A stretch of DNA of 64,000 nt. Origin: Phytophthora quininea. Lineage: Eukaryota; Oomycota; Peronosporomycetes; Peronosporales; Peronosporaceae. Position 1 is the first letter of the stretch. The number at the start of each line of letters is the position of its first letter. Below, piece by piece: positions 1 to 64,000 of the stretch. The notes beneath the pieces are model-generated. The model worked only from the letters and a program-made list of their open reading frames with translations. It was not told the origin of the DNA and did not search any database. Location of the stretch: contig JAAVTG010000649.1 of assembly GCA_011947345.1 (NCBI GenBank), positions 62,001 to 126,000 of the forward strand, written 5' to 3'. A program made the position numbers and the translations under genes.

Positions 1-442
1 AGGCTGTGGACGGCAACTCAGAAACACCCATTCCTTGGACAGTTTTTGTGTACAACCATCGAAACAGCGGCTCAGCAGCTCTGACAAAGTGGGTGTCCAT
101 ATTTCGCGCTCACACAGATTACAGTTTTTCCAGAGCAACAACGCGTTTCAAATCCAACATCCCCCGAATTCGTCGACTCGACAGCTGATCCAACCTTCAA
201 TACACAACCAACACTGACGCCCGCAGACAGGAAAAAATCTATCCACACGCTTACAGGTTACGCTGCTTGTGATATCGTCGCTGTCTCGTAATATCGGTCT
301 CTTCCAGTCATGGCAGTCTGCAGCAATTGTCCATTCTCAAATTTGCTGCCAACAGCGCACGGGGCTACCCAACCTCGTTCCGATCTCTCCAGCCGACGGC
401 ACTTCCGAACCATGAAGGGCATCGAGGCTGGCACTCCAGGCT
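1..442. other. 5' flank of the transporter gene, no gene seen
   Basis: I see no convincing coding region. Short open frames near 6-217 lack any recognisable domain. The stretch presumably holds the promoter and 5' UTR of the transporter that starts at 443. An alternative upstream ATG at 412 is in another frame and closes after 23 codons. Confidence 0.4.
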
Positions 443-1831
443 ATGAGATTCACACCACCGAAGCCCGGCTCCGCCGTAAATGAAGAACCAGTGGCGCATC
501 CGTCCATTTGGCTGTTGCTGGCTGTCTCCATGCCACGAATGGCCATCAACATGGCTTGGTCGGCTCAGTGGGCTGCACTTGGCCCGTACCTCTCCACGCT
601 GCTTTCGAATTCCGCTGTCCAAGCGACACAGTTCATTGGTCCGATCGTCGGCATCATTGTGAACCCCACCGTCGGGGTCTTCAGCGATCGCAGCACCGCT
701 CGCTTCGGTCGTCGTCGTCCCTTCCTCATCACTGCTGGCATCCTCTGCGTCGTTTGTTGGATTGCAATGGGCTATACCGGTGACATCGGCGAAGCTCTTG
801 GTGACACGGGCGAGGGCGCAAGCGCCAACCGCACCTGGACGACGGTGTTCACCATCCTCTTCTACGCTTGGATGGATATCACCGTCGGAGCTGTGCAGAC
901 ACCGGCCATGCTGCTCATCGCCGACTTTGCTGGCGATCGACAGACTACTGGAGCGGCGCTTGGTCAGGCCTGGTCGACACTTGGCTCGATTGTCGTCGCC
1001 GTGTACATTGACGCTTTTGGCGCTGCGTACCGGACCATGCATTGGTTCATGGGCACGCTGTCGGTCGTCATGATCGTGTGCATCACAGTGGCTTGCGTGT
1101 TCGCCAAGGAGACCCCGCTGGACCCCAGCAAGGTCGAAAAAATGTCTGCGTTTAAGCAGACGATGAACGCCTTCGCCGGGATCTGGGTGGGTGTCAAGAC
1201 GCTGCCCAAGGTGCTGATGATCTACGCGGTGGCCTTCTTCTTCGTCCAGTACGGCTACACGGCATACAACGGCAACAAGGGGCAGTTCTTCGGACTCGAG
1301 GTCTATGGAGGAACCTCAACAAACGCCGATAACTGCGACCCGTGCAGCGACGAGCAGACCGCCTACAACGACGGAGTGAGTCTCGCGGGCGGCACTGCTG
1401 ACCTGCTCTACAATATCGTCGGGTACGTGTACTCGTGGACGTTGCCATTCCTCGTGAGCAAGTTCGGGCTCAAGTGGGTGCTGACGATGTCGACGGTGCC
1501 GCAAATGCTGCTGCTGGTCATGGCCTGGGTCAGCAGCAAGTCCTTTGACGTGTTTGTCGTCGCCATCACCGGCATGACCTCGTCCGTCTGGTTCTCGTGC
1601 ATGGTGCCGGTCATCATTCACGTCATGGGCGACGACGTCGAGATCGGCATGTACGTGGGGGCCCTGAACTCGGCCAACTGCCTGGGGCAGCTCGTCAACT
1701 TTGCCATCGGCACGGCCATTGTCAACACGTCGCTCGGCTACAAGCTACCGGTCTTCCTGGGCGGCTTGATGAGCACCATCGCCTTCTTCATCTCGTCCAT
1801 CTTCCTCAACATCAACATGTACAGCTTGTAA
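443..1831 (+). CDS. MFS sugar transporter, GPH/SLC45-like
   Basis: An uninterrupted 462-residue frame encoding a polytopic membrane protein with about 12 hydrophobic segments. After a short cytosolic N-terminus comes a first helix with the RMAINMAWSAQWAALGPYLS segment, then the MFS loop signature VFSDRSTARFGRRRP between helices 2 and 3, which is typical of the glycoside-pentoside-hexuronide/SLC45 sucrose-proton symporter group. A Cys-rich loop (NADNCDPCSDEQ) precedes the C-terminal half. Family members import sugars, often sucrose or other disaccharides, with protons across the plasma membrane; the substrate here is inferred, not shown. The start at 443 is the first ATG of the long frame. The upstream ATG at 412 reads MKGIEAGTPGYEIHTTEA, which resembles a plausible native N-terminus, so a frame error near 470 is possible. 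No intron is needed. Confidence 0.85.
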   Translation: MRFTPPKPGSAVNEEPVAHPSIWLLLAVSMPRMAINMAWSAQWAALGPYLSTLLSNSAVQATQFIGPIVGIIVNPTVGVFSDRSTARFGRRRPFLITAGILCVVCWIAMGYTGDIGEALGDTGEGASANRTWTTVFTILFYAWMDITVGAVQTPAMLLIADFAGDRQTTGAALGQAWSTLGSIVVAVYIDAFGAAYRTMHWFMGTLSVVMIVCITVACVFAKETPLDPSKVEKMSAFKQTMNAFAGIWVGVKTLPKVLMIYAVAFFFVQYGYTAYNGNKGQFFGLEVYGGTSTNADNCDPCSDEQTAYNDGVSLAGGTADLLYNIVGYVYSWTLPFLVSKFGLKWVLTMSTVPQMLLLVMAWVSSKSFDVFVVAITGMTSSVWFSCMVPVIIHVMGDDVEIGMYVGALNSANCLGQLVNFAIGTAIVNTSLGYKLPVFLGGLMSTIAFFISSIFLNINMYSL

Positions 1832-2016
1832 AGAGTCTGGGCTTGCTCCTTTTGTGTGTGTTTGACGGGAAATGTATCGAATTTTAGTCCTAATACACTG
1901 GCGTTGTTCAAGCAGAAGCTTACCTCCGTCTAGAGGCAGCGTAGCACGTCCGACACCTCTATCTTGAAGCGGTTGGGCCTGATAATACTGAGTGCTCACG
2001 CGGTGGCAGTACGAGA

Positions 2017-3795
2017 TCAAAACGTTACCAAAGTACTTTTCTGGTAAGTGATCGGCATGCGGCCGCTGGGGTTCACGTCGCCGTAGATGATCTCGGCAAC
2101 AGCCTTGCCGCCCTGTTCGCACGACGGCATGGCGTTGAGCACAGCGTACACGTTTTCAGGAAGGTTGCCGAGCAGACGCGGACGGCCCTCGAACAGCACC
2201 AGAATCACCTTGGTGCCCGTGGAGGCGAGCGCATTCACGTACTCGACCTGACCAGCAGGCAGCGTAAGATTGTTGATGTCACCGATCTTCTCTTCGTACA
2301 CCTCCTCGCCGATCACAGCGATCGTGTACTCGGCCTTGCTGGCGTATTCCTTAGCAGTAACTAGGTCAGCTTCGGTGTAGTTGCCGGTGATGTTCAAGCC
2401 CTTGAGTACGTGAAAGCATCGCTACCAGCGATCGACTCGAAGTCCTGCTTGACCGAGATGCCGTGCGAGTACATGTCGTTGCCAGACACACCCTGGGCCT
2501 GAACGGTCCAGCCGCCGCGTTGACGACCGATGTTGTTCGAGATAGGGCCCGACAGGAACTCCGAAGCGCCCTTGGAAAGCTGCAATGCGCCGTCGTTGTT
2601 CTGCAGCAGTACCGTCGACTCACGAGCCAGATCCAGAGCAGTGGCGACGTCGTCGTCGTTGCCGACCATGTCGACGTACTCGGCACCTGGCATGGGGTTC
2701 TCGTACAGATCACATCTCCATCAATGGTGTTCCGGTTGTCGAGAACACCAAGCTGCTCAAAACACTGCTGCGTGACGACTTGGGCTTCGACGGTCTCATG
2801 GTGACCGACTACGGCGAGATCAACCGCCTGACCGAGTTCCACGGCACGGCGCGGTCGGAGAACGAAGCCACGCAGTTCTCCCTAGAGCGCACCTCCATCG
2901 ATATGAGCATGGTCGGGGAGACTTGCCGTTCACCAATGCTACGTACAAGCTGATCGAGGAGAAGCCGGAAATCGTCGACCGCCTGAAAGAATTGGTGCGT
3001 CGCATCATCAAGACCAAGCTCAAAATCAGTTCTCCATACCCGTAAGCAGACCGGCGTCCACGGCAGCCTTGTACGGTGGGAAGTACGAGTTGAGTAGATC
3101 GTAGTCCGAGATTTCGACGCCGTCCTTGTCGTGGCCGGTCGAGTCCCAGGCGCAGCCAATCCAGTGCTTCATGCAGGCAGCCGACTGGTTGTAGCTCTGG
3201 ATGCCGCGGGTGATGGCAGCACCCATGATGGAGATCAGGTGCGGGTCCTCGCCGAACGTCTCGTACACACGCGGCCACAGCGGATTGTGCATGATGTCGA
3301 GCACTGGGTCGAAGATCTATGGGAAGCAAGCGTATCACGAGCGATAATACGGCCCTGTTCGTAGACCAGGTCGGGGTTGAACGTGGCAGCGTTGATCTGC
3401 TAGCCAAAGTCGACGGTGTCCATGACCATGGCCCAGCCGTGAGCCGAGTCCGTGCCGTAGATCATCGGGTGGCCGCCGTTCTCCTCCATGGCGATCCCCT
3501 GGATACGCTGCACGAATGCACGCATCTCGGCGGTGGTCCAGCCCAACTTGCCGTTGATCCCGCCGAGTGCGGACATGAGAGGGCTCAGGTAGGAGCCCAC
3601 GTGGTACTTGGTGAAGTTGCGCACAGTGTCCTCGTCGAGCTGGTACGTCGAGTTGAGCAGGCCGCACGCCGCGATATCAAACATCTGACCCACGAGGTCG
3701 ACGTTGGCGAAGTTGGCCATGATCTCGTCGACCCTGGCGTCCATTCGTCGGCAGCAGCACCGCTGTTGGTATCGTTCATAGGCGCAGTCGCTCAC
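2017..3795 (-). pseudogene. GH3 beta-glucosidase, broken and internally rearranged
   Basis: Fragments of a glycoside hydrolase family 3 enzyme (lysosomal-type beta-glucosidase, which hydrolyses terminal beta-D-glucosyl residues). In gene order: 3795-3400 (RVDEIMANFANVDLVGQM, then GTDSAHGWAMVMDTVDFG); an in-frame TAG near 3398; 3304-3026 (HNPLWPRVYETFGEDPHLI and KHWIGCAWDSTGHDKDG); then a piece on the opposite strand, about 2703-3026, holding the nucleophile motif GFDGLMVTDYGE; then 2693-2394 (ARESTVLLQNND) and 2397-2017 (AEYTIAVIGEEVYEEKIGD, YGDVNPSGRMP). Two of the frame breaks (near 2395 and 2922) are one-base losses in G runs. No signal peptide is visible, and the C-terminal fibronectin-like domain usual in GH3 is absent. 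The inversion and stop suggest a true pseudogene, unless the assembly is wrong. Confidence 0.85.
2703..3026 (+). other. Inverted internal segment of the GH3 gene
   Basis: On the plus strand this block reads NGVPVVENTKLLKTLLRDDL, then GFDGLMVTDYGEINRLTEFH, then after a one-base frame slip DLPFTNATYKLIEEK and LKELVRRIIKTKLKI. This is exactly the part of a GH3 enzyme missing between the minus-strand pieces ending at about 3026 and starting at about 2693 (LYENPMPGAEYVDMVGND). The flanks carry the same hexamer GTTCTC at about 2697 and 3029. The simplest reading is a roughly 325-bp inversion in place. Confidence 0.8.
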
Positions 3796-4896
3796 GGGCT
3801 ACACGTCGAGGAGTGTTGTCTCAGATCGGCGCGATCTCTTCGTCGCAGGACTTCTGGATGGAGAACTCTCCTGTGACCCTTGATCTCCACGCTCGTCATA
3901 GAGAATTGACGCTTCCTCTCGTTCCTGTCGAGGCATCCACGACATCGGCGGAGACCGCTAAAAGGTAAGCCAGGAAGCAAACGCAACTCGACTGGAGGTT
4001 CTGGGAAAGCTGGCTGACTTGATACTGCGCGATTTGGTCGGGAATTCGCCGCAGAAACTTCACAAACTATCTCTGAAGGATGAGACCGGTCAACCTCGGT
4101 CGTTTCACCCTCGTCCTCGGGCTGAGCGTAACGCCCGGCTAGCTGAATAAATAGAGAATGGATCAGTCTTGTGTGCACTGGCCGAATACAAACCAACTCT
4201 TGGCTTAGCGAGGTGCTGCGACTGTCTCGAAAAAGTAACACAAAGGCGAGCCTGAACATCATCACTAGGAGCTCACCCTCGGCGCTAGCAGCGTCATCTG
4301 CAGTCCGCATCGGCAGGAACCACTCACAATTGAAATCACCGAACCTCTTGACGGCTCCAGGCGACGTCGTCACCCTCGTACCGAGGTCGCTGAAGCTCAC
4401 GCCGACCTTGCACACCAAACAATTACCCGCTTTTTGGGAACGCGCTCAGTTTACACCCAGTCAAAAAGTAACCCCTAATAGTTTCTTATGCCCGGCGGAC
4501 CTGCCTGGGCTCCCATATTTTAGGGAGGCGTCATGCGTGTACTGCTCCGCATGTGGGTCAGTCCTCGCAAGACGGCGATCCAGCAGTCGATGCAGCGCGC
4601 CGTCGCCCTGCAGCGCTTGCGCGAGGCGCACGTACACCCGACCGCCACTAGGAGAGGAGCCCTTGCGGACCCGCCAACCGCCCGCTGCCCTCTGCATGTA
4701 TTCGCCCCCGAAGAACTGCTTGACAACAGCCGGGATTCCCACCCCTTTCTCTCCCCACGTTTTAACGAGTCTTTGCACATAGTGACGATCACCGAGACTA
4801 TCACCCCACAGTATCATTACCAGAGAACGCGCCTTCTACCCGGTGGAGCTCCCCTTGGTTGACCAGGTCATCTCTACACGCCTCGTCCCAATCCCC
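3796..4896. other. Stretch without a recognised gene
   Basis: A 208-codon minus-strand open frame (4418-3792) and shorter frames at 4461-4862 are present, but I recognise no domain. The minus-strand 4817-4461 translation (AVVKQFFGGEYMQ) looks like real protein but cannot be assigned. It may be the decayed 5' part of the GH3 locus or an old transposon into which the pogo-like element inserted. Confidence 0.4.
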
Positions 4897-4898
4897 TA

Positions 4899-4923
4899 CC
4901 GTAAAACCTGTGTAGTATCCGAC
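4899..4923 (+). repeat. Left TIR of the pogo-like element
   Basis: Begins CCGTAAAACCTGTG and is a perfect inverted match to 6632-6656. It is preceded by the TA target site at 4897-4898. Confidence 0.95.
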
Positions 4924-5067
4924 AGTGTTTTTGACTGAGGCTCTAAGCCCCTCAAAACCAATAATCTACCTTCCCATTGAAAATCGTGAGGTCACACTAA
5001 AAAGCACTGAATTAGCACACAGCAATGTTAGATTTAGGACCTCAGCTGCGGAAGGCGTCTGCTTACA

Positions 5068-6503
5068 TTAAACAGTCATCTCTGTCCCGACTATCAAGTC
5101 TACAACGTCTTGCTCATCACTGACCTCGCCCACGGCAGCATCAAGCAGCTGCATGCGTTCAAGTTGCTAGGCGAGAGCATTTGAATCAGCCACAATAGTG
5201 GGGTCTGCTGGCGGGTCGGCAAGGATACCACTGAAGCCGTTTGAAATGGTAGCGTCCGAGAGCTCATCCCACGCGCCCGTAATCTAGCCAACTACGTCTT
5301 CTCTAAGCGGTGCTTTGATCGTGCCACTGCTTGGTTGAGTCGCCAGCTTCTCAGTCAGCCAGAGGACCCAGCGGTGACGCAGGCGCTGCTTCAGCTGGCG
5401 GTTCCATGCGATGTCCGCCGGCTGGCAGACGCCCGTGTGGCCAGGTGGCACGCGTAGCAGGTGGACATTCAGGCTTTTGGCGTGTGCACGCACTTCTTCG
5501 GTCCAATGGGCCGAGAAGTCATCGAGTACTAGAAGGACAGGGCGCTCTGGGTGCTGTCGCCCCCGAAATGAAAGTCCAGCCAAGTCATGGTCAGCGAGGC
5601 GTTCCACCAACCCGCGCTGTTGACGTAGATCTGAACGCCATGTTTCTCTTGGAGACACTTGATCTCCTTCCACATATGCTTGCCAAAGCCATGCCGCAGC
5701 GCGACGTTCTCTGCGTGGGTCGCTGGCACCTTGGATGACCGACCTTTAAGCACCAGAAAGGGCGTTCGTTTCTCGCCGAACGAGGATGCACGTAATCCTC
5801 TCTTTGTCCTTACCGCACATCCGTACCCAAACCGTGCGAGCGCCGCGCTTACCCAGCGTCGTGCGCGGCGCATGCTCGAACAGAATGGGCGTCTGGTCGG
5901 CGTTGTAGGCGACGTCGACGCCTAGTTGGTGCATGGTGTTGCGGATCTTCACGTTAAATGAACGGACCACCGCGGAACTGTCTTCGGGCCCCTTCGGGCC
6001 CTGGCGCGTGCGCGCTCGAAAACGCAGTGCGTGACGCCTCAAGAAGCCTGCCCGCCAAGCCCACGTGCCGGTAGAAACACCTCGAGGAATTCCTGCTGCC
6101 GTCGCGAACTCTTGTGCCTTGAGTTGCAGCATTCGAGCTGAGACAGGTGCCCCATCGGCACGGTAGGCGTTGACCCAGGTGACGAGCTGCGCCTCCGTCT
6201 CACATGACAGCACTGTGGCATTGGTTATCGGTCGGAGCTGCTTCTCCCGGCCTTCGCGATCTGCTCGCGCCGCTTCAGCCACAGGTAGATGTTCTTGCGC
6301 TTGGTTTCGCGCGAGGTGCCAGTCGCCTCGGGGTAGAACTTGGCGAGGGAAGAGGCCACGCCATGAGCGTCACAATGCACGATGACCTGGAGTCGGAACT
6401 CGTACGTCGGCGTAGAGCGCTTATACTTCCGTGGGCGCCGGCCTCCACCTTCACTTGCACGTGTGCGGCCCATGGAGAGTTGTTGAATGGGCGAGTTTTG
6501 CAT
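5068..6503 (-). pseudogene. Pogo-like DDE transposase, frameshifted
   Basis: The likely start is MGRTRASEGGGRRP (6473) or an ATG ten codons earlier. The N-terminal part (6503-6225) is basic and carries an HTH (YEFRLQVIVHCDAHGV). The next piece (6282-5746) has a CENP-B/pogo DNA-binding region (PVSARMLQLKAQEF) and the first catalytic Asp in YNADQTPILFE. A shifted frame (5873-5529) reads FGKHMWKEIKCLQEKHGVQ. The next (5673-5284) has the second Asp in LLVLDDFSAHW and the third acidic site in GVCQPADIAWN. The C-terminal tail reads WDELSDATISNGFSGIL, with an internal TAG near 5173 and the final stop at 5068-5070. All three catalytic positions survive. The breaks are small indels plus one stop, so the copy is either recently dead or partly a victim of sequence errors. 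Confidence 0.85.
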
Positions 6504-6631
6504 CGGTAGCGCCTATATTTTATCGATTCCTGGCCATTCATGCCATGGCGTGTCGGAATTGACATCGTTTCGGGGATGGTACACATTCAGGTGTGTGATT
6601 GGCTAGAACGAGGTGTCGGATACAACATTCC

Positions 6632-6656
6632 GTCGGATACTACACAGGTTTTACGG
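6632..6656 (-). repeat. Right TIR of the pogo-like element
   Basis: Ends ACACAGGTTTTACGG, the exact reverse complement of 4899-4923, followed by TA at 6657-6658. A second partial copy of its inner part (GTCGGATAC) lies just inside, near 6614. Confidence 0.95.
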
Positions 6657-6658
6657 TA

Positions 6659-7014
6659 CTTACTGAGTGAAAAGGGTAGGGGTGGGTCGAGTGCCTCCAC
6701 TACGCCTTGTCCCGCGGTAAGCTTCGTCTCGTCGCACATTCTTCCCCTTGTTCGACAACCGAGTTTTTGATAGTACATAGAAATATTTAGCCAACATATA
6801 GAAATTATTAACGACATAGAACTCGTTAGAAATTCACCTCTGGTTAGAAATTCTGGATAGAAAGGATGGTAGTTTTCGGATCGGGGATTCCCCCAAGGCG
6901 TTTGCGCATTCGCCACTAGTATTTTCGGAGAGCCCGACCCGCTGGTCGGGGTCACCAGCGGCTCCTTGCACGTAGCAGCAGCTCACATCCCGACTCGCGC
7001 TGTCCTCGCCACCC
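6659..7014. other. 5' region of acetolactate synthase, no gene seen
   Basis: An A/T-rich patch (6770-6860) with several TAGAAAT-like words lies between the pogo-like element and the ALS start. No coding region is supported. Confidence 0.4.
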
Positions 7015-8957
7015 ATGCTGCGTGCTCGCCAGCTCTCCCGCGCTCTGCGCGCCGTCTCCAAGCAGCAGCAGCACCGCCGCGTGCTGTCCACCGCTGCCCG
7101 CGGCCTGCAGAACCCCGTTACTTCAACGCTGGACAATGCCCGCGAGCTGTCTACTGCCAAGGTGCAGGAGCAGCGCAAGCGGTCGCCCCCAAGACCACCG
7201 ACAAGTTCGTGGGCAAGACCGGCGCCGAGATCTTCCACGAGACACTGGCCGAGATGGACGTGGACTGCGTCTTCGGCTACCCCGGTGGCGCCATCCTGCC
7301 GGTGTTCGATGCCATCCACGAGAGCGAGCACTTCGACTTCATCCTGACTCGACACGAGCAGGGCGCTGGCCACATGGCACAGGGTTATGCCCGCGCTACG
7401 GGCAAGCCCGGTGTGGTGCTGGTGACTTCCGGTCCTGGCGCTACCAACACGGTGACGCCGCTGCAGGACGCTTTGATGGACGGCACCCCATTGTCGTCTT
7501 CAGCGGACAGGTGGCTACCCAAGTGCTGGGCAGCGACGCCTTCCAGGAAGCCGATGTGCTCGGTATCACTCGCCCGTGCACCAAGTGGAACGTGCAGGTG
7601 CGCGATGTTCGGGACCTGGCACGGAATATCCGTGAAGCGTTCCACATCGCTACGACCGGACGCCCCGGCCCTGTGCTCGTGGATCTGCCCAAGGACATCA
7701 CCGCCGGACTGTGCAAGAGCCCCGTCGTGACCGAGCCCCAGCTGCTGGGCTACTACGGAGAGCACAAGACGGAGGGAAACCGTGTCAACCAGGATGCCAA
7801 CCTCGCTGCGGCCATCAAACTCATCAACAAGGCCAAGAAGCCTCTGATCTTCGCCGGCGCCGGTGCCTTGCACGCTAGCGAGGAGCTCCGTGCTCTCGCA
7901 CGCCAGGCCAACATCCCCGTCACCACGTCGCTGCAGGGCATGGGAGCCTTTGACGAGCGCGACCCACTCTCTGCACATGCTGGGCATGCACGGCTCCGTG
8001 TACGCCAACAAGGCCATGCAGGAGGCCGACTGTATCATCACGCTTGGCGCTCGCTTCGACGACCGTGTGACTGGCCGCGTGCCGGACTTCGCTCGCGAGG
8101 CACGCCGCGCTTCCGCTGAAGGCCGTGGTGGCATCATCCACTTCGAGATCACCGGCAAGCAGATTGGCAAGATCGTCCCCGCCGACGTGGCCGTGGTCGG
8201 CGACACCAAGTACAACATCCAGCAGATCCTGCCGAAGGTGGAGAGCAAGCCCCGAACGGAGTGGCACAAGAAGCTGCAGGGGTGGAAGGCACGGTATCCG
8301 TTCCGCTACCGCCCTGCCGCCCCCGACGCGCCGATCAAGGCGCAGCGTGTGATTGAAGAGCTGTACAAGCAGACCAAGGGCCGCGATGATGTAATTATCA
8401 CGACTGGTGTTGGCCAGCACCAGATGTGGGCCGCTCAGTTCTACCGGTGGTCTCGTCCGCACTCGCTCATCACTTCTGGCGGCCTGGGCACGATGGGCTT
8501 CGGTCTGCCGTCGGCTATCGGTGCCAAGGTGGCCAAGCCAAATTCGATCGTCGTGGACATTGATGGCGACGCCAGTTTCTCGATGACGCTGGCCGAGATG
8601 GCTACCGCCGCCGAGTTCAACATCGGCGTCAAGGTGCTCCTGCTGAACAACAACTTCCAGGGCATGGTCAAGCAGTGGCAGGACCTGTTCTACGAGGAGC
8701 GGTACTCGGGCACCAAAATGACCAACCCGGACTTTGTCAAGTTTGCCGAGTCGATGAACTGCGAGGCCTTCCGGTGCGAAAAGGAGGACACGCTCGAGGA
8801 AGACATGGCAAGGTTCCTCGCCGCTGAGGGTCCCATATTGGGAGAGTTCATGGTCGAGAAGAACGAGCACTGCTACCCGATGGTCGGGGCCGGCCGCTCG
8901 CTGGACGAGATGATCATCGGCGACTTTGACGACTGCCCACCCACGACCTCAGTCTAA
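7015..8957 (+). CDS. ILV2: Acetolactate synthase catalytic subunit, mitochondrial
   Basis: Thiamine-diphosphate enzyme that condenses two pyruvates (or pyruvate plus 2-ketobutyrate), the first committed step of branched-chain amino-acid synthesis. The N-terminus [20 protein letters not shown] is Arg-rich with no acidic residues, as in mitochondrial presequences. Then follow the catalytic Glu region [18 protein letters not shown], the central FAD-type domain ([31 protein letters not shown]) and the ThDP/Mg motif IDGDASF...[10 protein letters not shown]. Three frame breaks interrupt an otherwise perfectly conserved protein: in the C run at 7186-7190 (one C short), in the C run at 7486-7489 (one C short), and in the CT repeat near 7966-7972 (two bases short). 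I read these as sequence errors in an intact gene of about 645 codons. No intron is evident. Confidence 0.93.
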
Positions 8958-9117
8958 CTTAACTGCACAGGCAACAGAGAAGAGCAACTACAGACAGATA
9001 GCCGAGAAAGTTTGACATCCTAGTGCCGTAAAGAAAGTTGTGGCAAATGCATGTTCACTATCGACGGCACCTTTGTCAAATTGCTCTTTATACCAGCACC
9101 ACCTTGAAGCATCCTGC

Positions 9118-9561
9118 TTAGTTCTCGAGCATTGGCACCAGCTTGCTCTTGGCATGCAGATCCATTACCGCGTCGCAGTCGCCAATGTGTTTGCCGTTGA
9201 TGAAGACGTTAGGCACCGTGCGCTGGCCCGTCATCTCCAGCAGCAACCTCTGGATCTCGGGGCCATCCTCTGTCAAAGTGTAATATAGACCATCAGACAC
9301 ATGCATGAATACCCCCGTCTTCTGCAGCTACAGTTACTGACCTCTGGTGTTGAGCTCCACGACCTCGTAGGGCGCCTCCAACACGTCCAGCGTGCCCTTG
9401 ACACGGGCGCAATAGCGACACGTCGTCTTGGAGAACACCAACACCTTCTGCTGCTCAATCGCAGCAGTGATCGACGTCTTGTTGGCCTCCACGTGGAGCA
9501 CACGAGCGTTCGAGGTGAAGCGAGCGCGGGTGGCGACAGTCAGACAGCGGCGAGCGAACAT
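9118..9561 (-). CDS. Glutaredoxin, probably mitochondrial
   Basis: Two exons, 9561-9342 and 9269-9118, joined across a 72-nt intron (GTCAGT...GACAG, 9270-9341). The N-terminus [19 protein letters not shown] looks like a mitochondrial presequence. The thioredoxin fold shows the active site [13 protein letters not shown] (CRYC rather than the usual CPYC), the cis-Pro segment [13 protein letters not shown] and the GSH-binding end of the fold ([10 protein letters not shown]). Dithiol glutaredoxins reduce disulfides and mixed disulfides using glutathione. A start 12 codons upstream at 9597 is possible, but the one at 9561 gives the better presequence. It is divergent from the membrane-protein gene at 9640 with only 78 bp between the start codons. 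Confidence 0.88.
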
Positions 9562-9639
9562 CTTTGTTGGTCCGAGGGAACTTCGAGAATGATACAATCA
9601 TCGGTCCCCAATACTATTCACGAGAATACAGTATTCGAC

Positions 9640-9869
9640 ATGACGAGCAAGAGCGAGGCGATGGCCAAGCTGCAGGAGCGGATGGCGGAGCCCCCAAGGA
9701 CTGGGTGGACGTGGTCATGGTGGCGGTGATCAAGGACCCTCTCTTCTACGGGACGGTGGCGGCTGTTGTGTTTGTGGTGCTGGCGGCCATGGCATTGATC
9801 GCAACCAAAGTGCTGCTGGATCAGATCGACAAGCAGAAGAGGGAGGAGGAAGCCAAGAAGCAGCAGTGA
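9640..9869 (+). CDS. Small single-pass membrane protein
   Basis: Starts MTSKSEAMAKLQERMAE. After restoring one C in the C5 run at 9691-9695 it continues PPKDWVDVVMVAVIKDP, one hydrophobic helix (YGTVAAVVFVVLAAMALIAT) and a charged tail KQKREEEAKKQQ. About 77 residues in all. The arrangement (short N-terminus, one transmembrane helix, Lys/Glu-rich C-terminus) resembles small organelle membrane proteins, but I do not recognise a family. The frame break matches the window-wide C-run undercount. Confidence 0.65.
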
Positions 9870-9948
9870 AAAATGGTTAAAAGCGAAGCAAGTGCTGAGG
9901 TCTATGTTCAGAGTCCAACTGGTTTCTACTGCTCTTCGGGTCGTTGCG

Positions 9949-12641
9949 CTACGGGGGCGGGAAGACCACTACGGGGAAGTGCGGGTGGATGGAAAAGTCA
10001 AAGTCCACCTTCGCCTTGACGTCGTTTGTCACCTTTGACTTCTTGGTCTTGTTGCTTGGGTTTTGACTGCGCTGTGCCAGACGAACGCAATTGGAGATGG
10101 CCACCTTGAGCAGCGACGCGATCTCGCCGCCGCGGATACGAGCACTGGCGCCGTCGCACGCTATGATGCTGTTGATGCCGTCTTCGTCGGTCAACAACGC
10201 CTCGGCGTGCGATCGAGCCACCTTGAAACACTCCTCTGCAGACTTGTAGATGAGCTCCAACTCATACGGAGAGAAGTCGCTGTTCTGGGTAAAATCCTCG
10301 TAGGTGAGTGCAGCTGGGTAGTGGAGCTTCTGGAACGGAGCGAACCGGTGCTGGAAGCGAATCGTGAACGAGCTGTACGTTGGCGGCTTGACTTGCATAA
10401 GACCCTCGCGCTCTAACGCACTGGACAACTGAAAGTAGGCGCGCATCAGGCTGCGCAGCATCTCCGTGTACTGGATCTCCCGAAGGAAGCGAGCTTTGGT
10501 GGGGTCGACGGGCTCTTGCGACTCGGTTGTGTCAGTGTTTGCAACAACCCCATTGCTTTGTTTCTTGTGCTTGGCCTTGGATTTCTTTGATGTCTTGGAT
10601 GACGATGCATCTGCTGGGTCCGCACTCTCGTCCTTGGATTCTTCTGCTTCGTGGCGGTGCGCACCAGGCATAATTTGCTGCATCTTCTCCACAAAGGTCC
10701 ACGAGACGTTGAGGTTTTGGAGACGCGAACCTTGCAAGTAATCCAAATACCTGAATCAAACACACAGTTAGATATATACTCCAAGATCAGACATATCTTG
10801 CACGACGCCGCCTACCAGTAAATCGTTCCAAATTCCGACGTCGAATACAGACCCATCTCAAGCCCAAGCACAACGTATTGAATCATCAGCTGAACAGATT
10901 CCTCTAGCGACCAAGCCGTGAAGTATCGAGGATATGCAGCTTTCTGTAGTGAATGAAATCGTTAGCATTTGATACCACACTGCCGCCAAACTCTAGCAAA
11001 GGAGACGCACCGGAATATTCATCTCAGTAGTAAACTTCTCGTCCACAGTCATGGCATCCACCTGAAGGATGGTCCATTCGTCCAATAAATATTCGATCCG
11101 TGCGCGCTGGCGGGAACGGTTGTGCAGATACACCTTGAGTGACTCGTACACCGTTTCAATGGACCTGGACGAGTAGAGCACGCCCTCTTGTGTGGACAGC
11201 AGTACGGAGGGCACGCCATTCATCACCATTGAGGCCGACAGCCAGTCCATAAAGTTGTATCTGGCGTAGATTTTCTTGTCAGCGTACAGGAAAAGCTAAA
11301 ACATTTACGTAAGTTAGTAAGATAAAACGTCATGTACTGCGGGTAGCCAAGCATCTTACCAATACATAAGAGCGCGCGACAATCGCAGGTTGTTGCCTTG
11401 AAAACTCAATTAAGAAGGTGCGCAAGTCTTCCATGCATGTCAACTCGGCAGGCGAGCATGCAACGACCTGTTCTTCCAACACATTTTTCATCTGCAATAG
11501 CGCCTCATCCATCGTGGGCACCTTGACGTCTCGTGGTGGTGATCCAGAAAGAAGCAGGCGGCTGATGCTCGGATCAAAGCCAAACGATTTCCCGGTGAAA
11601 CACTCAGGATCCAGTTCCAGACGTTCAGTAGAAAGCCCTTGAACAAGCTTCAGAGCACCCTGGAAACCCTTTCTTGCCTGTGGCAAATCCAACTCTCCGT
11701 CTGCCAAGCCTAGACTGGCATACGTTGAAAGTAGCTCTCTCCGCAGCTCAATCCGACGAATAAACGCTTCGCACAGCATACCGCCGACCTTGGCGTTCGC
11801 GTAAATAGGCTCGTATGTAGCCGTAGTCGAGTTTTCACTTTCGCCAGTATTTGCAGGTTTCTTTCCCTTCTTCTTTGACAGTTTCTTGGAAGACGCCACT
11901 GTCTTGATCACCTCCAGTCGCTCCTGAGCCACCTGAAGCATTACATCCACAGCATCGAGGGAGAGTGGGTCTAAAATGCCAAGATCAAAGCCATTGCCCG
12001 GCGAGAAATCCTCTTCCTCGTAGATATCGGCACGAAGTATAGCATCCCGTACAACACCCGCAGTTTTGACTGTAGACAGAAACATTGCACATGTGACAAG
12101 CCGCAGGGTGTCTTTCATTGACTTGCCCACATTCTCGGCCAGCACCGCACGCACGTCTGCCTGTTGGTCGATCAAAGCCTCCAACGGAGTGACAAGTTGA
12201 GCCGCCAGAGCGTTAAGTGGATCTCTGTGCATGTAGACGCTCGTAAGCAGCGACTGCGCCAGTGGTAATCCATTGAGCCACCCCGCCTCGAAACGGAAGA
12301 GGTCATCCAGCGTAGCGAGTACATCTCTGGCCGATGAGAATTCCAACGGCACTTGGCCAGCTTCCATTCTCGCCAAGATCGTCAGCGGGGAAACCGTTCA
12401 CCAGCATCCCCGAGTCCATCTTAGGGTCCATCAGCTCCAGCGCCGACATAGAGTCGAACAGCTTAAAGTCGTCTTCGTGCACCAGTTGTCCCACCTTGAG
12501 CTCCTTCGCTGCTGCTGCCATCAACTATGCATTGCGGTTAGTGTTGCCCACACTAGTGGTCGAGTCGAGGCGACGCACCTCAGTCACATCTCGCCACTCG
12601 GCCTGGAACGGCGAGCGCTGTATCGAGAGTTTCGTCTCCAT
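9949..12641 (-). CDS. NAA35: NatC N-terminal acetyltransferase auxiliary subunit NAA35/Mak10
   Basis: Multi-exon gene. Exon 1 from METKLSIQRSPFQAEWRDVTE (ATG at 12641) splices (GTGCGT...CATAG) to LMAAAAKELKVGQL, then the Mak10 signature HEDDFKLFDSMSALELMDPK (N-terminal family hallmark). The main exon runs to about 11345. Further exons hold IEYLLDEWTILQVDAMTVDE, then YVVLGLEMGLYSTSEFGTIYW, then the long C-terminal exon (10750-9949) with a Lys-rich low-complexity insert (SSSKTSKKSKAKHKK) and RFQHRFAPFQKLHYPAALTY. The total is about 750 codons, close to animal NAA35. The protein is a scaffold for NatC, which acetylates N-terminal Met followed by hydrophobic residues on ribosomes. An upstream open piece (12834-12727, ending EVQRQLLTS) splices in frame to EGEELHETMETK, so the true N-terminus may lie further upstream. 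Confidence 0.9.
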
Positions 12642-12841
12642 CGTCTCGTGGAGCTCCTCCCCTTCGCTGAAAGAAGCGGCACGTAAAATACGATACGTTA
12701 GGGTCTATTGATGCCGCGGGTAGCCCTACACTTGTCAGTAGCTGGCGTTGTACCTCATGAGGCTCGTGTGCGTCGCACAGATCGCCCTCGCTCCTGTGTC
12801 CAAGCTTGTATGCGTACTTTTTCGCGAGGTCCACATTTTGG

Positions 12842-13625
12842 TATTTTACGAAAATAGGCTCTTAATATGTTCATGAAGATGTTCATTTGGAGCAGCAGCG
12901 ATTGAAGTCGATGAAGAGAATGCCCACTTTGCTACTATCCATCGAATACTCTACGAACCTATTATTTAATAGCCCTCAAGCTTCCCGAAAGCGCAGCTAG
13001 AACTGTTAGCTGTGCACTCTCTTGTCTGTCTTGGGTGCACCCCTCATTTTTCTTCTTCCGTCTCTCTCGTTCGTTCCGTCTTCACTCGATTTCCAATGAG
13101 CTGCAGCTTCCTCCGCCCTCGTCGATGACCCCAAACGACCCACCGTCTAGATCCTCCAGTGTCCGTCGCGCCAAACCGCCGCTCCAGCTGCCACCACGTT
13201 GTCGCGTGCTTCCATCAGACGTCTTGCTTCGTCCGCTTCTTCACTCGCGTCAGCGATGACGCCGAACCGGCACTCGGCTCGCCTTCTCCTTTCCGTCGGG
13301 ATCCTGTCAGAGTCCGTCGCTACCGCAGGCAACACACATAATTACAGCTTCTGTTATTAAAACAGAACAAGAGATAGATAGACACATAAGTCGACCACCT
13401 CATCCAACGGGCACGCCTATGAAGATACATAAGGAAAACAAAGCACAACAACCCCTCATCCAAAACTCCAGCGGCTTCGCGCCCTTCATCTCGCCATAAG
13501 CACTGCACAGCCCTAGCGGAGAGGGCGCGGCGGCCGCCTTCATCGCTATCAAGCCAGCTTGGCACAGGAGAGGTGACAGCTTTCGTTTTCCCAGGCACAC
13601 CACGCCCAAGGTAAAAGTTTCATTC
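12842..13625. other. No gene assigned; possible oomycete-type initiator
   Basis: A pyrimidine-rich tract at 13036-13100 contains CCTCATTTTTCTTCTTCC, close to the TCATTY-rich oomycete initiator, followed by ATGs at 13097 and 13129. The plus-strand frames that follow (MTPNDPPSRSSSVRRAK, 13129-13259, and another in a different frame to 13341) have no recognisable domain and are Arg/Ser-rich. Either this is a short unrecognised gene broken by a frameshift, or only a promoter region. Confidence 0.3.
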
Positions 13626-14556
13626 TCATTCGATGCTCACCTGCTGTTGAGTCTTCTCCTCATCTTCGTCCTCTTTTGCCAGGATCGCGAGGCGTCGGCG
13701 GTTCTCGGATTTGTTGTGGATCTTGTAGCCAAACACCCGCGGCACGTACAGCAGCGTGGATGGAGCCGGCTCCAGCTCTTTGTAGGTCAGGAAAAACAGG
13801 TGCGGGAATGTCGTGCCGAAGTATGCACCGTCGACTGCAAAAACAAAGACAAACACGTTAGTAATTGACAAGATTTCTACAAAAATGGACCCCTTACTTG
13901 CTGGTGTCTGGTATTCACTAGCAGGTGTGTACAGGTCTCGGCACTTGGGGCAGTAGACCTTCATCTCTGACTTTTTCCATTCGTCATGCAGTCCAGCCTG
14001 CATCAGCAACATCATCATATCATTAATAAATATAAAATATCTAAACTATTACTGTAATCTCAATAGCAGCTTACCGGTACAACCGGCTGGTTGTCGCACA
14101 GTGCTCGGGGGCATAACCCAAAGTCTCCCTCCCGGTATTTCTTCATCTGCAAAAACACAAAAGTAACAAAAAATTAGTCGGCTTAGCCAGTCCGCAGTGC
14201 GTTGTCTTGGTTACCATGGCGTCTAGGCCGTGGGCCGTGATGATGTATCTGGCGTGGATCAGTCCGTAGAGCTCGGCCGCATACGCCGGCACGTCGTCAT
14301 CGTAAGGGATATCTGAATTGTCACCTGTGTTAGTCCATCGGTGCATATCGGTATCTTGATAAACCGTCGCCCACATACCGGTCATGTCGAGGATGATGTT
14401 GAGTGCGTCCTGGTAGTTGGGCACCATGGCGCGCAGGCCGTAGAGGTTGAACGAGTCTTCGATGTAACTCTGCGCCACCTCGCAGAAGGGCTCGTTGCCT
14501 GAGAGGCTGCAGAACCACTGCACCCACTTCTCGTCCTCCTCCTCGTAGTCCGACAT
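13626..14556 (-). CDS. CKB1: Casein kinase 2 regulatory (beta) subunit
   Basis: Starts [20 protein letters not shown] (14556). The conserved CK2-beta core follows: [20 protein letters not shown], then [20 protein letters not shown], the zinc finger ([20 protein letters not shown] with [10 protein letters not shown]) and [17 protein letters not shown] with [13 protein letters not shown]. There are four introns: 14325-14378, one near 14150-14213, one near 13998-14074 and one near 13838-13900. The first is exactly 54 nt, has GTATGT...ACACAG ends and no in-frame stop, so retention would add 18 residues. CK2-beta dimerises through the zinc finger, binds two catalytic alpha subunits and sets substrate choice. 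The C-terminal tail [15 protein letters not shown] is acidic and differs from animal tails. Confidence 0.95.
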
Positions 14557-14626
14557 GGTTCGTCGTCCAAGAGCTCCCTCGTCCACCGGCGTTCTCTCGG
14601 TTCGGTTTTGGGGGCAATTCGCCGCA

Positions 14627-14680
14627 CATACAAAATCCAAGTATGTTCGAGTTCATACAAAACCCAAGTGTATTCAAGTC
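14627..14680. repeat. Degenerate 27-bp tandem duplication in the CK2-beta/UreD interval
   Basis: Two adjacent copies, 14627-14653 and 14654-14680. Each begins CATACAAAA(T/C)CCAAGT and differs at about five positions. It lies 70-125 bp upstream of the CK2-beta start. The junction contains GTTCATACAA, close to the GTTCATACCA repeat around the Crypton-like gene. Confidence 0.75.
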
Positions 14681-14742
14681 AGCTTGTCGGACGCAGCATT
14701 TTGTATGGGAAACGACCCACTTCAACTTTCACTGCTACGCTT

Positions 14743-15896
14743 TCACCGGTTCTCCTGGTAGGGCGTGAACCCGATTGTGTCTTTCAGCGGAGCCAACACG
14801 GCCTTGACGTAGGTCATGGCCGACTCGGCGTCTTGGCCGCAGAAGCGCACGATGACGGCGTTGGCATTGAGCGAGCTGGCCGACGCGATCACTCCAGGAA
14901 AAGTGTTGGCAGCGGCGAGACGGCCCTGCGGCGTGATGTCGCGCGCGTTGTGCAGCTTCTTGCGCGTACTCAGCTCCAGCAACTGGTCGATGATGATTTG
15001 CATCTTGGCGCCAACCACGACCATCAATCCAAGCACGTGGAAGCCGTGCATGCGCTGGCGCAGCGCGACGTCTTCTTCGTCTGCAGCAACAAACGTCAGC
15101 AGATGATACCAATGAGGTAGAGCGAGTTTGTAGTCGTACTTGCGAGTCGGACGCGGTCCGTGACAAGACGTTCGCTGCCAATATACACCTCGGACGTCGT
15201 GTCGTACTCGCTAAAATCCCAGTGCTCCAGCGTCTCGGTGCGGTTGTCGCGGATTGAGCCCGTGGCCAGGTAGTTCCGCTTGCGGCCGCTTGTCAGCCAG
15301 TCCACAAACACCAGGTTGGCGTCGGCTTCGAGGTGGAACACTTGAGACTGTCGGTATCTGGCTCGCTCGAAGCAAGTCACCGGGTCAGGTAGGAACGCCA
15401 ACGTCGCATTGCTCCCAACGGACAGGGAGAAAGTTTGCGATACATGCTGGCCCTCATCCTCCGCCTTGAACACCTTGGTAGTCGCTTGCGTCCCCAGCAC
15501 CACTGCAGTCAAGCACACGTTCAGCAGAAACGTGTCAGCTTCTATCTCTATCGTCTCCGGCTGATATTATAGCCGTTCCTGAAGTATCAGGTCCCAATTG
15601 GCACTCCATCACAACGGAGTCTCCGCCAACGAGGCCACCTCCATAACCAAGGATGTACTGGAAATAAAAACAAAGCAAGCGACATTAGAATTTGCAGCAC
15701 TTTGATAGAACTTGGTTCAGCTCACCGTGATGTACGTCTCGAAGCCCTGGTGGATCGTTCGACGCGGGTGGAGGAACTTGAGTGGGTACGTCGCGTACAC
15801 GTGCGTCGCCGTTGTGCGGCCCTCCACCAACTCGTACTTGAGCTTGCCAGTCACCCGGCTTGCATTCGCACTGCTCTCTTTTGCAGAACCGCCCAT
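14743..15896 (-). CDS. ureD: Urease accessory protein UreD/UreH
   Basis: Starts MGGSAKESSANASRVTGKL (15896). Exon 1 ends TIHQGFETYIT at a GTGAGC donor; exon 2 opens with the family signature YILGYGGGLVGGDSVVMECQ. After another intron comes CLTAVVLGTQATTKVFKAED, then FLPDPVTCFERARYRQSQVF, then WLTSGRK and the stretch ending LVTDRVRLAS. The last exon contains VLGLMVVVGAK and ends AESAMTYVKAVLAPL and FTPYQENR (14743). UreD acts with UreF and UreG as a chaperone that delivers nickel to apo-urease. No other urease gene is in this window. It lies upstream of CK2-beta on the same strand, separated by about 190 bp. Confidence 0.85.
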
Positions 15897-16228
15897 GGTT
15901 CTCGTTCTGTGGGAGGCTCCTACTGAATGCTCCCACTGGGAGCTATTGCATGCGTGTCAAAAATTAGTGTTAGCAATCATTTGGGGGTAACTAGAAAATC
16001 AAAAACTCCACTAAAAGCTGAATGAATTTGCGGCTGTCTGTATCTTATATCGAGTCTGAAACCAACATAACGATCTTCCTCAGCAACACAGGCTCAACTG
16101 TTCACGAGAAAATCAGCTAAGAAGACGGGAAAATCTGCTGTTATACGATATTTTAGCTAACAATTATTTAACGTAAAATAAAATATTTTCAACATTCTTA
16201 GTTCATAGAAAGTGCAACGATGCATTAA
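15897..16228. other. A/T-rich spacer before piggyBac element 1
   Basis: Contains the presumed ureD promoter and A/T-rich sequence with no coding signal. It ends at the TTAA target site 16225-16228. Confidence 0.4.
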
Positions 16229-16246
16229 CCCTTTCAATCCTGAGAG

Positions 16247-16269
16247 TTATTCTGTATGATACAGAATAA
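16247..16269. repeat. Subterminal perfect palindrome, left end of piggyBac 1
   Basis: An 11-bp arm, TTATTCTGTAT, mirrored exactly around one central base. The matching imperfect palindrome at the right end is 22879-22899. A candidate transposase binding site. Confidence 0.85.
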
Positions 16270-16456
16270 AGGTTATCCTAATAATTGTATGGGCTCGTTT
16301 TCAAGCTTAGACTTGTGTTTGAAGCCGTTTGAAAGAGCGCGCGAAAGTTCACATAAATCGGACGTGTTCTGTGCATAAAAGATGACTTGCATGTTGCTGA
16401 TTGGGTACTTCTTAACATATGGTCCTCTGATAAACGATAGCCTGTACAATCCACGT

Positions 16457-17180
16457 ATGAGCGTAAAGCCAACTCCACCTCCCGAATCCCCTTCCGCTCA
16501 CTCTAAGAATACCGCGTCCACCCCAATGTCCATGAGCATTCTCAGAGCCGAGAACCGGTCTCTCCGCCGCGAACTGCGCGCAGCCAACCGCAACATCGAG
16601 CGACTTACGGAGAGCAATGAACGTAGAGACCGGGAAATTGCTAACCTCGTCACGGTGCACCATACCGAGAAGATGTTCCTTCTAACCAACCTCGGGACAC
16701 GCATGACCGAGCTCATGCGGCTTCACCAAGAGCTCGTCGGGCAGATCAACCGACAGGAGAACCGAATAACGATGGCCCCTGCCGAGAAGGACAAGATCCA
16801 TGGCTTTGCGTTGGCGATTAATCCGATGCCGGAGGGAGCCCACGAGATCCGATTCATCGCAGGCCAGGAGAAGTACGTGACATGAGAGGTGGCTGGTGTG
16901 GCAGGGCTTCTTTTGAATTTACTGAGACCGGCAACCCCACCGACCTCCGCCAAAACTTCCAGCGCAAAGCAAATGCGCGTCTTCGCGCTCGTGTGGGTGC
17001 ATATCTGCGCAATCACCCGGTAAGTTTATTCTTTACAAGCATCTTTTTATGGATCTTACTCGGCATCTGATTGAATTGTTAGAGCAGGACGAGGCGGCCC
17101 CGACATCGTCTTCCGTTGCTGCCGTTCCAAGTGGGTCGACAATACGCTCTTCCCCTTCGAAGAGGTCGCGGGTATCGTAA
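16457..17180 (+). CDS. Coiled-coil protein, function unknown (piggyBac 1 cargo)
   Basis: The likely start is MSVKPTPPPESPSAHSK (16457). A Pro/Ser-rich head is followed by a strong heptad-type coiled coil (MSILRAENRSLRRELRAANR and on to ERRDREIANLV) and a Gln/Glu-rich stretch. The frame closes after GQEKYVT, but removing a candidate 32-nt intron (16873-16904, GTACGT...GGCAG) continues it as ASFEFTETGNPTDLRQNFQR then LRARVGAYLRNHP. A second intron (GTAAGT near 17022 to AGCAG near 17087) leads to DEAAPTSSSVAAVPSG and a stop at 17178-17180. About 200 residues. No family is recognised. The exon structure is inferred from frame continuity only. Confidence 0.5.
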
Positions 17181-17789
17181 CGGAACTCTTGGAAGAGACG
17201 AACGTGGTCATGCTTTTGGTAGAGTTATATACTGAGGTTCACTCGCAAATTCAGGATTATATCAGGATCCAGCGTTTTTCACTTGCGCCGTAATTCCACT
17301 TGATGCGAGGCCTACTGCAAAACTTCTGCTAAATACAAGGCTAGATAGTGTAAGCCTAAAATGCAGTTCATTTACTATTGTGCTGAAAGTGTTCACGTTG
17401 CATATGTAAGGCTAGCCTGTCAATAACGGCAGGCTGCGTCTGGTGGGGCAACGAACTCGCTGCACCCTTGAACGGCAACAAGCAGGCGTGCGCTCTGTAT
17501 GCGCAACATGAGACTCGACGACATCAAGTTCGATGACGTGCTGGAGCTTATCAAGTGTGCGTAGGGAACAATCGTGTTCGGCGGGCTCGAAATGCTGTCT
17601 GTGCGCAGGATTTCTGGACCTTTGCCCACCCACTTGTTCTGAGCGTGACCGAGTATCGCCACGTTCATCTGCTGCTCGGAGACGCACGTGTTGCACCCGC
17701 TGGTCTCCGTAAACTCATCTGTGTTTTCGCCGGATTCATTACGAGATAAGTTTTTACTCTTTGCACTTCTGTCGCTTGCCAGGCATATA
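17181..17789. other. Unassigned stretch inside piggyBac 1
   Basis: A minus-strand frame at 17668-17420 (MNVAILGHAQNKWVGKGPEI) looks protein-like but matches nothing I recognise. It may be the kinase insert region of the PERK-like remnant to its right. No kinase C-lobe motifs (HRD, DFG) are found here. Confidence 0.35.
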
Positions 17790-19860
17790 TCAAGCTTTTG
17801 GTTCGCCCCGTGATGCTGCCGGAGCTCTCCTCACTGGCCACAGGGGTTCTTCTACATTCTCTTCGACCATTTCCAGCCACACTTGATAATACCGCACAAT
17901 GTTAGGTTGATCCAATAGAGCCAAAAGCTTTACCTCTCGCAAAACTTTCTGTAACGTCTTAGACGTCTGGTTCATCAGGTTCGATCCAACACGTTAGATA
18001 GCGTACTTGCGCCCATCCAAACGATTTTCAGCAAGCTTCGCCTGGCCAAAGCCACCCTTACCAATAGCCGAAATGTATTCAAATTTGTTCACAAAGCGAC
18101 TTTGACACACGGCCGTGAACAGCACCTCGACCACACTTGAAGAAAAATCACCGGATCCAGATGAAGACGAATCAGAGGGTCCCTGCGCACTCGACTTCTT
18201 CTCACTCGTCTTATCATACATGGTCTCGTCTTCGTGTTCCACGGAACGAAAGCTAGAGCTGTCGTTGACTTGCCAATAGCATGACTGCCGCTGTTACTGT
18301 TGGTGCAACAACTGCCGGCGGTATCCGATTCGCCTGATGAGCTTATCAATTTCTCATCGTTCATCGTTGTAGCAGACTCCTCGTCTGCCAAGAACATCTC
18401 ATCGTCCGAATCTTCAAGCTCGAAGCGCGTATCATCAAACTCGCAATCACCATCCAACGACAAAACGTCGGGGTCAGTTTCACCCGCAGGAAACATCTTC
18501 ACTTCGTACAAATCTGACACATCTGAAAGATCGTCCTCTTCAGTACAAGGGAGCGTTTGTCTCCTGCTTGCGGGAGAGTGTCCTTGGGTGGAGAGCCGCG
18601 TAGTTGAAAATGACGTTGAAACAATACGGACAACCATGTCCGTCAAGGACGACACAGAGGAGGAAAACGCCGTGGTAGTAGTAGCATTCGAGTCCGCATT
18701 TGGATCACCTTCCAGCGTCTGCACTTTTGAACTCGACACCACGAACAAGAATGGCTGCAGCTTTATTGGCAGCTGGACGCGAAAACGTCTCCATCACCAT
18801 CGCTTCTGTCGCAGGGTCAACATTGACACTCGCGTTCGTCGACAGAACGTTCACCGGCTCACCATTCCCCAATAGTGGAATTTGCTTCTCTCCACCGCCC
18901 AACGCATCTAACATGAGAGAGCGGGTGATGACACTTGTCATGGTGATATCTTTTCACCTGCCCACTGGATTGTGAGCCGGTGGGCATGCGTCGTAGAAAT
19001 TGACTCCGGTCCATACTCTTAATTGCTGACTGAGCCAACGGTGCAGACAGATCCTTGACGTAACAGCCCATGCCAACATTGCCCGCAAGTGGTCACGCGT
19101 AGCAGTATGGCCCCAAGTGGGTGTACGTGATGAAACCACCTCGCTTGCAGTCATTTACAATGGGCTCCCAGAAGATCCGTCGCTGCCGACGGGTATTCAT
19201 CTCGTTACGTAAATCGTCGACATCATCTCTGTGTCGTCCATGGAAAGAGGATGATGGCCCTTCAGCGCTGTGCTCAATATTACCGTCGTTCTCACTAGAT
19301 TCGAGAAAGTCATTGCCCCCAGTTGACGCAGACGGAATCGCGACTCCATAGTATACCACGTGAGTGGAACCACGCGCATCAAATCCTTGGCGACCTGCGG
19401 TTGCTTCTGCTCTACACGGGCCTCAAGCTCTTGCCCTTTGTCCAGTGCTGCATCCTGCTGGTCGTTGACATCAATCCGGTAGTGGTGCAGACCACCCGGC
19501 GTTGGCTGAGCCGGGATAAATGGTCTATTGCTGCTGTCGAGGACGGACCTCCCACTTTCTACTGGTAGAACGTAGATCCGCGCTTCGTCGACACACCGTA
19601 GACTGCAAGAACGTCGAAGTCAGGGATCTCGGACTCCCAGAGCTGTTCACTTGTCCAGGGTCAAACGCCACGATTGTAGACCCCTCGCCGTCCAAAGCTG
19701 AGTTCAGGTCCTAGGGTAGCACCAGGATCAGGATCACCGGGGCGGTAGTACCGCTATCCACAACAGAGCAATGCGCCTGCTGCGCAAAGTTGAGAAAGAA
19801 CTTCGAGATCTTGAAATACCGCGCAGAGGATGCGTTGCGAGTGTGCTGCACGCGTTGTGA
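17790..19860 (-). pseudogene. PERK-like eIF2-alpha kinase remnant
   Basis: From the gene's 5' side: scattered frames at 19860-19320 that resemble a PQQ-type luminal sensor domain (ALDGEGSTIVAFDPG, then SEIPDFDVLAVYGVSTKRG after a frame slip); RIFWEPIVNDCKRGGFITYT (19200-19120); a Ser/Asp/Glu-rich linker (EEDDLSDVSDLYEVKMFPAG, SLDGDCEFDD); then a kinase N-lobe FVNKFEYISAIGKGGFGQAK with the Gly loop intact, KYAI, a TAA stop at 17994-17996 exactly where the VAIK-type lysine should be, and continuing in the same frame LQKVLREVKLLALLDQPNIV then RYYQVWLEMVEEN. That helix-C/beta-4 pattern is characteristic of PEK/GCN2/HRI kinases. The C-lobe is missing. The family phosphorylates eIF2-alpha under ER or nutrient stress; this copy cannot be active. 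Confidence 0.7.
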
Positions 19861-19886
19861 ACTCCGATCGACCAAATAGAATCTCA

Positions 19887-22691
19887 CTATCTCACCTCCA
19901 CCACGACGGATCGAGACGAAACCGAGATCAGCAGCGTCACATTTGCTGGCATCATCACAGCCTGAGACTTGGCCGTGTGCGGCGCCAGCACCATATCGGC
20001 AGACTTCAAACAGTATACGTTACTCCAACACACCGGCCGTTTACGCTCAGCTATCCAAGTATTATTATTCTTGATCGCCGTTGGATTCCTGTTGATCCCT
20101 TTTTCGCTTGCCGGAACTGAAACGAACACGTTTAGCGCCAGGGGAAGTTGGGTCCCATTTTTCCAACGATCGTGCCATATTTGAGCACAGGTCAGAGTGT
20201 TGCCTTCTTCAATTCGTCGCACTTTGTTGCACAACGCTACCCTGCCACCCCATTCGTTGCTGCATGTGGGGCACACGTACGTGGTGACCTTTACTCCTTT
20301 CTTCTTCTGCATCATCTTGTGAATGATAAAGCCGTTAGTTATGGCCATGTCAACTAACCCCAGGAACAGTTACTTGTAATACTTCCTCAATGCGACCGTC
20401 TTCTGTAGAGAGTAACGTTGAAGCCGGATCTGATCATGCACGTCTACCCCACCCATTCCTGAGAGGTAGTCTTTTACGAGGGTTGGGCATTGAACGACTA
20501 ATCTGCTGCCGTTCTTCTCGGTGCGAAGCACGGAGGTTGTCTGAGTGCTGCATCCAGTTGCAAGCATATTTACTGGGCGAGAATCCATCCAAGACAGTGC
20601 GACGAGTTCGGGATAGTCAACGCAACGAGCGATACGGTATGTGCCCCTCGGTATATTTTTCGGCCGCTTCTTTTGTGTGAATTGGATCGGTTAGCACCAG
20701 CCCAACCGATTGGTGCGTACTGCTCCAACGTGATACAGCCCCATGGACAAGAGCTTGATAGAGAGCAACTGAGGAGTAATAGTTGTCCGTAATGATGAGC
20801 CGCTTGCCCTCCTGGCCATTCAGCACTTTCGATATAATGCGAACAACCGCAGTCGGTCCAACATTCCCTTTGGGCACCTGCTCCTTACCACAGTACACTT
20901 CAAATCTGCACACATAATACGTAGAGCGTGTCAGTCACAATGAGTTTCTGAAAAAGCACAGGATTGGTTTACTTTCCTCGCACAATACGCCGTAGAAGAG
21001 CAGCAGGTCGAATAAAATTTAGTACCCCATTTGCTAGGCTTGTCCTAGTTGTAGACTTTCAGTGGGTTAAACTTGCTCTTGTTGGGGACCATGCCTTCGT
21101 CAAACGAAATCCCAGGTCCAAGGCGGAACCCACGGCGAAAGGTAGTCTCAATGGCTTGTAGAACTGGCCGTATCTTCCAGGCTTTATCATGAAGTGCACC
21201 GGGGCTTTCGTTGTCGTAAAAGTGAATAAAGCGAATAATTTCTTCGTAACGTGCACGCTTCATATAGCGTCCCCATGTCCCTCGAGTCCCTCAAGGCACA
21301 GCTCCGTCTTCTGTAGTTGACCAGTGCTTTGCCACACCGTCCCGCATCGGACAAAGCGAGCGGGCAATTAGCAGACCGATCACATGAACCAATTTGTGGG
21401 GCCGAACTTTATCGTAGCGCCAGAAACCCGCTTCAATATCAGCTGATGTGGACACGCTCACGCTAGGACCACGCTGCTGTGCATTCAGCAAATTATTTCG
21501 TTTTTCTTCGGCCAGTACTGGGATCGATTGTCTCCGATATCGATTCGTCTCATCCGCAATCCTTACCCAAAGTGCCTTTGGAAGAAAGTAGAAAAACAAT
21601 CCGAGCGGTGAGTCTCCAAAAGCGGCCGCAGACATCGTTGACCCCCAAGGGCCTGCGTAGCAGTCGGCTGGAGCTTTGAGCCTCAGTTGATCTGCAAATA
21701 ATAATACAACAAGTGTTACATTATCAAGTGAGCAAACCAAACCAAAAGCGAGGGAAGTTCTTTCCTGAATGCTGCTCATCGTAGATCTCCCAACCTTCAG
21801 CCGCAATGTTGCGGAGTGCATCATCGGGGACGTCAAAGGTAATGTCCGCGTTGTCATCCTCGCTATCGCTCGAATCTACGTCATTGACATAGCACATTGG
21901 TTCCGGATATTCCATTTCCTCGTCCGAGCACTCGCCAGTCACCTCCTCGGATCCGTAGCCGCAATCGAAATCCTCAGGGCACAAATTGATATCATCATCG
22001 TTGACGGGATGAAAGAGTTTTGGGTTCGCATGGCTTCCAAAAAGTTGTGGTGGTCAAATTCTGATAGTGAGTCATCAAGAAGCTCCTCGTCGTCATTGCC
22101 TTCATTTCTTCGAGCAGCTGCAGGCAATGTTGTGCTGTTGACGGTGCTTGTGGCAGTAACATTCGCTGCTGCTGCATCCAAGTATGCCATGAGCTCCTCC
22201 TCCCTATACCAGCGGGAACATTTTCAATGAGTAGTGAATAAGCTATAATGAAACAATAGTTTCGTACCTTCAAAATAATCGACGCCGAGAGTGAGTTGCG
22301 ATAGCCGGCCGCTTTTTCCAGGTACCACAAACACGGACTTCAACCATGGAGGTGCTGGTTTTCTTCTCTTCCATCCATCACGCGGCAATTTCCTCCACAC
22401 ATCTCCACTTAGCCCAGCGTTATTCATCGCGGTTGCATGCGTTTGCGCTGACAACGCATTCTCCATCGATCCTCCAAGTACGGACGACGCCGCGCTCCCC
22501 GCGTGCGCGCAGCCAGCATCTTTCCAATATTCGATGTTCTTTTTTCGCGTGTACGCTGTTAGTTTGGGTACCTTGCGTACTTCTTGTAGCCAGTCTAGCT
22601 GTAGGCGGCGCAGCGCCCTCGTTGGACGTCGCTGCTGTAACCGCGCCACTTCTTGCTGTCGGTGTGGCTGCTGCGCCGGTATGTCGTGCAC
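19887..22691 (-). pseudogene. PiggyBac transposase (DDE_Tnp_1_7), broken
   Basis: The N-terminal region at 22450-22230 reads GDVWRKLPRDGWKRRKPAPP and SQLTLGVDYFEG, a pattern common at the start of oomycete piggyBac proteins. After an intron-like gap comes an acidic stretch (EGNDDEELLDDSLSEFDH and DVDSSDSEDDNADITFDV). The catalytic core is spread over frames at 21857-21291 (KVRPHKLVHVIGLLIARSL), 21263-21045 (RYEEIIRFIHFYDN, then LGPGISFDEGMVPNKSKF), 20913-20617 (KRLIITDNYYSSVALYQALV) and 20588-20370 (LSGMGGVDVHDQIRLQRYSL). The C-terminal Cys-rich piece is at 20348 onward (TTYVCPTCSNEWGGRVALC then LTCAQIWHDRW). The expected Asp residues in SFDEGM, TDNYYS and GGVDVHD survive. Several frameshifts and stops make this copy non-functional as read. 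Confidence 0.85.
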
Positions 22692-22916
22692 CCTTCATCT
22701 TCTTTTGGTCTGCTTCTCGATTTTTATACAAATCAATTTTGTAAAATCCCTCATCGTGGTATGTTTGTGTTTTGTACACATGCAATGGTTGGCCTAGAAT
22801 ACAAATCGCATAAGCGAAAAAGCTTGCCAATATCAACCTTCCTGATAATTATTCATGGCAAATTCGTCTAAAGTTTGTATTCTATATTATACAGAATATA
22901 GGGTTGTAAGGGTTAA

Positions 22917-23155
22917 AACCACGCTATGTTTAAATAAAATACTATCGAATCAGCCAATAGCAAGGCGTGAAAATGAGTTTCTTGTCATAGCGGCACGAGT
23001 TCATGTTGGATCGATGGACGGGCAACGTGAATGTTGTTCTGTAACCATAACACTAATACGCGCCTATTATCATGTGCTTAAAACCTTTAGCGGAGCTTCT
23101 TTTTGAGTCTGCCAATAAAGGGCAGAAGTCTTTACTTGACTTGCGAACCCGTTGT
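22917..23155. other. Spacer between the two piggyBac elements
   Basis: About 240 bp of host or older sequence separating the TTAA at 22913-22916 from the TTAA at 23156-23159. No coding feature seen. Confidence 0.6.
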
Positions 23156-23319
23156 TAACCCTTTCCCGAACGCTGCAGCTACGCCTGTATTAACTATAGT
23201 ATATAAAGAAACATTAAATCTTTCGAAAGGGCGCAAAAATCGCCTTTTAAGGCCACAGTATAAAAAGGGACTACCTTCACATCTGCCAAGATTCAGCTGG
23301 TGATATTGAGAAGTGCCCT

Positions 23320-23342
23320 AAAAGGACGCATTTCGTCCTTTT
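23320..23342. repeat. Subterminal hairpin, left end of piggyBac 2
   Basis: Perfect 9-bp stem AAAAGGACG / CGTCCTTTT with a 5-nt loop. A related hairpin (AAAGGGCG...CGCCTTTT) lies at about 23228-23252. Similar ones are near the right end at 29491-29516 and 29554-29577. Confidence 0.85.
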
Positions 23343-23659
23343 AAATAGCTCGCTGATTGGTCGAATTTGTGCGCACAGAATTTCGTGGAGGCCCGACAGC
23401 GATGATTGCACAAAACAAAGCAGAACATTGTACCGCAATCGTAACTTACCAGGTAAAATACACTGGAAAATAACTGCGCGATCCCACAGGTATGCGCGCT
23501 TACCTGCTGCTGATCAAGAGGTAAGCGTCCAAGACGAGAATCTGCTCCAGGTCTCGCTCAATGATCGACTTTTCAGTCGTCATTCTACAGCTATTCTCTC
23601 AATCATCACGAGGTGATGTCAACCGTCGTGCAGTTGCTGGGCAACGACTTGGTGACGGA

Positions 23660-23702
23660 CGCTCAACGTTGTCGACACACTGCTCAACGTTGTCGATGCA
23701 TC
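23660..23702. repeat. Short direct repeat
   Basis: GCTCAACGTTGTCGA occurs twice about 22 bp apart, with a third weaker AACGTT-like word nearby. It lies in the non-coding left arm of piggyBac element 2. Confidence 0.7.
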
Positions 23703-24054
23703 GCCCACGTTAAACATGTCAGCGTTGGGGATAGTTCAAGCCAACAATTTACGCGGACGAGAACCTGTTCAAGACGCCGCGATGGCTGAACCACCACCTC
23801 CAGTGAATGCAGGATAGTCCTTTGTCACCTTCACCAAACCTGTGACATCGTCACATTCTCCATGACCACCAGAAGAGCCTGGGATGAACACATTACGCTC
23901 GTAGGCGTCTAAGATTAATCGCGATGTTTCGCACCGCTTGGAGTGGATGCTCCAGGCGTTGCTGGAGGCAGGTACTTCATCGCTCGGGTGCTATTTAATG
24001 CATCTATTTGCATTTTTGTATGCTGCGTGCGTGCGACTTGGATGTAGTATGAAC

Positions 24055-24082
24055 ATTGGGCGCGAAAATGTTCGCGCCCAAT
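24055..24082. promoter_or_regulatory. 12-bp hairpin upstream of a TATA-like box
   Basis: Perfect stem ATTGGGCGCGAA / TTCGCGCCCAAT with loop AATG. About 25 bp further on is CTCTATAAATAG (24102-24113), a good TATA-like box 190 bp upstream of the first transposase exon. Likely part of the transposase promoter; inference from position only. Confidence 0.55.
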
Positions 24083-24301
24083 TTCTGAGACACTCACGTA
24101 TACTCTCTATAAATAGATACCCCTCCGTATCGCTTTCGTAATGACATGATAAAAGACGCAAAATTTACCTGCGATAAAGCATAATACATCAAAGGTCTTC
24201 CACCCCTCCCCCTCACAACCATAGAAGCCAGAAAAGTGAACGCTGTGCTTCTGGAGTTGCCAGACTGACTGTAATGAAGCCCGCAAGGTAATGCCGACCG
24301 C

Positions 24302-27300
24302 TTGGGGCATGAAGAGAGCGCTGTTGATAACAAGGCACGCGAGTTAGGGGGATCGGAAGTGTTCAAGCTAGCGTGGAAGAAGCTGTTACGTGAGGGTTGG
24401 CACTCAAAACCACCGCCCCGACGAAGCCTAGACAATCTCTATCGGTACGTTCGGCCTGGACACAACGCCAACGGTCAAGAAGGGGTTGACTACTTGCTGG
24501 GAGAGACAGCAGTGTTGCAGTTTATCGCTAAAGGTACATCATCTAATGTCGTCTAGTTTCCTACGTCAAACTAACGCTGTGTATATGCATTTTTGCAGAT
24601 TGTCAGTTTGATGGGGAGGGCAATGACGTGCACGAGAATAATGCCGTGGACGGAGTGCCTGCTGGCCGCGATGTTATAACTTGTACCCGTGAAGACACCT
24701 CGACTACAGGTAAGCCGTCCTAGTTGATTGTGAAAACTTCATATGAGTGACGCTTGTGTGAATTTAAAACCTCGATGTCAACTTGGGCTCAGCGGTCGCA
24801 GTGCATGGAACCTCTTCACGAAATGCTGCTGCCAGTAAACTCATGGCGGCTACGGGTGGGGTCTGCGTTTTAGATGACAGTGACAGCAGCATCACGAGTG
24901 CGGCGTCAGCCTTGAGTACGGCGAATAGTGGCCGTGGATCACGGATCGTCGATACGGCAGGTATGCCAAAAGTGAGTGACACGTCATCCTCACCCGCTGA
25001 TACTTCGTTGGTTGGTGTAGACAAAGCTGTGCAGGACAGCGCAAGTATGTCCGGCGTGACGTTGAGCGGTCGCGTGGTATCTAGTGGTGATTGTGGACAT
25101 GTGGACCACCGCGGTGATGGTGATAACTGCGGTGAAGCCTGTAGTGATCAACATGACGCTGACCTTGGTGATGACCGTGATGATGACACTGGTGATAACC
25201 GAGGTGGTGGGCATGGTGTGTGCCGTGGCAGTGGTGGGGCCCGCGGTAGTACCCGTGGTGGAGCCCGCGGTCGTGGACGTGGTCGTAGACGCGGTGGTGG
25301 GAATGCCGCAGATTCTCCTAATGTCATTCAGTACAGACCGGGTATGTTGATGCTTGAAGCGTTAGAATTGTTCACTCATGTTGACACTGTTTTCTGAGTG
25401 TTATGATTTTTCAGGCAGTGGGCTCGGCGAAACAACCAATGAACGAATCAATGATCTCTTTCACGTCGAAGATACGATAGCTACGCCGACCCGTGCAAAC
25501 GTAATGGCAACATCAACACCTAGCAGCACAGCTCGTGCTTCAGAGTCAGCTGGATCTGCAAGAGCATCACGTCCGCCACCCGTCCTTCTTCAAGACATTT
25601 ATTTGGAGCAGCTTGTAGCGTTCACTCCCGACAAAGAATCGTGGATGAAGGCGAAGACGTACCGGCCAATTGGAACTGCATATATCGTAGGTCGAGTCTG
25701 TCGACGGGTGAAGAGAAAGTTTGCATCTCTTTTGAGATCCGCTGGATAGATTGTCAATTTCAAGCTACGGTCGAATATCTGAACGTTGGCACTATCCAGC
25801 GTGGCATCGAGAACTACGGCGCATTTACTAGATTGAAGGACAACCCCGACTGGCAGGTCCTCACCAAAGCTGGTGAAAGTGGTGAAATCGAGATGGGCAA
25901 TGACTCTGACATGAGTGAAACGGAGGCATACGAAGAGTACGATCCCGAGCAATTGATCCAACGAGTCTAGAAGAAATTGAAGCGATTCAGAACATGCGTT
26001 TTGAACCAACTGGTCAAGTCGAAGCACCCATGGACTTGTTCCAGCGTGCTGACGGATCGTCAGAAACACTCCTGCGTCCAGAGTACAAGCATATATTTAC
26101 GAACTCTGCCAGCTCCAGCTTCTTTGCCTATCTACCCGTTTATTTCTGGCGTCAACTCGTTCACGAGACCAACAAATACGCGGTCGCCAAGGCAATCCGC
26201 CTTACAACCCCTTCACACTGGCTGAACTTATGACGTTTGTTGGCATCATGTTCTTCATGGCATTGACGGACAAAGGCGAGTATGCCAATTACTGGGGACC
26301 TCAGCCTAACGACATAATTTTTGGTGGCAGTACGACTTCGTTGGAGGAGACAATGCCTTTACGACGTTACAAATTGCTTCGTCATTGCCTCAGCTTCAAC
26401 ACAACGGCATCAACGCTTGAGCAGGGTGCAGCAGCACGTATCCGGTCTCTTCTAAATATGCTAAAGATTACTGCTGGGCGTTCTATCGATGTCGGTCGAA
26501 ACGTGGCACTGGACGAAGCTAGCGTGGCTTGTAGGTCCCGAAAAGGACGCCATCTCATCGTCTACAACCCTATGAAACCAACAGGGAAGTACCATTTCCG
26601 CCTCTACATGGTTTGCTGTTCTACTACATGGATCGCGCTCAATTACAGACTGAACTGTAATAAAAGTGATCTCGGTGACCGCCTTTACGGCGTTGTTGGC
26701 CATCAGGAGGCCCTGTTACTTCGCGTGGAGCTGGACAAAGTATCTAAGATACGTCAGCATGTTTTGGAGGTGACGCGACCATTATTTGGGTCGCACAGGA
26801 TTGTCAACATGGACAACTATTACATATCAGTACAATTACTTCAAGAACTTCGGCTAAGAGGTCTGTACGGTCGCGGCACAATTCGATCAAACAGCAAGCA
26901 TTTTCCTGCGCATACAATCCTCGACAGAGACGATAGCGTTCGGGGTGAACATTGACTAGCCGTTTCTCGCGACCACAGCATAATTGCTGCGTCATGGTGC
27001 GATGGCAGCATTGTAAACATGGTTTCTAGTTTGATGCATCTACATCGACTACCGTATCCCGTTTGACTGGAGGTGAAAATCGAGCATTTCCCGCGCCAGT
27101 TTGTATTGCAGAATACAACACTAATATGCAAGGTGTGGACAGACTGGATCAGATCCGAGGGAGGTTTTCGCTGGCGGACGGTCACTCCTACAAGAGATGG
27201 CATAAAAACTTGCGTTAGCGCTGATTGACATTGCAAGATCGAACGCGTACTTGACCCGCCGGTTGGCCATGCCAGAAACTCGAGAACGAGATCCCCATCG

Positions 27301-27872
27301 CGCGTTTATGACTCAGTTGGTTGGAGAATTTATTAGTGGGGATTGAATCAAAGCACCGAGTGAAGGACACATGATGTACGGAGCAACTATGGGAGAGAGT
27401 TGCGTCCAGGATAGCACAAATGACGCACCTACAGCACCGACGCCAACACGTCATGCTGAAAGCCCTACAACGCAGTGTGGATCCGTCTCCTCGAAACAAC
27501 TATTTGCTGATGGCAGTAGGAAGAGACGCCGCTGCATCGTGTGCCGTTGGGAAGGTCGATATCCTACGGAGGTAACAAATTATTGCCTTACGCGCAACGT
27601 GTGCCTTTGCACCATCGTCCACCCCCAGCATCCCCAGCCTTGGATGTGCCCGAACACCACGTGGACCTGCTGGGAGAAGCACCATCGATATTACTTGCCA
27701 AGCCAACTATTTACTCACAAGGGAAACGTTAAACGGGGATCTAGCTTAGCTAAGTTGCGCCAGGCTGAGCGTGCGCAAGATCAAGAGGAAACAGTCAGTA
27801 CCGAGACTGATCACGTGGATAACGACGCGCAGGGTCCATCTAAACCTCCAGTTGTGCGTCAAATCGTCGTAT
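24302..27872 (+). pseudogene. PiggyBac transposase of element 2, multi-exon, frame-broken
   Basis: Exon 1 (24302-24536) has LGGSEVFKLAWKKLLREGWH and EGVDYLLGETAVLQFIAKG, the same N-terminal pattern as element 1. Small exons follow (24600-24710), then an exon with a Ser/Thr-rich region and a Gly/Arg-rich tract (GGARGSTRGGARGRGRGRRR, about 25220-25300). Next come NVGTIQRGIENYGAFTRLKD, then an acidic stretch, then the catalytic region: SSSFFAYLPVYFWRQLVHET, then MTFVGIMFFMALTDKGEYAN, NVALDEASVACRSRKGRH, YNPMKPTGKYHFRLYMVCCS, HRIVNMDNYYISVQLLQELR, MQGVDRLDQIRGRFSLADG. The C-terminal zinc-binding tail (27513-27690: RRRCIVCRWEG, then NVCLCTIVHP and PWMCPNTTWTC) ends at 27872. The catalytic Asp positions (LDEAS, NMDNYY, GVDRLD) are present. 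Breaks near 25640, 25970, 26955 and 27220 may be partly introns or base-call errors. Confidence 0.85.
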
Positions 27873-28125
27873 AATCAACTCTGAGCGTTGTTGGGAGTAC
27901 GTACTATCGGGAATTGGAGCTTCTGCACAATGTATCTGTAACTATGCCGGTCACGCTAATATCGAACGATGGCCACAACAGTGGCGACTCTACCTCTGTA
28001 TCGGTGCTTCACGGCGCTTCTGGTCGCTGTTCTGCTGGTTGCGAAGATGTCGACGATGTTGCTGTGATAAATCAAAGAATACAGGTGATGCGAGAATGTG
28101 CTGGTAACAGAGTTTCCTGCTGCAG

Positions 28126-29245
28126 CTAGAATAACTTTTTGTATATGTATAGAGGCGTCAAAGATGGCTTCCAACTGCATGCTACCTTTATCTGTTGCGC
28201 GAGCTTCCATTGCGCGCAAAATGGCTGTGAGCATCTTGCTTGATGTCTTGGGCAGAAGAGGGAGCTCGCCGCTACAATTCTCGCCTTGGGCATGGCGCTG
28301 AGTTCACACGCGACGACTAGTTTTGCTTCTTCCTCAAACAGAAAATTATTCGTAAAAATTATCGTAGCTTCCCGCGTTGGAGATCGAGCAGATAAAAGCG
28401 CGTCGCGAACGTCCGTAGCCACCATCGTAATCTTGCGAAGAAGAGGATAATTCCGTGTATGCCGTTAAATGTGCTGAACCCCAGAGAGCACAGTTCCTCC
28501 CGAGCTTCCACGCTAACATACGCACCGACACTAGTTGTTAGAGCCACCTGGACAAGCACATTGCCGATACCGGCACCAACGTCTAGAAAAACGTCCGTGG
28601 AATCCACCTGACCAATTGCTTCAATCAGGACAGCCACACCACTTGGGAGCACCTCACCAGCGTCACCACAGGTCCGCCCAGCTTGCTGACGCACGTCGCC
28701 GGCGCTGACGCCACCAAAAACGGAAGCAATAGCTTGCGTTGCTTCGTATTTTGAAAGCAAACTGACGGACATCGTTGCTGTAGCATCCATGGCCTGTTCC
28801 CAAACAGGTACAATGTTTGGTCCAGTCGGCGACCTTGCGCGTTGACTTGACGCAGTGATGTCAACGTCGGGTTGCGAGGATGATGGAGTTGCGTTCTTGA
28901 GCGCGTAGCGGTGGCATTGTTGGTTCGTTTCAGAGCGCAGCAGCGGTCGAACTGTTGCTGGGACTGATGGTCGGCGGGCGGGCGGGGGCGGGCTGGTGGG
29001 AAACCTGACGGAAACAGCGACCTACGCTGCATGCCATTGAAAAAGCAATGAGGAAAGCGCGCGATAGTTTTACCGTAGGTCCTCTTGAGACTAACCAGAC
29101 GCATCTGTAGCTGTCGGGTTGTGTGTGTTGTCCTTGGCATTTGCCTCTTGACGTAGTCCCATGCTATACAAATCCCTTCTTGCTCAAACAGGAGGGCAAT
29201 CTGGACGAGCTGTTTGTCTTCCCAGTCCTGGAAGTTTGTGCGCAT
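28126..29245 (-). CDS. SANT plus DOT1-like methyltransferase (piggyBac 2 cargo)
   Basis: Starts MRTNFQDWEDKQLVQIALLF (ATG 29245), a SANT/Myb-like N-terminal domain of about 65 residues ending SLKRTYGKTIARFPHCFF. A low-complexity linker crosses a GC-rich run near 28985, where the frame changes. It then continues SQRARSPTGPNIVPVWEQAM, LLSKYEATQAIASVFGGVSA, and the SAM-binding motif VFLDVGAGIGNVLVQVAL (28600-28540), the D-x-G-x-G-x-G pattern of DOT1-family enzymes. After a second frame change near 28430 come TDVRDALLSARSP, the family's Asn-Asn-Phe motif ATIIFTNNFLFEEEAK, and the end PLYIYKKLF. DOT1 enzymes methylate histone H3 Lys79 in the nucleosome core; that activity is inferred from family only. 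About 370 codons. All key motifs are present. The two frame breaks may be base-call errors, so the gene could be intact. Confidence 0.75.
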
Positions 29246-29963
29246 GATGCAAGCATCTAGCTTTTTGTATACTGTTGGCCTGTGATGCATTTATTTTCAT
29301 TTTTGTATGACAGGAATGGTTGGAAGAAATTCGCAGTAGTGATGCCGGTGATGTGGCGGCGAAGTTTACAGCGAAGTGGTATTTTTTTAGGTGGGTTGGT
29401 TGGAAGTATAAGTGTTCGCGCGAGAAAATTATGCGGTGTGGTGATCTGATTGGTAGAAAAGCAAAGTGTACGAAGTTGGACTCAAAATATAAAAGGGCGA
29501 AAAAGTCGCCATTTTAAGGGAGTCTTTTCAACCTAGTTTTGGAAACGGTATTAAAAGGCGAGAATTGCGCCCTTTGACCGCGAAAGGGTTAAATGTTCAA
29601 ATTCCAAATTTACTTTTGTAGTATTTTTTTCTAGAGCAGGCTCCAGCGCATGCCGAAGTGTGCTATACTGGGAATATCTCAAAATGAGGGAAAACGAACG
29701 TATCCTAAGCGCCGATGACTGATACGCTCTCCCATTGGCTAAAATTGACCTGTTGGGCATCATTATTTCAGTTCGAGAAGCGTCGCAGACACGAAAGAGC
29801 GCTCACACTTCACGGGCGCTTCATATCAAGAAAGATGGGTATTCAAGGAAGTGCTACTCGAGGTAGGTCTTCTGCTTGAATGTTTAAGTTAGCTGTTCGT
29901 GCAGCGCTATATAACCATTTATTGGAATGCTGTGGGGGCTCTCTTCAGACCTGTCCAGTTAAT

Positions 29964-29996
29964 ACCACTAACATTAGTGGCACTAATGTTAGTGGT
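29964..29996. repeat. 33-bp perfect palindrome
   Basis: Arms of 16 bp beginning ACCACTAACATTAGTG, mirrored exactly about one central G. Each arm is itself nearly palindromic (CACTAAYRTTAGTG), so the unit looks like a doubled operator-type site. Confidence 0.95.
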
Positions 29997-31002
29997 AACG
30001 ACGATGTTGATGTGCTGCATTGAGCGGGAACTGCAGTTGGGGGCACAAAAGGGAGTACAAGAGAAGGGAAGAAGTGTATTTGGGCGCAATGGTGGCCCAA
30101 TCGTCAGCTGCACAATTGAGTGTCGTGACCGCGCGATTTGCGCCGTGGACTGGTGCGATTGCGTACAGATGCTTGTTACTTGCGGGGTTTGAAAGGGAAA
30201 GAATGGGTGCCGCTGTCTTCGGTGCTGTGGTAAGTTTTATCTAAAAGGTTCAGCATTTGCGTTTGCTAGGTTTTAAGTTCCGTGCTTTGTAGCCAATGTT
30301 GAACCGCTGGATGGAATGAACATTACCTCGAATTTCTGGTAACGTTTCATTCATTTGCTTTTCTATTTCAATGGCGTTGATAGTGTGCCTCATCACGATA
30401 GGCCATTCTGACATTGTAGCTTTTTTTTCTTCGATTTTTCAAGATCACACGATAAAATTACTCTCAACAGAGGATAATCTCGTCTTGTGTCGCCAAAAAC
30501 CACAACCCTCAAGTACCGAGTGGAACAATGCTGGGAAACTCGAAGTCTTGTGGAAGTCTGTGAAGTTTACCACTTGCCCACGATCCACACTTCTTCTTCA
30601 TCGTTAATATATGCTAATCCTGCCGTTCTTCATGACCTACGATCAAAGCTGGAAGTTAGTGAGCCGTCGTGAAGCCATCCGGATTACCGCATATTGAGAT
30701 GTACAAGAAGCTTGACAAACAGCACTAGTCGATTAGCGCCCTCCCGATGCCGGAGAAACGTATGGAAAATGTGCTCGAGAAAAAGGCGTTGCGGCCGATA
30801 ATATCGCACGAGAGCTTCTGCAATCGGAAATCAAAATCACAGTTAGAAGACGTTGGGCCTCATCGCTGCAATGCAACAGAACCAGCACTAACACCTGCAG
30901 GGTCAAAATGCAACTATTATCCTTGGGAACATGTTCACCAAAACTTCTATGTGATGAACCAGAGATGCCAACTTCTTTCCCTGAAACAACATGGAGCAAC
31001 AT

Positions 31003-31053
31003 TTTTATTAGCCAATAAAAACGCGCCCTACAAACATTTTATTAGCCAATAAA
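31003..31053 (+). repeat. Duplicated CCAAT-containing repeat upstream of the zinc-finger/J-like gene
   Basis: TTTTATTAGCCAATAAA occurs at 31003-31019 and again at 31037-31053, ending about 45 bp before the ATG at 31099. Each copy is close to palindromic and includes a CCAAT core, so promoter function is plausible. Confidence 0.6.
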
Positions 31054-31098
31054 TGGCTTTGTAGAAAAACTCATTCAGTCGTAGAAATTGGTCTGAAT

Positions 31099-32085
31099 AT
31101 GGCTGTGGCGACAGCGCCTTGCCCCAAGTGCAGCAAGGTGCTGTCCAAGTCAAACATGGCGAAGCACAAGCAGCGTTGCGGGAAGAAGAAGCCCCCAAGA
31201 CGCGCAAGGTCATCAACCGCGACGCCTACGCTCGCAACAAGGACGCCATCCTCGCCAAGCGACGCGAACAGCGTGTGTATGAGCGCTATCGGCGTCTCGA
31301 AAATAAGTCAAATTGTCTTTAAAGTGAGGTGTCGGTATTTTATTTATTTTACATGTTATGAACTTGTAGTGGCGAGAGAAAATCTGGCAGAGCTCAAGAA
31401 AAAGCTGCTTGAGGTGACCCCGACAAAGGAAAGGGCGTGGTTGCCTGAAGATGAAAACAGCCCGTTGTACGGCGTTAGTCAAGCCCCTAATCTGTATGCC
31501 TACTTTTTGGCTACTGTTCGCGACAAATGCAAGGCTAAGCATGGAAGAGGGCCTATGATGGTTGAGTTTCGAAAGTTCTACAAAGAGGCGATGTTGGTTC
31601 TTCACCCAGACAAGGTCTCTTCTCTCAAGAACAAGTTTGGGAAACGTCTGAACGACATTCAAGGCTACGCTCTGATTACTGCGAAGGCTTTCGGCGAGAT
31701 CAAGAACGACCTCGAGGCAGACGTGGACGAAATTCCGGACGATGAAGCTGCAGCGATGTCTGATATCAACCTCCAGCGCGCGGAGCGAGAACTTCAGCAG
31801 CGCAGATACCAGCACGATCGAGCTAAAATGAAAGCCCAAAGGATGCAGGCCGGTCTCAGCATCAAGCGCAAAGCTGTGGAGAAGTATCTCGCCTCGCGTA
31901 CACTCCATCAGGAAAACTACCAGAAGCGAAAGGAAGAAGCCCAAGAGCAACGCGCCAAGGAAATCGAGAAGCTGGAGAAGATTATCGACGTCTTCGAGAA
32001 CAATGGGCCTTGTTCAACGTATGAAGAGTTCAAGGAGACGGAGAAAGAGCGATTCAAGACCGCCACGCAAAAGGGTAAGCAGTAG
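31099..32085 (+). CDS. Zinc-finger and J-like coiled-coil protein, function unknown
   Basis: The N-terminus MAVATAPCPKCSKVLSKSNM then AKHKQRCGKKK is a C2HC-type zinc finger. Restoring one C in the C5 run at 31192-31196 gives KTRKVINRDAYARNKDAILA then KRREQRVYERYRRLEN, a Lys/Arg-rich helix. An intron (donor near 31307, acceptor near 31366) leads to ENLAELKKKLLEVTPTKERA. The middle contains EFRKFYKEAMLVLHPDKV, with an HPD motif and surroundings like the helix II-III loop of a J domain, then ALITAKAFGEIKNDLE. A long charged coiled coil runs to EKERFKTATQKGKQ. About 310 residues. No named family is recognised. It is uncertain whether this is a host gene or cargo of the adjacent Crypton-like unit; its 3' end is 60 bp from the repeat cluster. 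Confidence 0.65.
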   Translation: MAVATAPCPKCSKVLSKSNMAKHKQRCGKKKPPRRARSSTATPTLATRTPSSPSDANSVCMSAIGVSKISQIVFKVRCRYFIYFTCYELVVARENLAELKKKLLEVTPTKERAWLPEDENSPLYGVSQAPNLYAYFLATVRDKCKAKHGRGPMMVEFRKFYKEAMLVLHPDKVSSLKNKFGKRLNDIQGYALITAKAFGEIKNDLEADVDEIPDDEAAAMSDINLQRAERELQQRRYQHDRAKMKAQRMQAGLSIKRKAVEKYLASRTLHQENYQKRKEEAQEQRAKEIEKLEKIIDVFENNGPCSTYEEFKETEKERFKTATQKGKQ

Positions 32086-32144
32086 ACATACAAAAAAACT
32101 AATTTGTATGAAATCTACGAGTTTTTCATTATCGTCGTCTGCAC

Positions 32145-32256
32145 GTTCATACCAAAAGGACGAGTTCATACCAAAAGGACGTGTTCATACCAAACCAGAC
32201 GAGTTCATACCAATGTTGACGATAGCGTTCATACCAGAATGGACGTGTTCATACCA
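32145..32256 (+). repeat. Six-copy 20-bp-periodic repeat, left of the recombinase gene
   Basis: GTTCATACCA occurs at 32145, 32164, 32183, 32203, 32227 and 32247 (spacings 19, 19, 20, 24, 20). Most copies are preceded by GA or GT and followed by AAAGGAC-like sequence. It lies between the stop codon of the zinc-finger/J-like gene and the 3' end of the recombinase gene. Confidence 0.95.
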
Positions 32257-32325
32257 AATGTTATGATTTGTCGATACGAGTCAATACTTGTACGAACTTG
32301 GTGCTAAGTAAAGACACGAATCGTT

Positions 32326-34182
32326 CTACAATTGCGCCGAATAGTCGGGGAGGTGCTTGGTTGGGCGAGTAGCATTGCTGCGGTCTTTACGATCTTTTCT
32401 AATGAAAGAAGCGAGCATGGCAATGGACATAGTGGTTGCGGTCGCAGAAGCTTGGGCACCGGTGTAGTGACTCATATAGTAGTCACGATAAACAGGTATC
32501 ACACGCGCATTCCAGTGCGACTTATCTGTCTCTCCCATTGTTGTCGCGAACAGCGCGACATCTTCTCCAATAAGCTTAGCAACACTGTACCAGCTATGTG
32601 AGATTCCTGCGTTGTCGCGCTCCGACTTCGTCCATTGCGATAGAGGTTTGAACAAATGTAGAGACGTGTCGGGAAGCCACCACATCAAGCTCAGATGAAC
32701 CCAGTCTTGAACAGCTGGAATCTCAGGAGACCGATCATGCTGGATTGACTCTGACGGGGGTGTTTGTAGCGGAGCTGGGTCTACCGGAGGGGTATTGTCT
32801 TGTGTTGTTACACAACTACGGCTTGCAATAAGCTCCTGCATCTGTTCCTTCATCTGGACCATTAAGCTTTCGAGATGACGCAGTCGCTTCACGACAGGAC
32901 CCTCCTCGATATTTCTGCTTGCCTCGTATGGAGCACTGGGACATCCATGCAAATACGCCTTATCTAGAGCCAAACAGTCGGCGAGCTCACTTTCCTCGGA
33001 TTGTATGGTAATGACTAGAAGATATCGGACCAAGGTCTCTGTGGATTCCGATACGCTCCAATCGGCCCACCATTTGATCATTCTCAGGGACCAGCGTCGT
33101 GCAGTTTTTGCGTACATGAAGCGGTACTGGGCACCAGCGCGGCGAAAGGTGTGAGAAGTAAACCAGCAGTTCGACCAGTGTTTCGCCACGTATCCGGGAG
33201 TCTTGTCGCCATAAGCCACCAATCCCCTCACGATGCAATTGAGGAGAGTTATGAACGTTTGTCCAGACATACTTCTCCCCCAACCGACGGCCGTGTTCTC
33301 GCAACCTGTGCCCTGCTCTTTAGCCTTGAGTTTCTACTTACTTATCCCTGTCAGCGCAGGAAACACGAAGTCGTCATCACTCCATTCGTGACCCTTCGTG
33401 TTTGTGGCGTACTCAACCCAATTGCACAAGTGGAGGTACGCATCGATAGCTGCCTCATCTTTAGAGAGATGGTGCATGTTGTAGGCTCTCCCCTCGGCCA
33501 CGGCAGTCTTGCGATTGTATAGCGCATATGTGCCGAATTCGATGGTTTCCGTCGGATTGATCATACTGGGGCGAATTTGACGAATTGACACATGCTTCCA
33601 TTTCAAAGTGAGAACTTCGTTGATGCGACACATCCCATAGAAGGCAAAGGAGGAAACCGCTTTGAACCATACCCGAATTGCTTCGCTGAATCCACACCTT
33701 CCCGCTGGAGAATCAAGAAACGTGTGCAGAACAGTGATCATTTCTAGTGAAATCGGCACCGCTTTAGCCGGAACATATTCTGTCACCTTTCGTTTTCAGT
33801 CCGCCCATGAACTGCCGTACGAAAGGGGCACGGGCGGGGTTTCTATAGCCTTGAAGTTTGCCGACATCGTTTTTCGGACTGTCCACGTGTTCACATCTGT
33901 GCCGTCGCTGTTTTCGTGGGAAGAGAAGAAGCTGGCCACAGCCGACCTAGCCTTTTCCGCTGTTTGAAGCGAGACGGAACTGGATGCTGAAACACTCTGC
34001 AAATACGCCACTAGGACGGCAGGAAGCTCGTGATGACGCTCTTTACGCGGGTCTGGATAACCATTTTCAACGCAGAACTCTGCAAACTTCTTGAAACTTG
34101 CCTCGTAAACTGTCTGTGTGGCCTTCTTAATCACTTGGTTTGCCGTTTGCTGGCCTTCTTTCGCTAGCTCCTGAACACCCAT
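32326..34182 (-). CDS. Crypton-type tyrosine recombinase
   Basis: N-terminal core-binding region (34182-33796): VIKKATQTVYEASFKKFAEF, SLQTAEKARSAVASFFSSHE. The catalytic domain begins in the next frame (33786-33334) with the first Arg in FYGMCRINEVLTLKWKHV and EWSDDDFVFPALTG. The last frame (33270-32326) has the HxxR box in FTSHTFRRAGAQYRFMY and the nucleophile Tyr in SVSESTETLVRYLL, followed by a coiled-coil/Pro-rich tail (HLESLMVQMKEQMQELIA) and LNARVIPVYRDYY-like sequence. This is the R...HxxR...Y set of tyrosine recombinases as found in Crypton DNA transposons, which move by a circular intermediate. Frame changes near 33790 and 33300 need checking: the first could be a base error, the second an error or a very short intron. 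Otherwise it looks recently active. Confidence 0.82.
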
Positions 34183-34247
34183 CTGATCCCAGCGCAGGAA
34201 ATTCTGGAATGGCTACGTGGCAGCTTCGGATATGTGATCATCCCTTT

Positions 34248-34297
34248 TGGTATGAACTCGTCATTTCTTGTATGACCACGTACTTTCTGGTATGACT
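34248..34297 (-). repeat. Three-copy 20-bp-periodic repeat, right of the recombinase gene
   Basis: TGGTATGAAC at 34248, TTGTATGACC at 34268 and TGGTATGACT at 34288 are the reverse complement of the GTTCATACCA motif (two with mismatches). They are spaced exactly 20 bp and lie 66-115 bp upstream of the recombinase start codon. Confidence 0.9.
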
Positions 34298-34504
34298 GCA
34301 CTCGAATACTCTCAAATTTTCTCTGTAGGTGAACTTCAAAAACAATTTCAAAAATGAAAACTCTTTTAGGTGCTAAACTGTAATTGGTCAAATAACAGCA
34401 GAATGTTGTTCGAGAAAGAAGAAGTAGCTTCAGCGGAACCTCCATACAAATTCCAAAGAAGTAGTTGTTGATTCCTCGTACCGAAACAACGCTAAAAGGG
34501 CGCT

Positions 34505-34527
34505 ATTAGGGTTAGGGTAGGTTTAGG
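34505..34527 (+). repeat. Short interstitial telomere-like repeat
   Basis: TTAGGGTTAGGGTAGGTTTAGG-type sequence, about three imperfect units of TTAGGG/TTTAGGG. It may mark a repaired break or be chance. Confidence 0.6.
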
Positions 34528-34574
34528 TCATTTTCAATACAACTCGCGAGATGTCTGAAAAAGAGTCTTCTATT

Positions 34575-34805
34575 CGGATGTTGTTTCAGGAAGAGTAAGC
34601 TCTACTTCTTGCATGCAGTGGCATAGAGCAATGTATTCTGTTTCTGTTGTGGATAAAAAACGGTGTGATGTTTCCGTGATTGTCATGAAATGGGACTACC
34701 ACACATATATGTGATAAATCCTCCAACTGATCGTCTAGTATCAGCGCAATTCGTATAGACCGCGCCTGAGTACGCCATGAGGTAGTGTTTTGACTCGTAT
34801 GACCA
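34575..34805 (-). pseudogene. Copia RNase H fragment
   Basis: On the minus strand GAVYTNCADTRRSVGGFITY then MCGSPIS, and after a frame change TETEYIALCHCMQEVELTLP, match the RNase H/connection end of Ty1-Copia polyproteins (DTRRSxxGY and EAEYIAL motifs). It points toward 34.5 kb, head to head with the Copia gag fragment that begins about 130 bp away. Confidence 0.75.
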
Positions 34806-34925
34806 GCAAGTGTAATGCCTAATTCCGAGCGCCGTTTAAATACTTAAGGCCTCTCTTGACCGCATTCCAGAGAGCTTTTCCTGGTTTTACAAGGAATTGG
34901 CTTACTTCTCTCAGGAAGTAGATCA

Positions 34926-36893
34926 GAGGTGACTACGCAGGGGACTTCGACTCCGACTTCTCCGACGATGAAGAACTCAACCAGGCACTGTCTGGCATGA
35001 AAGACATTGAGGCCGCACTCGATGCACCCGGCGCTCCCAAGGCCCTCGATGCAGAAGACTCCTCATCGAGTGAGTCATCCTCCGACACAAGCTCGGAGGC
35101 TTCCACCGCTGGGAGTGATGGCGATGTGGACATGGGGCAGGGACTCTCCCTCCCGTGATCCAATCCTGCTCCGCCACGAAGCGAGAAGAATACAAGCGGG
35201 CTGAGCTCGAAGAGCTCCGCCTGAATGAGGCTAAGGCGTTCTTGATCAAGACCAACGACGATCAACACGTTCTCATGGTCAAGGAGAAGACCACAGCGTT
35301 TGAGAGTTTTCAGACGCTGTGCGATAAGTATGAAGGTGCTGCCATACATGGCGACCTGTACTACATCCAATCCTACCCCATGACACTTGAGTATGAAGAG
35401 GGAATGGACCTCACAGCTTTCTGTTTTGAGATGGAGAGCGCCATGAAATTTAGTGCTGAGGCCACCAACAGCGTCATGTGCGACAAGCAGAAACTCTCTA
35501 CCTCTATCATTCGCTACCAGATGCGTGGGAGCCTGAGCTGGCTGTCTTGAAAGGGAATCGCAAATGCATCCCATACCAAGACCTCAAGAGGCACATCGAG
35601 ACCAAAGTTCACCATGATTGCGCGAAACCGTTATGTCCTCAAACAAGGAACTCCTGAGTCTGAAGAGACTCGACAGGAAAGGGCCCTACAAGCCACAGCT
35701 CCGGTGTCAACTCCACCGACTACGCCTTCATCTCCTTTAGTGGAGACAGCACTTGTGGTCAAGACATAGTGCACGTATTGCCGCCGGGACAGCCATGACA
35801 CCCTTGACTGCTACACTTTCCAACGTCACCTATACAGTGGCCAAGTCAAGGCGGGCACCGTCCTTCCACAGAATTTCAAGCTGAAGTCGCCTCAACAACA
35901 ACGCCAACACCCTTACTAGGGAAATTCAATGGCAAGCCCCGCTATCAACCTCGGAACAACTTCAGAGGTAACCGTAATGGTAACTGGAATAACAATTCCG
36001 AGAAACTCCAAGGCCGCAACGGATTTTATGGACGTCGAAACAACAGCAACGAAACCAATGACGGTGAGTATGGCATCATTGCCATCACTACCCTAGACTT
36101 GATCAGCCAGTCCAAAACTGTGGGTCTGGCTGCCACGGAGACGGATCATGACCCAGTCTGGACGGTTGACTCTGGATGCACACGTCATGTCACTTCCAAC
36201 TCTCACTGGTGTACCAACCTGGAATCGATCACTGGGAAGTCAATCATCGTCGGTGGAAATCACCAAATTCCGATCAAAGGAACTGGCGACGTGAACATGG
36301 TGGTAAAAGATATCAAGAGAACGGAATGAGTCATCACGCTCAACAACGTGCTTTATGCGCCTGGACTTGAATTTTACGTCCTCTCAGTTCTCCAAGCTGT
36401 TGAAGATAGATTCGATATCAACTTCCCTAATGCCAAGAAGTGCGTTCTGTTCTTCGCCCATCGCATCAAGTTCGAAGCCAAAACGGGCAAGGGCACCAAT
36501 CTTTACCAATACCATACCAACCCGGAAGTTTCCACCTAAGCAGCCCATGTGGCCACGTCAAGTCCGCACGACAACACCGTACTTTAGCATAAGCGAGTGG
36601 CTCATCCTACCTTTCGCATTATGCAGGATCTGGCTAGAGCCAACACTGTCACGGACATGAGCTTGTCAAAATTTGACACCAGCAAGGACTACTTCTGCTC
36701 TTCATGCGTTTACGCTAAAGCTCACCGCAACCCGCTCAATAAACGTACCGTTGAAAGGGCATAATTCCCACTCGAAAAGGTTCACACCATACGGCAGGTC
36801 CCCCACCAACACCAACACTAGCTGGGTGTCAATATTTCTTACCTTTATTGACGATTACTCAAGGTACATGTTTATCTATATCTCAAGACAGCA
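34926..36893 (+). pseudogene. Copia gag-protease-integrase fragment
   Basis: Gag: GDYAGDFDSDFSDDEELNQA, then after a stop/frame change KREEYKRAELEELRLNEAKA, then AFESFQTLCDKYEGAAIHGD (35155-35550). The aspartic protease is at 36099-36329 (PVWTVDSGCTRHVTSNS), then NNVLYAPGLEFYVLSVLQ, a pre-integrase zinc-binding piece (SLSKFDTSKDYFCSSCVYAK near 36660-36720) and the start of the integrase core VSIFLTFIDDYSRYMFIYIS (36830-36890). The sequence stops being recognisable there; reverse transcriptase is absent. Many stops and frameshifts show an old dead copy. No LTR was identified. Confidence 0.8.
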
Positions 36894-38631
36894 GTGATGA
36901 GATGAAAGCGACCCCGTACAGAGAGGCAGCCAGTAGCTTCATGAACATGATGATAAGAACAAGACCTGGGAGGCAACGTAAAATGCTGACACTGAAGATC
37001 TGATTACGATTGGTGATTTGCAATGAGGGATCATTCAAGTGTAGTTGCCAGTTGCGTCGATCATGCGCTTGCCGAACGCCTCGTCGTTCTTGGAGCACTT
37101 TAGGGGCTCCTTCTCACCGCTCCTAGCGAATCTGATCGCTTGTTCGATGTCTTCATGATGAGTTTTGGACGTCTTGGCTGCCAACTCCCACCACCAGTAG
37201 CCGTTCTCTTAGAATAAGTGATTGACATCATGGAAGGATTACCCCGGTTGACCCAAGGATCCTTAAAAGTACCAAGCTCCGTTTGTGGTTCTGTTCAGCG
37301 ACGATACCTCATCGGAGCGCGACTGTGAATTCGGAGGCTCCGACTTGTATGACGTCATCCTGTAGGCATCGAAGGTCGCGGTAGACGAGAAAGATGTAGT
37401 TAGAAAAAAATGTGGCAAAGCTTATTATTATATTGACATGCATTGACATTTTATTATGGTAGAATTCTTGCCATCGTACTGTTTTGCTGGATCTCTGATC
37501 TACAGAGATGTTCTGTTTGTAGATTGTAGCCAAAACTGATGCGCGGTCTACAAGATACGAGGAGATACTGTAGAGCCCTCTCTTGGTAGTCACGATCAGA
37601 ACAGGCATTATAAAAAGCATAGCATCTTTTAATTTTAGTCTGCCTTCTCTGCTTTGGATTCAAGACCACCATAATCCTCTTTCATACATAGTTAACTAGG
37701 GTTTTCTCGATCTTCAGCCATTTTGCCTCCAGCGATACCATATTTCTACCGCAGTATTGCAAGTGAGTTATTGTACTGAATCAAACCGAGAGTTGAGCAA
37801 CCCTACGGTTTCTATATTTTACTATGTTGCTACAATGTCGACTAGCGTTGCTGTCACTAACAAGTAGGGTGACCAAGAGCACCCCAAGGCACTACAAGCC
37901 AGCATACTTTCTACATGCGCCATGCTCTTCAGTATGGCTCTGATCTCAACAGGATGATCATGTGTCTGTCGTGCTTACGAATGTAGTGGAGAAGGCGTTG
38001 CGTGCAACTAAAGCTTTCCTGGGTGTCTTTCCAACGCATTGAAATGAAAACCTCGAAACAGATGACGCACAGTCCGTCAAGTACAGTTCCTTCTCCAGTC
38101 CTGGAGCTCTCAAGGCCTAATTGCGCTACGAGGATGACTAACTTTGGATCGAAATTGCTTCACACACGTAGCTAACAGCAACGCGTTGAAGTTATAAGAT
38201 GCGTGCTCAACCAGTGGACTCTTGAATGTATTCATGTTGATGTCCCGTGTATCTTGTCCAGAGGTACAGCAATTTGATCGCGGTCGACCAAGACCATGCG
38301 GCATTAATCGACAGAAGTGTACCGACGCTATGTTAAACAGAAATACATATGCGCAACGTGTGGGGCTATATTGACGAGACTTTGCGAGGAATTTGCCGAC
38401 TGATAACGACTTATTATCGTCGAGACGGCAGGTCTCGTGGTCAGCAGTCAGTCTACAGTGTTCACGTCAGGAAGCACTCGTTTAAATACCAGTCTATTGC
38501 AACTCCTGATGAATAGATCACGCCTTTGTACGACCCATTTCCTGGGAGGAATCACAAAATTAACCTATTTCACAATTCTCACTTGGCAGACCAGATAAGA
38601 TCCGACCCCAGGTATTCAAGTTGCCGCCTCG
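36894..38631. other. Region without a recognised gene
   Basis: One stretch on the minus strand (about 37197-37029) reads NGYWWWELAAKTSKTHHEDI then EQAIRFARSGEKE and KNDEAFGKRMIDATGNYT, which looks like a real but unidentified protein fragment. Other frames (37309-37672, 38110-38304) show nothing recognisable. Confidence 0.35.
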
Positions 38632-38932
38632 TTGGCGATCATGCGCTCATTTAGCGGTGCATCGGTGAAACAAAGCCGAGAAGAGAAAATGGTGAACGCT
38701 TGCACGAGTAAAGTGCGGGTGGCGGTGGAGTGGTCCTATGAAGAAGTTCGTAAGAATTGGTCACCCCTCAATTTCAAACGTCACGCACGCACCGGACAAC
38801 CCGATCGGTCAAACTTACAGGGTCGATGCTCTCTTGACAAGCTGTGTGACGTGCATTCGTCGTGCAAACAACGTCAGTGATCATTTTGACCTCAATCATC
38901 CAAGTATCGAGTCATATATTCAAGGTCTGTAA
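38632..38932 (+). pseudogene. Harbinger-type transposase C-terminal remnant
   Basis: The frame at 38632 reads ACTSKVRVAVEWSYEEVRKN then WSPLNFKRHAR, and after a frame change PIGQTYRVDALLTSCVTCIR then RANNVSDHFDLNHPSIESYI. This matches the last helix and tail of PIF/Harbinger-like DDE transposases (VRVxVEW...F; NCxTC...F.L.PP). Only the end of the gene is present. Confidence 0.6.
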
Positions 38933-39117
38933 GCTGTAATGAAAGTGGCGGAGGACAGCTTACAAATAATTGCCACTTCTTTTAGACTCCCGCCAGAGCC
39001 AACTGAGCGCTGAAATAAATCATCTACAAATTATATTAACGGCGATATATTAAGCAAAAAGGTAGAAATTACGAATAGCAATATAAATAACATATGTTCA
39101 GAAGTAGAAATTTAAAT

Positions 39118-39638
39118 TTACATAAGAAGTTCTTTTGTCTTCAGTGAAATTCGGTTATTAAAAGAAAAAAATAGAAAAAGCATGTTTCTGCAGTTAATCG
39201 TCAGTAAAGTCAATAACATAGGAATCGAAGGCCTAGTTGCGGGTGGGTGGGTGGGAAGTCCGTGTGCTACTCTGATGAATTTGGTCTCACTCTCAACTTT
39301 GGACTCTGATGCATGAGGCGACTCGTCACAGTTTAGAACGTCTGGCTTGTCGGGAGCTTGGCCGGTGTGCTGTGCAGTGCGCAAAACTTGCACATCCGAT
39401 TCGAGCCGTATAAGGCTCCCCAACAGGAATGGCCCGACCGCTCCATCTCGTCGATTTGACGGCGCAAATCCTCAAATTCTGCCCGAGCGTCGTGGCGTTC
39501 CGATCGAAGCCGCTTGTTCTCGCGGAGAAGCTCTCTGAAGCTGACGTCGGTGTGAGGGTGTGAGGGCGCTTGGTGCTCATGGACGCACAATCGAGAATGG
39601 CGAGTCTTCGCAATTGTCATTAGCTTAACCATAAACAA
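39118..39638 (-). CDS. Hypothetical coiled-coil protein, uncertain
   Basis: A minus-strand frame (39638-39333) contains a basic coiled coil SFRELLRENKRLRSERHDAR then AEFEDLRRQIDEMERSGHSC and a CKFCAL pair of cysteines. A second frame (39423-39118) could continue it. I recognise no family, and it sits among transposon debris, so it may be a fragment. Confidence 0.3.
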
Positions 39639-39639
39639 T

Positions 39640-40516
39640 CGTTTCAGCCTATGTAATTTGTATACAGAACGTACATGAATAATTGTGGACTGCTACTTGA
39701 TACGCCATAAAAAGTCGTGAACGCATCATGTATCAAGTCTCTTGTAATGAGCGTACCACCTAGCGTTATACATCTGTATAGGGAATCTAATACAAACTCC
39801 AAGTACTAGCATATCCTTATTCTGTATTTGAAGCAGACAGCTCTGAAAGAAACTCACACAGTTCAGATAAATTTAAGACCAGACTTGCACGGAAAACCAT
39901 GTAGCTTTGTCCACCAGCCAAATCGTATGGATTTATTTAAAGACCTCTTGTAGGAGGATGAGCTTACCCACTGCACGAGCCACGCTCACAGAACGCGACG
40001 ACAGCTACCTATTCCATCGCTACCGTTTACAGTTGCGATGTGATGATTTGCGATTCCCCGCAAAGCTGTAACAAGTAACTCACGAATTTAAATGTACTTT
40101 TGCTTTGTGGGCTTTCGCCGACCTATACGATGCGTTTTGGCAGCCGTTGTGCTGTCCCAACCCCGACTTTGTGGCACTTCTAACAATCTCTATTTGAAAG
40201 CATATATTACATTTCTGACGAGGAGCGAGGAATATACAATGTCGATGGTACCGTCTAGGGTTGCCATGTCATGGTATGTGTGATTGTAATGCTTTGTGAA
40301 ACTAGCGTGCTTTTCGTCACCATGAAGGTGATAGTATGCTGAGATATGTTCAGGTGGACGATGTTGAAGTACTTTAGATCAATTTGGGTTCTACATGTAT
40401 GTGATATACTATTGTGAAGTCCAAATGAGACAACACATACGAATTTATACTTATCTACCATTTTGATATTTTCGCTAAGAAGGTTTAAACATTTGGCCGA
40501 CCGAATCGGACTTTAG
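39640..40516. other. A/T-rich stretch with no gene seen
   Basis: Only short frames; no domain, repeat or RNA structure I can support. Confidence 0.4.
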
Positions 40517-42253
40517 TGAATAGCAGAGGAAAAAGCGAGATTTGTGTTTGACAGCTCTCGGCCACTCGCCGTAAAGTTCGTGTCGATCGAGTCGGATTCT
40601 GACAACTCAGCGTTATGGTCTGAGGGGCCTCTGTTCACCAGCGACAGCGACTGGGAGTCTTCATCTCCCTCGTTGTCAGAAGATGATGGAGGAGGGTCGG
40701 ACTCAGCAAGCGATAGAGAACCAGAGCAACCGTGCTTGGCCGTAGAAGGTCGAGCAAGAGAGATAATCGACGCCGATCCATGCAAGAAGAAGTGTCTCGA
40801 AAGAAAAACAGAAGCGCTTGAAAAGTTTCCAGGAAGGGCAGGTTGTGTGGACTGATCACCCACACCAGCTACGTTTGCGGGGAGGTGTTAGTGCTGATGG
40901 TTCAGCTCAGTAAACCGCTGCAGATTGAGTCTCCAAAACTTCCGAGGTTCAACTTGCTTACGTCAACCAAAAGCCGTCAGAGAAACAACCAAAATGATAA
41001 TTCACCTCCTTTCTTGCCGACAACTCCTCATCACATCTACAGGTTTTTCTGGTGTCTGTGGACCGCACGGAGAAGAGGGAGACGAAAACAAGTATTTTGA
41101 CAGCTCGTGGCAGTACTGATGAAAGGAAAGAGTCCTGGAAGACGTCGGGGAACTGGCGTACAAGAGCAATTTGTTTATTTTCTACCGGTGATGTGGGCGA
41201 GTTTGACGGAAGTCATTTTGCGCACTTTATGCAGTATCGGCAACTACTTTATCTCGCTACAATCTCCGGATTGACGAAGGCGTCGTCTGCGTCAACCCCA
41301 CGGCGGTACGTTAATCTAAATGCTGCTGTCCTGGATCTAGCTTGGATTGTGGATTGGATTAAAGATATTGCTGTTGACATTGGTGAAGTGGTTCCGGTTC
41401 AAATTCGTCGATAGAAGGTCAAAGACGGTGTTGTGGTGAAGACTGTGACCTCGGAGAATTATACCATGCTTCCGGCTTATTTGACTTGGGAAACGGTTAA
41501 AGCTTGCGGTGGTAGTATTGGGTATTGATCTACGGCCACCGTCGCCGTCCAACTTTTTTTTACATACTTACAAAACCTTCGGTTGCAACCACGCCGTCGG
41601 ACTGGTACTTCATGTCACTTGTTTGGTGGGCGTGTTTGGCGTTCATGTTGCCAACACGAACGAGCAGTACAATTTTGTGTGCAATGAACGTCAAGATGAA
41701 AAGGGAACGAACGAAGTTAACTTCATGCTGAATTGCATTGTGGAAACGGTATTGCGGCCTTTGAAGGCGACCAAGCTGACCGTGTATGCGGATAACTGCG
41801 GCGGACAGAACAAAATAACTACGTACTGGGGCTGCTACTTCTCGTAGCACAGGTGGGCTGGTGCGAAGAAGTTCACTACAAATTCTTTGTAAAAGGACAC
41901 ACGAGGAATGCGTGTGACCGGGGGTTCGGGCAGTTGAAGAGGCACGTGCAGCGTCAAAATTGCTGTACTGTGGACCAAATGACGGCTGTTGTAACACAGG
42001 TTTTCAAGACGAACGACTGTATCTGCTTGTCAGATGATAACACTGGCTTCAAGTACTTGTATACGACATGTACAAAGCGTTAAGTCTATCCAGAAGTATC
42101 AGATGTTCAAGATGCACCACAACACACCTGGTGTTGTGGAGTGTCGGAGTGACAAGCCAGTGGCCCACAACCTCCGTAGAGTGTACAACTTAACTCAAGC
42201 ATCAATTCCGAATGTGTTCCGCGCACGATTGGACAGCGGTAATGCCATTCATT
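40517..42253 (+). pseudogene. Transposon protein of the ADNCGGQNK type (DUF7869-like), broken
   Basis: An acidic Ser/Asp-rich N-terminus (SIESDSDNSALWSEG) precedes a Cys-containing helix DPCKKKCLERKTEALEKF. The middle pieces read MSVDRTEKRETKTS, then KDGVVVKTVTSENYTMLPAY then LTWETVKACG (41410-41515). The core reads ERQDEKGTNEVNFMLNCIVE, the hallmark TVYADNCGGQNK (41775-41815), YKFFVKGHTRNACDRGFGQL (41880-41940) and the tail SIQKYQMFKMHHNTPGVVEC then HNLRRVYNLT. This set occurs in proteins of oomycete and animal repeats with an RNase H-like fold and is probably a transposase or integrase relative; I infer that from motif style. Multiple stops and frameshifts are present. The PIF/Harbinger element at 42254 is inserted just after the recognisable tail. 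Confidence 0.6.
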
Positions 42254-42266
42254 AGAGAGGTTTCTG
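42254..42266 (+). repeat. Left TIR of the PIF/Harbinger element
   Basis: AGAGAGGTTTCTG, preceded by the ATT target duplication at 42251-42253. A similar GGTTTCTGG word recurs near 42339. Confidence 0.88.
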
Positions 42267-43063
42267 TCAGTCCTGTTGCTAGTCCGTTCCTGGTGGAGCA
42301 ACCAGGACAGGGACAGGGACCAGGAAAAGGCATCGTAAGGTTTCTGGCTGCCTGTTTCTGGTCCGCATTCGCATATCAGTTGTGTGAGGTGAGAGGCGGA
42401 AGGCGACGAGTGCTTGCCCTGCAGAATCCGGCGTTTGCAGGAGCCGATAGACGGTGTGCACTCCTAGCATAGTGACTAAGCAATCCGGAGGGTGTGGTGG
42501 GACGACGCGTGCGAGGACGTGTTAAGCAGCCAGATCCAGTCCGAGCCGAACCGCGAGGACGTGGCGGCGTTAGACTGCTGCTTCATCTAGTCCACCGAGC
42601 CAAAGTTCTCCTCGGTGTGGGCCTTCAGGGCGCCGTGTGGGCTGTGTTGGTGCTGTCGGGGGACGTCATCCACGTCTCAAGGGCAGCTTGGCTGGCAGGT
42701 GATTGGCAGCGGCGCGCACTCGACGGACCAGTGTCAAGGTTGTACAAAAGAATGGAGCGAGCGTTGGGGGCGTCAACAGCTTCTACGCAGTGAACTTCGC
42801 CAAGCTCGACGTTGAGGCGGTAAGCGAGGCTCTGTTGTGGGGTACCACTAACGCACAAACAGGTTCGAACTAACACTGCTTTGTGTGCTTGTGTCGATGC
42901 AGCTGTCCATGCCGCAGCAACTGGGGTTCTGATGATCGTTCGGAGAGATCCCACATGAAAGGATAAGATGCTAACATGGATGGCCTGAATCGAACGCGCC
43001 AAAGCAAACGTAACTCTGAGCGCTCGATGCTGCGCAAATCGGTCTCTCAGTTTTAAAGTTTCA
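42267..43063. other. Left arm of the PIF/Harbinger element, no clear gene
   Basis: Open frames such as 42494-42793 (+) and 42625-43368 (-) exist, but none has a recognisable domain. One reading on the plus strand, DDACEDVLSSQIQSEPNRED, could be a short protein fragment but is not assignable. Confidence 0.35.
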
Positions 43064-44009
43064 ATGATCCCCACCAAGAAGAACGCTCCCGCTATCGCAT
43101 CAAGCTCCGCCACCCGCGCTGCAGCACCTTCCGCTACCACCAGTTCAACCATCGTTGGCATGCAGCTAGTTACACCTAGTGGAGTCTGGGGTGCTGATGC
43201 TGGTAGCATCGCTGGCGAACTTGCCGATACTGCAATGCCAGAGGCAGGCTTGAGTTCGTTCCAGTTGACAATGGATCTTGATACAAGCTCAGGTGCTGTT
43301 GCGCACTCGACGCGGACTAGAGCTCCCGTTTCAGATGACAGCTTGCCTACAGCGGCCATGACAGCCAAAGCTGCTACGCCAAAGCGCAGTCAAGGCAAAA
43401 GCAACGCTAAGCGTAAGAAGTTCAACAAGTATGACGATCTGCTGCTATTGCGCCAAGTCAACGCTGATCACCCTTACAAGGCAGCTCGTGGTGGGGTTAT
43501 GGATGCCTGGGCTTCCGTCGCACGCAAGTTAAAGGGACTGGAAGACTTCACGAAAGCTGAGCTGACTGGTAAGCCAGCGCAAGCCCGCTTCAATGTATTG
43601 ATTGACCGTCACCGCTTACGACAAGGCCTCGGCAGCGGCTTCTGGGGTGTCAGAAGACTACGACGAAACAATCCAACTTCTCGATGACCTGCTACTAGAA
43701 ATTGATGAGCATGCGAGAGTAGAAGAGCTGAAGTCCGAGGAGCAGAAGGAGAAGCTCGCATCAGAAGAAAAATCAGGAAAATATATCCGAGATGAAGCTG
43801 TCTCGCGGCTCAAAAAGCGAAAGGAGCATCCTGATGAAACCCATGCGGAGACATCCCAGCCTCGCAAAGTCACCGTGTTCGACATCATGCGCGAGGACAA
43901 TGAGAAGGAGCGCGAGCTGAGGGTCACGCAGTGGGAACAAGAACAAGAAATGATGAGACAGCAAAAGGAAGCTGAGCTGAACGATCGCAAAGAAGAACGT
44001 GAATTTTGA
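43064..44009 (+). CDS. Myb/SANT-like protein of the PIF/Harbinger element
   Basis: Starts MIPTKKNAPAIASSSATRAA. An Ala/Ser/Thr-rich head leads to a basic patch (KRSQGKSNAKRKKFNKYDD) and a Myb/SANT-like domain (DDLLLLRQVNADHPYKAARG then GVMDAWASVARKLKG and ARFNVLIDRHR). A frame change near 43612 leads to YDKASAAASGVSEDYDETIQ, then a very charged coiled coil (EELKSEEQKEKLASEEKSGK and on to QEMMRQQKEAELNDRKEERE). In PIF/Harbinger elements this second protein binds the transposon ends and helps bring the transposase to them. It is convergent with the transposase gene, with about 115 bp between the 3' ends. Confidence 0.8.
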
Positions 44010-44124
44010 CTTCATCTCGCTCGTCTTGAGAACGAGAAATTTAAAACCCTGCTGCAACTGGCCAAGTTGAAATTGGGCGGCGAGATTACCAGCATGGACT
44101 GCGACAACGACGACGGGACGGCTG

Positions 44125-45231
44125 CTAGATCTCATCATCCTTAAGGTACGCACGCATACTTGGTGGTGCAACGCCAAAGTACTGGCTGATTTGATTCCCG
44201 CCTGTGTAGCAGTTGTGGCAATTAGTCAGTAGCATAGCAACATTAACGATTTTTTCCACGGGAGACAAGCGAATTTTCTGCGTTCTTTTGTAGTCGATAA
44301 AGGGCCACAACGTCTTCAAGCACTTGAAGTTCCATTCGACTGACTCCCGCAAGCGACTCATCTCCTTGTTGAAAGCGTGCTCGTCGTTGCTAATTCCATT
44401 TCCCTTGTAGCCACTGATTATGAAGACTTGGACTCCATACGCTCGATCGCCATACAAAAGCGCCCCTCAAATGTCTCGGGGTGACTTCGAAAGTGTTGAA
44501 TCAGCTTACTCTCGCGCAGCATCGTAGTGTCATGTCGTCTGCCTTCCATCGGTCCCCAGAAATGAATACAAAGCCCGTCTGGAGCAGTGATCGCTTGGTA
44601 ATTCAGGCAATGGCATCGCTTATGACCGCTGTAGCAGTACCGCTGCAAGTTCTCGCCCCGTTCGCCTCCAGGACGAGGTGAAGGACGACAGATGCCCAGC
44701 TTTGTGCCGTCAGGAAAACCGAAAACACCGTCCATCGGTGCGCCCTTCGCTTTAATTGCCGCACAGTAGTTTTCAATTCTTGATGCCACGAGGCGATCAG
44801 GCATATAGAGCTTCTCACTAAACTGACCGTGCACGTAGTCAATCATGTGTAGGAAAATTCTACTTAGCCACCCACGTGAGTTCCCGAAAATCTGAGCCAT
44901 GTCATAGTAGCGCATAGGCGTAGCTAGACGTCGAAGCATGATGCAGAGAGCCTCAATTCCGGGACAGCGGTCGTGAACCTTGCCGTTGTACACGGTCACA
45001 ACTTCGTCTGGAATTGCGAAGCAAGCCGTAAAGCTCAATGACACCCGCCACATCAAACCGAAACTCGAGCTCGCAGTTAGCGTCCTTGTAACTCGATAAA
45101 TCAAACCGAACTAGAGGGATCACAGGGCGCTCAACGTAGCCGATCAGGCTCAAGTAACGGAACTGCTTCTTGCGGCTGAAGCTTCTGCGCGTCACGATAT
45201 ACCATTGCAGCAACTCGACTTGGTTAACCAT
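44125..45231 (-). CDS. PIF/Harbinger DDE transposase
   Basis: Starts MVNQVELLQWYIVTRRSFSR. The N-terminal helical region (FDLSSYKDANCELEFRFDV) continues, after a frame change near 45015, as IPDEVVTVYNGKVHDRCPGI then EALCIMLRRLATPMRYYDMA (HTH-like). The catalytic core has FGFPDGTKLGICRPSPRPGG (first Asp), HKRCHCLNYQAITAPDG, WGPMEGRRHDTTMLRESKL, then across a T4 run at 44456-44459 (one T short) YGDRAYGVQVFI (second Asp) and NKEMSRLRESVEWNFKCLKT (third acidic residue, Glu). It ends at 44125 after FGVAPPSMRAYLKDDEI. Restoring the missing T rejoins the core perfectly, so the gene may be intact apart from sequence errors. Confidence 0.85.
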
Positions 45232-45417
45232 GGCGGGGCGTGAAATCGATTGGACCAGGCAGTGGGCGGGAAAATTGACTGTAAGAGGTACACGAACCGA
45301 GAACTCATTCCTGAAAAACGCAAATTCTCAGGACAAACTGAGCGAGAATTCCTGGTTGGTATCCCTAATCACCGCAAAATGTATTTTTACGCTCGATGAT
45401 CTTGAACGAACCAGGAC

Positions 45418-45430
45418 CAGAAACCTCTCT
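45418..45430 (-). repeat. Right TIR of the PIF/Harbinger element
   Basis: CAGAAACCTCTCT, exact complement of 42254-42266, followed by ATT at 45431-45433. Confidence 0.88.
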
Positions 45431-45433
45431 ATT

Positions 45434-46806
45434 AACCCGATCCGTTATTTTACATCATAACCAATAAAAAAACGAACTTAAGAATGTCGTTGAAGTTGAC
45501 ACCTTTGACCGAGTCTACCTGGCAGACAAGCATTACATGATTCGAAAGAGCTCATTCCCGTTCTGTGTCGTCTCAAATATGACTTTTCATTACTTTGTCA
45601 CCCCGCCCTAGGAATATATTGCGATATTTGTATTCCAATCGAGGGAATAGCGTCTTGAGCGCTCAAGACGATTGTATTCGACGTATCCTTACGAGACAAT
45701 ATACCAATTAGCGAGGCCTCGGTCGAACAGCAAGACAACAGTTCTCGCTCAGTTTGAAGTTCATCCTGTGTTGTTGAGTCAGAGCCCCACCTCTTCCTGG
45801 CGAGCTTTGCAATGGGCTAATCGCACCGTTTACACCAGCGCGAGGCTGACTGGGGGTGCATAATGGCGACGAGGGCCGCCGTCTCAAATCGGCAGGGGCA
45901 GCTTGTCCCGCCGGGCAGGACGACGAGAGATCCTGCAAGGTCGTTGCAGGCAAGGATTCCCTGCGCCGATCCATCCATCAAACGCGACCGCGGTCGTCAG
46001 CAGTCGAGTCTCGCTCTGTGGCCAGCGCTGCGTCTGGATGTCCAAGGCCACCGCGGACTTGCTGATGTAGCAACAGCTACAGCTAGCGCAACGGTCAAGA
46101 GGCTTGCAGCCTCCGTTCGCCATTAGCAGCTCCATGCGTCAAGCGCATCTGATCCCGCCAGCGCTTCAAACGGCCTGTCGTTGACTGGAGGCAATGGTCT
46201 GCAGCAGCCACGCACGGCAAGTGAGACTTGAGTTCCTTTGAGCTCGTGCTGCCCCGCCAGACCACGCGTGATATCCATGCGGGCCGATAAGTTTCCAGCG
46301 GCGTCCAGCTGGAGCCGCCACGACGGCAGCAGATGTCGACCGCAGCTTTGTGGTGGCGGTGTGATCCGGTCGCGTCGCGTGTCCGTTGTGGTTGCCCGAT
46401 CGCGGTGATCGCTCCTGTCGCAGTGGATCGACTACGGACAGAGGGCAGCAAAGTCCATATAGAGAAACGCTGGCCCCGCAACTGCATTGAGGCGTCGTCG
46501 TCGCCGCCGCCAAGTTGGCCAGCCTTGCAAGGCGCTTCAAAAACTGCTGAAGGAAACCCCGATGGAGCTTCCGTTTCGCTGTTGCTATTTTTAGCCCTCG
46601 CTATAATCAACTGCGGCGAACCCGTGGTCAAGTTGTGTAGGGGTAGGGGTGCGGTCGCATACAAAAGCGCAAGACAAGCTGCCGAAAATTCCTGCGCCCT
46701 CATTCTGCGAAGCTCCATACGACGGCGCCAGTTGTTTGTCGCTCTGATCCAGCTCCTCCCCTGCCTCCGCCCGCGAGTACATTTGTCGTTGCGGGGACCT
46801 TCCTCT
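45434..46806. other. 5' region of the AGC kinase gene, no clear gene
   Basis: The first part includes VDTFDRVYLADKHYMIRKSS in the plus frame (45500-45560), possibly the end of the older transposon split by the Harbinger insertion. From 45.7 kb on the sequence is GC-rich and becomes the probable promoter/5' UTR. An open frame extends upstream from the kinase start to 46333 without conserved content. Confidence 0.4.
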
Positions 46807-49236
46807 ATGCAGCAGCCTCGCCAGCGCATCACGCTCTTCTCGGCCGAGGACGCAGAGGCCATGACACTCCGCGAGCGCTCCAGTCTGATGCTGGGCTCCA
46901 GCCGCAGCGCGCGGCTCGACAAACGCGCGCTCAGCTACAGCATGCGCCCCAGCCAGACCGTATACGGCCACGAGGGCGAGGACTTCTTCGACGGCTCGGC
47001 CAGCTACTCGTCGGTCACGGAGCGCAGCGGCACGGGCAGCGTCGCGCCCAACCGCACGCGCCTGAGCGTGTCGCCGGACCTGAGCGGCGCCTTCGAGGAC
47101 ATCTTCGAGACGGACTGGGAGGGCTACATCTGGAAGCAGGGCCACGTCGTGCGCTCCTGGCGCTATCGCTACGCCGTGCTGTCGGGCGTGACCTTCTCGT
47201 ACTACGTGTCCAAGGACGTGGCCAAGATGGACACGGAGAAGTTCCGCGGCCGCGTGACCGTCACGGGCGCCTCCATCGACCCCAACCGCTCCAACGGGGT
47301 GCTCATCACCACCACCATTAACAAGGTCTTCGCCATGTACACGCGCTCCAGCATCGAGTGCGAGATCTGGGTCAAGATGATCCAGCAGGCGGTGCAGAAC
47401 ACCAACAGCCAGAAGCCAGGACAGAGTTTTAGCGGCGCCTCCGGACGGGAGTCGGACCTGCAGAGCGGAAGAGCGTGTCAATGGAACCCGTCGGCCAGCG
47501 GCACGCTGCCCTTCTCGGCAGGGAGTCTGCTGGCGCAGACGGTGCGGTCCTCGGGGACTGGAAGGCGCGCAATTTGGCGACGGTCAAACAGTTCTACTCC
47601 ATGTGGACGACCCAGTTCCTGGAGCAGACGGGAGTGGACGACTCGGCCGCGAACCTCATCTCGCTGTTCCGATCTGCTCCCCAGAAATGATCGTGTCGGT
47701 CAGTTATCCGTGCGAGTTTCTGCCCTCGACCAAGTTTTACGGACGCGAGGGGCTGGTGGACGTGGTGCTGGGCTTCTCGAGGTTTGTGCTGTTCAAGAGA
47801 TTCGCCGTTTCGCGGTACATGACTACCAAGCAGCCCAATGTGCTGCAAGTGCTGGCTGCGGGCACGATCTGGAACAAGTCGCTTCAGCGCGAATTTACCT
47901 TTACGACACGCGATGAGATCTACCTCAGTCCTGGTGGCCGCGTGCTCAGCTTACAGATGCAGATCGAGGTCGATTTGGCTGCATTCCAAATGTCGGACGC
48001 AGAGAGGAAACTCGCTAAGGCAGAGCGCGCGTTCCAAGCCTCGACGTCGAAGCGCGTGCTGTCCTTGTCGATCCAGCACTTCCACGTGAACCGTGTGTTA
48101 GGCAAGGGAACATTCGGCACGGTGGTGCTGGCTGAGCGCAAGAACACTGGCGAGATCTTTGCCGTGAAGATTCTGGAAAAGAGCTCCATGTCCAACTACG
48201 ACAAGCTCCGCACCAAGACCGAAATGCGCATCCTACGCGACGTGCATCACCCGTTCATCGCCCCTCTGCGCTTCTCTTTCCAAAGCCAATCTCGTGTGTT
48301 CTTGGGCATGGAGTACTACTCCGGTGGCAGCCTGTACACGCACATGAACCGCTTCTCAAACAACAAGGAGCACCGCGTGAAAATCCCGCTGGACATGGCG
48401 CGCGTAAAGTTTTACGCTGCGCAGATTGTCCTTGCAATCTCACACCTTCACGCGTGCGACATTGTGTACCGCGACCTCAAACCCGACAACATTATGATCG
48501 ATGTGGACGGAAACGTCGCGCTGGTGGATTTCGGTCTGTCGAAGACGAACGTGAACCAAATGTCGGGCGCTCGCACCATGGCCGGATCTCCGGCGTACAC
48601 CGCGCCGGAGTTGCTGAAGCCGAAGCGCTCGCGTGACTACGGCAAGGCGGTCGACTGGTGGTGCCTGGGCATCTTGCTGTACGAGATGTTGCTGGCAAAG
48701 CGTCCGTTCCACCACTTGAACGTGTCCGTGCTGTACAAGCTGATCGAGAAGGAGCCTGTCAAGTTCCCTTCCAAGTGCGGCATCCACCCGGATGCTCGCA
48801 GTCTGATCTTGGGCCTCTTGGAGAAGGATCCCAACAAGCGTCTCGGCGCTCGCCAGACGAGTGACATTTTGACGCACCCGTTCTTCAAGGATATTCGATG
48901 GAACATGGTCCTGCGCAAAAGATCACGCCGCCGTGGGTCCCGGCGCCAATGTCGATGGAGGAGGAGCGGATGAAGAGCCCCGACATCAACTTTGACAAGT
49001 TCCTGGCCTCGAAGACGGCGTCAACGGGTAATATCTTCAACATCATCTTCCCATGGAAGACCCCGCGTTCACGTCACCGCAGGGCAAGATCGGAGATGGA
49101 CTACGACTCGTTTGGCAAGTTTAGCTACGTGAGCGACACGACGAACTCGTTCCTTGTGGACGAAGACGAGATGCTTGATGCCGCATTTACGGGAAGACGC
49201 AGCATCCAGCTGCACACGTTGGCAGGCGAGGCCTGA
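46807..49236 (+). CDS. AGC protein kinase with N-terminal PH domain
   Basis: Starts MQQPRQRITLFSAEDAEAMT (46807). A PH domain at about residues 105-200 (ETDWEGYIWKQGHVVRSWRY, ECEIWVKMIQQAVQN). A middle lipid-transfer-like region follows (NLATVKQFYSMWTTQFLEQT, CEFLPSTKFYGREGLVDVV, then FTFTTRDEIYLSPGG). The kinase domain has the Gly loop VLGKGTFGTVVLAE, Lys in FAVKILEKS, YRDLKPDN, VDFGLSK, GSPAYTAPELL. The AGC C-tail ends with a hydrophobic-motif-like FGKFSYVSD. About 810 codons. Frame breaks at about 47465, in the C4 run 47679-47682 and in the A4 run 48917-48920 are each one base short; the last two lie in homopolymers. The architecture suggests phosphoinositide-controlled signalling like AKT, but the middle domain is unlike AKT. 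There are no introns. I think the gene is intact. Confidence 0.88.
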
Positions 49237-49345
49237 ACCAACAAACCACTGAACAAAAGACTCTGCGCATTAGTTGTACCAGCAGATGCACGTAGACGAA
49301 AACAGAACAAGTAAATTATTGTTAACTGCACTGCCTATTCAGTCC

Positions 49346-51876
49346 TCATTGGCGAGAAAGATCTTTCAAGCATGTCATCGCCGCATTCCGTCCACAAGCC
49401 CCCATGACACCGCCACCAGGGTGCGTTCCTGCCGAGCAAAAGTACAGGCCGTCGATGAACGATCGGTAACTTGAATAGCCCGCCATTGGTCTCATCCAGA
49501 AAAGCTGTTGACAAGCATGTCCGTTGGTGCGAATAGTACATGTCAGAATGTTCAAGCAAGCTCACCTGATCGAAGCCCATAGCACCATGGAAAATATTTC
49601 CTCTCGGCAGAGAGAAAATCTCTTCCAGATCCGGCGGCTGCAAGAGGAAAAGTGTTGTCAGTGAGTTCTTGAGTGTTATTTTATCCGCAAACTTTAACAC
49701 ACCGTAAGGATTTCGTAGTTCAGAATGGACTTGGTGAAGCCGGGAGCGTATTGCTCAATAACTGAAAACACTTTATTCGCAAAATGCTCCTTCCGTCCAG
49801 GTTCGCTCCATTTCCCATCCTAAGCAGCCAAGGAAGAGTTAATACTTCAAGTGCGCTAAGGTAAGCGATCGACATTTTACCTTTGGCTCGTAAGGCGTGT
49901 ACTGCACAAAGAGTAAAACAATATGGTTTCCTGAAAGGCAATAAGACAGTAAATGTTTCAGCCACCTAATAACAGATTCGACTAGTTGAGCTCTGTACCA
50001 GGAGGTGCGATTGTTGGGTCCAATGACGTTGGGATATTCATCTCAACGACCGGCCTACTTGAGCAAAATCCACGCTGGGAGTCCAGGTAAGCCTCCTCGA
50101 TCTGCTCAACAGCAATGTTGTTAGAGATGTTAACCTTCGCAAATGTGTCCAACTTTGTTACTGTCAGTCGGACCTGCTCCAGTGAGTCTTCAAAATGGAT
50201 GGTGCCGTAGTGATTCGGCATTGGTGTGTTGCCGTCCCCAGTGTTGGGGAAGCATGTAAAGTTTGGAAGCCGGTCGAGAGCCACATTAATCTACAATGAA
50301 ATACTCAGCGACGTAACATCCAATGCGAAGATAAGTAGAGAAAGCTGCTACCTTTGTCGAAGCGGACTCGCAATTCCAGTTGCGTTTGAAATGCGTGGCA
50401 ATTTCTTCGGAGAGCTCTGCCTTGTCAATCAGCTCAAGCACCGTGGTCATCGGACTCGCGTTCGACATGACACAACTTGCTTCAATAACGTCGCCACTTT
50501 CCAGACGCACTCCGTGCACTTTGCCACCGTTTACACTGATTGATTTGACGGGAGCATTGACGTGCGTTTCTGCTCCAACTTCCTCGGCTGCACTGGCGAT
50601 AGCTTGAGAAACCCCACCCATACCGCCCTTCACGTGCCCCCAAGCGCCTTTGATGCCGTTCACTTCTCCCATGACATGATGGAACAAAATGTAAGCAGAC
50701 CCAGGGGTCGAAGGAGAAACCTTCATACCACGAACGCCAGTTAGAATTGAGTAACCAAGCGATTGCCGAGATACCGCCCACCTTAGCACCAATAATGGCG
50801 TCCGTAGCCAACGTTGCTTTCAAAACATCCGACTCAAACCATTTGTCAAGGATTTTGGTCGCTGGCGCTGTCATGAACTCTGCGAAGGTCGTCAAGTCTT
50901 TTCCCAGCTTACCGCATCGGTATCCTAAGCGAGCCATAGCCTTAACTGCATCCACTCGTTGGCTAGCAAGGCAAGATAGCATCGTGATTATCATCCATAG
51001 TAACAACAACAACAAAAATACCTTAATGAAGCGGCCGGGCCAAAGGCAGCATGCAAGTCAGGAGGAGCCTACATACATCGCAGCGTCCAAATTGAAGGGC
51101 CCTTCCTGCAGCTGCAACACATCTACCTACCTCATCGAGCATCGGCAAGAAGAAATCCACCATTCTCTACAAACCCGACGAATCAGCACTACATGTAGCA
51201 CAATAACAGCCCCTGCCGTAGCAATACCTCGAGCATTTTGCTGTACTCTGGATACGCCTTCGCATCCTTCGTCGAAAACTGAGCTGCATATCCCATAGCA
51301 TCACCAGCTTCAAGGTTTACTCATAGGACAATACTAAAGAAACCTTCGCTCACCGATGCTCGCTTGAGTCTGCTGCATGTTACTCCCGAAGATTAAGCTG
51401 CGACCATCTCGTGTTGGCGTGAAGGAGCATGGATCCCTCACAAACACTATACACCCAAAAGTGATCACCCTTTCATAATTCCTTCACCAATCTTCCTCTA
51501 CCTTCCAGTCCGTGTCTGTGCAGCTCCAGGTCCTTGATAATCTGCGGTCGGAAGAGCGAGAACACGTAGGACGCCCGCGAGAACTTGAACCCTGGGAAGA
51601 TCTCCTCCGTCACTGCCGCGCCGCCAAGCACGTGGCGCTTCTCCAGCACGCACACACTCTTTCCGGCCTAGACAACGCCTCCGTCAGCACTGTAATTACG
51701 ATATTTGTGGATTGACGCACTTTTGCCAGGTACGCGGCGGCTACGAGGCCGTTGTGACCCCACCGACGACCACCACGTCCCTACAGCATGGAGAAGACTG
51801 TAAAGCATTTACGGGTAGCGTAAATCGTGGAGAGACCCGACCATTTCTTCCGCAGCAAGGACGTCGGAACCTTCAT
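49346..51876 (-). CDS. PYROXD2-like FAD-dependent oxidoreductase, mitochondrial
   Basis: The start [20 protein letters not shown] (51876) is a good mitochondrial presequence. After a candidate 32-nt intron (51781-51812) comes the FAD-binding [20 protein letters not shown], which needs one G restored in the run at 51758-51761. Then [20 protein letters not shown] and [131 protein letters not shown]; and the C-terminal [20 protein letters not shown]. At least six short introns lie in between. The family belongs to the phytoene-desaturase-like flavoproteins; PYROXD2 works in mitochondria but its substrate is unknown. It is head-to-head with the small gene at 51996 (119 bp between starts). Confidence 0.85.
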
Positions 51877-51995
51877 CCCTTCTCTCCGATGCTGCAAATC
51901 GTGGACTGGAAGCTTCAAGGTTGTCAAAAGGGGGATGGGCAGAACCTGGTCAAACTCGTTTTGGGTAAAGTTGAAGGTGGAGGTCAACCACCGAC

Positions 51996-52568
51996 ATGTT
52001 CCGCGTGCAGGTCGTCCAGCGCGGACCACGAGGGCCCCAGGCGCTGCGACGATGCATGGAGCTGCGAGTGGACGAGCGCGGGTTGAAGGTGTTTGCTGCG
52101 TCGACGGCTGTGTTGAGCATCGCTAGAGGACGCGTCAACAGCGTGCGAGTCCGACGCCGACTGATAAAAGTCAATGAGGACAATGGGAGAGCACTGACGT
52201 GAGATTTCAGTTGATATTTTACCTTTCTTTCATGTTGTGAAGTTGTGTTGGAGCTGTAGAGTGCGCTTGAGGGACGAGGAGGAAGCGCTTCAGGCTGCAC
52301 AGTCCATGATGGAGACGTGGGGTGAGTGTAGCAACAGAAAGCTGTGGTCAACATGGTTTGAAGAGATATGTTGTCTTTTGTGGCTATAGATATTGATCCT
52401 CTAGTGGAAGGACTGGAAGTGATGCAGGAGAACATAGAAGAAGAAACAAGTGCCATGACTCAACTCGCGGAGCTATACTTGAGCTGCCCCAGTTTTCGCC
52501 AACAGATTCACGAAATCCACGACCATATTGACAGCATCCTGGGGGACTGCTACGGAGCGCAAGTGTGA
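51996..52568 (+). CDS. Small three-exon protein, function unknown
   Basis: Exons 51996-52198, 52260-52321 and 52390-52568, joined over introns of 61 and 68 nt (GTGAGA...TGTAG and GTGAGT...TATAG). The product of about 147 residues starts MFRVQVVQRGPRGPQALRRC, has an Arg/Val-rich beta-like half (GLKVFAASTAVLSIARGRVN) and a helical half (RLRDEEEALQAAQSMMETW, then DPLVEGLEVMQENIEEETSA and YLSCPSFRQQIHEIHDHIDS). I recognise no family. Both splice junctions restore frame exactly, which supports the model. Confidence 0.65.
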
Positions 52569-52663
52569 GGTGTGTACTTTGATACATTTTTTTACGTTCT
52601 GTGTGTCATGATGGTACAATGCAACTCCTATACAGACGAGCACGTCAACACTGCTTCCACGGG

Positions 52664-54377
52664 CTACGAGTTATTTTCCTTGGAACAGTGCTCTATGAGG
52701 CGAGACTTGACTGTATTCAGAATTGAGACCATCGTGCTTATTTCCTCCAGATCTTGACGCACCACTGCGACTTGCAGCATCACAGGAAGATGCATGATGG
52801 CATCTTCTTCCTCTGCTGCAGCGGTATCGCCGTAGTTCATCTTGTGGTAATTTAGGGCGGCGTCGCGGTATTTCTCGTAGAGCTCGATGCTCTCAGGGTC
52901 TTCGAAGCCATAAGAAGAAACGTTCCGCTGCTGCTCACCGCTGCCTCCGCCAACCCCAGCATCGACAGCACAATTTTCAAGACACATCCTCTCATGTGCT
53001 TCCCGAATGTCGCCCTCCTCCACCCCATGCGCGAGAGCTAGCATTAAGAAGACGGAATATTTCCTCTTGAGATGGTCCGCGAAAAAGTTGAGAATTTCGG
53101 TCGACATGGGGTCTTCCCTGCTGTCGAGCTTCTCGATCTCTCGTCTGCTGTTGGCCGAAAACAACTCGTGGACTCGGCTCACCTTCTCGTAGACCAGCAG
53201 CGCCATTTGCGGGTGCGTGACCTGCGCTACCAGCTTTTCCATGGCAACGATTCGCCGCACTTCAGACTCAGCTTTTTCTTTTTCTCCAGACATAACTCGA
53301 TGGCACCAAAGTTCGCTTTGGAGCACTGTCACTTTGGAATCCTGGCCCGGGAAACCCACGACCGGTTAGAAGAGGGCGCGCTTTCATTGTCCGGTACGTC
53401 TTCTCTCGCTTGATTATCCCGCGAGCCATGGGCGTGAGCTTCGCGCTTGGTCGACAAAATGTGCCGAATCGCCTTGGTCCATAGCTCGAAGGTGTTTTGG
53501 CTGTACGATCCAAACTCTAACACGCTGTGCGCGCTCGCGTTCGGATTGTTTACCCCGATACTGTCAACTTGGCTTCCTGTAGTGACCACCAAATTCTGCT
53601 GGAGTTCTTCATTCAACCACTACAAACACGGTTGTTAGGTATTGGTTGCCCTGCCATAGTACGGCGGCAACACATTAACTCACCTCATCCAGCTCATCTG
53701 GCTCAAGCAATTTCCGCCGGAACAATCTCGTGCTGCTGTCAGGATTTTGCTGCGACTTTTGACCGTCAACCTCATCCACCTTCATGTCTCCAAGCAGCAT
53801 CATGCGGTGCAGCCCGATTATCTACAGAGTTGCAATATACCAGCATTAGCCAGTTAACTAACGTACTAGCACATCACACTACAGACCCTGTCTGGCTTGA
53901 GGGCTTGCTCCCACCGCTCCCGACTTGTGAACATGAGGATGTGGTCATCCTGCAGCGACACAAAGTACGGCACCCATCCCGAGAAGAAGAAGATGTTGCG
54001 TTCCAGCACCAGCAGCGTGTCGTTCAGAGTATGCTAATGCACGGCGCCACATGTCGCGGTCAGTCCCCAGTCCTTCGCAGCAACCTGTAAACCCCTCTCC
54101 AACCTTGTAGACGATGGCCGTTTTGGCGCGGCCCAAGCTCTTGGGTGTCCACGGGGTGTCCCTCGCGCCCAGGTCGTCCAGAATGATGGACGCGTTATTG
54201 CCGTCGTGGGTCAGCGCCTCCTTGTCTTGCGCTTTCGTCAGCAGCGCCTTCAGCAGCGTCGGCGGCCTCCGCTTCTCCTGGTTGTCGTCCGCAACGCGCT
54301 CCGCCATCGCCGCCAGCCTCTTGGTGATCCCAATATTGGCGACCTCTTCCACGGTTCCTGTCAAACTTAATGATCAT
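52664..54377 (-). CDS. PH-domain-like protein, function unknown
   Basis: The likely start is MIIKF at 54377, continuing LTGTVEEVANIGITKRLAAM if one base is restored in the three-base run at 54363-54365. Then come LLKALLTKAQDKEALTHDG, and across an intron a PH-like beta-sandwich with C-terminal helix: TLNDTLLVLERNIFFFSGWV, PYFVSLQDDHILMFTSRERW, then LHRMMLLGDMKVDEVDGQKS, WLNEELQQNLVVTTGSQVDS and GSYSQNTFELWTKAIRHILS. The last exon is helical (AMEKLVAQVTHPQMALLVYE, LLALAHGVEE-like, YEKYRDAALNYHKMNYGDTA). About 500 codons. No specific family is named with confidence. It is head-to-head with pyruvate kinase (about 96 bp between starts). Confidence 0.6.
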
Positions 54378-54473
54378 ACCTATATCAATTTTCAAAAACG
54401 GTAACGATATCGGAAATGCAACAACACTTTCGAATTTGCCAACCAGCTCCGATAAACTGCTGGCGATATTGAC

Positions 54474-56609
54474 ATGCGTCGAGCAGCCAGCGCCAATGAC
54501 CGACGAGGCATGCGACCCACTTACACCGGGCCGAAGCGGCCTGGCGCCCTGCAGCGACGGCGCTCCGAGATGATCCGCACGCCCGCCGCCGCCTACGAGC
54601 GCATGCACGTGAGCGCCTTCCCGCCTGTGCCAATGGGCAGCTGGCACCGCTCGCCGCCGCCGTCTCAGGAGCGCGAGATGGTGGTCAAGATGGACAAGGC
54701 GTCCATTGCAAGAGAGCCAGGCGTGCGCATATCGAGTGAGGAGGTTGGTTACAAGCTTACTGACAGGTTATTGCGCAGAACTTCCATGTTGGCATCGAGC
54801 TCAAGCAGATTCTGACGCCGACCAGCACGCTCGGACGCAGGACAAAGATCATTTGCGCCATCGGACCGGCGTCCTGGTCGGTGGAAATGCTGGGTTGGTG
54901 GTGATGACGTTTTATTCTCTTTGCGGAATGAATAGTTCTGATGGAAACAATGGTTGATGCAGGCGAACTGCTGGATGCGGGGATGAACGTTGCCAGACTC
55001 AATTTTTCCCATGGAGACCACGCACTGCACAAGAGAAGTCTGGACAATCTGAGAGAAGCGATGGCAGCACGGCCAGGATGCCATTGTGCAGTGCTGCTGG
55101 ACACTAAAGGGCCCGAGATACGCAGCGGGTTCTTGAAGGAGCACAAGCCGGTGCAGCTAAAGGTGTGGATGGAACCTGATAGAGGTTGCTGTCATTATGG
55201 CTGACAGGGATACTTTGTAGGCCGGACAAACACTGGAGATCACGACAGACTACGGTATTTTAGGCGACAGCTCTCGCATTGCGTGCACGTACGAGCAGTT
55301 GCCCACATCAGTATCGGTGGGCTCCAAGATTTTGTGCGACGATGGGAGCTTAGTGATGACTGTGCTTGAGTGCCAGGCTGAGTCCATCATTGTGCGGGTG
55401 CACAATGATCATCTCCTGGAGGAGAAGAAGAACATGAACCTGCCAGGTTCGTATAGTACTTGCGGTGCCGCATGTGGTGGTACTTGATGTGCTTGGCGGT
55501 CAACGCGACTGAGATATCTATCCGTGTCTATGTGCAGGGGCGGCTATTCAGATACCCGGCATCACGGAGAAGGATGAGGACGATCTGCAAAACTTTGCGA
55601 TTCCTCAGGGCGTGGACATTGTGTCGGGCTCCTTTGTGCGATCCGCTGAAAATGTACGCGCAATTCGCGAGTGTCTGGGAGAGGCTGGCAAACACATCCG
55701 CGTGCACGCTAAAATCGAGAGCTTTGAGGCGCTGATGAATATTGACGAAATCATCGAAGAGGCCGATGGTATCCATGTGAGCCGGGGTGATCTAGGCATG
55801 GAGTTGTCGCCGGAACGAGTCTTTTAGCACAAAAGATGATTATTGGGAAAGCCAACCGCGCCGGCAAGCCTGTGGTGACGTCGACGCAGATGCTGCAATC
55901 AATGACGAAGAAGCCGTTGCCATCCAACGCCGAGTGCACTGACGTGGCAAATGCAGTGCTGGATGGCACAGATGCAATGATGCTTTCAGCAGAAACGGCC
56001 AAGGGCATGTATCCGAAAAGGGCCGTTCAAACGATGGCAAAGATCTGTGTTGAAGCTGAGGAAGCGCTCGACTACGCCGAGATGTACAAGACCATCCGGT
56101 CTGCCAACACAAAAACTGTTTGCATGACTGAGTCGGTCGCCAGCTCGGCCGTCGAGATCTCTATTGATATGGGCGCAAAGCTCATTATTTCATTCACCGA
56201 GACAGGGGCTTGCACTAAACTGCTCGCAAAGTATCGCCCGAAATGCACCATCCTAGCTCTCACTACAAATTTGTCCACAGCGCATCAACTCACTGGCGTC
56301 TCCAGGTGCGAGCTTCCTCACATGTTATTCAAAAAGCTTGTTCTAACAGACTGCTGTCCATTTCAACAGAGGGGTAGCAGCGTTACTGGTGGAGTCAATG
56401 ACACAAGTAGAGAATCTAACGCTGCTGGCTATCACACACGGCAAGGAAAAGGCTGGATCAAAAGCGGCGATATGGTCATTTTAGTTCATGGACTGGATGG
56501 TGCCGTGTCCGAGTCTGCCAACATGGTGCAAGTGATCGAAGTCAAAGACGAGGGCTACTCGAGTCCTCCCAAATTCCGCTTCAAAAAGCTACACTTACGC
56601 TTCTGTTAA
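54474..56609 (+). CDS. PYK: Pyruvate kinase with long N-terminal extension
   Basis: Catalyses phosphoenolpyruvate plus ADP to pyruvate plus ATP. Exon 1 starts MRRAASANDRRGMRPTYTGP; an extension of about 105 residues, basic and Pro-rich, precedes the usual start of the A domain TKIICAIGPASWS. Then MNVARLNFSHGDH, LLDTKGPEIRSGF; the B domain LEITTDYGILGDSSRIACTY, CDDGSLVMTVLEC; NFAIPQGVDIVSGSFVRSAE, the active-site Lys in VHAKIESFEALMN, ADGIHVSRGDLGMELSPE, GKPVVTSTQMLQSMTKKPLP and GTDAMMLSAETAKGMYP. The C domain ends GDMVILVHGLDG and a basic tail. Four short introns fit (near 54745, 54890, 55165 and 55445). One T is missing in the T4 run at 55822-55825. The C domain shows CCPFQQRGSSV where most enzymes have the RGVYP loop. 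Confidence 0.92.
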
Positions 56610-56687
56610 GCTTAACCAACAAATGTACCAAGTAGTTCGACGAAGATTCAAATGAATAATCTTGTGGCTCTATTGTCTAAATAGTCT

Positions 56688-58274
56688 CTATTCGTGAGGT
56701 GGTCTCGGCACTGGAATGCGCAGGAAGTCTGATGCAGGAATCACAGCTCGTTTTCCAAACGATTCCTGGGCCTCCAGAGCGAGATGGAGCGTTGTTCGGC
56801 AATCGCCCGAGTCGATTGACCAATGCCGGAAGCGGTGGCTGAAGTGTGTCAGTGCCAATAGCTTTGCATTCATCTTCTTCGCAGCGTATCCTGCCATGCG
56901 TGCTGTCGAATGCCCACGATGAATCGCCTAGAGAAAGAATAAATGGTGTGAAATGTAAGTCATCATCATGAGAGGTGGACAACACTCGTACTTGTTTAAC
57001 CATCGCGTGGCTCAGCGTTGCCTCATGAACTAAGATCTGGAGCGTTAACAACAGTCGTTCTCCTTTAGTGAAACTCCTCCACAAGACACAATGGAGGGCA
57101 ATCTTACATCGCAGTTCTTCGCGATGTCAAACATTCGGGAGGAATCCGCAGAGTCTCCGAGGATGGCAACTTTACGCCCAGCAGCTTCCGGCCCAGTGAC
57201 CTGCAGCAGAATCAATTTAGCAACAGCTATCGAGCACACTTAAACCGCATCCCGGCGTACCTCTGACGCATGAATCATGTCTCCGTTTGGCAGCTCGACA
57301 CTTCCACCAAGTTTGAGCGTGCGGTATTTAGGTCCAGGAGCAAGTCCACGTTCGCGCAGTGCCTCAATGTCCAGTTTGCCAGGGATAGGATACTCTTCAA
57401 CGACGTATCTGACAGGAACAACCAGCAAACCAAACTGTTTGTCAACAATAGACAATTCAGAACCCCAATAAATCTCAGCACTACCCACCCAAAGCTCGTA
57501 ATCGTGTGCTTGAGCGATGCAGCACGCACGGTGTATTTCCCGTCGTCCAGCACATTCCACACGTCTCCATTCCCATCCGATTCAGCATAAATCCACTCTT
57601 TCGTCAAACTCTGCAACAGCAACAACATCGATAAGCACTCTCTAAGCCCTCATTCGCCTTCTCCGCTTCCTCACCGGATGCTTGGGTGCCTTCCTCATAA
57701 AATGTTCATGTTGCGTTGTCTGTTCCAATATCTTGTCATTCACCAACTCGTGCACCGTCACCTTCAAATTGGTCAGCCTGGTCGTGCTCGTCGACAGTGC
57801 CGCATTCAGGTACGCGAAGAGTCCCAACGGTCCATACACCGCAATCGGTCTAGGGGCCTTCTCCTTGATAATTGGGTCCTTGTACTCCGCGTAGTGGTTG
57901 TCCAACGTGCACAGGATGCCCGGCAGTCCGTAGAGGTGGTCGCCGTGCAAGTGCGTCACGAAGAATGTCGTCGTCAGCGGCACTCTGACGGTACTCTTGA
58001 TCAGCTGCCTGAGGCTTCCTTCCGCGCAGTCGAACATCCAGTTAGAGCGCGCCAGACGCAGACACACGCCCGTGGGGTTGCGTCGCACGGACGGCGAGCC
58101 GGCGCTGGTGCCCAGGAACAGCAGCTCGAAACCCGAGAAGGGCTTGGGCTGCGACTTGACGAACAGTGTGTTACAGCTTCGATGCGGCACGGCCCCCAGC
58201 AGCGCCTGCCGCTCCGAGATCGGCGCTAGCGCGATCGACCGCCACGCCGCCCGAGCCACGAGCTTGCTCGTCAT
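56688..58274 (-). CDS. ELAC1: RNase Z, short (ELAC1) form
   Basis: Starts MTSKLVARAAWRSIALAPIS (58274), a possible organellar presequence. Then FLGTSAGSPSVRRNPTGVCL and the metal-binding motif FVTHLHGDHLYGLPGIL (HxHxDH). An intron after the charged RRMRA end leads to SLTKEWIYAESDGNGDVW then DDGKYTVRAASLKHTI; a GTGGGT...GTCAG intron gives FGYVVEEYPIPGKLDIEALR then ERGLAPGPKYRTLKLGG. Further exons hold VAILGDSADSSRMFDIAKNC, VHEATLSHAMVK and GHSTARMAGYAAKKMNAK followed by LLALTHFSHRF. About 400 codons. The enzyme cuts the 3' trailer off tRNA precursors, in nucleus, cytosol or mitochondria. Its start is 73 bp from that of SMC5 on the other strand. Confidence 0.9.
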
Positions 58275-58314
58275 GCGAAATGGGAAAATGGGCAACTGCA
58301 ATAAAACTGGGTAA

Positions 58315-62709
<4,395 letters not shown>

Positions 62710-62855
62710 GGCTAAACAATACGTCGAGGACGGTTTCCAGTGAGCTGTTGCATGTGGAGTAGGAAGCTTAATAGTATTCTCATCGAGTTGTAGGCGCCTT
62801 CATTTCATCGTTTAAGTATGAACAGTGTTCTACATGTAGCGAAGCACATGATACT

Positions 62856-64000
62856 CTACATGAAGTTAAATGCCGATTGCCCTCCACTGTTGCGGATATC
62901 ATCAGGGGCTCCGGGCTGCGACGTACCTAGCGCTGCCCCCGCACTTCGTGGTGAATTTGCAATCGCGAATAAATCCTTTCCGAAGTTGCCCAGTGCCTTC
63001 GTATGCTCGTCCTGCGGCGGCGGCTGTTGGTGGTAATACTGCTGTTGAGGCGGCATTTGCTGCTGCTGGGGATAGGATGGGTTAGACGAAGAGCTCCCCA
63101 TCGGATCAAAGCCGTCTAGAAGCTACAATGAATAATCCCACAACATGGTCGTCAGGTAAGTTTCAACAACTAAAAGTAATCAGGACGCTAAACATACCGA
63201 AATTTCTTGGGGTGTTGCCGGCGCTGATGCTTGCGGAGCCGGTGCGCGCACTGGCGAACCAAGCAGGTCGGTATTGATTGACGGAGGCTGCGTAGCTGGT
63301 CCAGAAGATGAATCGAGACTGAGCATGCCGAACCCAAGCAAATCCACTTCCTGCTGTTGTCCACGAGGAGGCGCAGTCTTCCTTGGGCTACCGTGCTCCG
63401 AACGCTTATTGGTTCGCCGGGGCGATGGCTGCTCCGCGTCATCTTCATAGCCTAATGCACGTAGAACTTGACGAGCCTTCGAAACCACACTAGGCTTGCC
63501 ATCTTTTCGCAACTGTGCATGATAAAGGTTAGCTATCAATAAGAGAAAAACAAAAAACGACTTGATTCGCACCTCCTGAACGACTTCTACGTTCTCCTCG
63601 AAGTAGTCTTGGTATGCATCAGCTCCTGGCGAGTCCAGCAGCGCCAATACCACGTGCAAACCCTTCAGGCGCGTTTGCCACGTGTCATCTTCCAACTTAT
63701 CCAGCAAAATATCTCCAATCGTTTGGGAGTCAAGCGTTTGGGCAAGATCAACAAACCTTTTCAGCCCGTCGGCTGGCGGCGCACGAGAGAGCCCCGCAGG
63801 AGCACATAAGTTATCAATCATCGTGCGCTCATAATCCCTACAATGCATCAGCCAGAGCTGTGAGCAGAACGTCGATGCAGAGAAATCCAGCAAGAACAAC
63901 TCTCGCATGAGTTAATTCGTACCTGCTAGTATCACCTCCTCCAGCACCCTGCATGTTCGGTTGGTAAGATCCGTGGTCAATTACTTGGGGGCCAGCACGT
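62856..64000 (-). CDS. Tepsin-like ENTH/VHS-domain protein, 5' end outside the window
   Basis: Reading leftward: an exon near 63990-63925 that leaves the window, then RDYERTMIDNLCAPAGLSRA, KRFVDLAQTLDSQTIGDILL, TWQTRLKGLHVVLALLDSPG, AYQDYFEENVEVVQEL-like, an intron (about 63573-63513), LRKDGKPSVVSKARQVLRAL then GYEDDAEQ, a Ser/Pro-rich stretch with VDLLGFGML and TDLLGSPV (DLLG-type adaptor motifs), then a final exon PYPQQQQMPPQQQYYHQQP and ALGNFGKDLFAIANSPRS, ending at 62856. The helical repeat with the DDxWxxRxKGL pattern resembles the second VHS-like domain of tepsin, an AP-4 vesicle accessory protein. Assignment is tentative; an ENTH/VHS adaptor of the trans-Golgi or endosome is the safer statement. 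Confidence 0.65.

What the first reader, a model, noticed from the sequence alone, without database searches (positions are those of the whole stretch)
23160..29588. A piggyBac element carrying a SANT-DOT1-like methyltransferase gene
The TTAA-flanked element holds, besides its transposase, a convergent gene with a SANT/Myb-like N-terminus, the DOT1-type SAM motif (FLDVGAGIGN) and the NNF motif. A transposon carrying its own histone-methyltransferase-like protein could mark its own chromatin, its insertion site, or the host silencing state. The key motifs look conserved despite two frame breaks, one of them in a G/C run, which suggests the cargo was selected until recently. I cannot tell from here whether such elements have been described.
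Basis: partly seen in the sequence, partly recalled or inferred. Interest (0 to 1): 0.87.

Follow-up and report, generated by a model that had tools for sequence, protein, structure and literature searches.

The report
Oomycete piggyBac carrying DOT1 methyltransferase gene
A family of jumping genes in a water-mould genome carries, next to the enzyme that moves it, a second gene for a probable DNA-binding histone methyltransferase, so the element may mark the chromatin it sits in.

The parts
23155..29592 (.). piggyBac-like element, family B, both TTAA included (contig C642:85155-91592)
   Evidence: paired ends; joined flanks match an uninterrupted paralogous site at C642:174200, 85% identity, with TTCA at the join
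23155..23168 (+). left (transposase-side) end, TTAACCCTTTCCCG
29579..29592 (-). right (DOT1-side) end, TTAACCCTTTCGCG read inward
25378..27874 (+). piggyBac transposase gene in broken frames (ORFs 25378-25749, 25641-25970, 26230-26955, 27371-27874)
   Evidence: PF13843 E 5.2e-24 on 26230-26955; profile matches 26194-26952, 26959-27042, 27036-27212; outer pieces assigned by eye against the 919-aa open frame of C440
28883..29248 (-). Myb/SANT-like N-terminal piece of the cargo gene (frame 1)
   Evidence: TE-type profile positions 3-109, E 7.6e-19
28470..29009 (-). DOT1 piece with the SAM motif FLDVGAGIGN (frame 2)
   Evidence: profile positions 65-248, E 2.6e-51; PF08123 31.4 bits
28132..28464 (-). 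DOT1 piece with TNNFLF and the Cys/His tail (frame 3)
   Evidence: profile positions 251-361, E 5.4e-43
23319..23343 (.). subterminal palindrome TAAAAGGA-9-TCCTTTTA near the left end
   Evidence: role unknown
29570..29588 (.). palindrome CCCTTT-7-AAAGGG at the right end
   Evidence: role unknown

Best explanation
A decayed copy of an old piggyBac-like transposon lineage of oomycetes whose second gene is a host-derived DOT1 methyltransferase joined to a Myb/SANT-like domain (often followed by an AT-hook-like RPRGRPP stretch). SHOWN: two convergent genes inside one TTAA-bounded unit that moved in one piece; the layout recurs in all 10 loci of families A-E; relatives with both domains in one predicted protein exist in other Phytophthora species. 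INFERRED: the N-terminal domain tethers the enzyme to the element's own DNA, perhaps at family-specific subterminal palindromes, and the DOT1 domain methylates histone H3 (K79 by homology) on the element's nucleosomes, keeping its chromatin open to transcription and transposition against host silencing.
Against: No activity, binding or expression data. In brown algae H3K79me2 goes with lower expression and sits on intact TEs (PMC12477816, PMC13076208, passages), the opposite sign. Within-family dN/dS is not significantly below 1. C440 carries the longest open transposase frame of this clade and has no DOT1 in the 8 kb read. C691 keeps the N-terminal and C-terminal parts but lacks the SAM-motif part. 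The palindromes may be transposase sites. The Myb match is weak.
Confidence: 0.5

Rival explanations
1. Self-restraint: the element-borne DOT1 lays a repressive H3K79 mark on its own copies, which limits activity and host damage.
For: In the related brown algae H3K79me2 is tied to low expression and to intact TEs, and DOT1 genes are multiplied (PMC12477816 and PMC13076208, passages). Same anatomy as the best explanation.
Against: No data on this mark in oomycetes were found. Self-repression is harder to select for on the element.
Confidence: 0.2
2. Transposition accessory: the protein mainly binds element ends or nucleosomes to help the transposase, as the Myb-like second protein of PIF/Harbinger elements does (recalled), and the DOT1 domain serves binding or modifies another protein.
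For: Always tail to tail with the transposase in A-E; C691 keeps the N-terminal domain and the C-terminal part without the SAM-motif part beside a long transposase frame; palindromes near the ends.
Against: The SAM motif and the NN motif are kept across families and in most relatives, which suggests that catalysis matters; C440 does without the gene.
Confidence: 0.18
3. Passenger: a host DOT1 copy was caught once and carried along without function.
For: Every copy in this genome that was read is broken or partial; within-family dN/dS is near neutral in several pairs.
Against: Six families with 58-79% of residues different between them still keep the motifs; near-saturated synonymous sites against pN 0.28-0.49; one-frame relatives in other species.
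Confidence: 0.09
4. Chance neighbourhood or assembly artefact: ends, transposase and DOT1 gene do not belong together.
For: None found beyond the frame breaks of the window copy.
Against: Same layout at other sites; empty sites and the restored tRNA gene.
Confidence: 0.01

Closest known systems
piggyBac superfamily (DDE_Tnp_1_7, TTAA target)
   Same: Transposase profile, TTAA target, CCCTTT ends.
   Different: A conserved second gene for a DOT1-type methyltransferase; none of my paper searches showed this.
DOT1/DOT1L (KMT4) H3K79 methyltransferases
   Different: Transposon-borne and multicopy, Myb/SANT-like N-terminus, AGE/VGE in place of the host YGE (21 of 22 TE-type, 0 of 35 host; YGE 0 of 22 and 35 of 35).
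VANC anti-silencing proteins of VANDAL elements (Arabidopsis)
   Same: Proposed role: element-encoded, sequence-specific change of own chromatin (PMC10398659, abstract).
   Different: The abstract describes loss of silent marks by binding; here an enzyme of histone methylation is proposed. No homology was tested.
DOT1 expansion of brown algae (PMC13076208, passages)
   Same: Stramenopiles with multiplied DOT1 genes; H3K79me2 on TEs there (PMC12477816, passages).
   Different: Reported as gene families of the host; the passages read make no link to piggyBac.
piggyBac-associated inverted gene blocks of Phytophthora megakarya (PMC7341134, passages)
   Same: Multicopy genes beside piggyBac-like TEs with inverted repeats, as in family F here.
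   Different: Called hypothetical proteins; no methyltransferase or histone is named in that text.

Membership tests
piggyBac superfamily | DDE_Tnp_1_7 transposase | tested here: met
   PF13843 85.6 bits against a cut-off of 22.4 on ORF 26230-26955
piggyBac superfamily | insertion at TTAA, one TTAA at the empty site | tested here: met
   C407 empty site with TTAA (and a 3-base gap beside it); C517 flanks joined through one TTAA restore a tRNA gene; the window's own paralogous empty site reads TTCA
piggyBac superfamily | inverted CCCTTT-type terminal repeats | tested here: met
   both ends of seven units; C129 has TTCTTT at one end
piggyBac superfamily | C-terminal cysteine-rich domain | tested here: inconclusive
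   a Cys/His cluster is seen in ORF 27371-27874 and in C440; no profile matched
piggyBac superfamily | three catalytic aspartates | not tested
   residues not mapped; the window copy is in broken frames
DOT1 (KMT4) | DOT1 catalytic-domain profile | tested here: met
   PF08123 31.4 bits on the window piece; 24 genome matches, of which 17 TE type
DOT1 (KMT4) | DOT1 fold | tested here: met
DOT1 (KMT4) | SAM motif and NN motif | tested here: met
   window FLDVGAGIGN and TNNFLF; D-x-G-x-G-x-G in 20 of 22 and NN-(1-2)-F in 16 of 22 TE-type proteins, 35 of 35 host for both
DOT1 (KMT4) | methylation of H3K79 | not testable with these tools
   needs a biochemical assay
Myb/SANT domain | profile match over the cut-off | tested here: inconclusive
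   12 N-terminal pieces: best E 6.9e-4 (PF00249, 6 of 12 at E up to 1; PF13921 7 of 12); member 1 stays under the cut-offs; three confident helices in the model; no Myb in the PDB sequence search
VANC-like anti-silencing system | transposon protein binds its own copies and changes their chromatin | not testable with these tools
   no binding or chromatin data

The most novel reading that the evidence does not exclude
A lineage of DNA transposons encodes its own sequence-targeted histone methyltransferase: each family's SANT-DOT1 recognises that family's subterminal palindromes and writes H3K79 methylation on its own copies, a mobile, self-addressed epigenetic writer; escaped copies could have seeded extra DOT1-like genes in stramenopiles.
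Probability: 0.33. Interest if true: 0.92.

Novelty: new variant of a known kind. Interest (0 to 1): 0.78.

Why it matters
Hosts silence transposons with histone marks, and some transposons carry proteins that lift silencing. A DNA transposon lineage with a conserved histone-methyltransferase gene of its own, in several families of one genome and with relatives in nine named Phytophthora species, would make that arms race testable with a defined enzyme, a candidate mark and candidate target sites. It also offers a transposon source for multicopy DOT1 annotations in Phytophthora proteomes, where relatives are filed as 'Histone-lysine N-methyltransferase, H3 lysine-79 specific'.

Tried and rejected
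Chance neighbourhood and passenger readings were weighed and set low (see rivals). A phage search with one window piece and a viral-contig scan with the TE-type alignment (49 pattern matches, none a relative) found no viral source. Selection within families: I expected purifying selection and found none that was significant in the five pairs tested of eight computed. A first motif count used a wrong pattern (0 of 57 proteins) and was corrected. The N-terminal profile found no Myb protein in the PDB. Family F: no TTAACCCTTTCG ends were found in what was read, so its boundaries are open. C133: only the DOT1-side end was found in what was read. C867 counts as a unit with both ends and DOT1 remnants; its transposase trace is too weak to count (E 8e-4, 30 residues, same strand as DOT1). 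Four PF08123 matches (C230, C554, C553, C548) were left out of the TE type by reading their sequences. Rows dropped or not used: the transposase tree holds 27 of the 30 fetched transposase loci as such plus 8 family rows (35 in all; the genome has at least 125 matches, 116 of 308 candidates scored); C867 and L058 were left out. The DOT1 tree used 20 of 22 TE-type proteins, 17 of 35 host proteins and 10 own loci; it is a quick tree, F is a long branch and its place is unsure. Ten paper searches: bear on DOT1 or piggyBac cargo, 65 and 66 on silencing; none showed DOT1 in a piggyBac element. The library holds open-licence PMC papers only; Repbase and named oomycete assemblies could not be checked.

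Full report
What is in the window. The unit runs from TTAACCCTTTCCCG at 23155 to the inverted TTAACCCTTTCGCG that ends at 29592. It holds a piggyBac transposase on the + strand (PF13843, E 5.2e-24) and, tail to tail on the - strand, a gene in three frame pieces: a Myb/SANT-like N-terminus (29248-28883), a piece with the DOT1 SAM motif FLDVGAGIGN (29009-28470) and a piece with TNNFLF and a Cys/His tail (28464-28132). The first frame break is shared by the sister copy on contig C129; at the second C129 is open, though it has a stop further on.

It recurs. The genome that holds the window (87,245,361 bases, 993 contigs) has 24 PF08123 matches. By sequence I sort them into 3 matches of canonical host DOT1 (C76; C687 in two pieces), 4 of other methyltransferases (C230, C554, C553, C548) and 17 of the TE type in six families: A (C407, C880, C551), B (C642 = window, C129), C (two near-identical copies on C133), D (C608), E (C517, C496) and F (seven loci: two on C236, and C828, C148, C741, C740, C794). 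All 10 loci of A-E have a convergent piggyBac transposase or part of one close by. In F, four loci (C740, C741, C236:54 kb, C794) have one within about 5 kb, on the same strand in C794. The other three F loci (C236:80 kb, C828, C148) have none within that distance, which scored only 116 of 308 candidates. A profile of the TE type finds two more remnants, on C691 beside a transposase and on C867.

It moves as a unit. Seven DOT1-bearing units have both ends: C642, C129, C608, C407, C880, C517 and C867; C867 is a remnant and C129 has TTAATTCTTTCG at one end. The C642 flanks joined through one TTAA match an uninterrupted stretch at C642:174200 at 85%, which reads TTCA at the join; the C407 flanks match C613:623571 at 97%, with TTAA kept and a 3-base gap beside it, and 39 more listed places at 93-95% from about base 65 to the end of the query, across the join. 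The C517 flanks joined through one TTAA give a complete tRNA-Ile(UAU) gene that ARAGORN finds in neither short flank alone. So transposase and DOT1 gene travelled together. The 12-mer TTAACCCTTTCG is rare: 38 places against 6 for the reversed control, 14 of them ends of these units.

Age and evolution. Transposase and DOT1 distances among one member each of the six families covary (r 0.56; 26 of 720 permutations as high; with C691 added r 0.52, 145 of 5040), modest support for a long shared history. In a tree of the fetched transposases the DOT1-linked ones fall in one clade (support 99) together with L029, L031, L035 and L036. L031 (C691) proved to carry DOT1 remnants; L029 with L071 (C440:10232-18300) has none, and L035 and L036 have none within 1.5 kb of the transposase match. 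So the cargo is common in the clade, not universal. Between families amino-acid sites are conserved while synonymous sites are near saturation (five comparisons: pN 0.28-0.49, pS 0.73-0.83). Between recent copies dN/dS is 0.53, 1.38 and 1.11 (A), 0.51 (B), 0.67 (E), 0.92 and 0.45 (F), and one F pair has 2 synonymous and no amino-acid changes; of the five pairs tested none is significant (p 0.073 to 1.0). That is what dead copies of once-selected genes would show, but it does not prove recent selection.

Relatives elsewhere. Two protein searches give 22 TE-type proteins: nine named Phytophthora species (fragariaefolia, nicotianae, capsici, sojae, lilii, palmivora, oleae, idaei, megakarya) and one unnamed source. 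Many have the N-terminal domain and DOT1 in one predicted protein. Only about 8000 candidates sharing most words were scored in each search, so absence elsewhere means little, and whether these proteins lie between piggyBac ends could not be read. Host DOT1 (35 proteins) spans Phytophthora, downy mildews, Pythium-like and Saprolegnia-like oomycetes; in the tree 17 of them and the C76 gene form one side of a branch (support 100), apart from the TE-type rows. The tail motif C-x-R-H...C...C is in 35 of 35 host and 14 of 22 TE-type proteins and in 0 of 1140 shuffled proteins. So the TE gene probably comes from an oomycete-type DOT1; when is open, since the tree is unrooted and F is a long branch.

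How it may work. Inferred: the N-terminal domain brings the DOT1 domain to element DNA. Palindromes lie within a few hundred bases of the ends and differ by family: AAAGGGCG...CGCCCTTT types in B and D, CGGTCC...GGACCG in A, CGGGGTCA...TGACCCCG at one end in E; they may equally be transposase sites. In animals and yeast H3K79 methylation is mostly tied to active chromatin and limits silencing (recalled), which suggests anti-silencing, as VANC achieves by another route (PMC10398659, abstract). In brown algae the mark goes with lower expression and with intact TEs (PMC12477816, PMC13076208, passages), so the sign of the effect is open.

What is known. Of ten paper searches none showed DOT1 in a piggyBac element. 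One study reports gene families of hypothetical proteins in inverted blocks tied to piggyBac-like TEs in P. megakarya (PMC7341134, passages). Family F here, with the DOT1 gene of C794 between 1.8-kb perfect inverted repeats, may be the same sort of thing. I rate it a new variant of a known kind: a piggyBac element by its transposase, ends and target, with a kind of cargo that I have not seen described.

Noticed in passing
window 20373-21572 (-): Remains of a second piggyBac transposase, in broken frames, about 1.6 kb from the left end of the element.
   Followed up: no
L058 3172-4971 and 6883-8682 (C794:6171-7970 and 9882-11681): Perfect 1.8-kb inverted repeats flank the family-F DOT1 gene, which lies on the same strand as the transposase there but convergent in C740 and C741: a possible inversion, or an assembly effect.
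   Followed up: partly
C517:83208-94549 (L067, L011, L037, L068): The family-E element sits inside a tRNA-Ile(UAU) gene and is about 5 kb longer than the others, with unread sequence between its left end and the DOT1 gene.
   Followed up: partly
L031, C691:186317-186883: A DOT1-cargo remnant that keeps the N-terminal domain and the C-terminal part but lacks the SAM-motif part, beside a 996-codon transposase frame with one stop.
   Followed up: partly
C440:10958-13714 (L029, L071): A 919-codon open transposase frame of the same clade beside one TTAACCCTTTCGCG end, with no DOT1 gene and no second end in the 8 kb read.
   Followed up: partly
L007, L008, L009 (C230, C554, C553): Three copies, 98-99.9% identical over about 3.4 kb, of another PF08123-type methyltransferase that reads MNSTCFG where DOT1 has NNF.
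   Followed up: no
P0003 and P0005: 508-aa TE-type proteins of P. nicotianae (7 member sequences) and P. capsici (5) that group together in the tree; possibly domesticated.
   Followed up: no
C858:74446-74715: Two TTAACCCTTTCG ends 270 bp apart facing each other: a possible miniature non-autonomous element.
   Followed up: no
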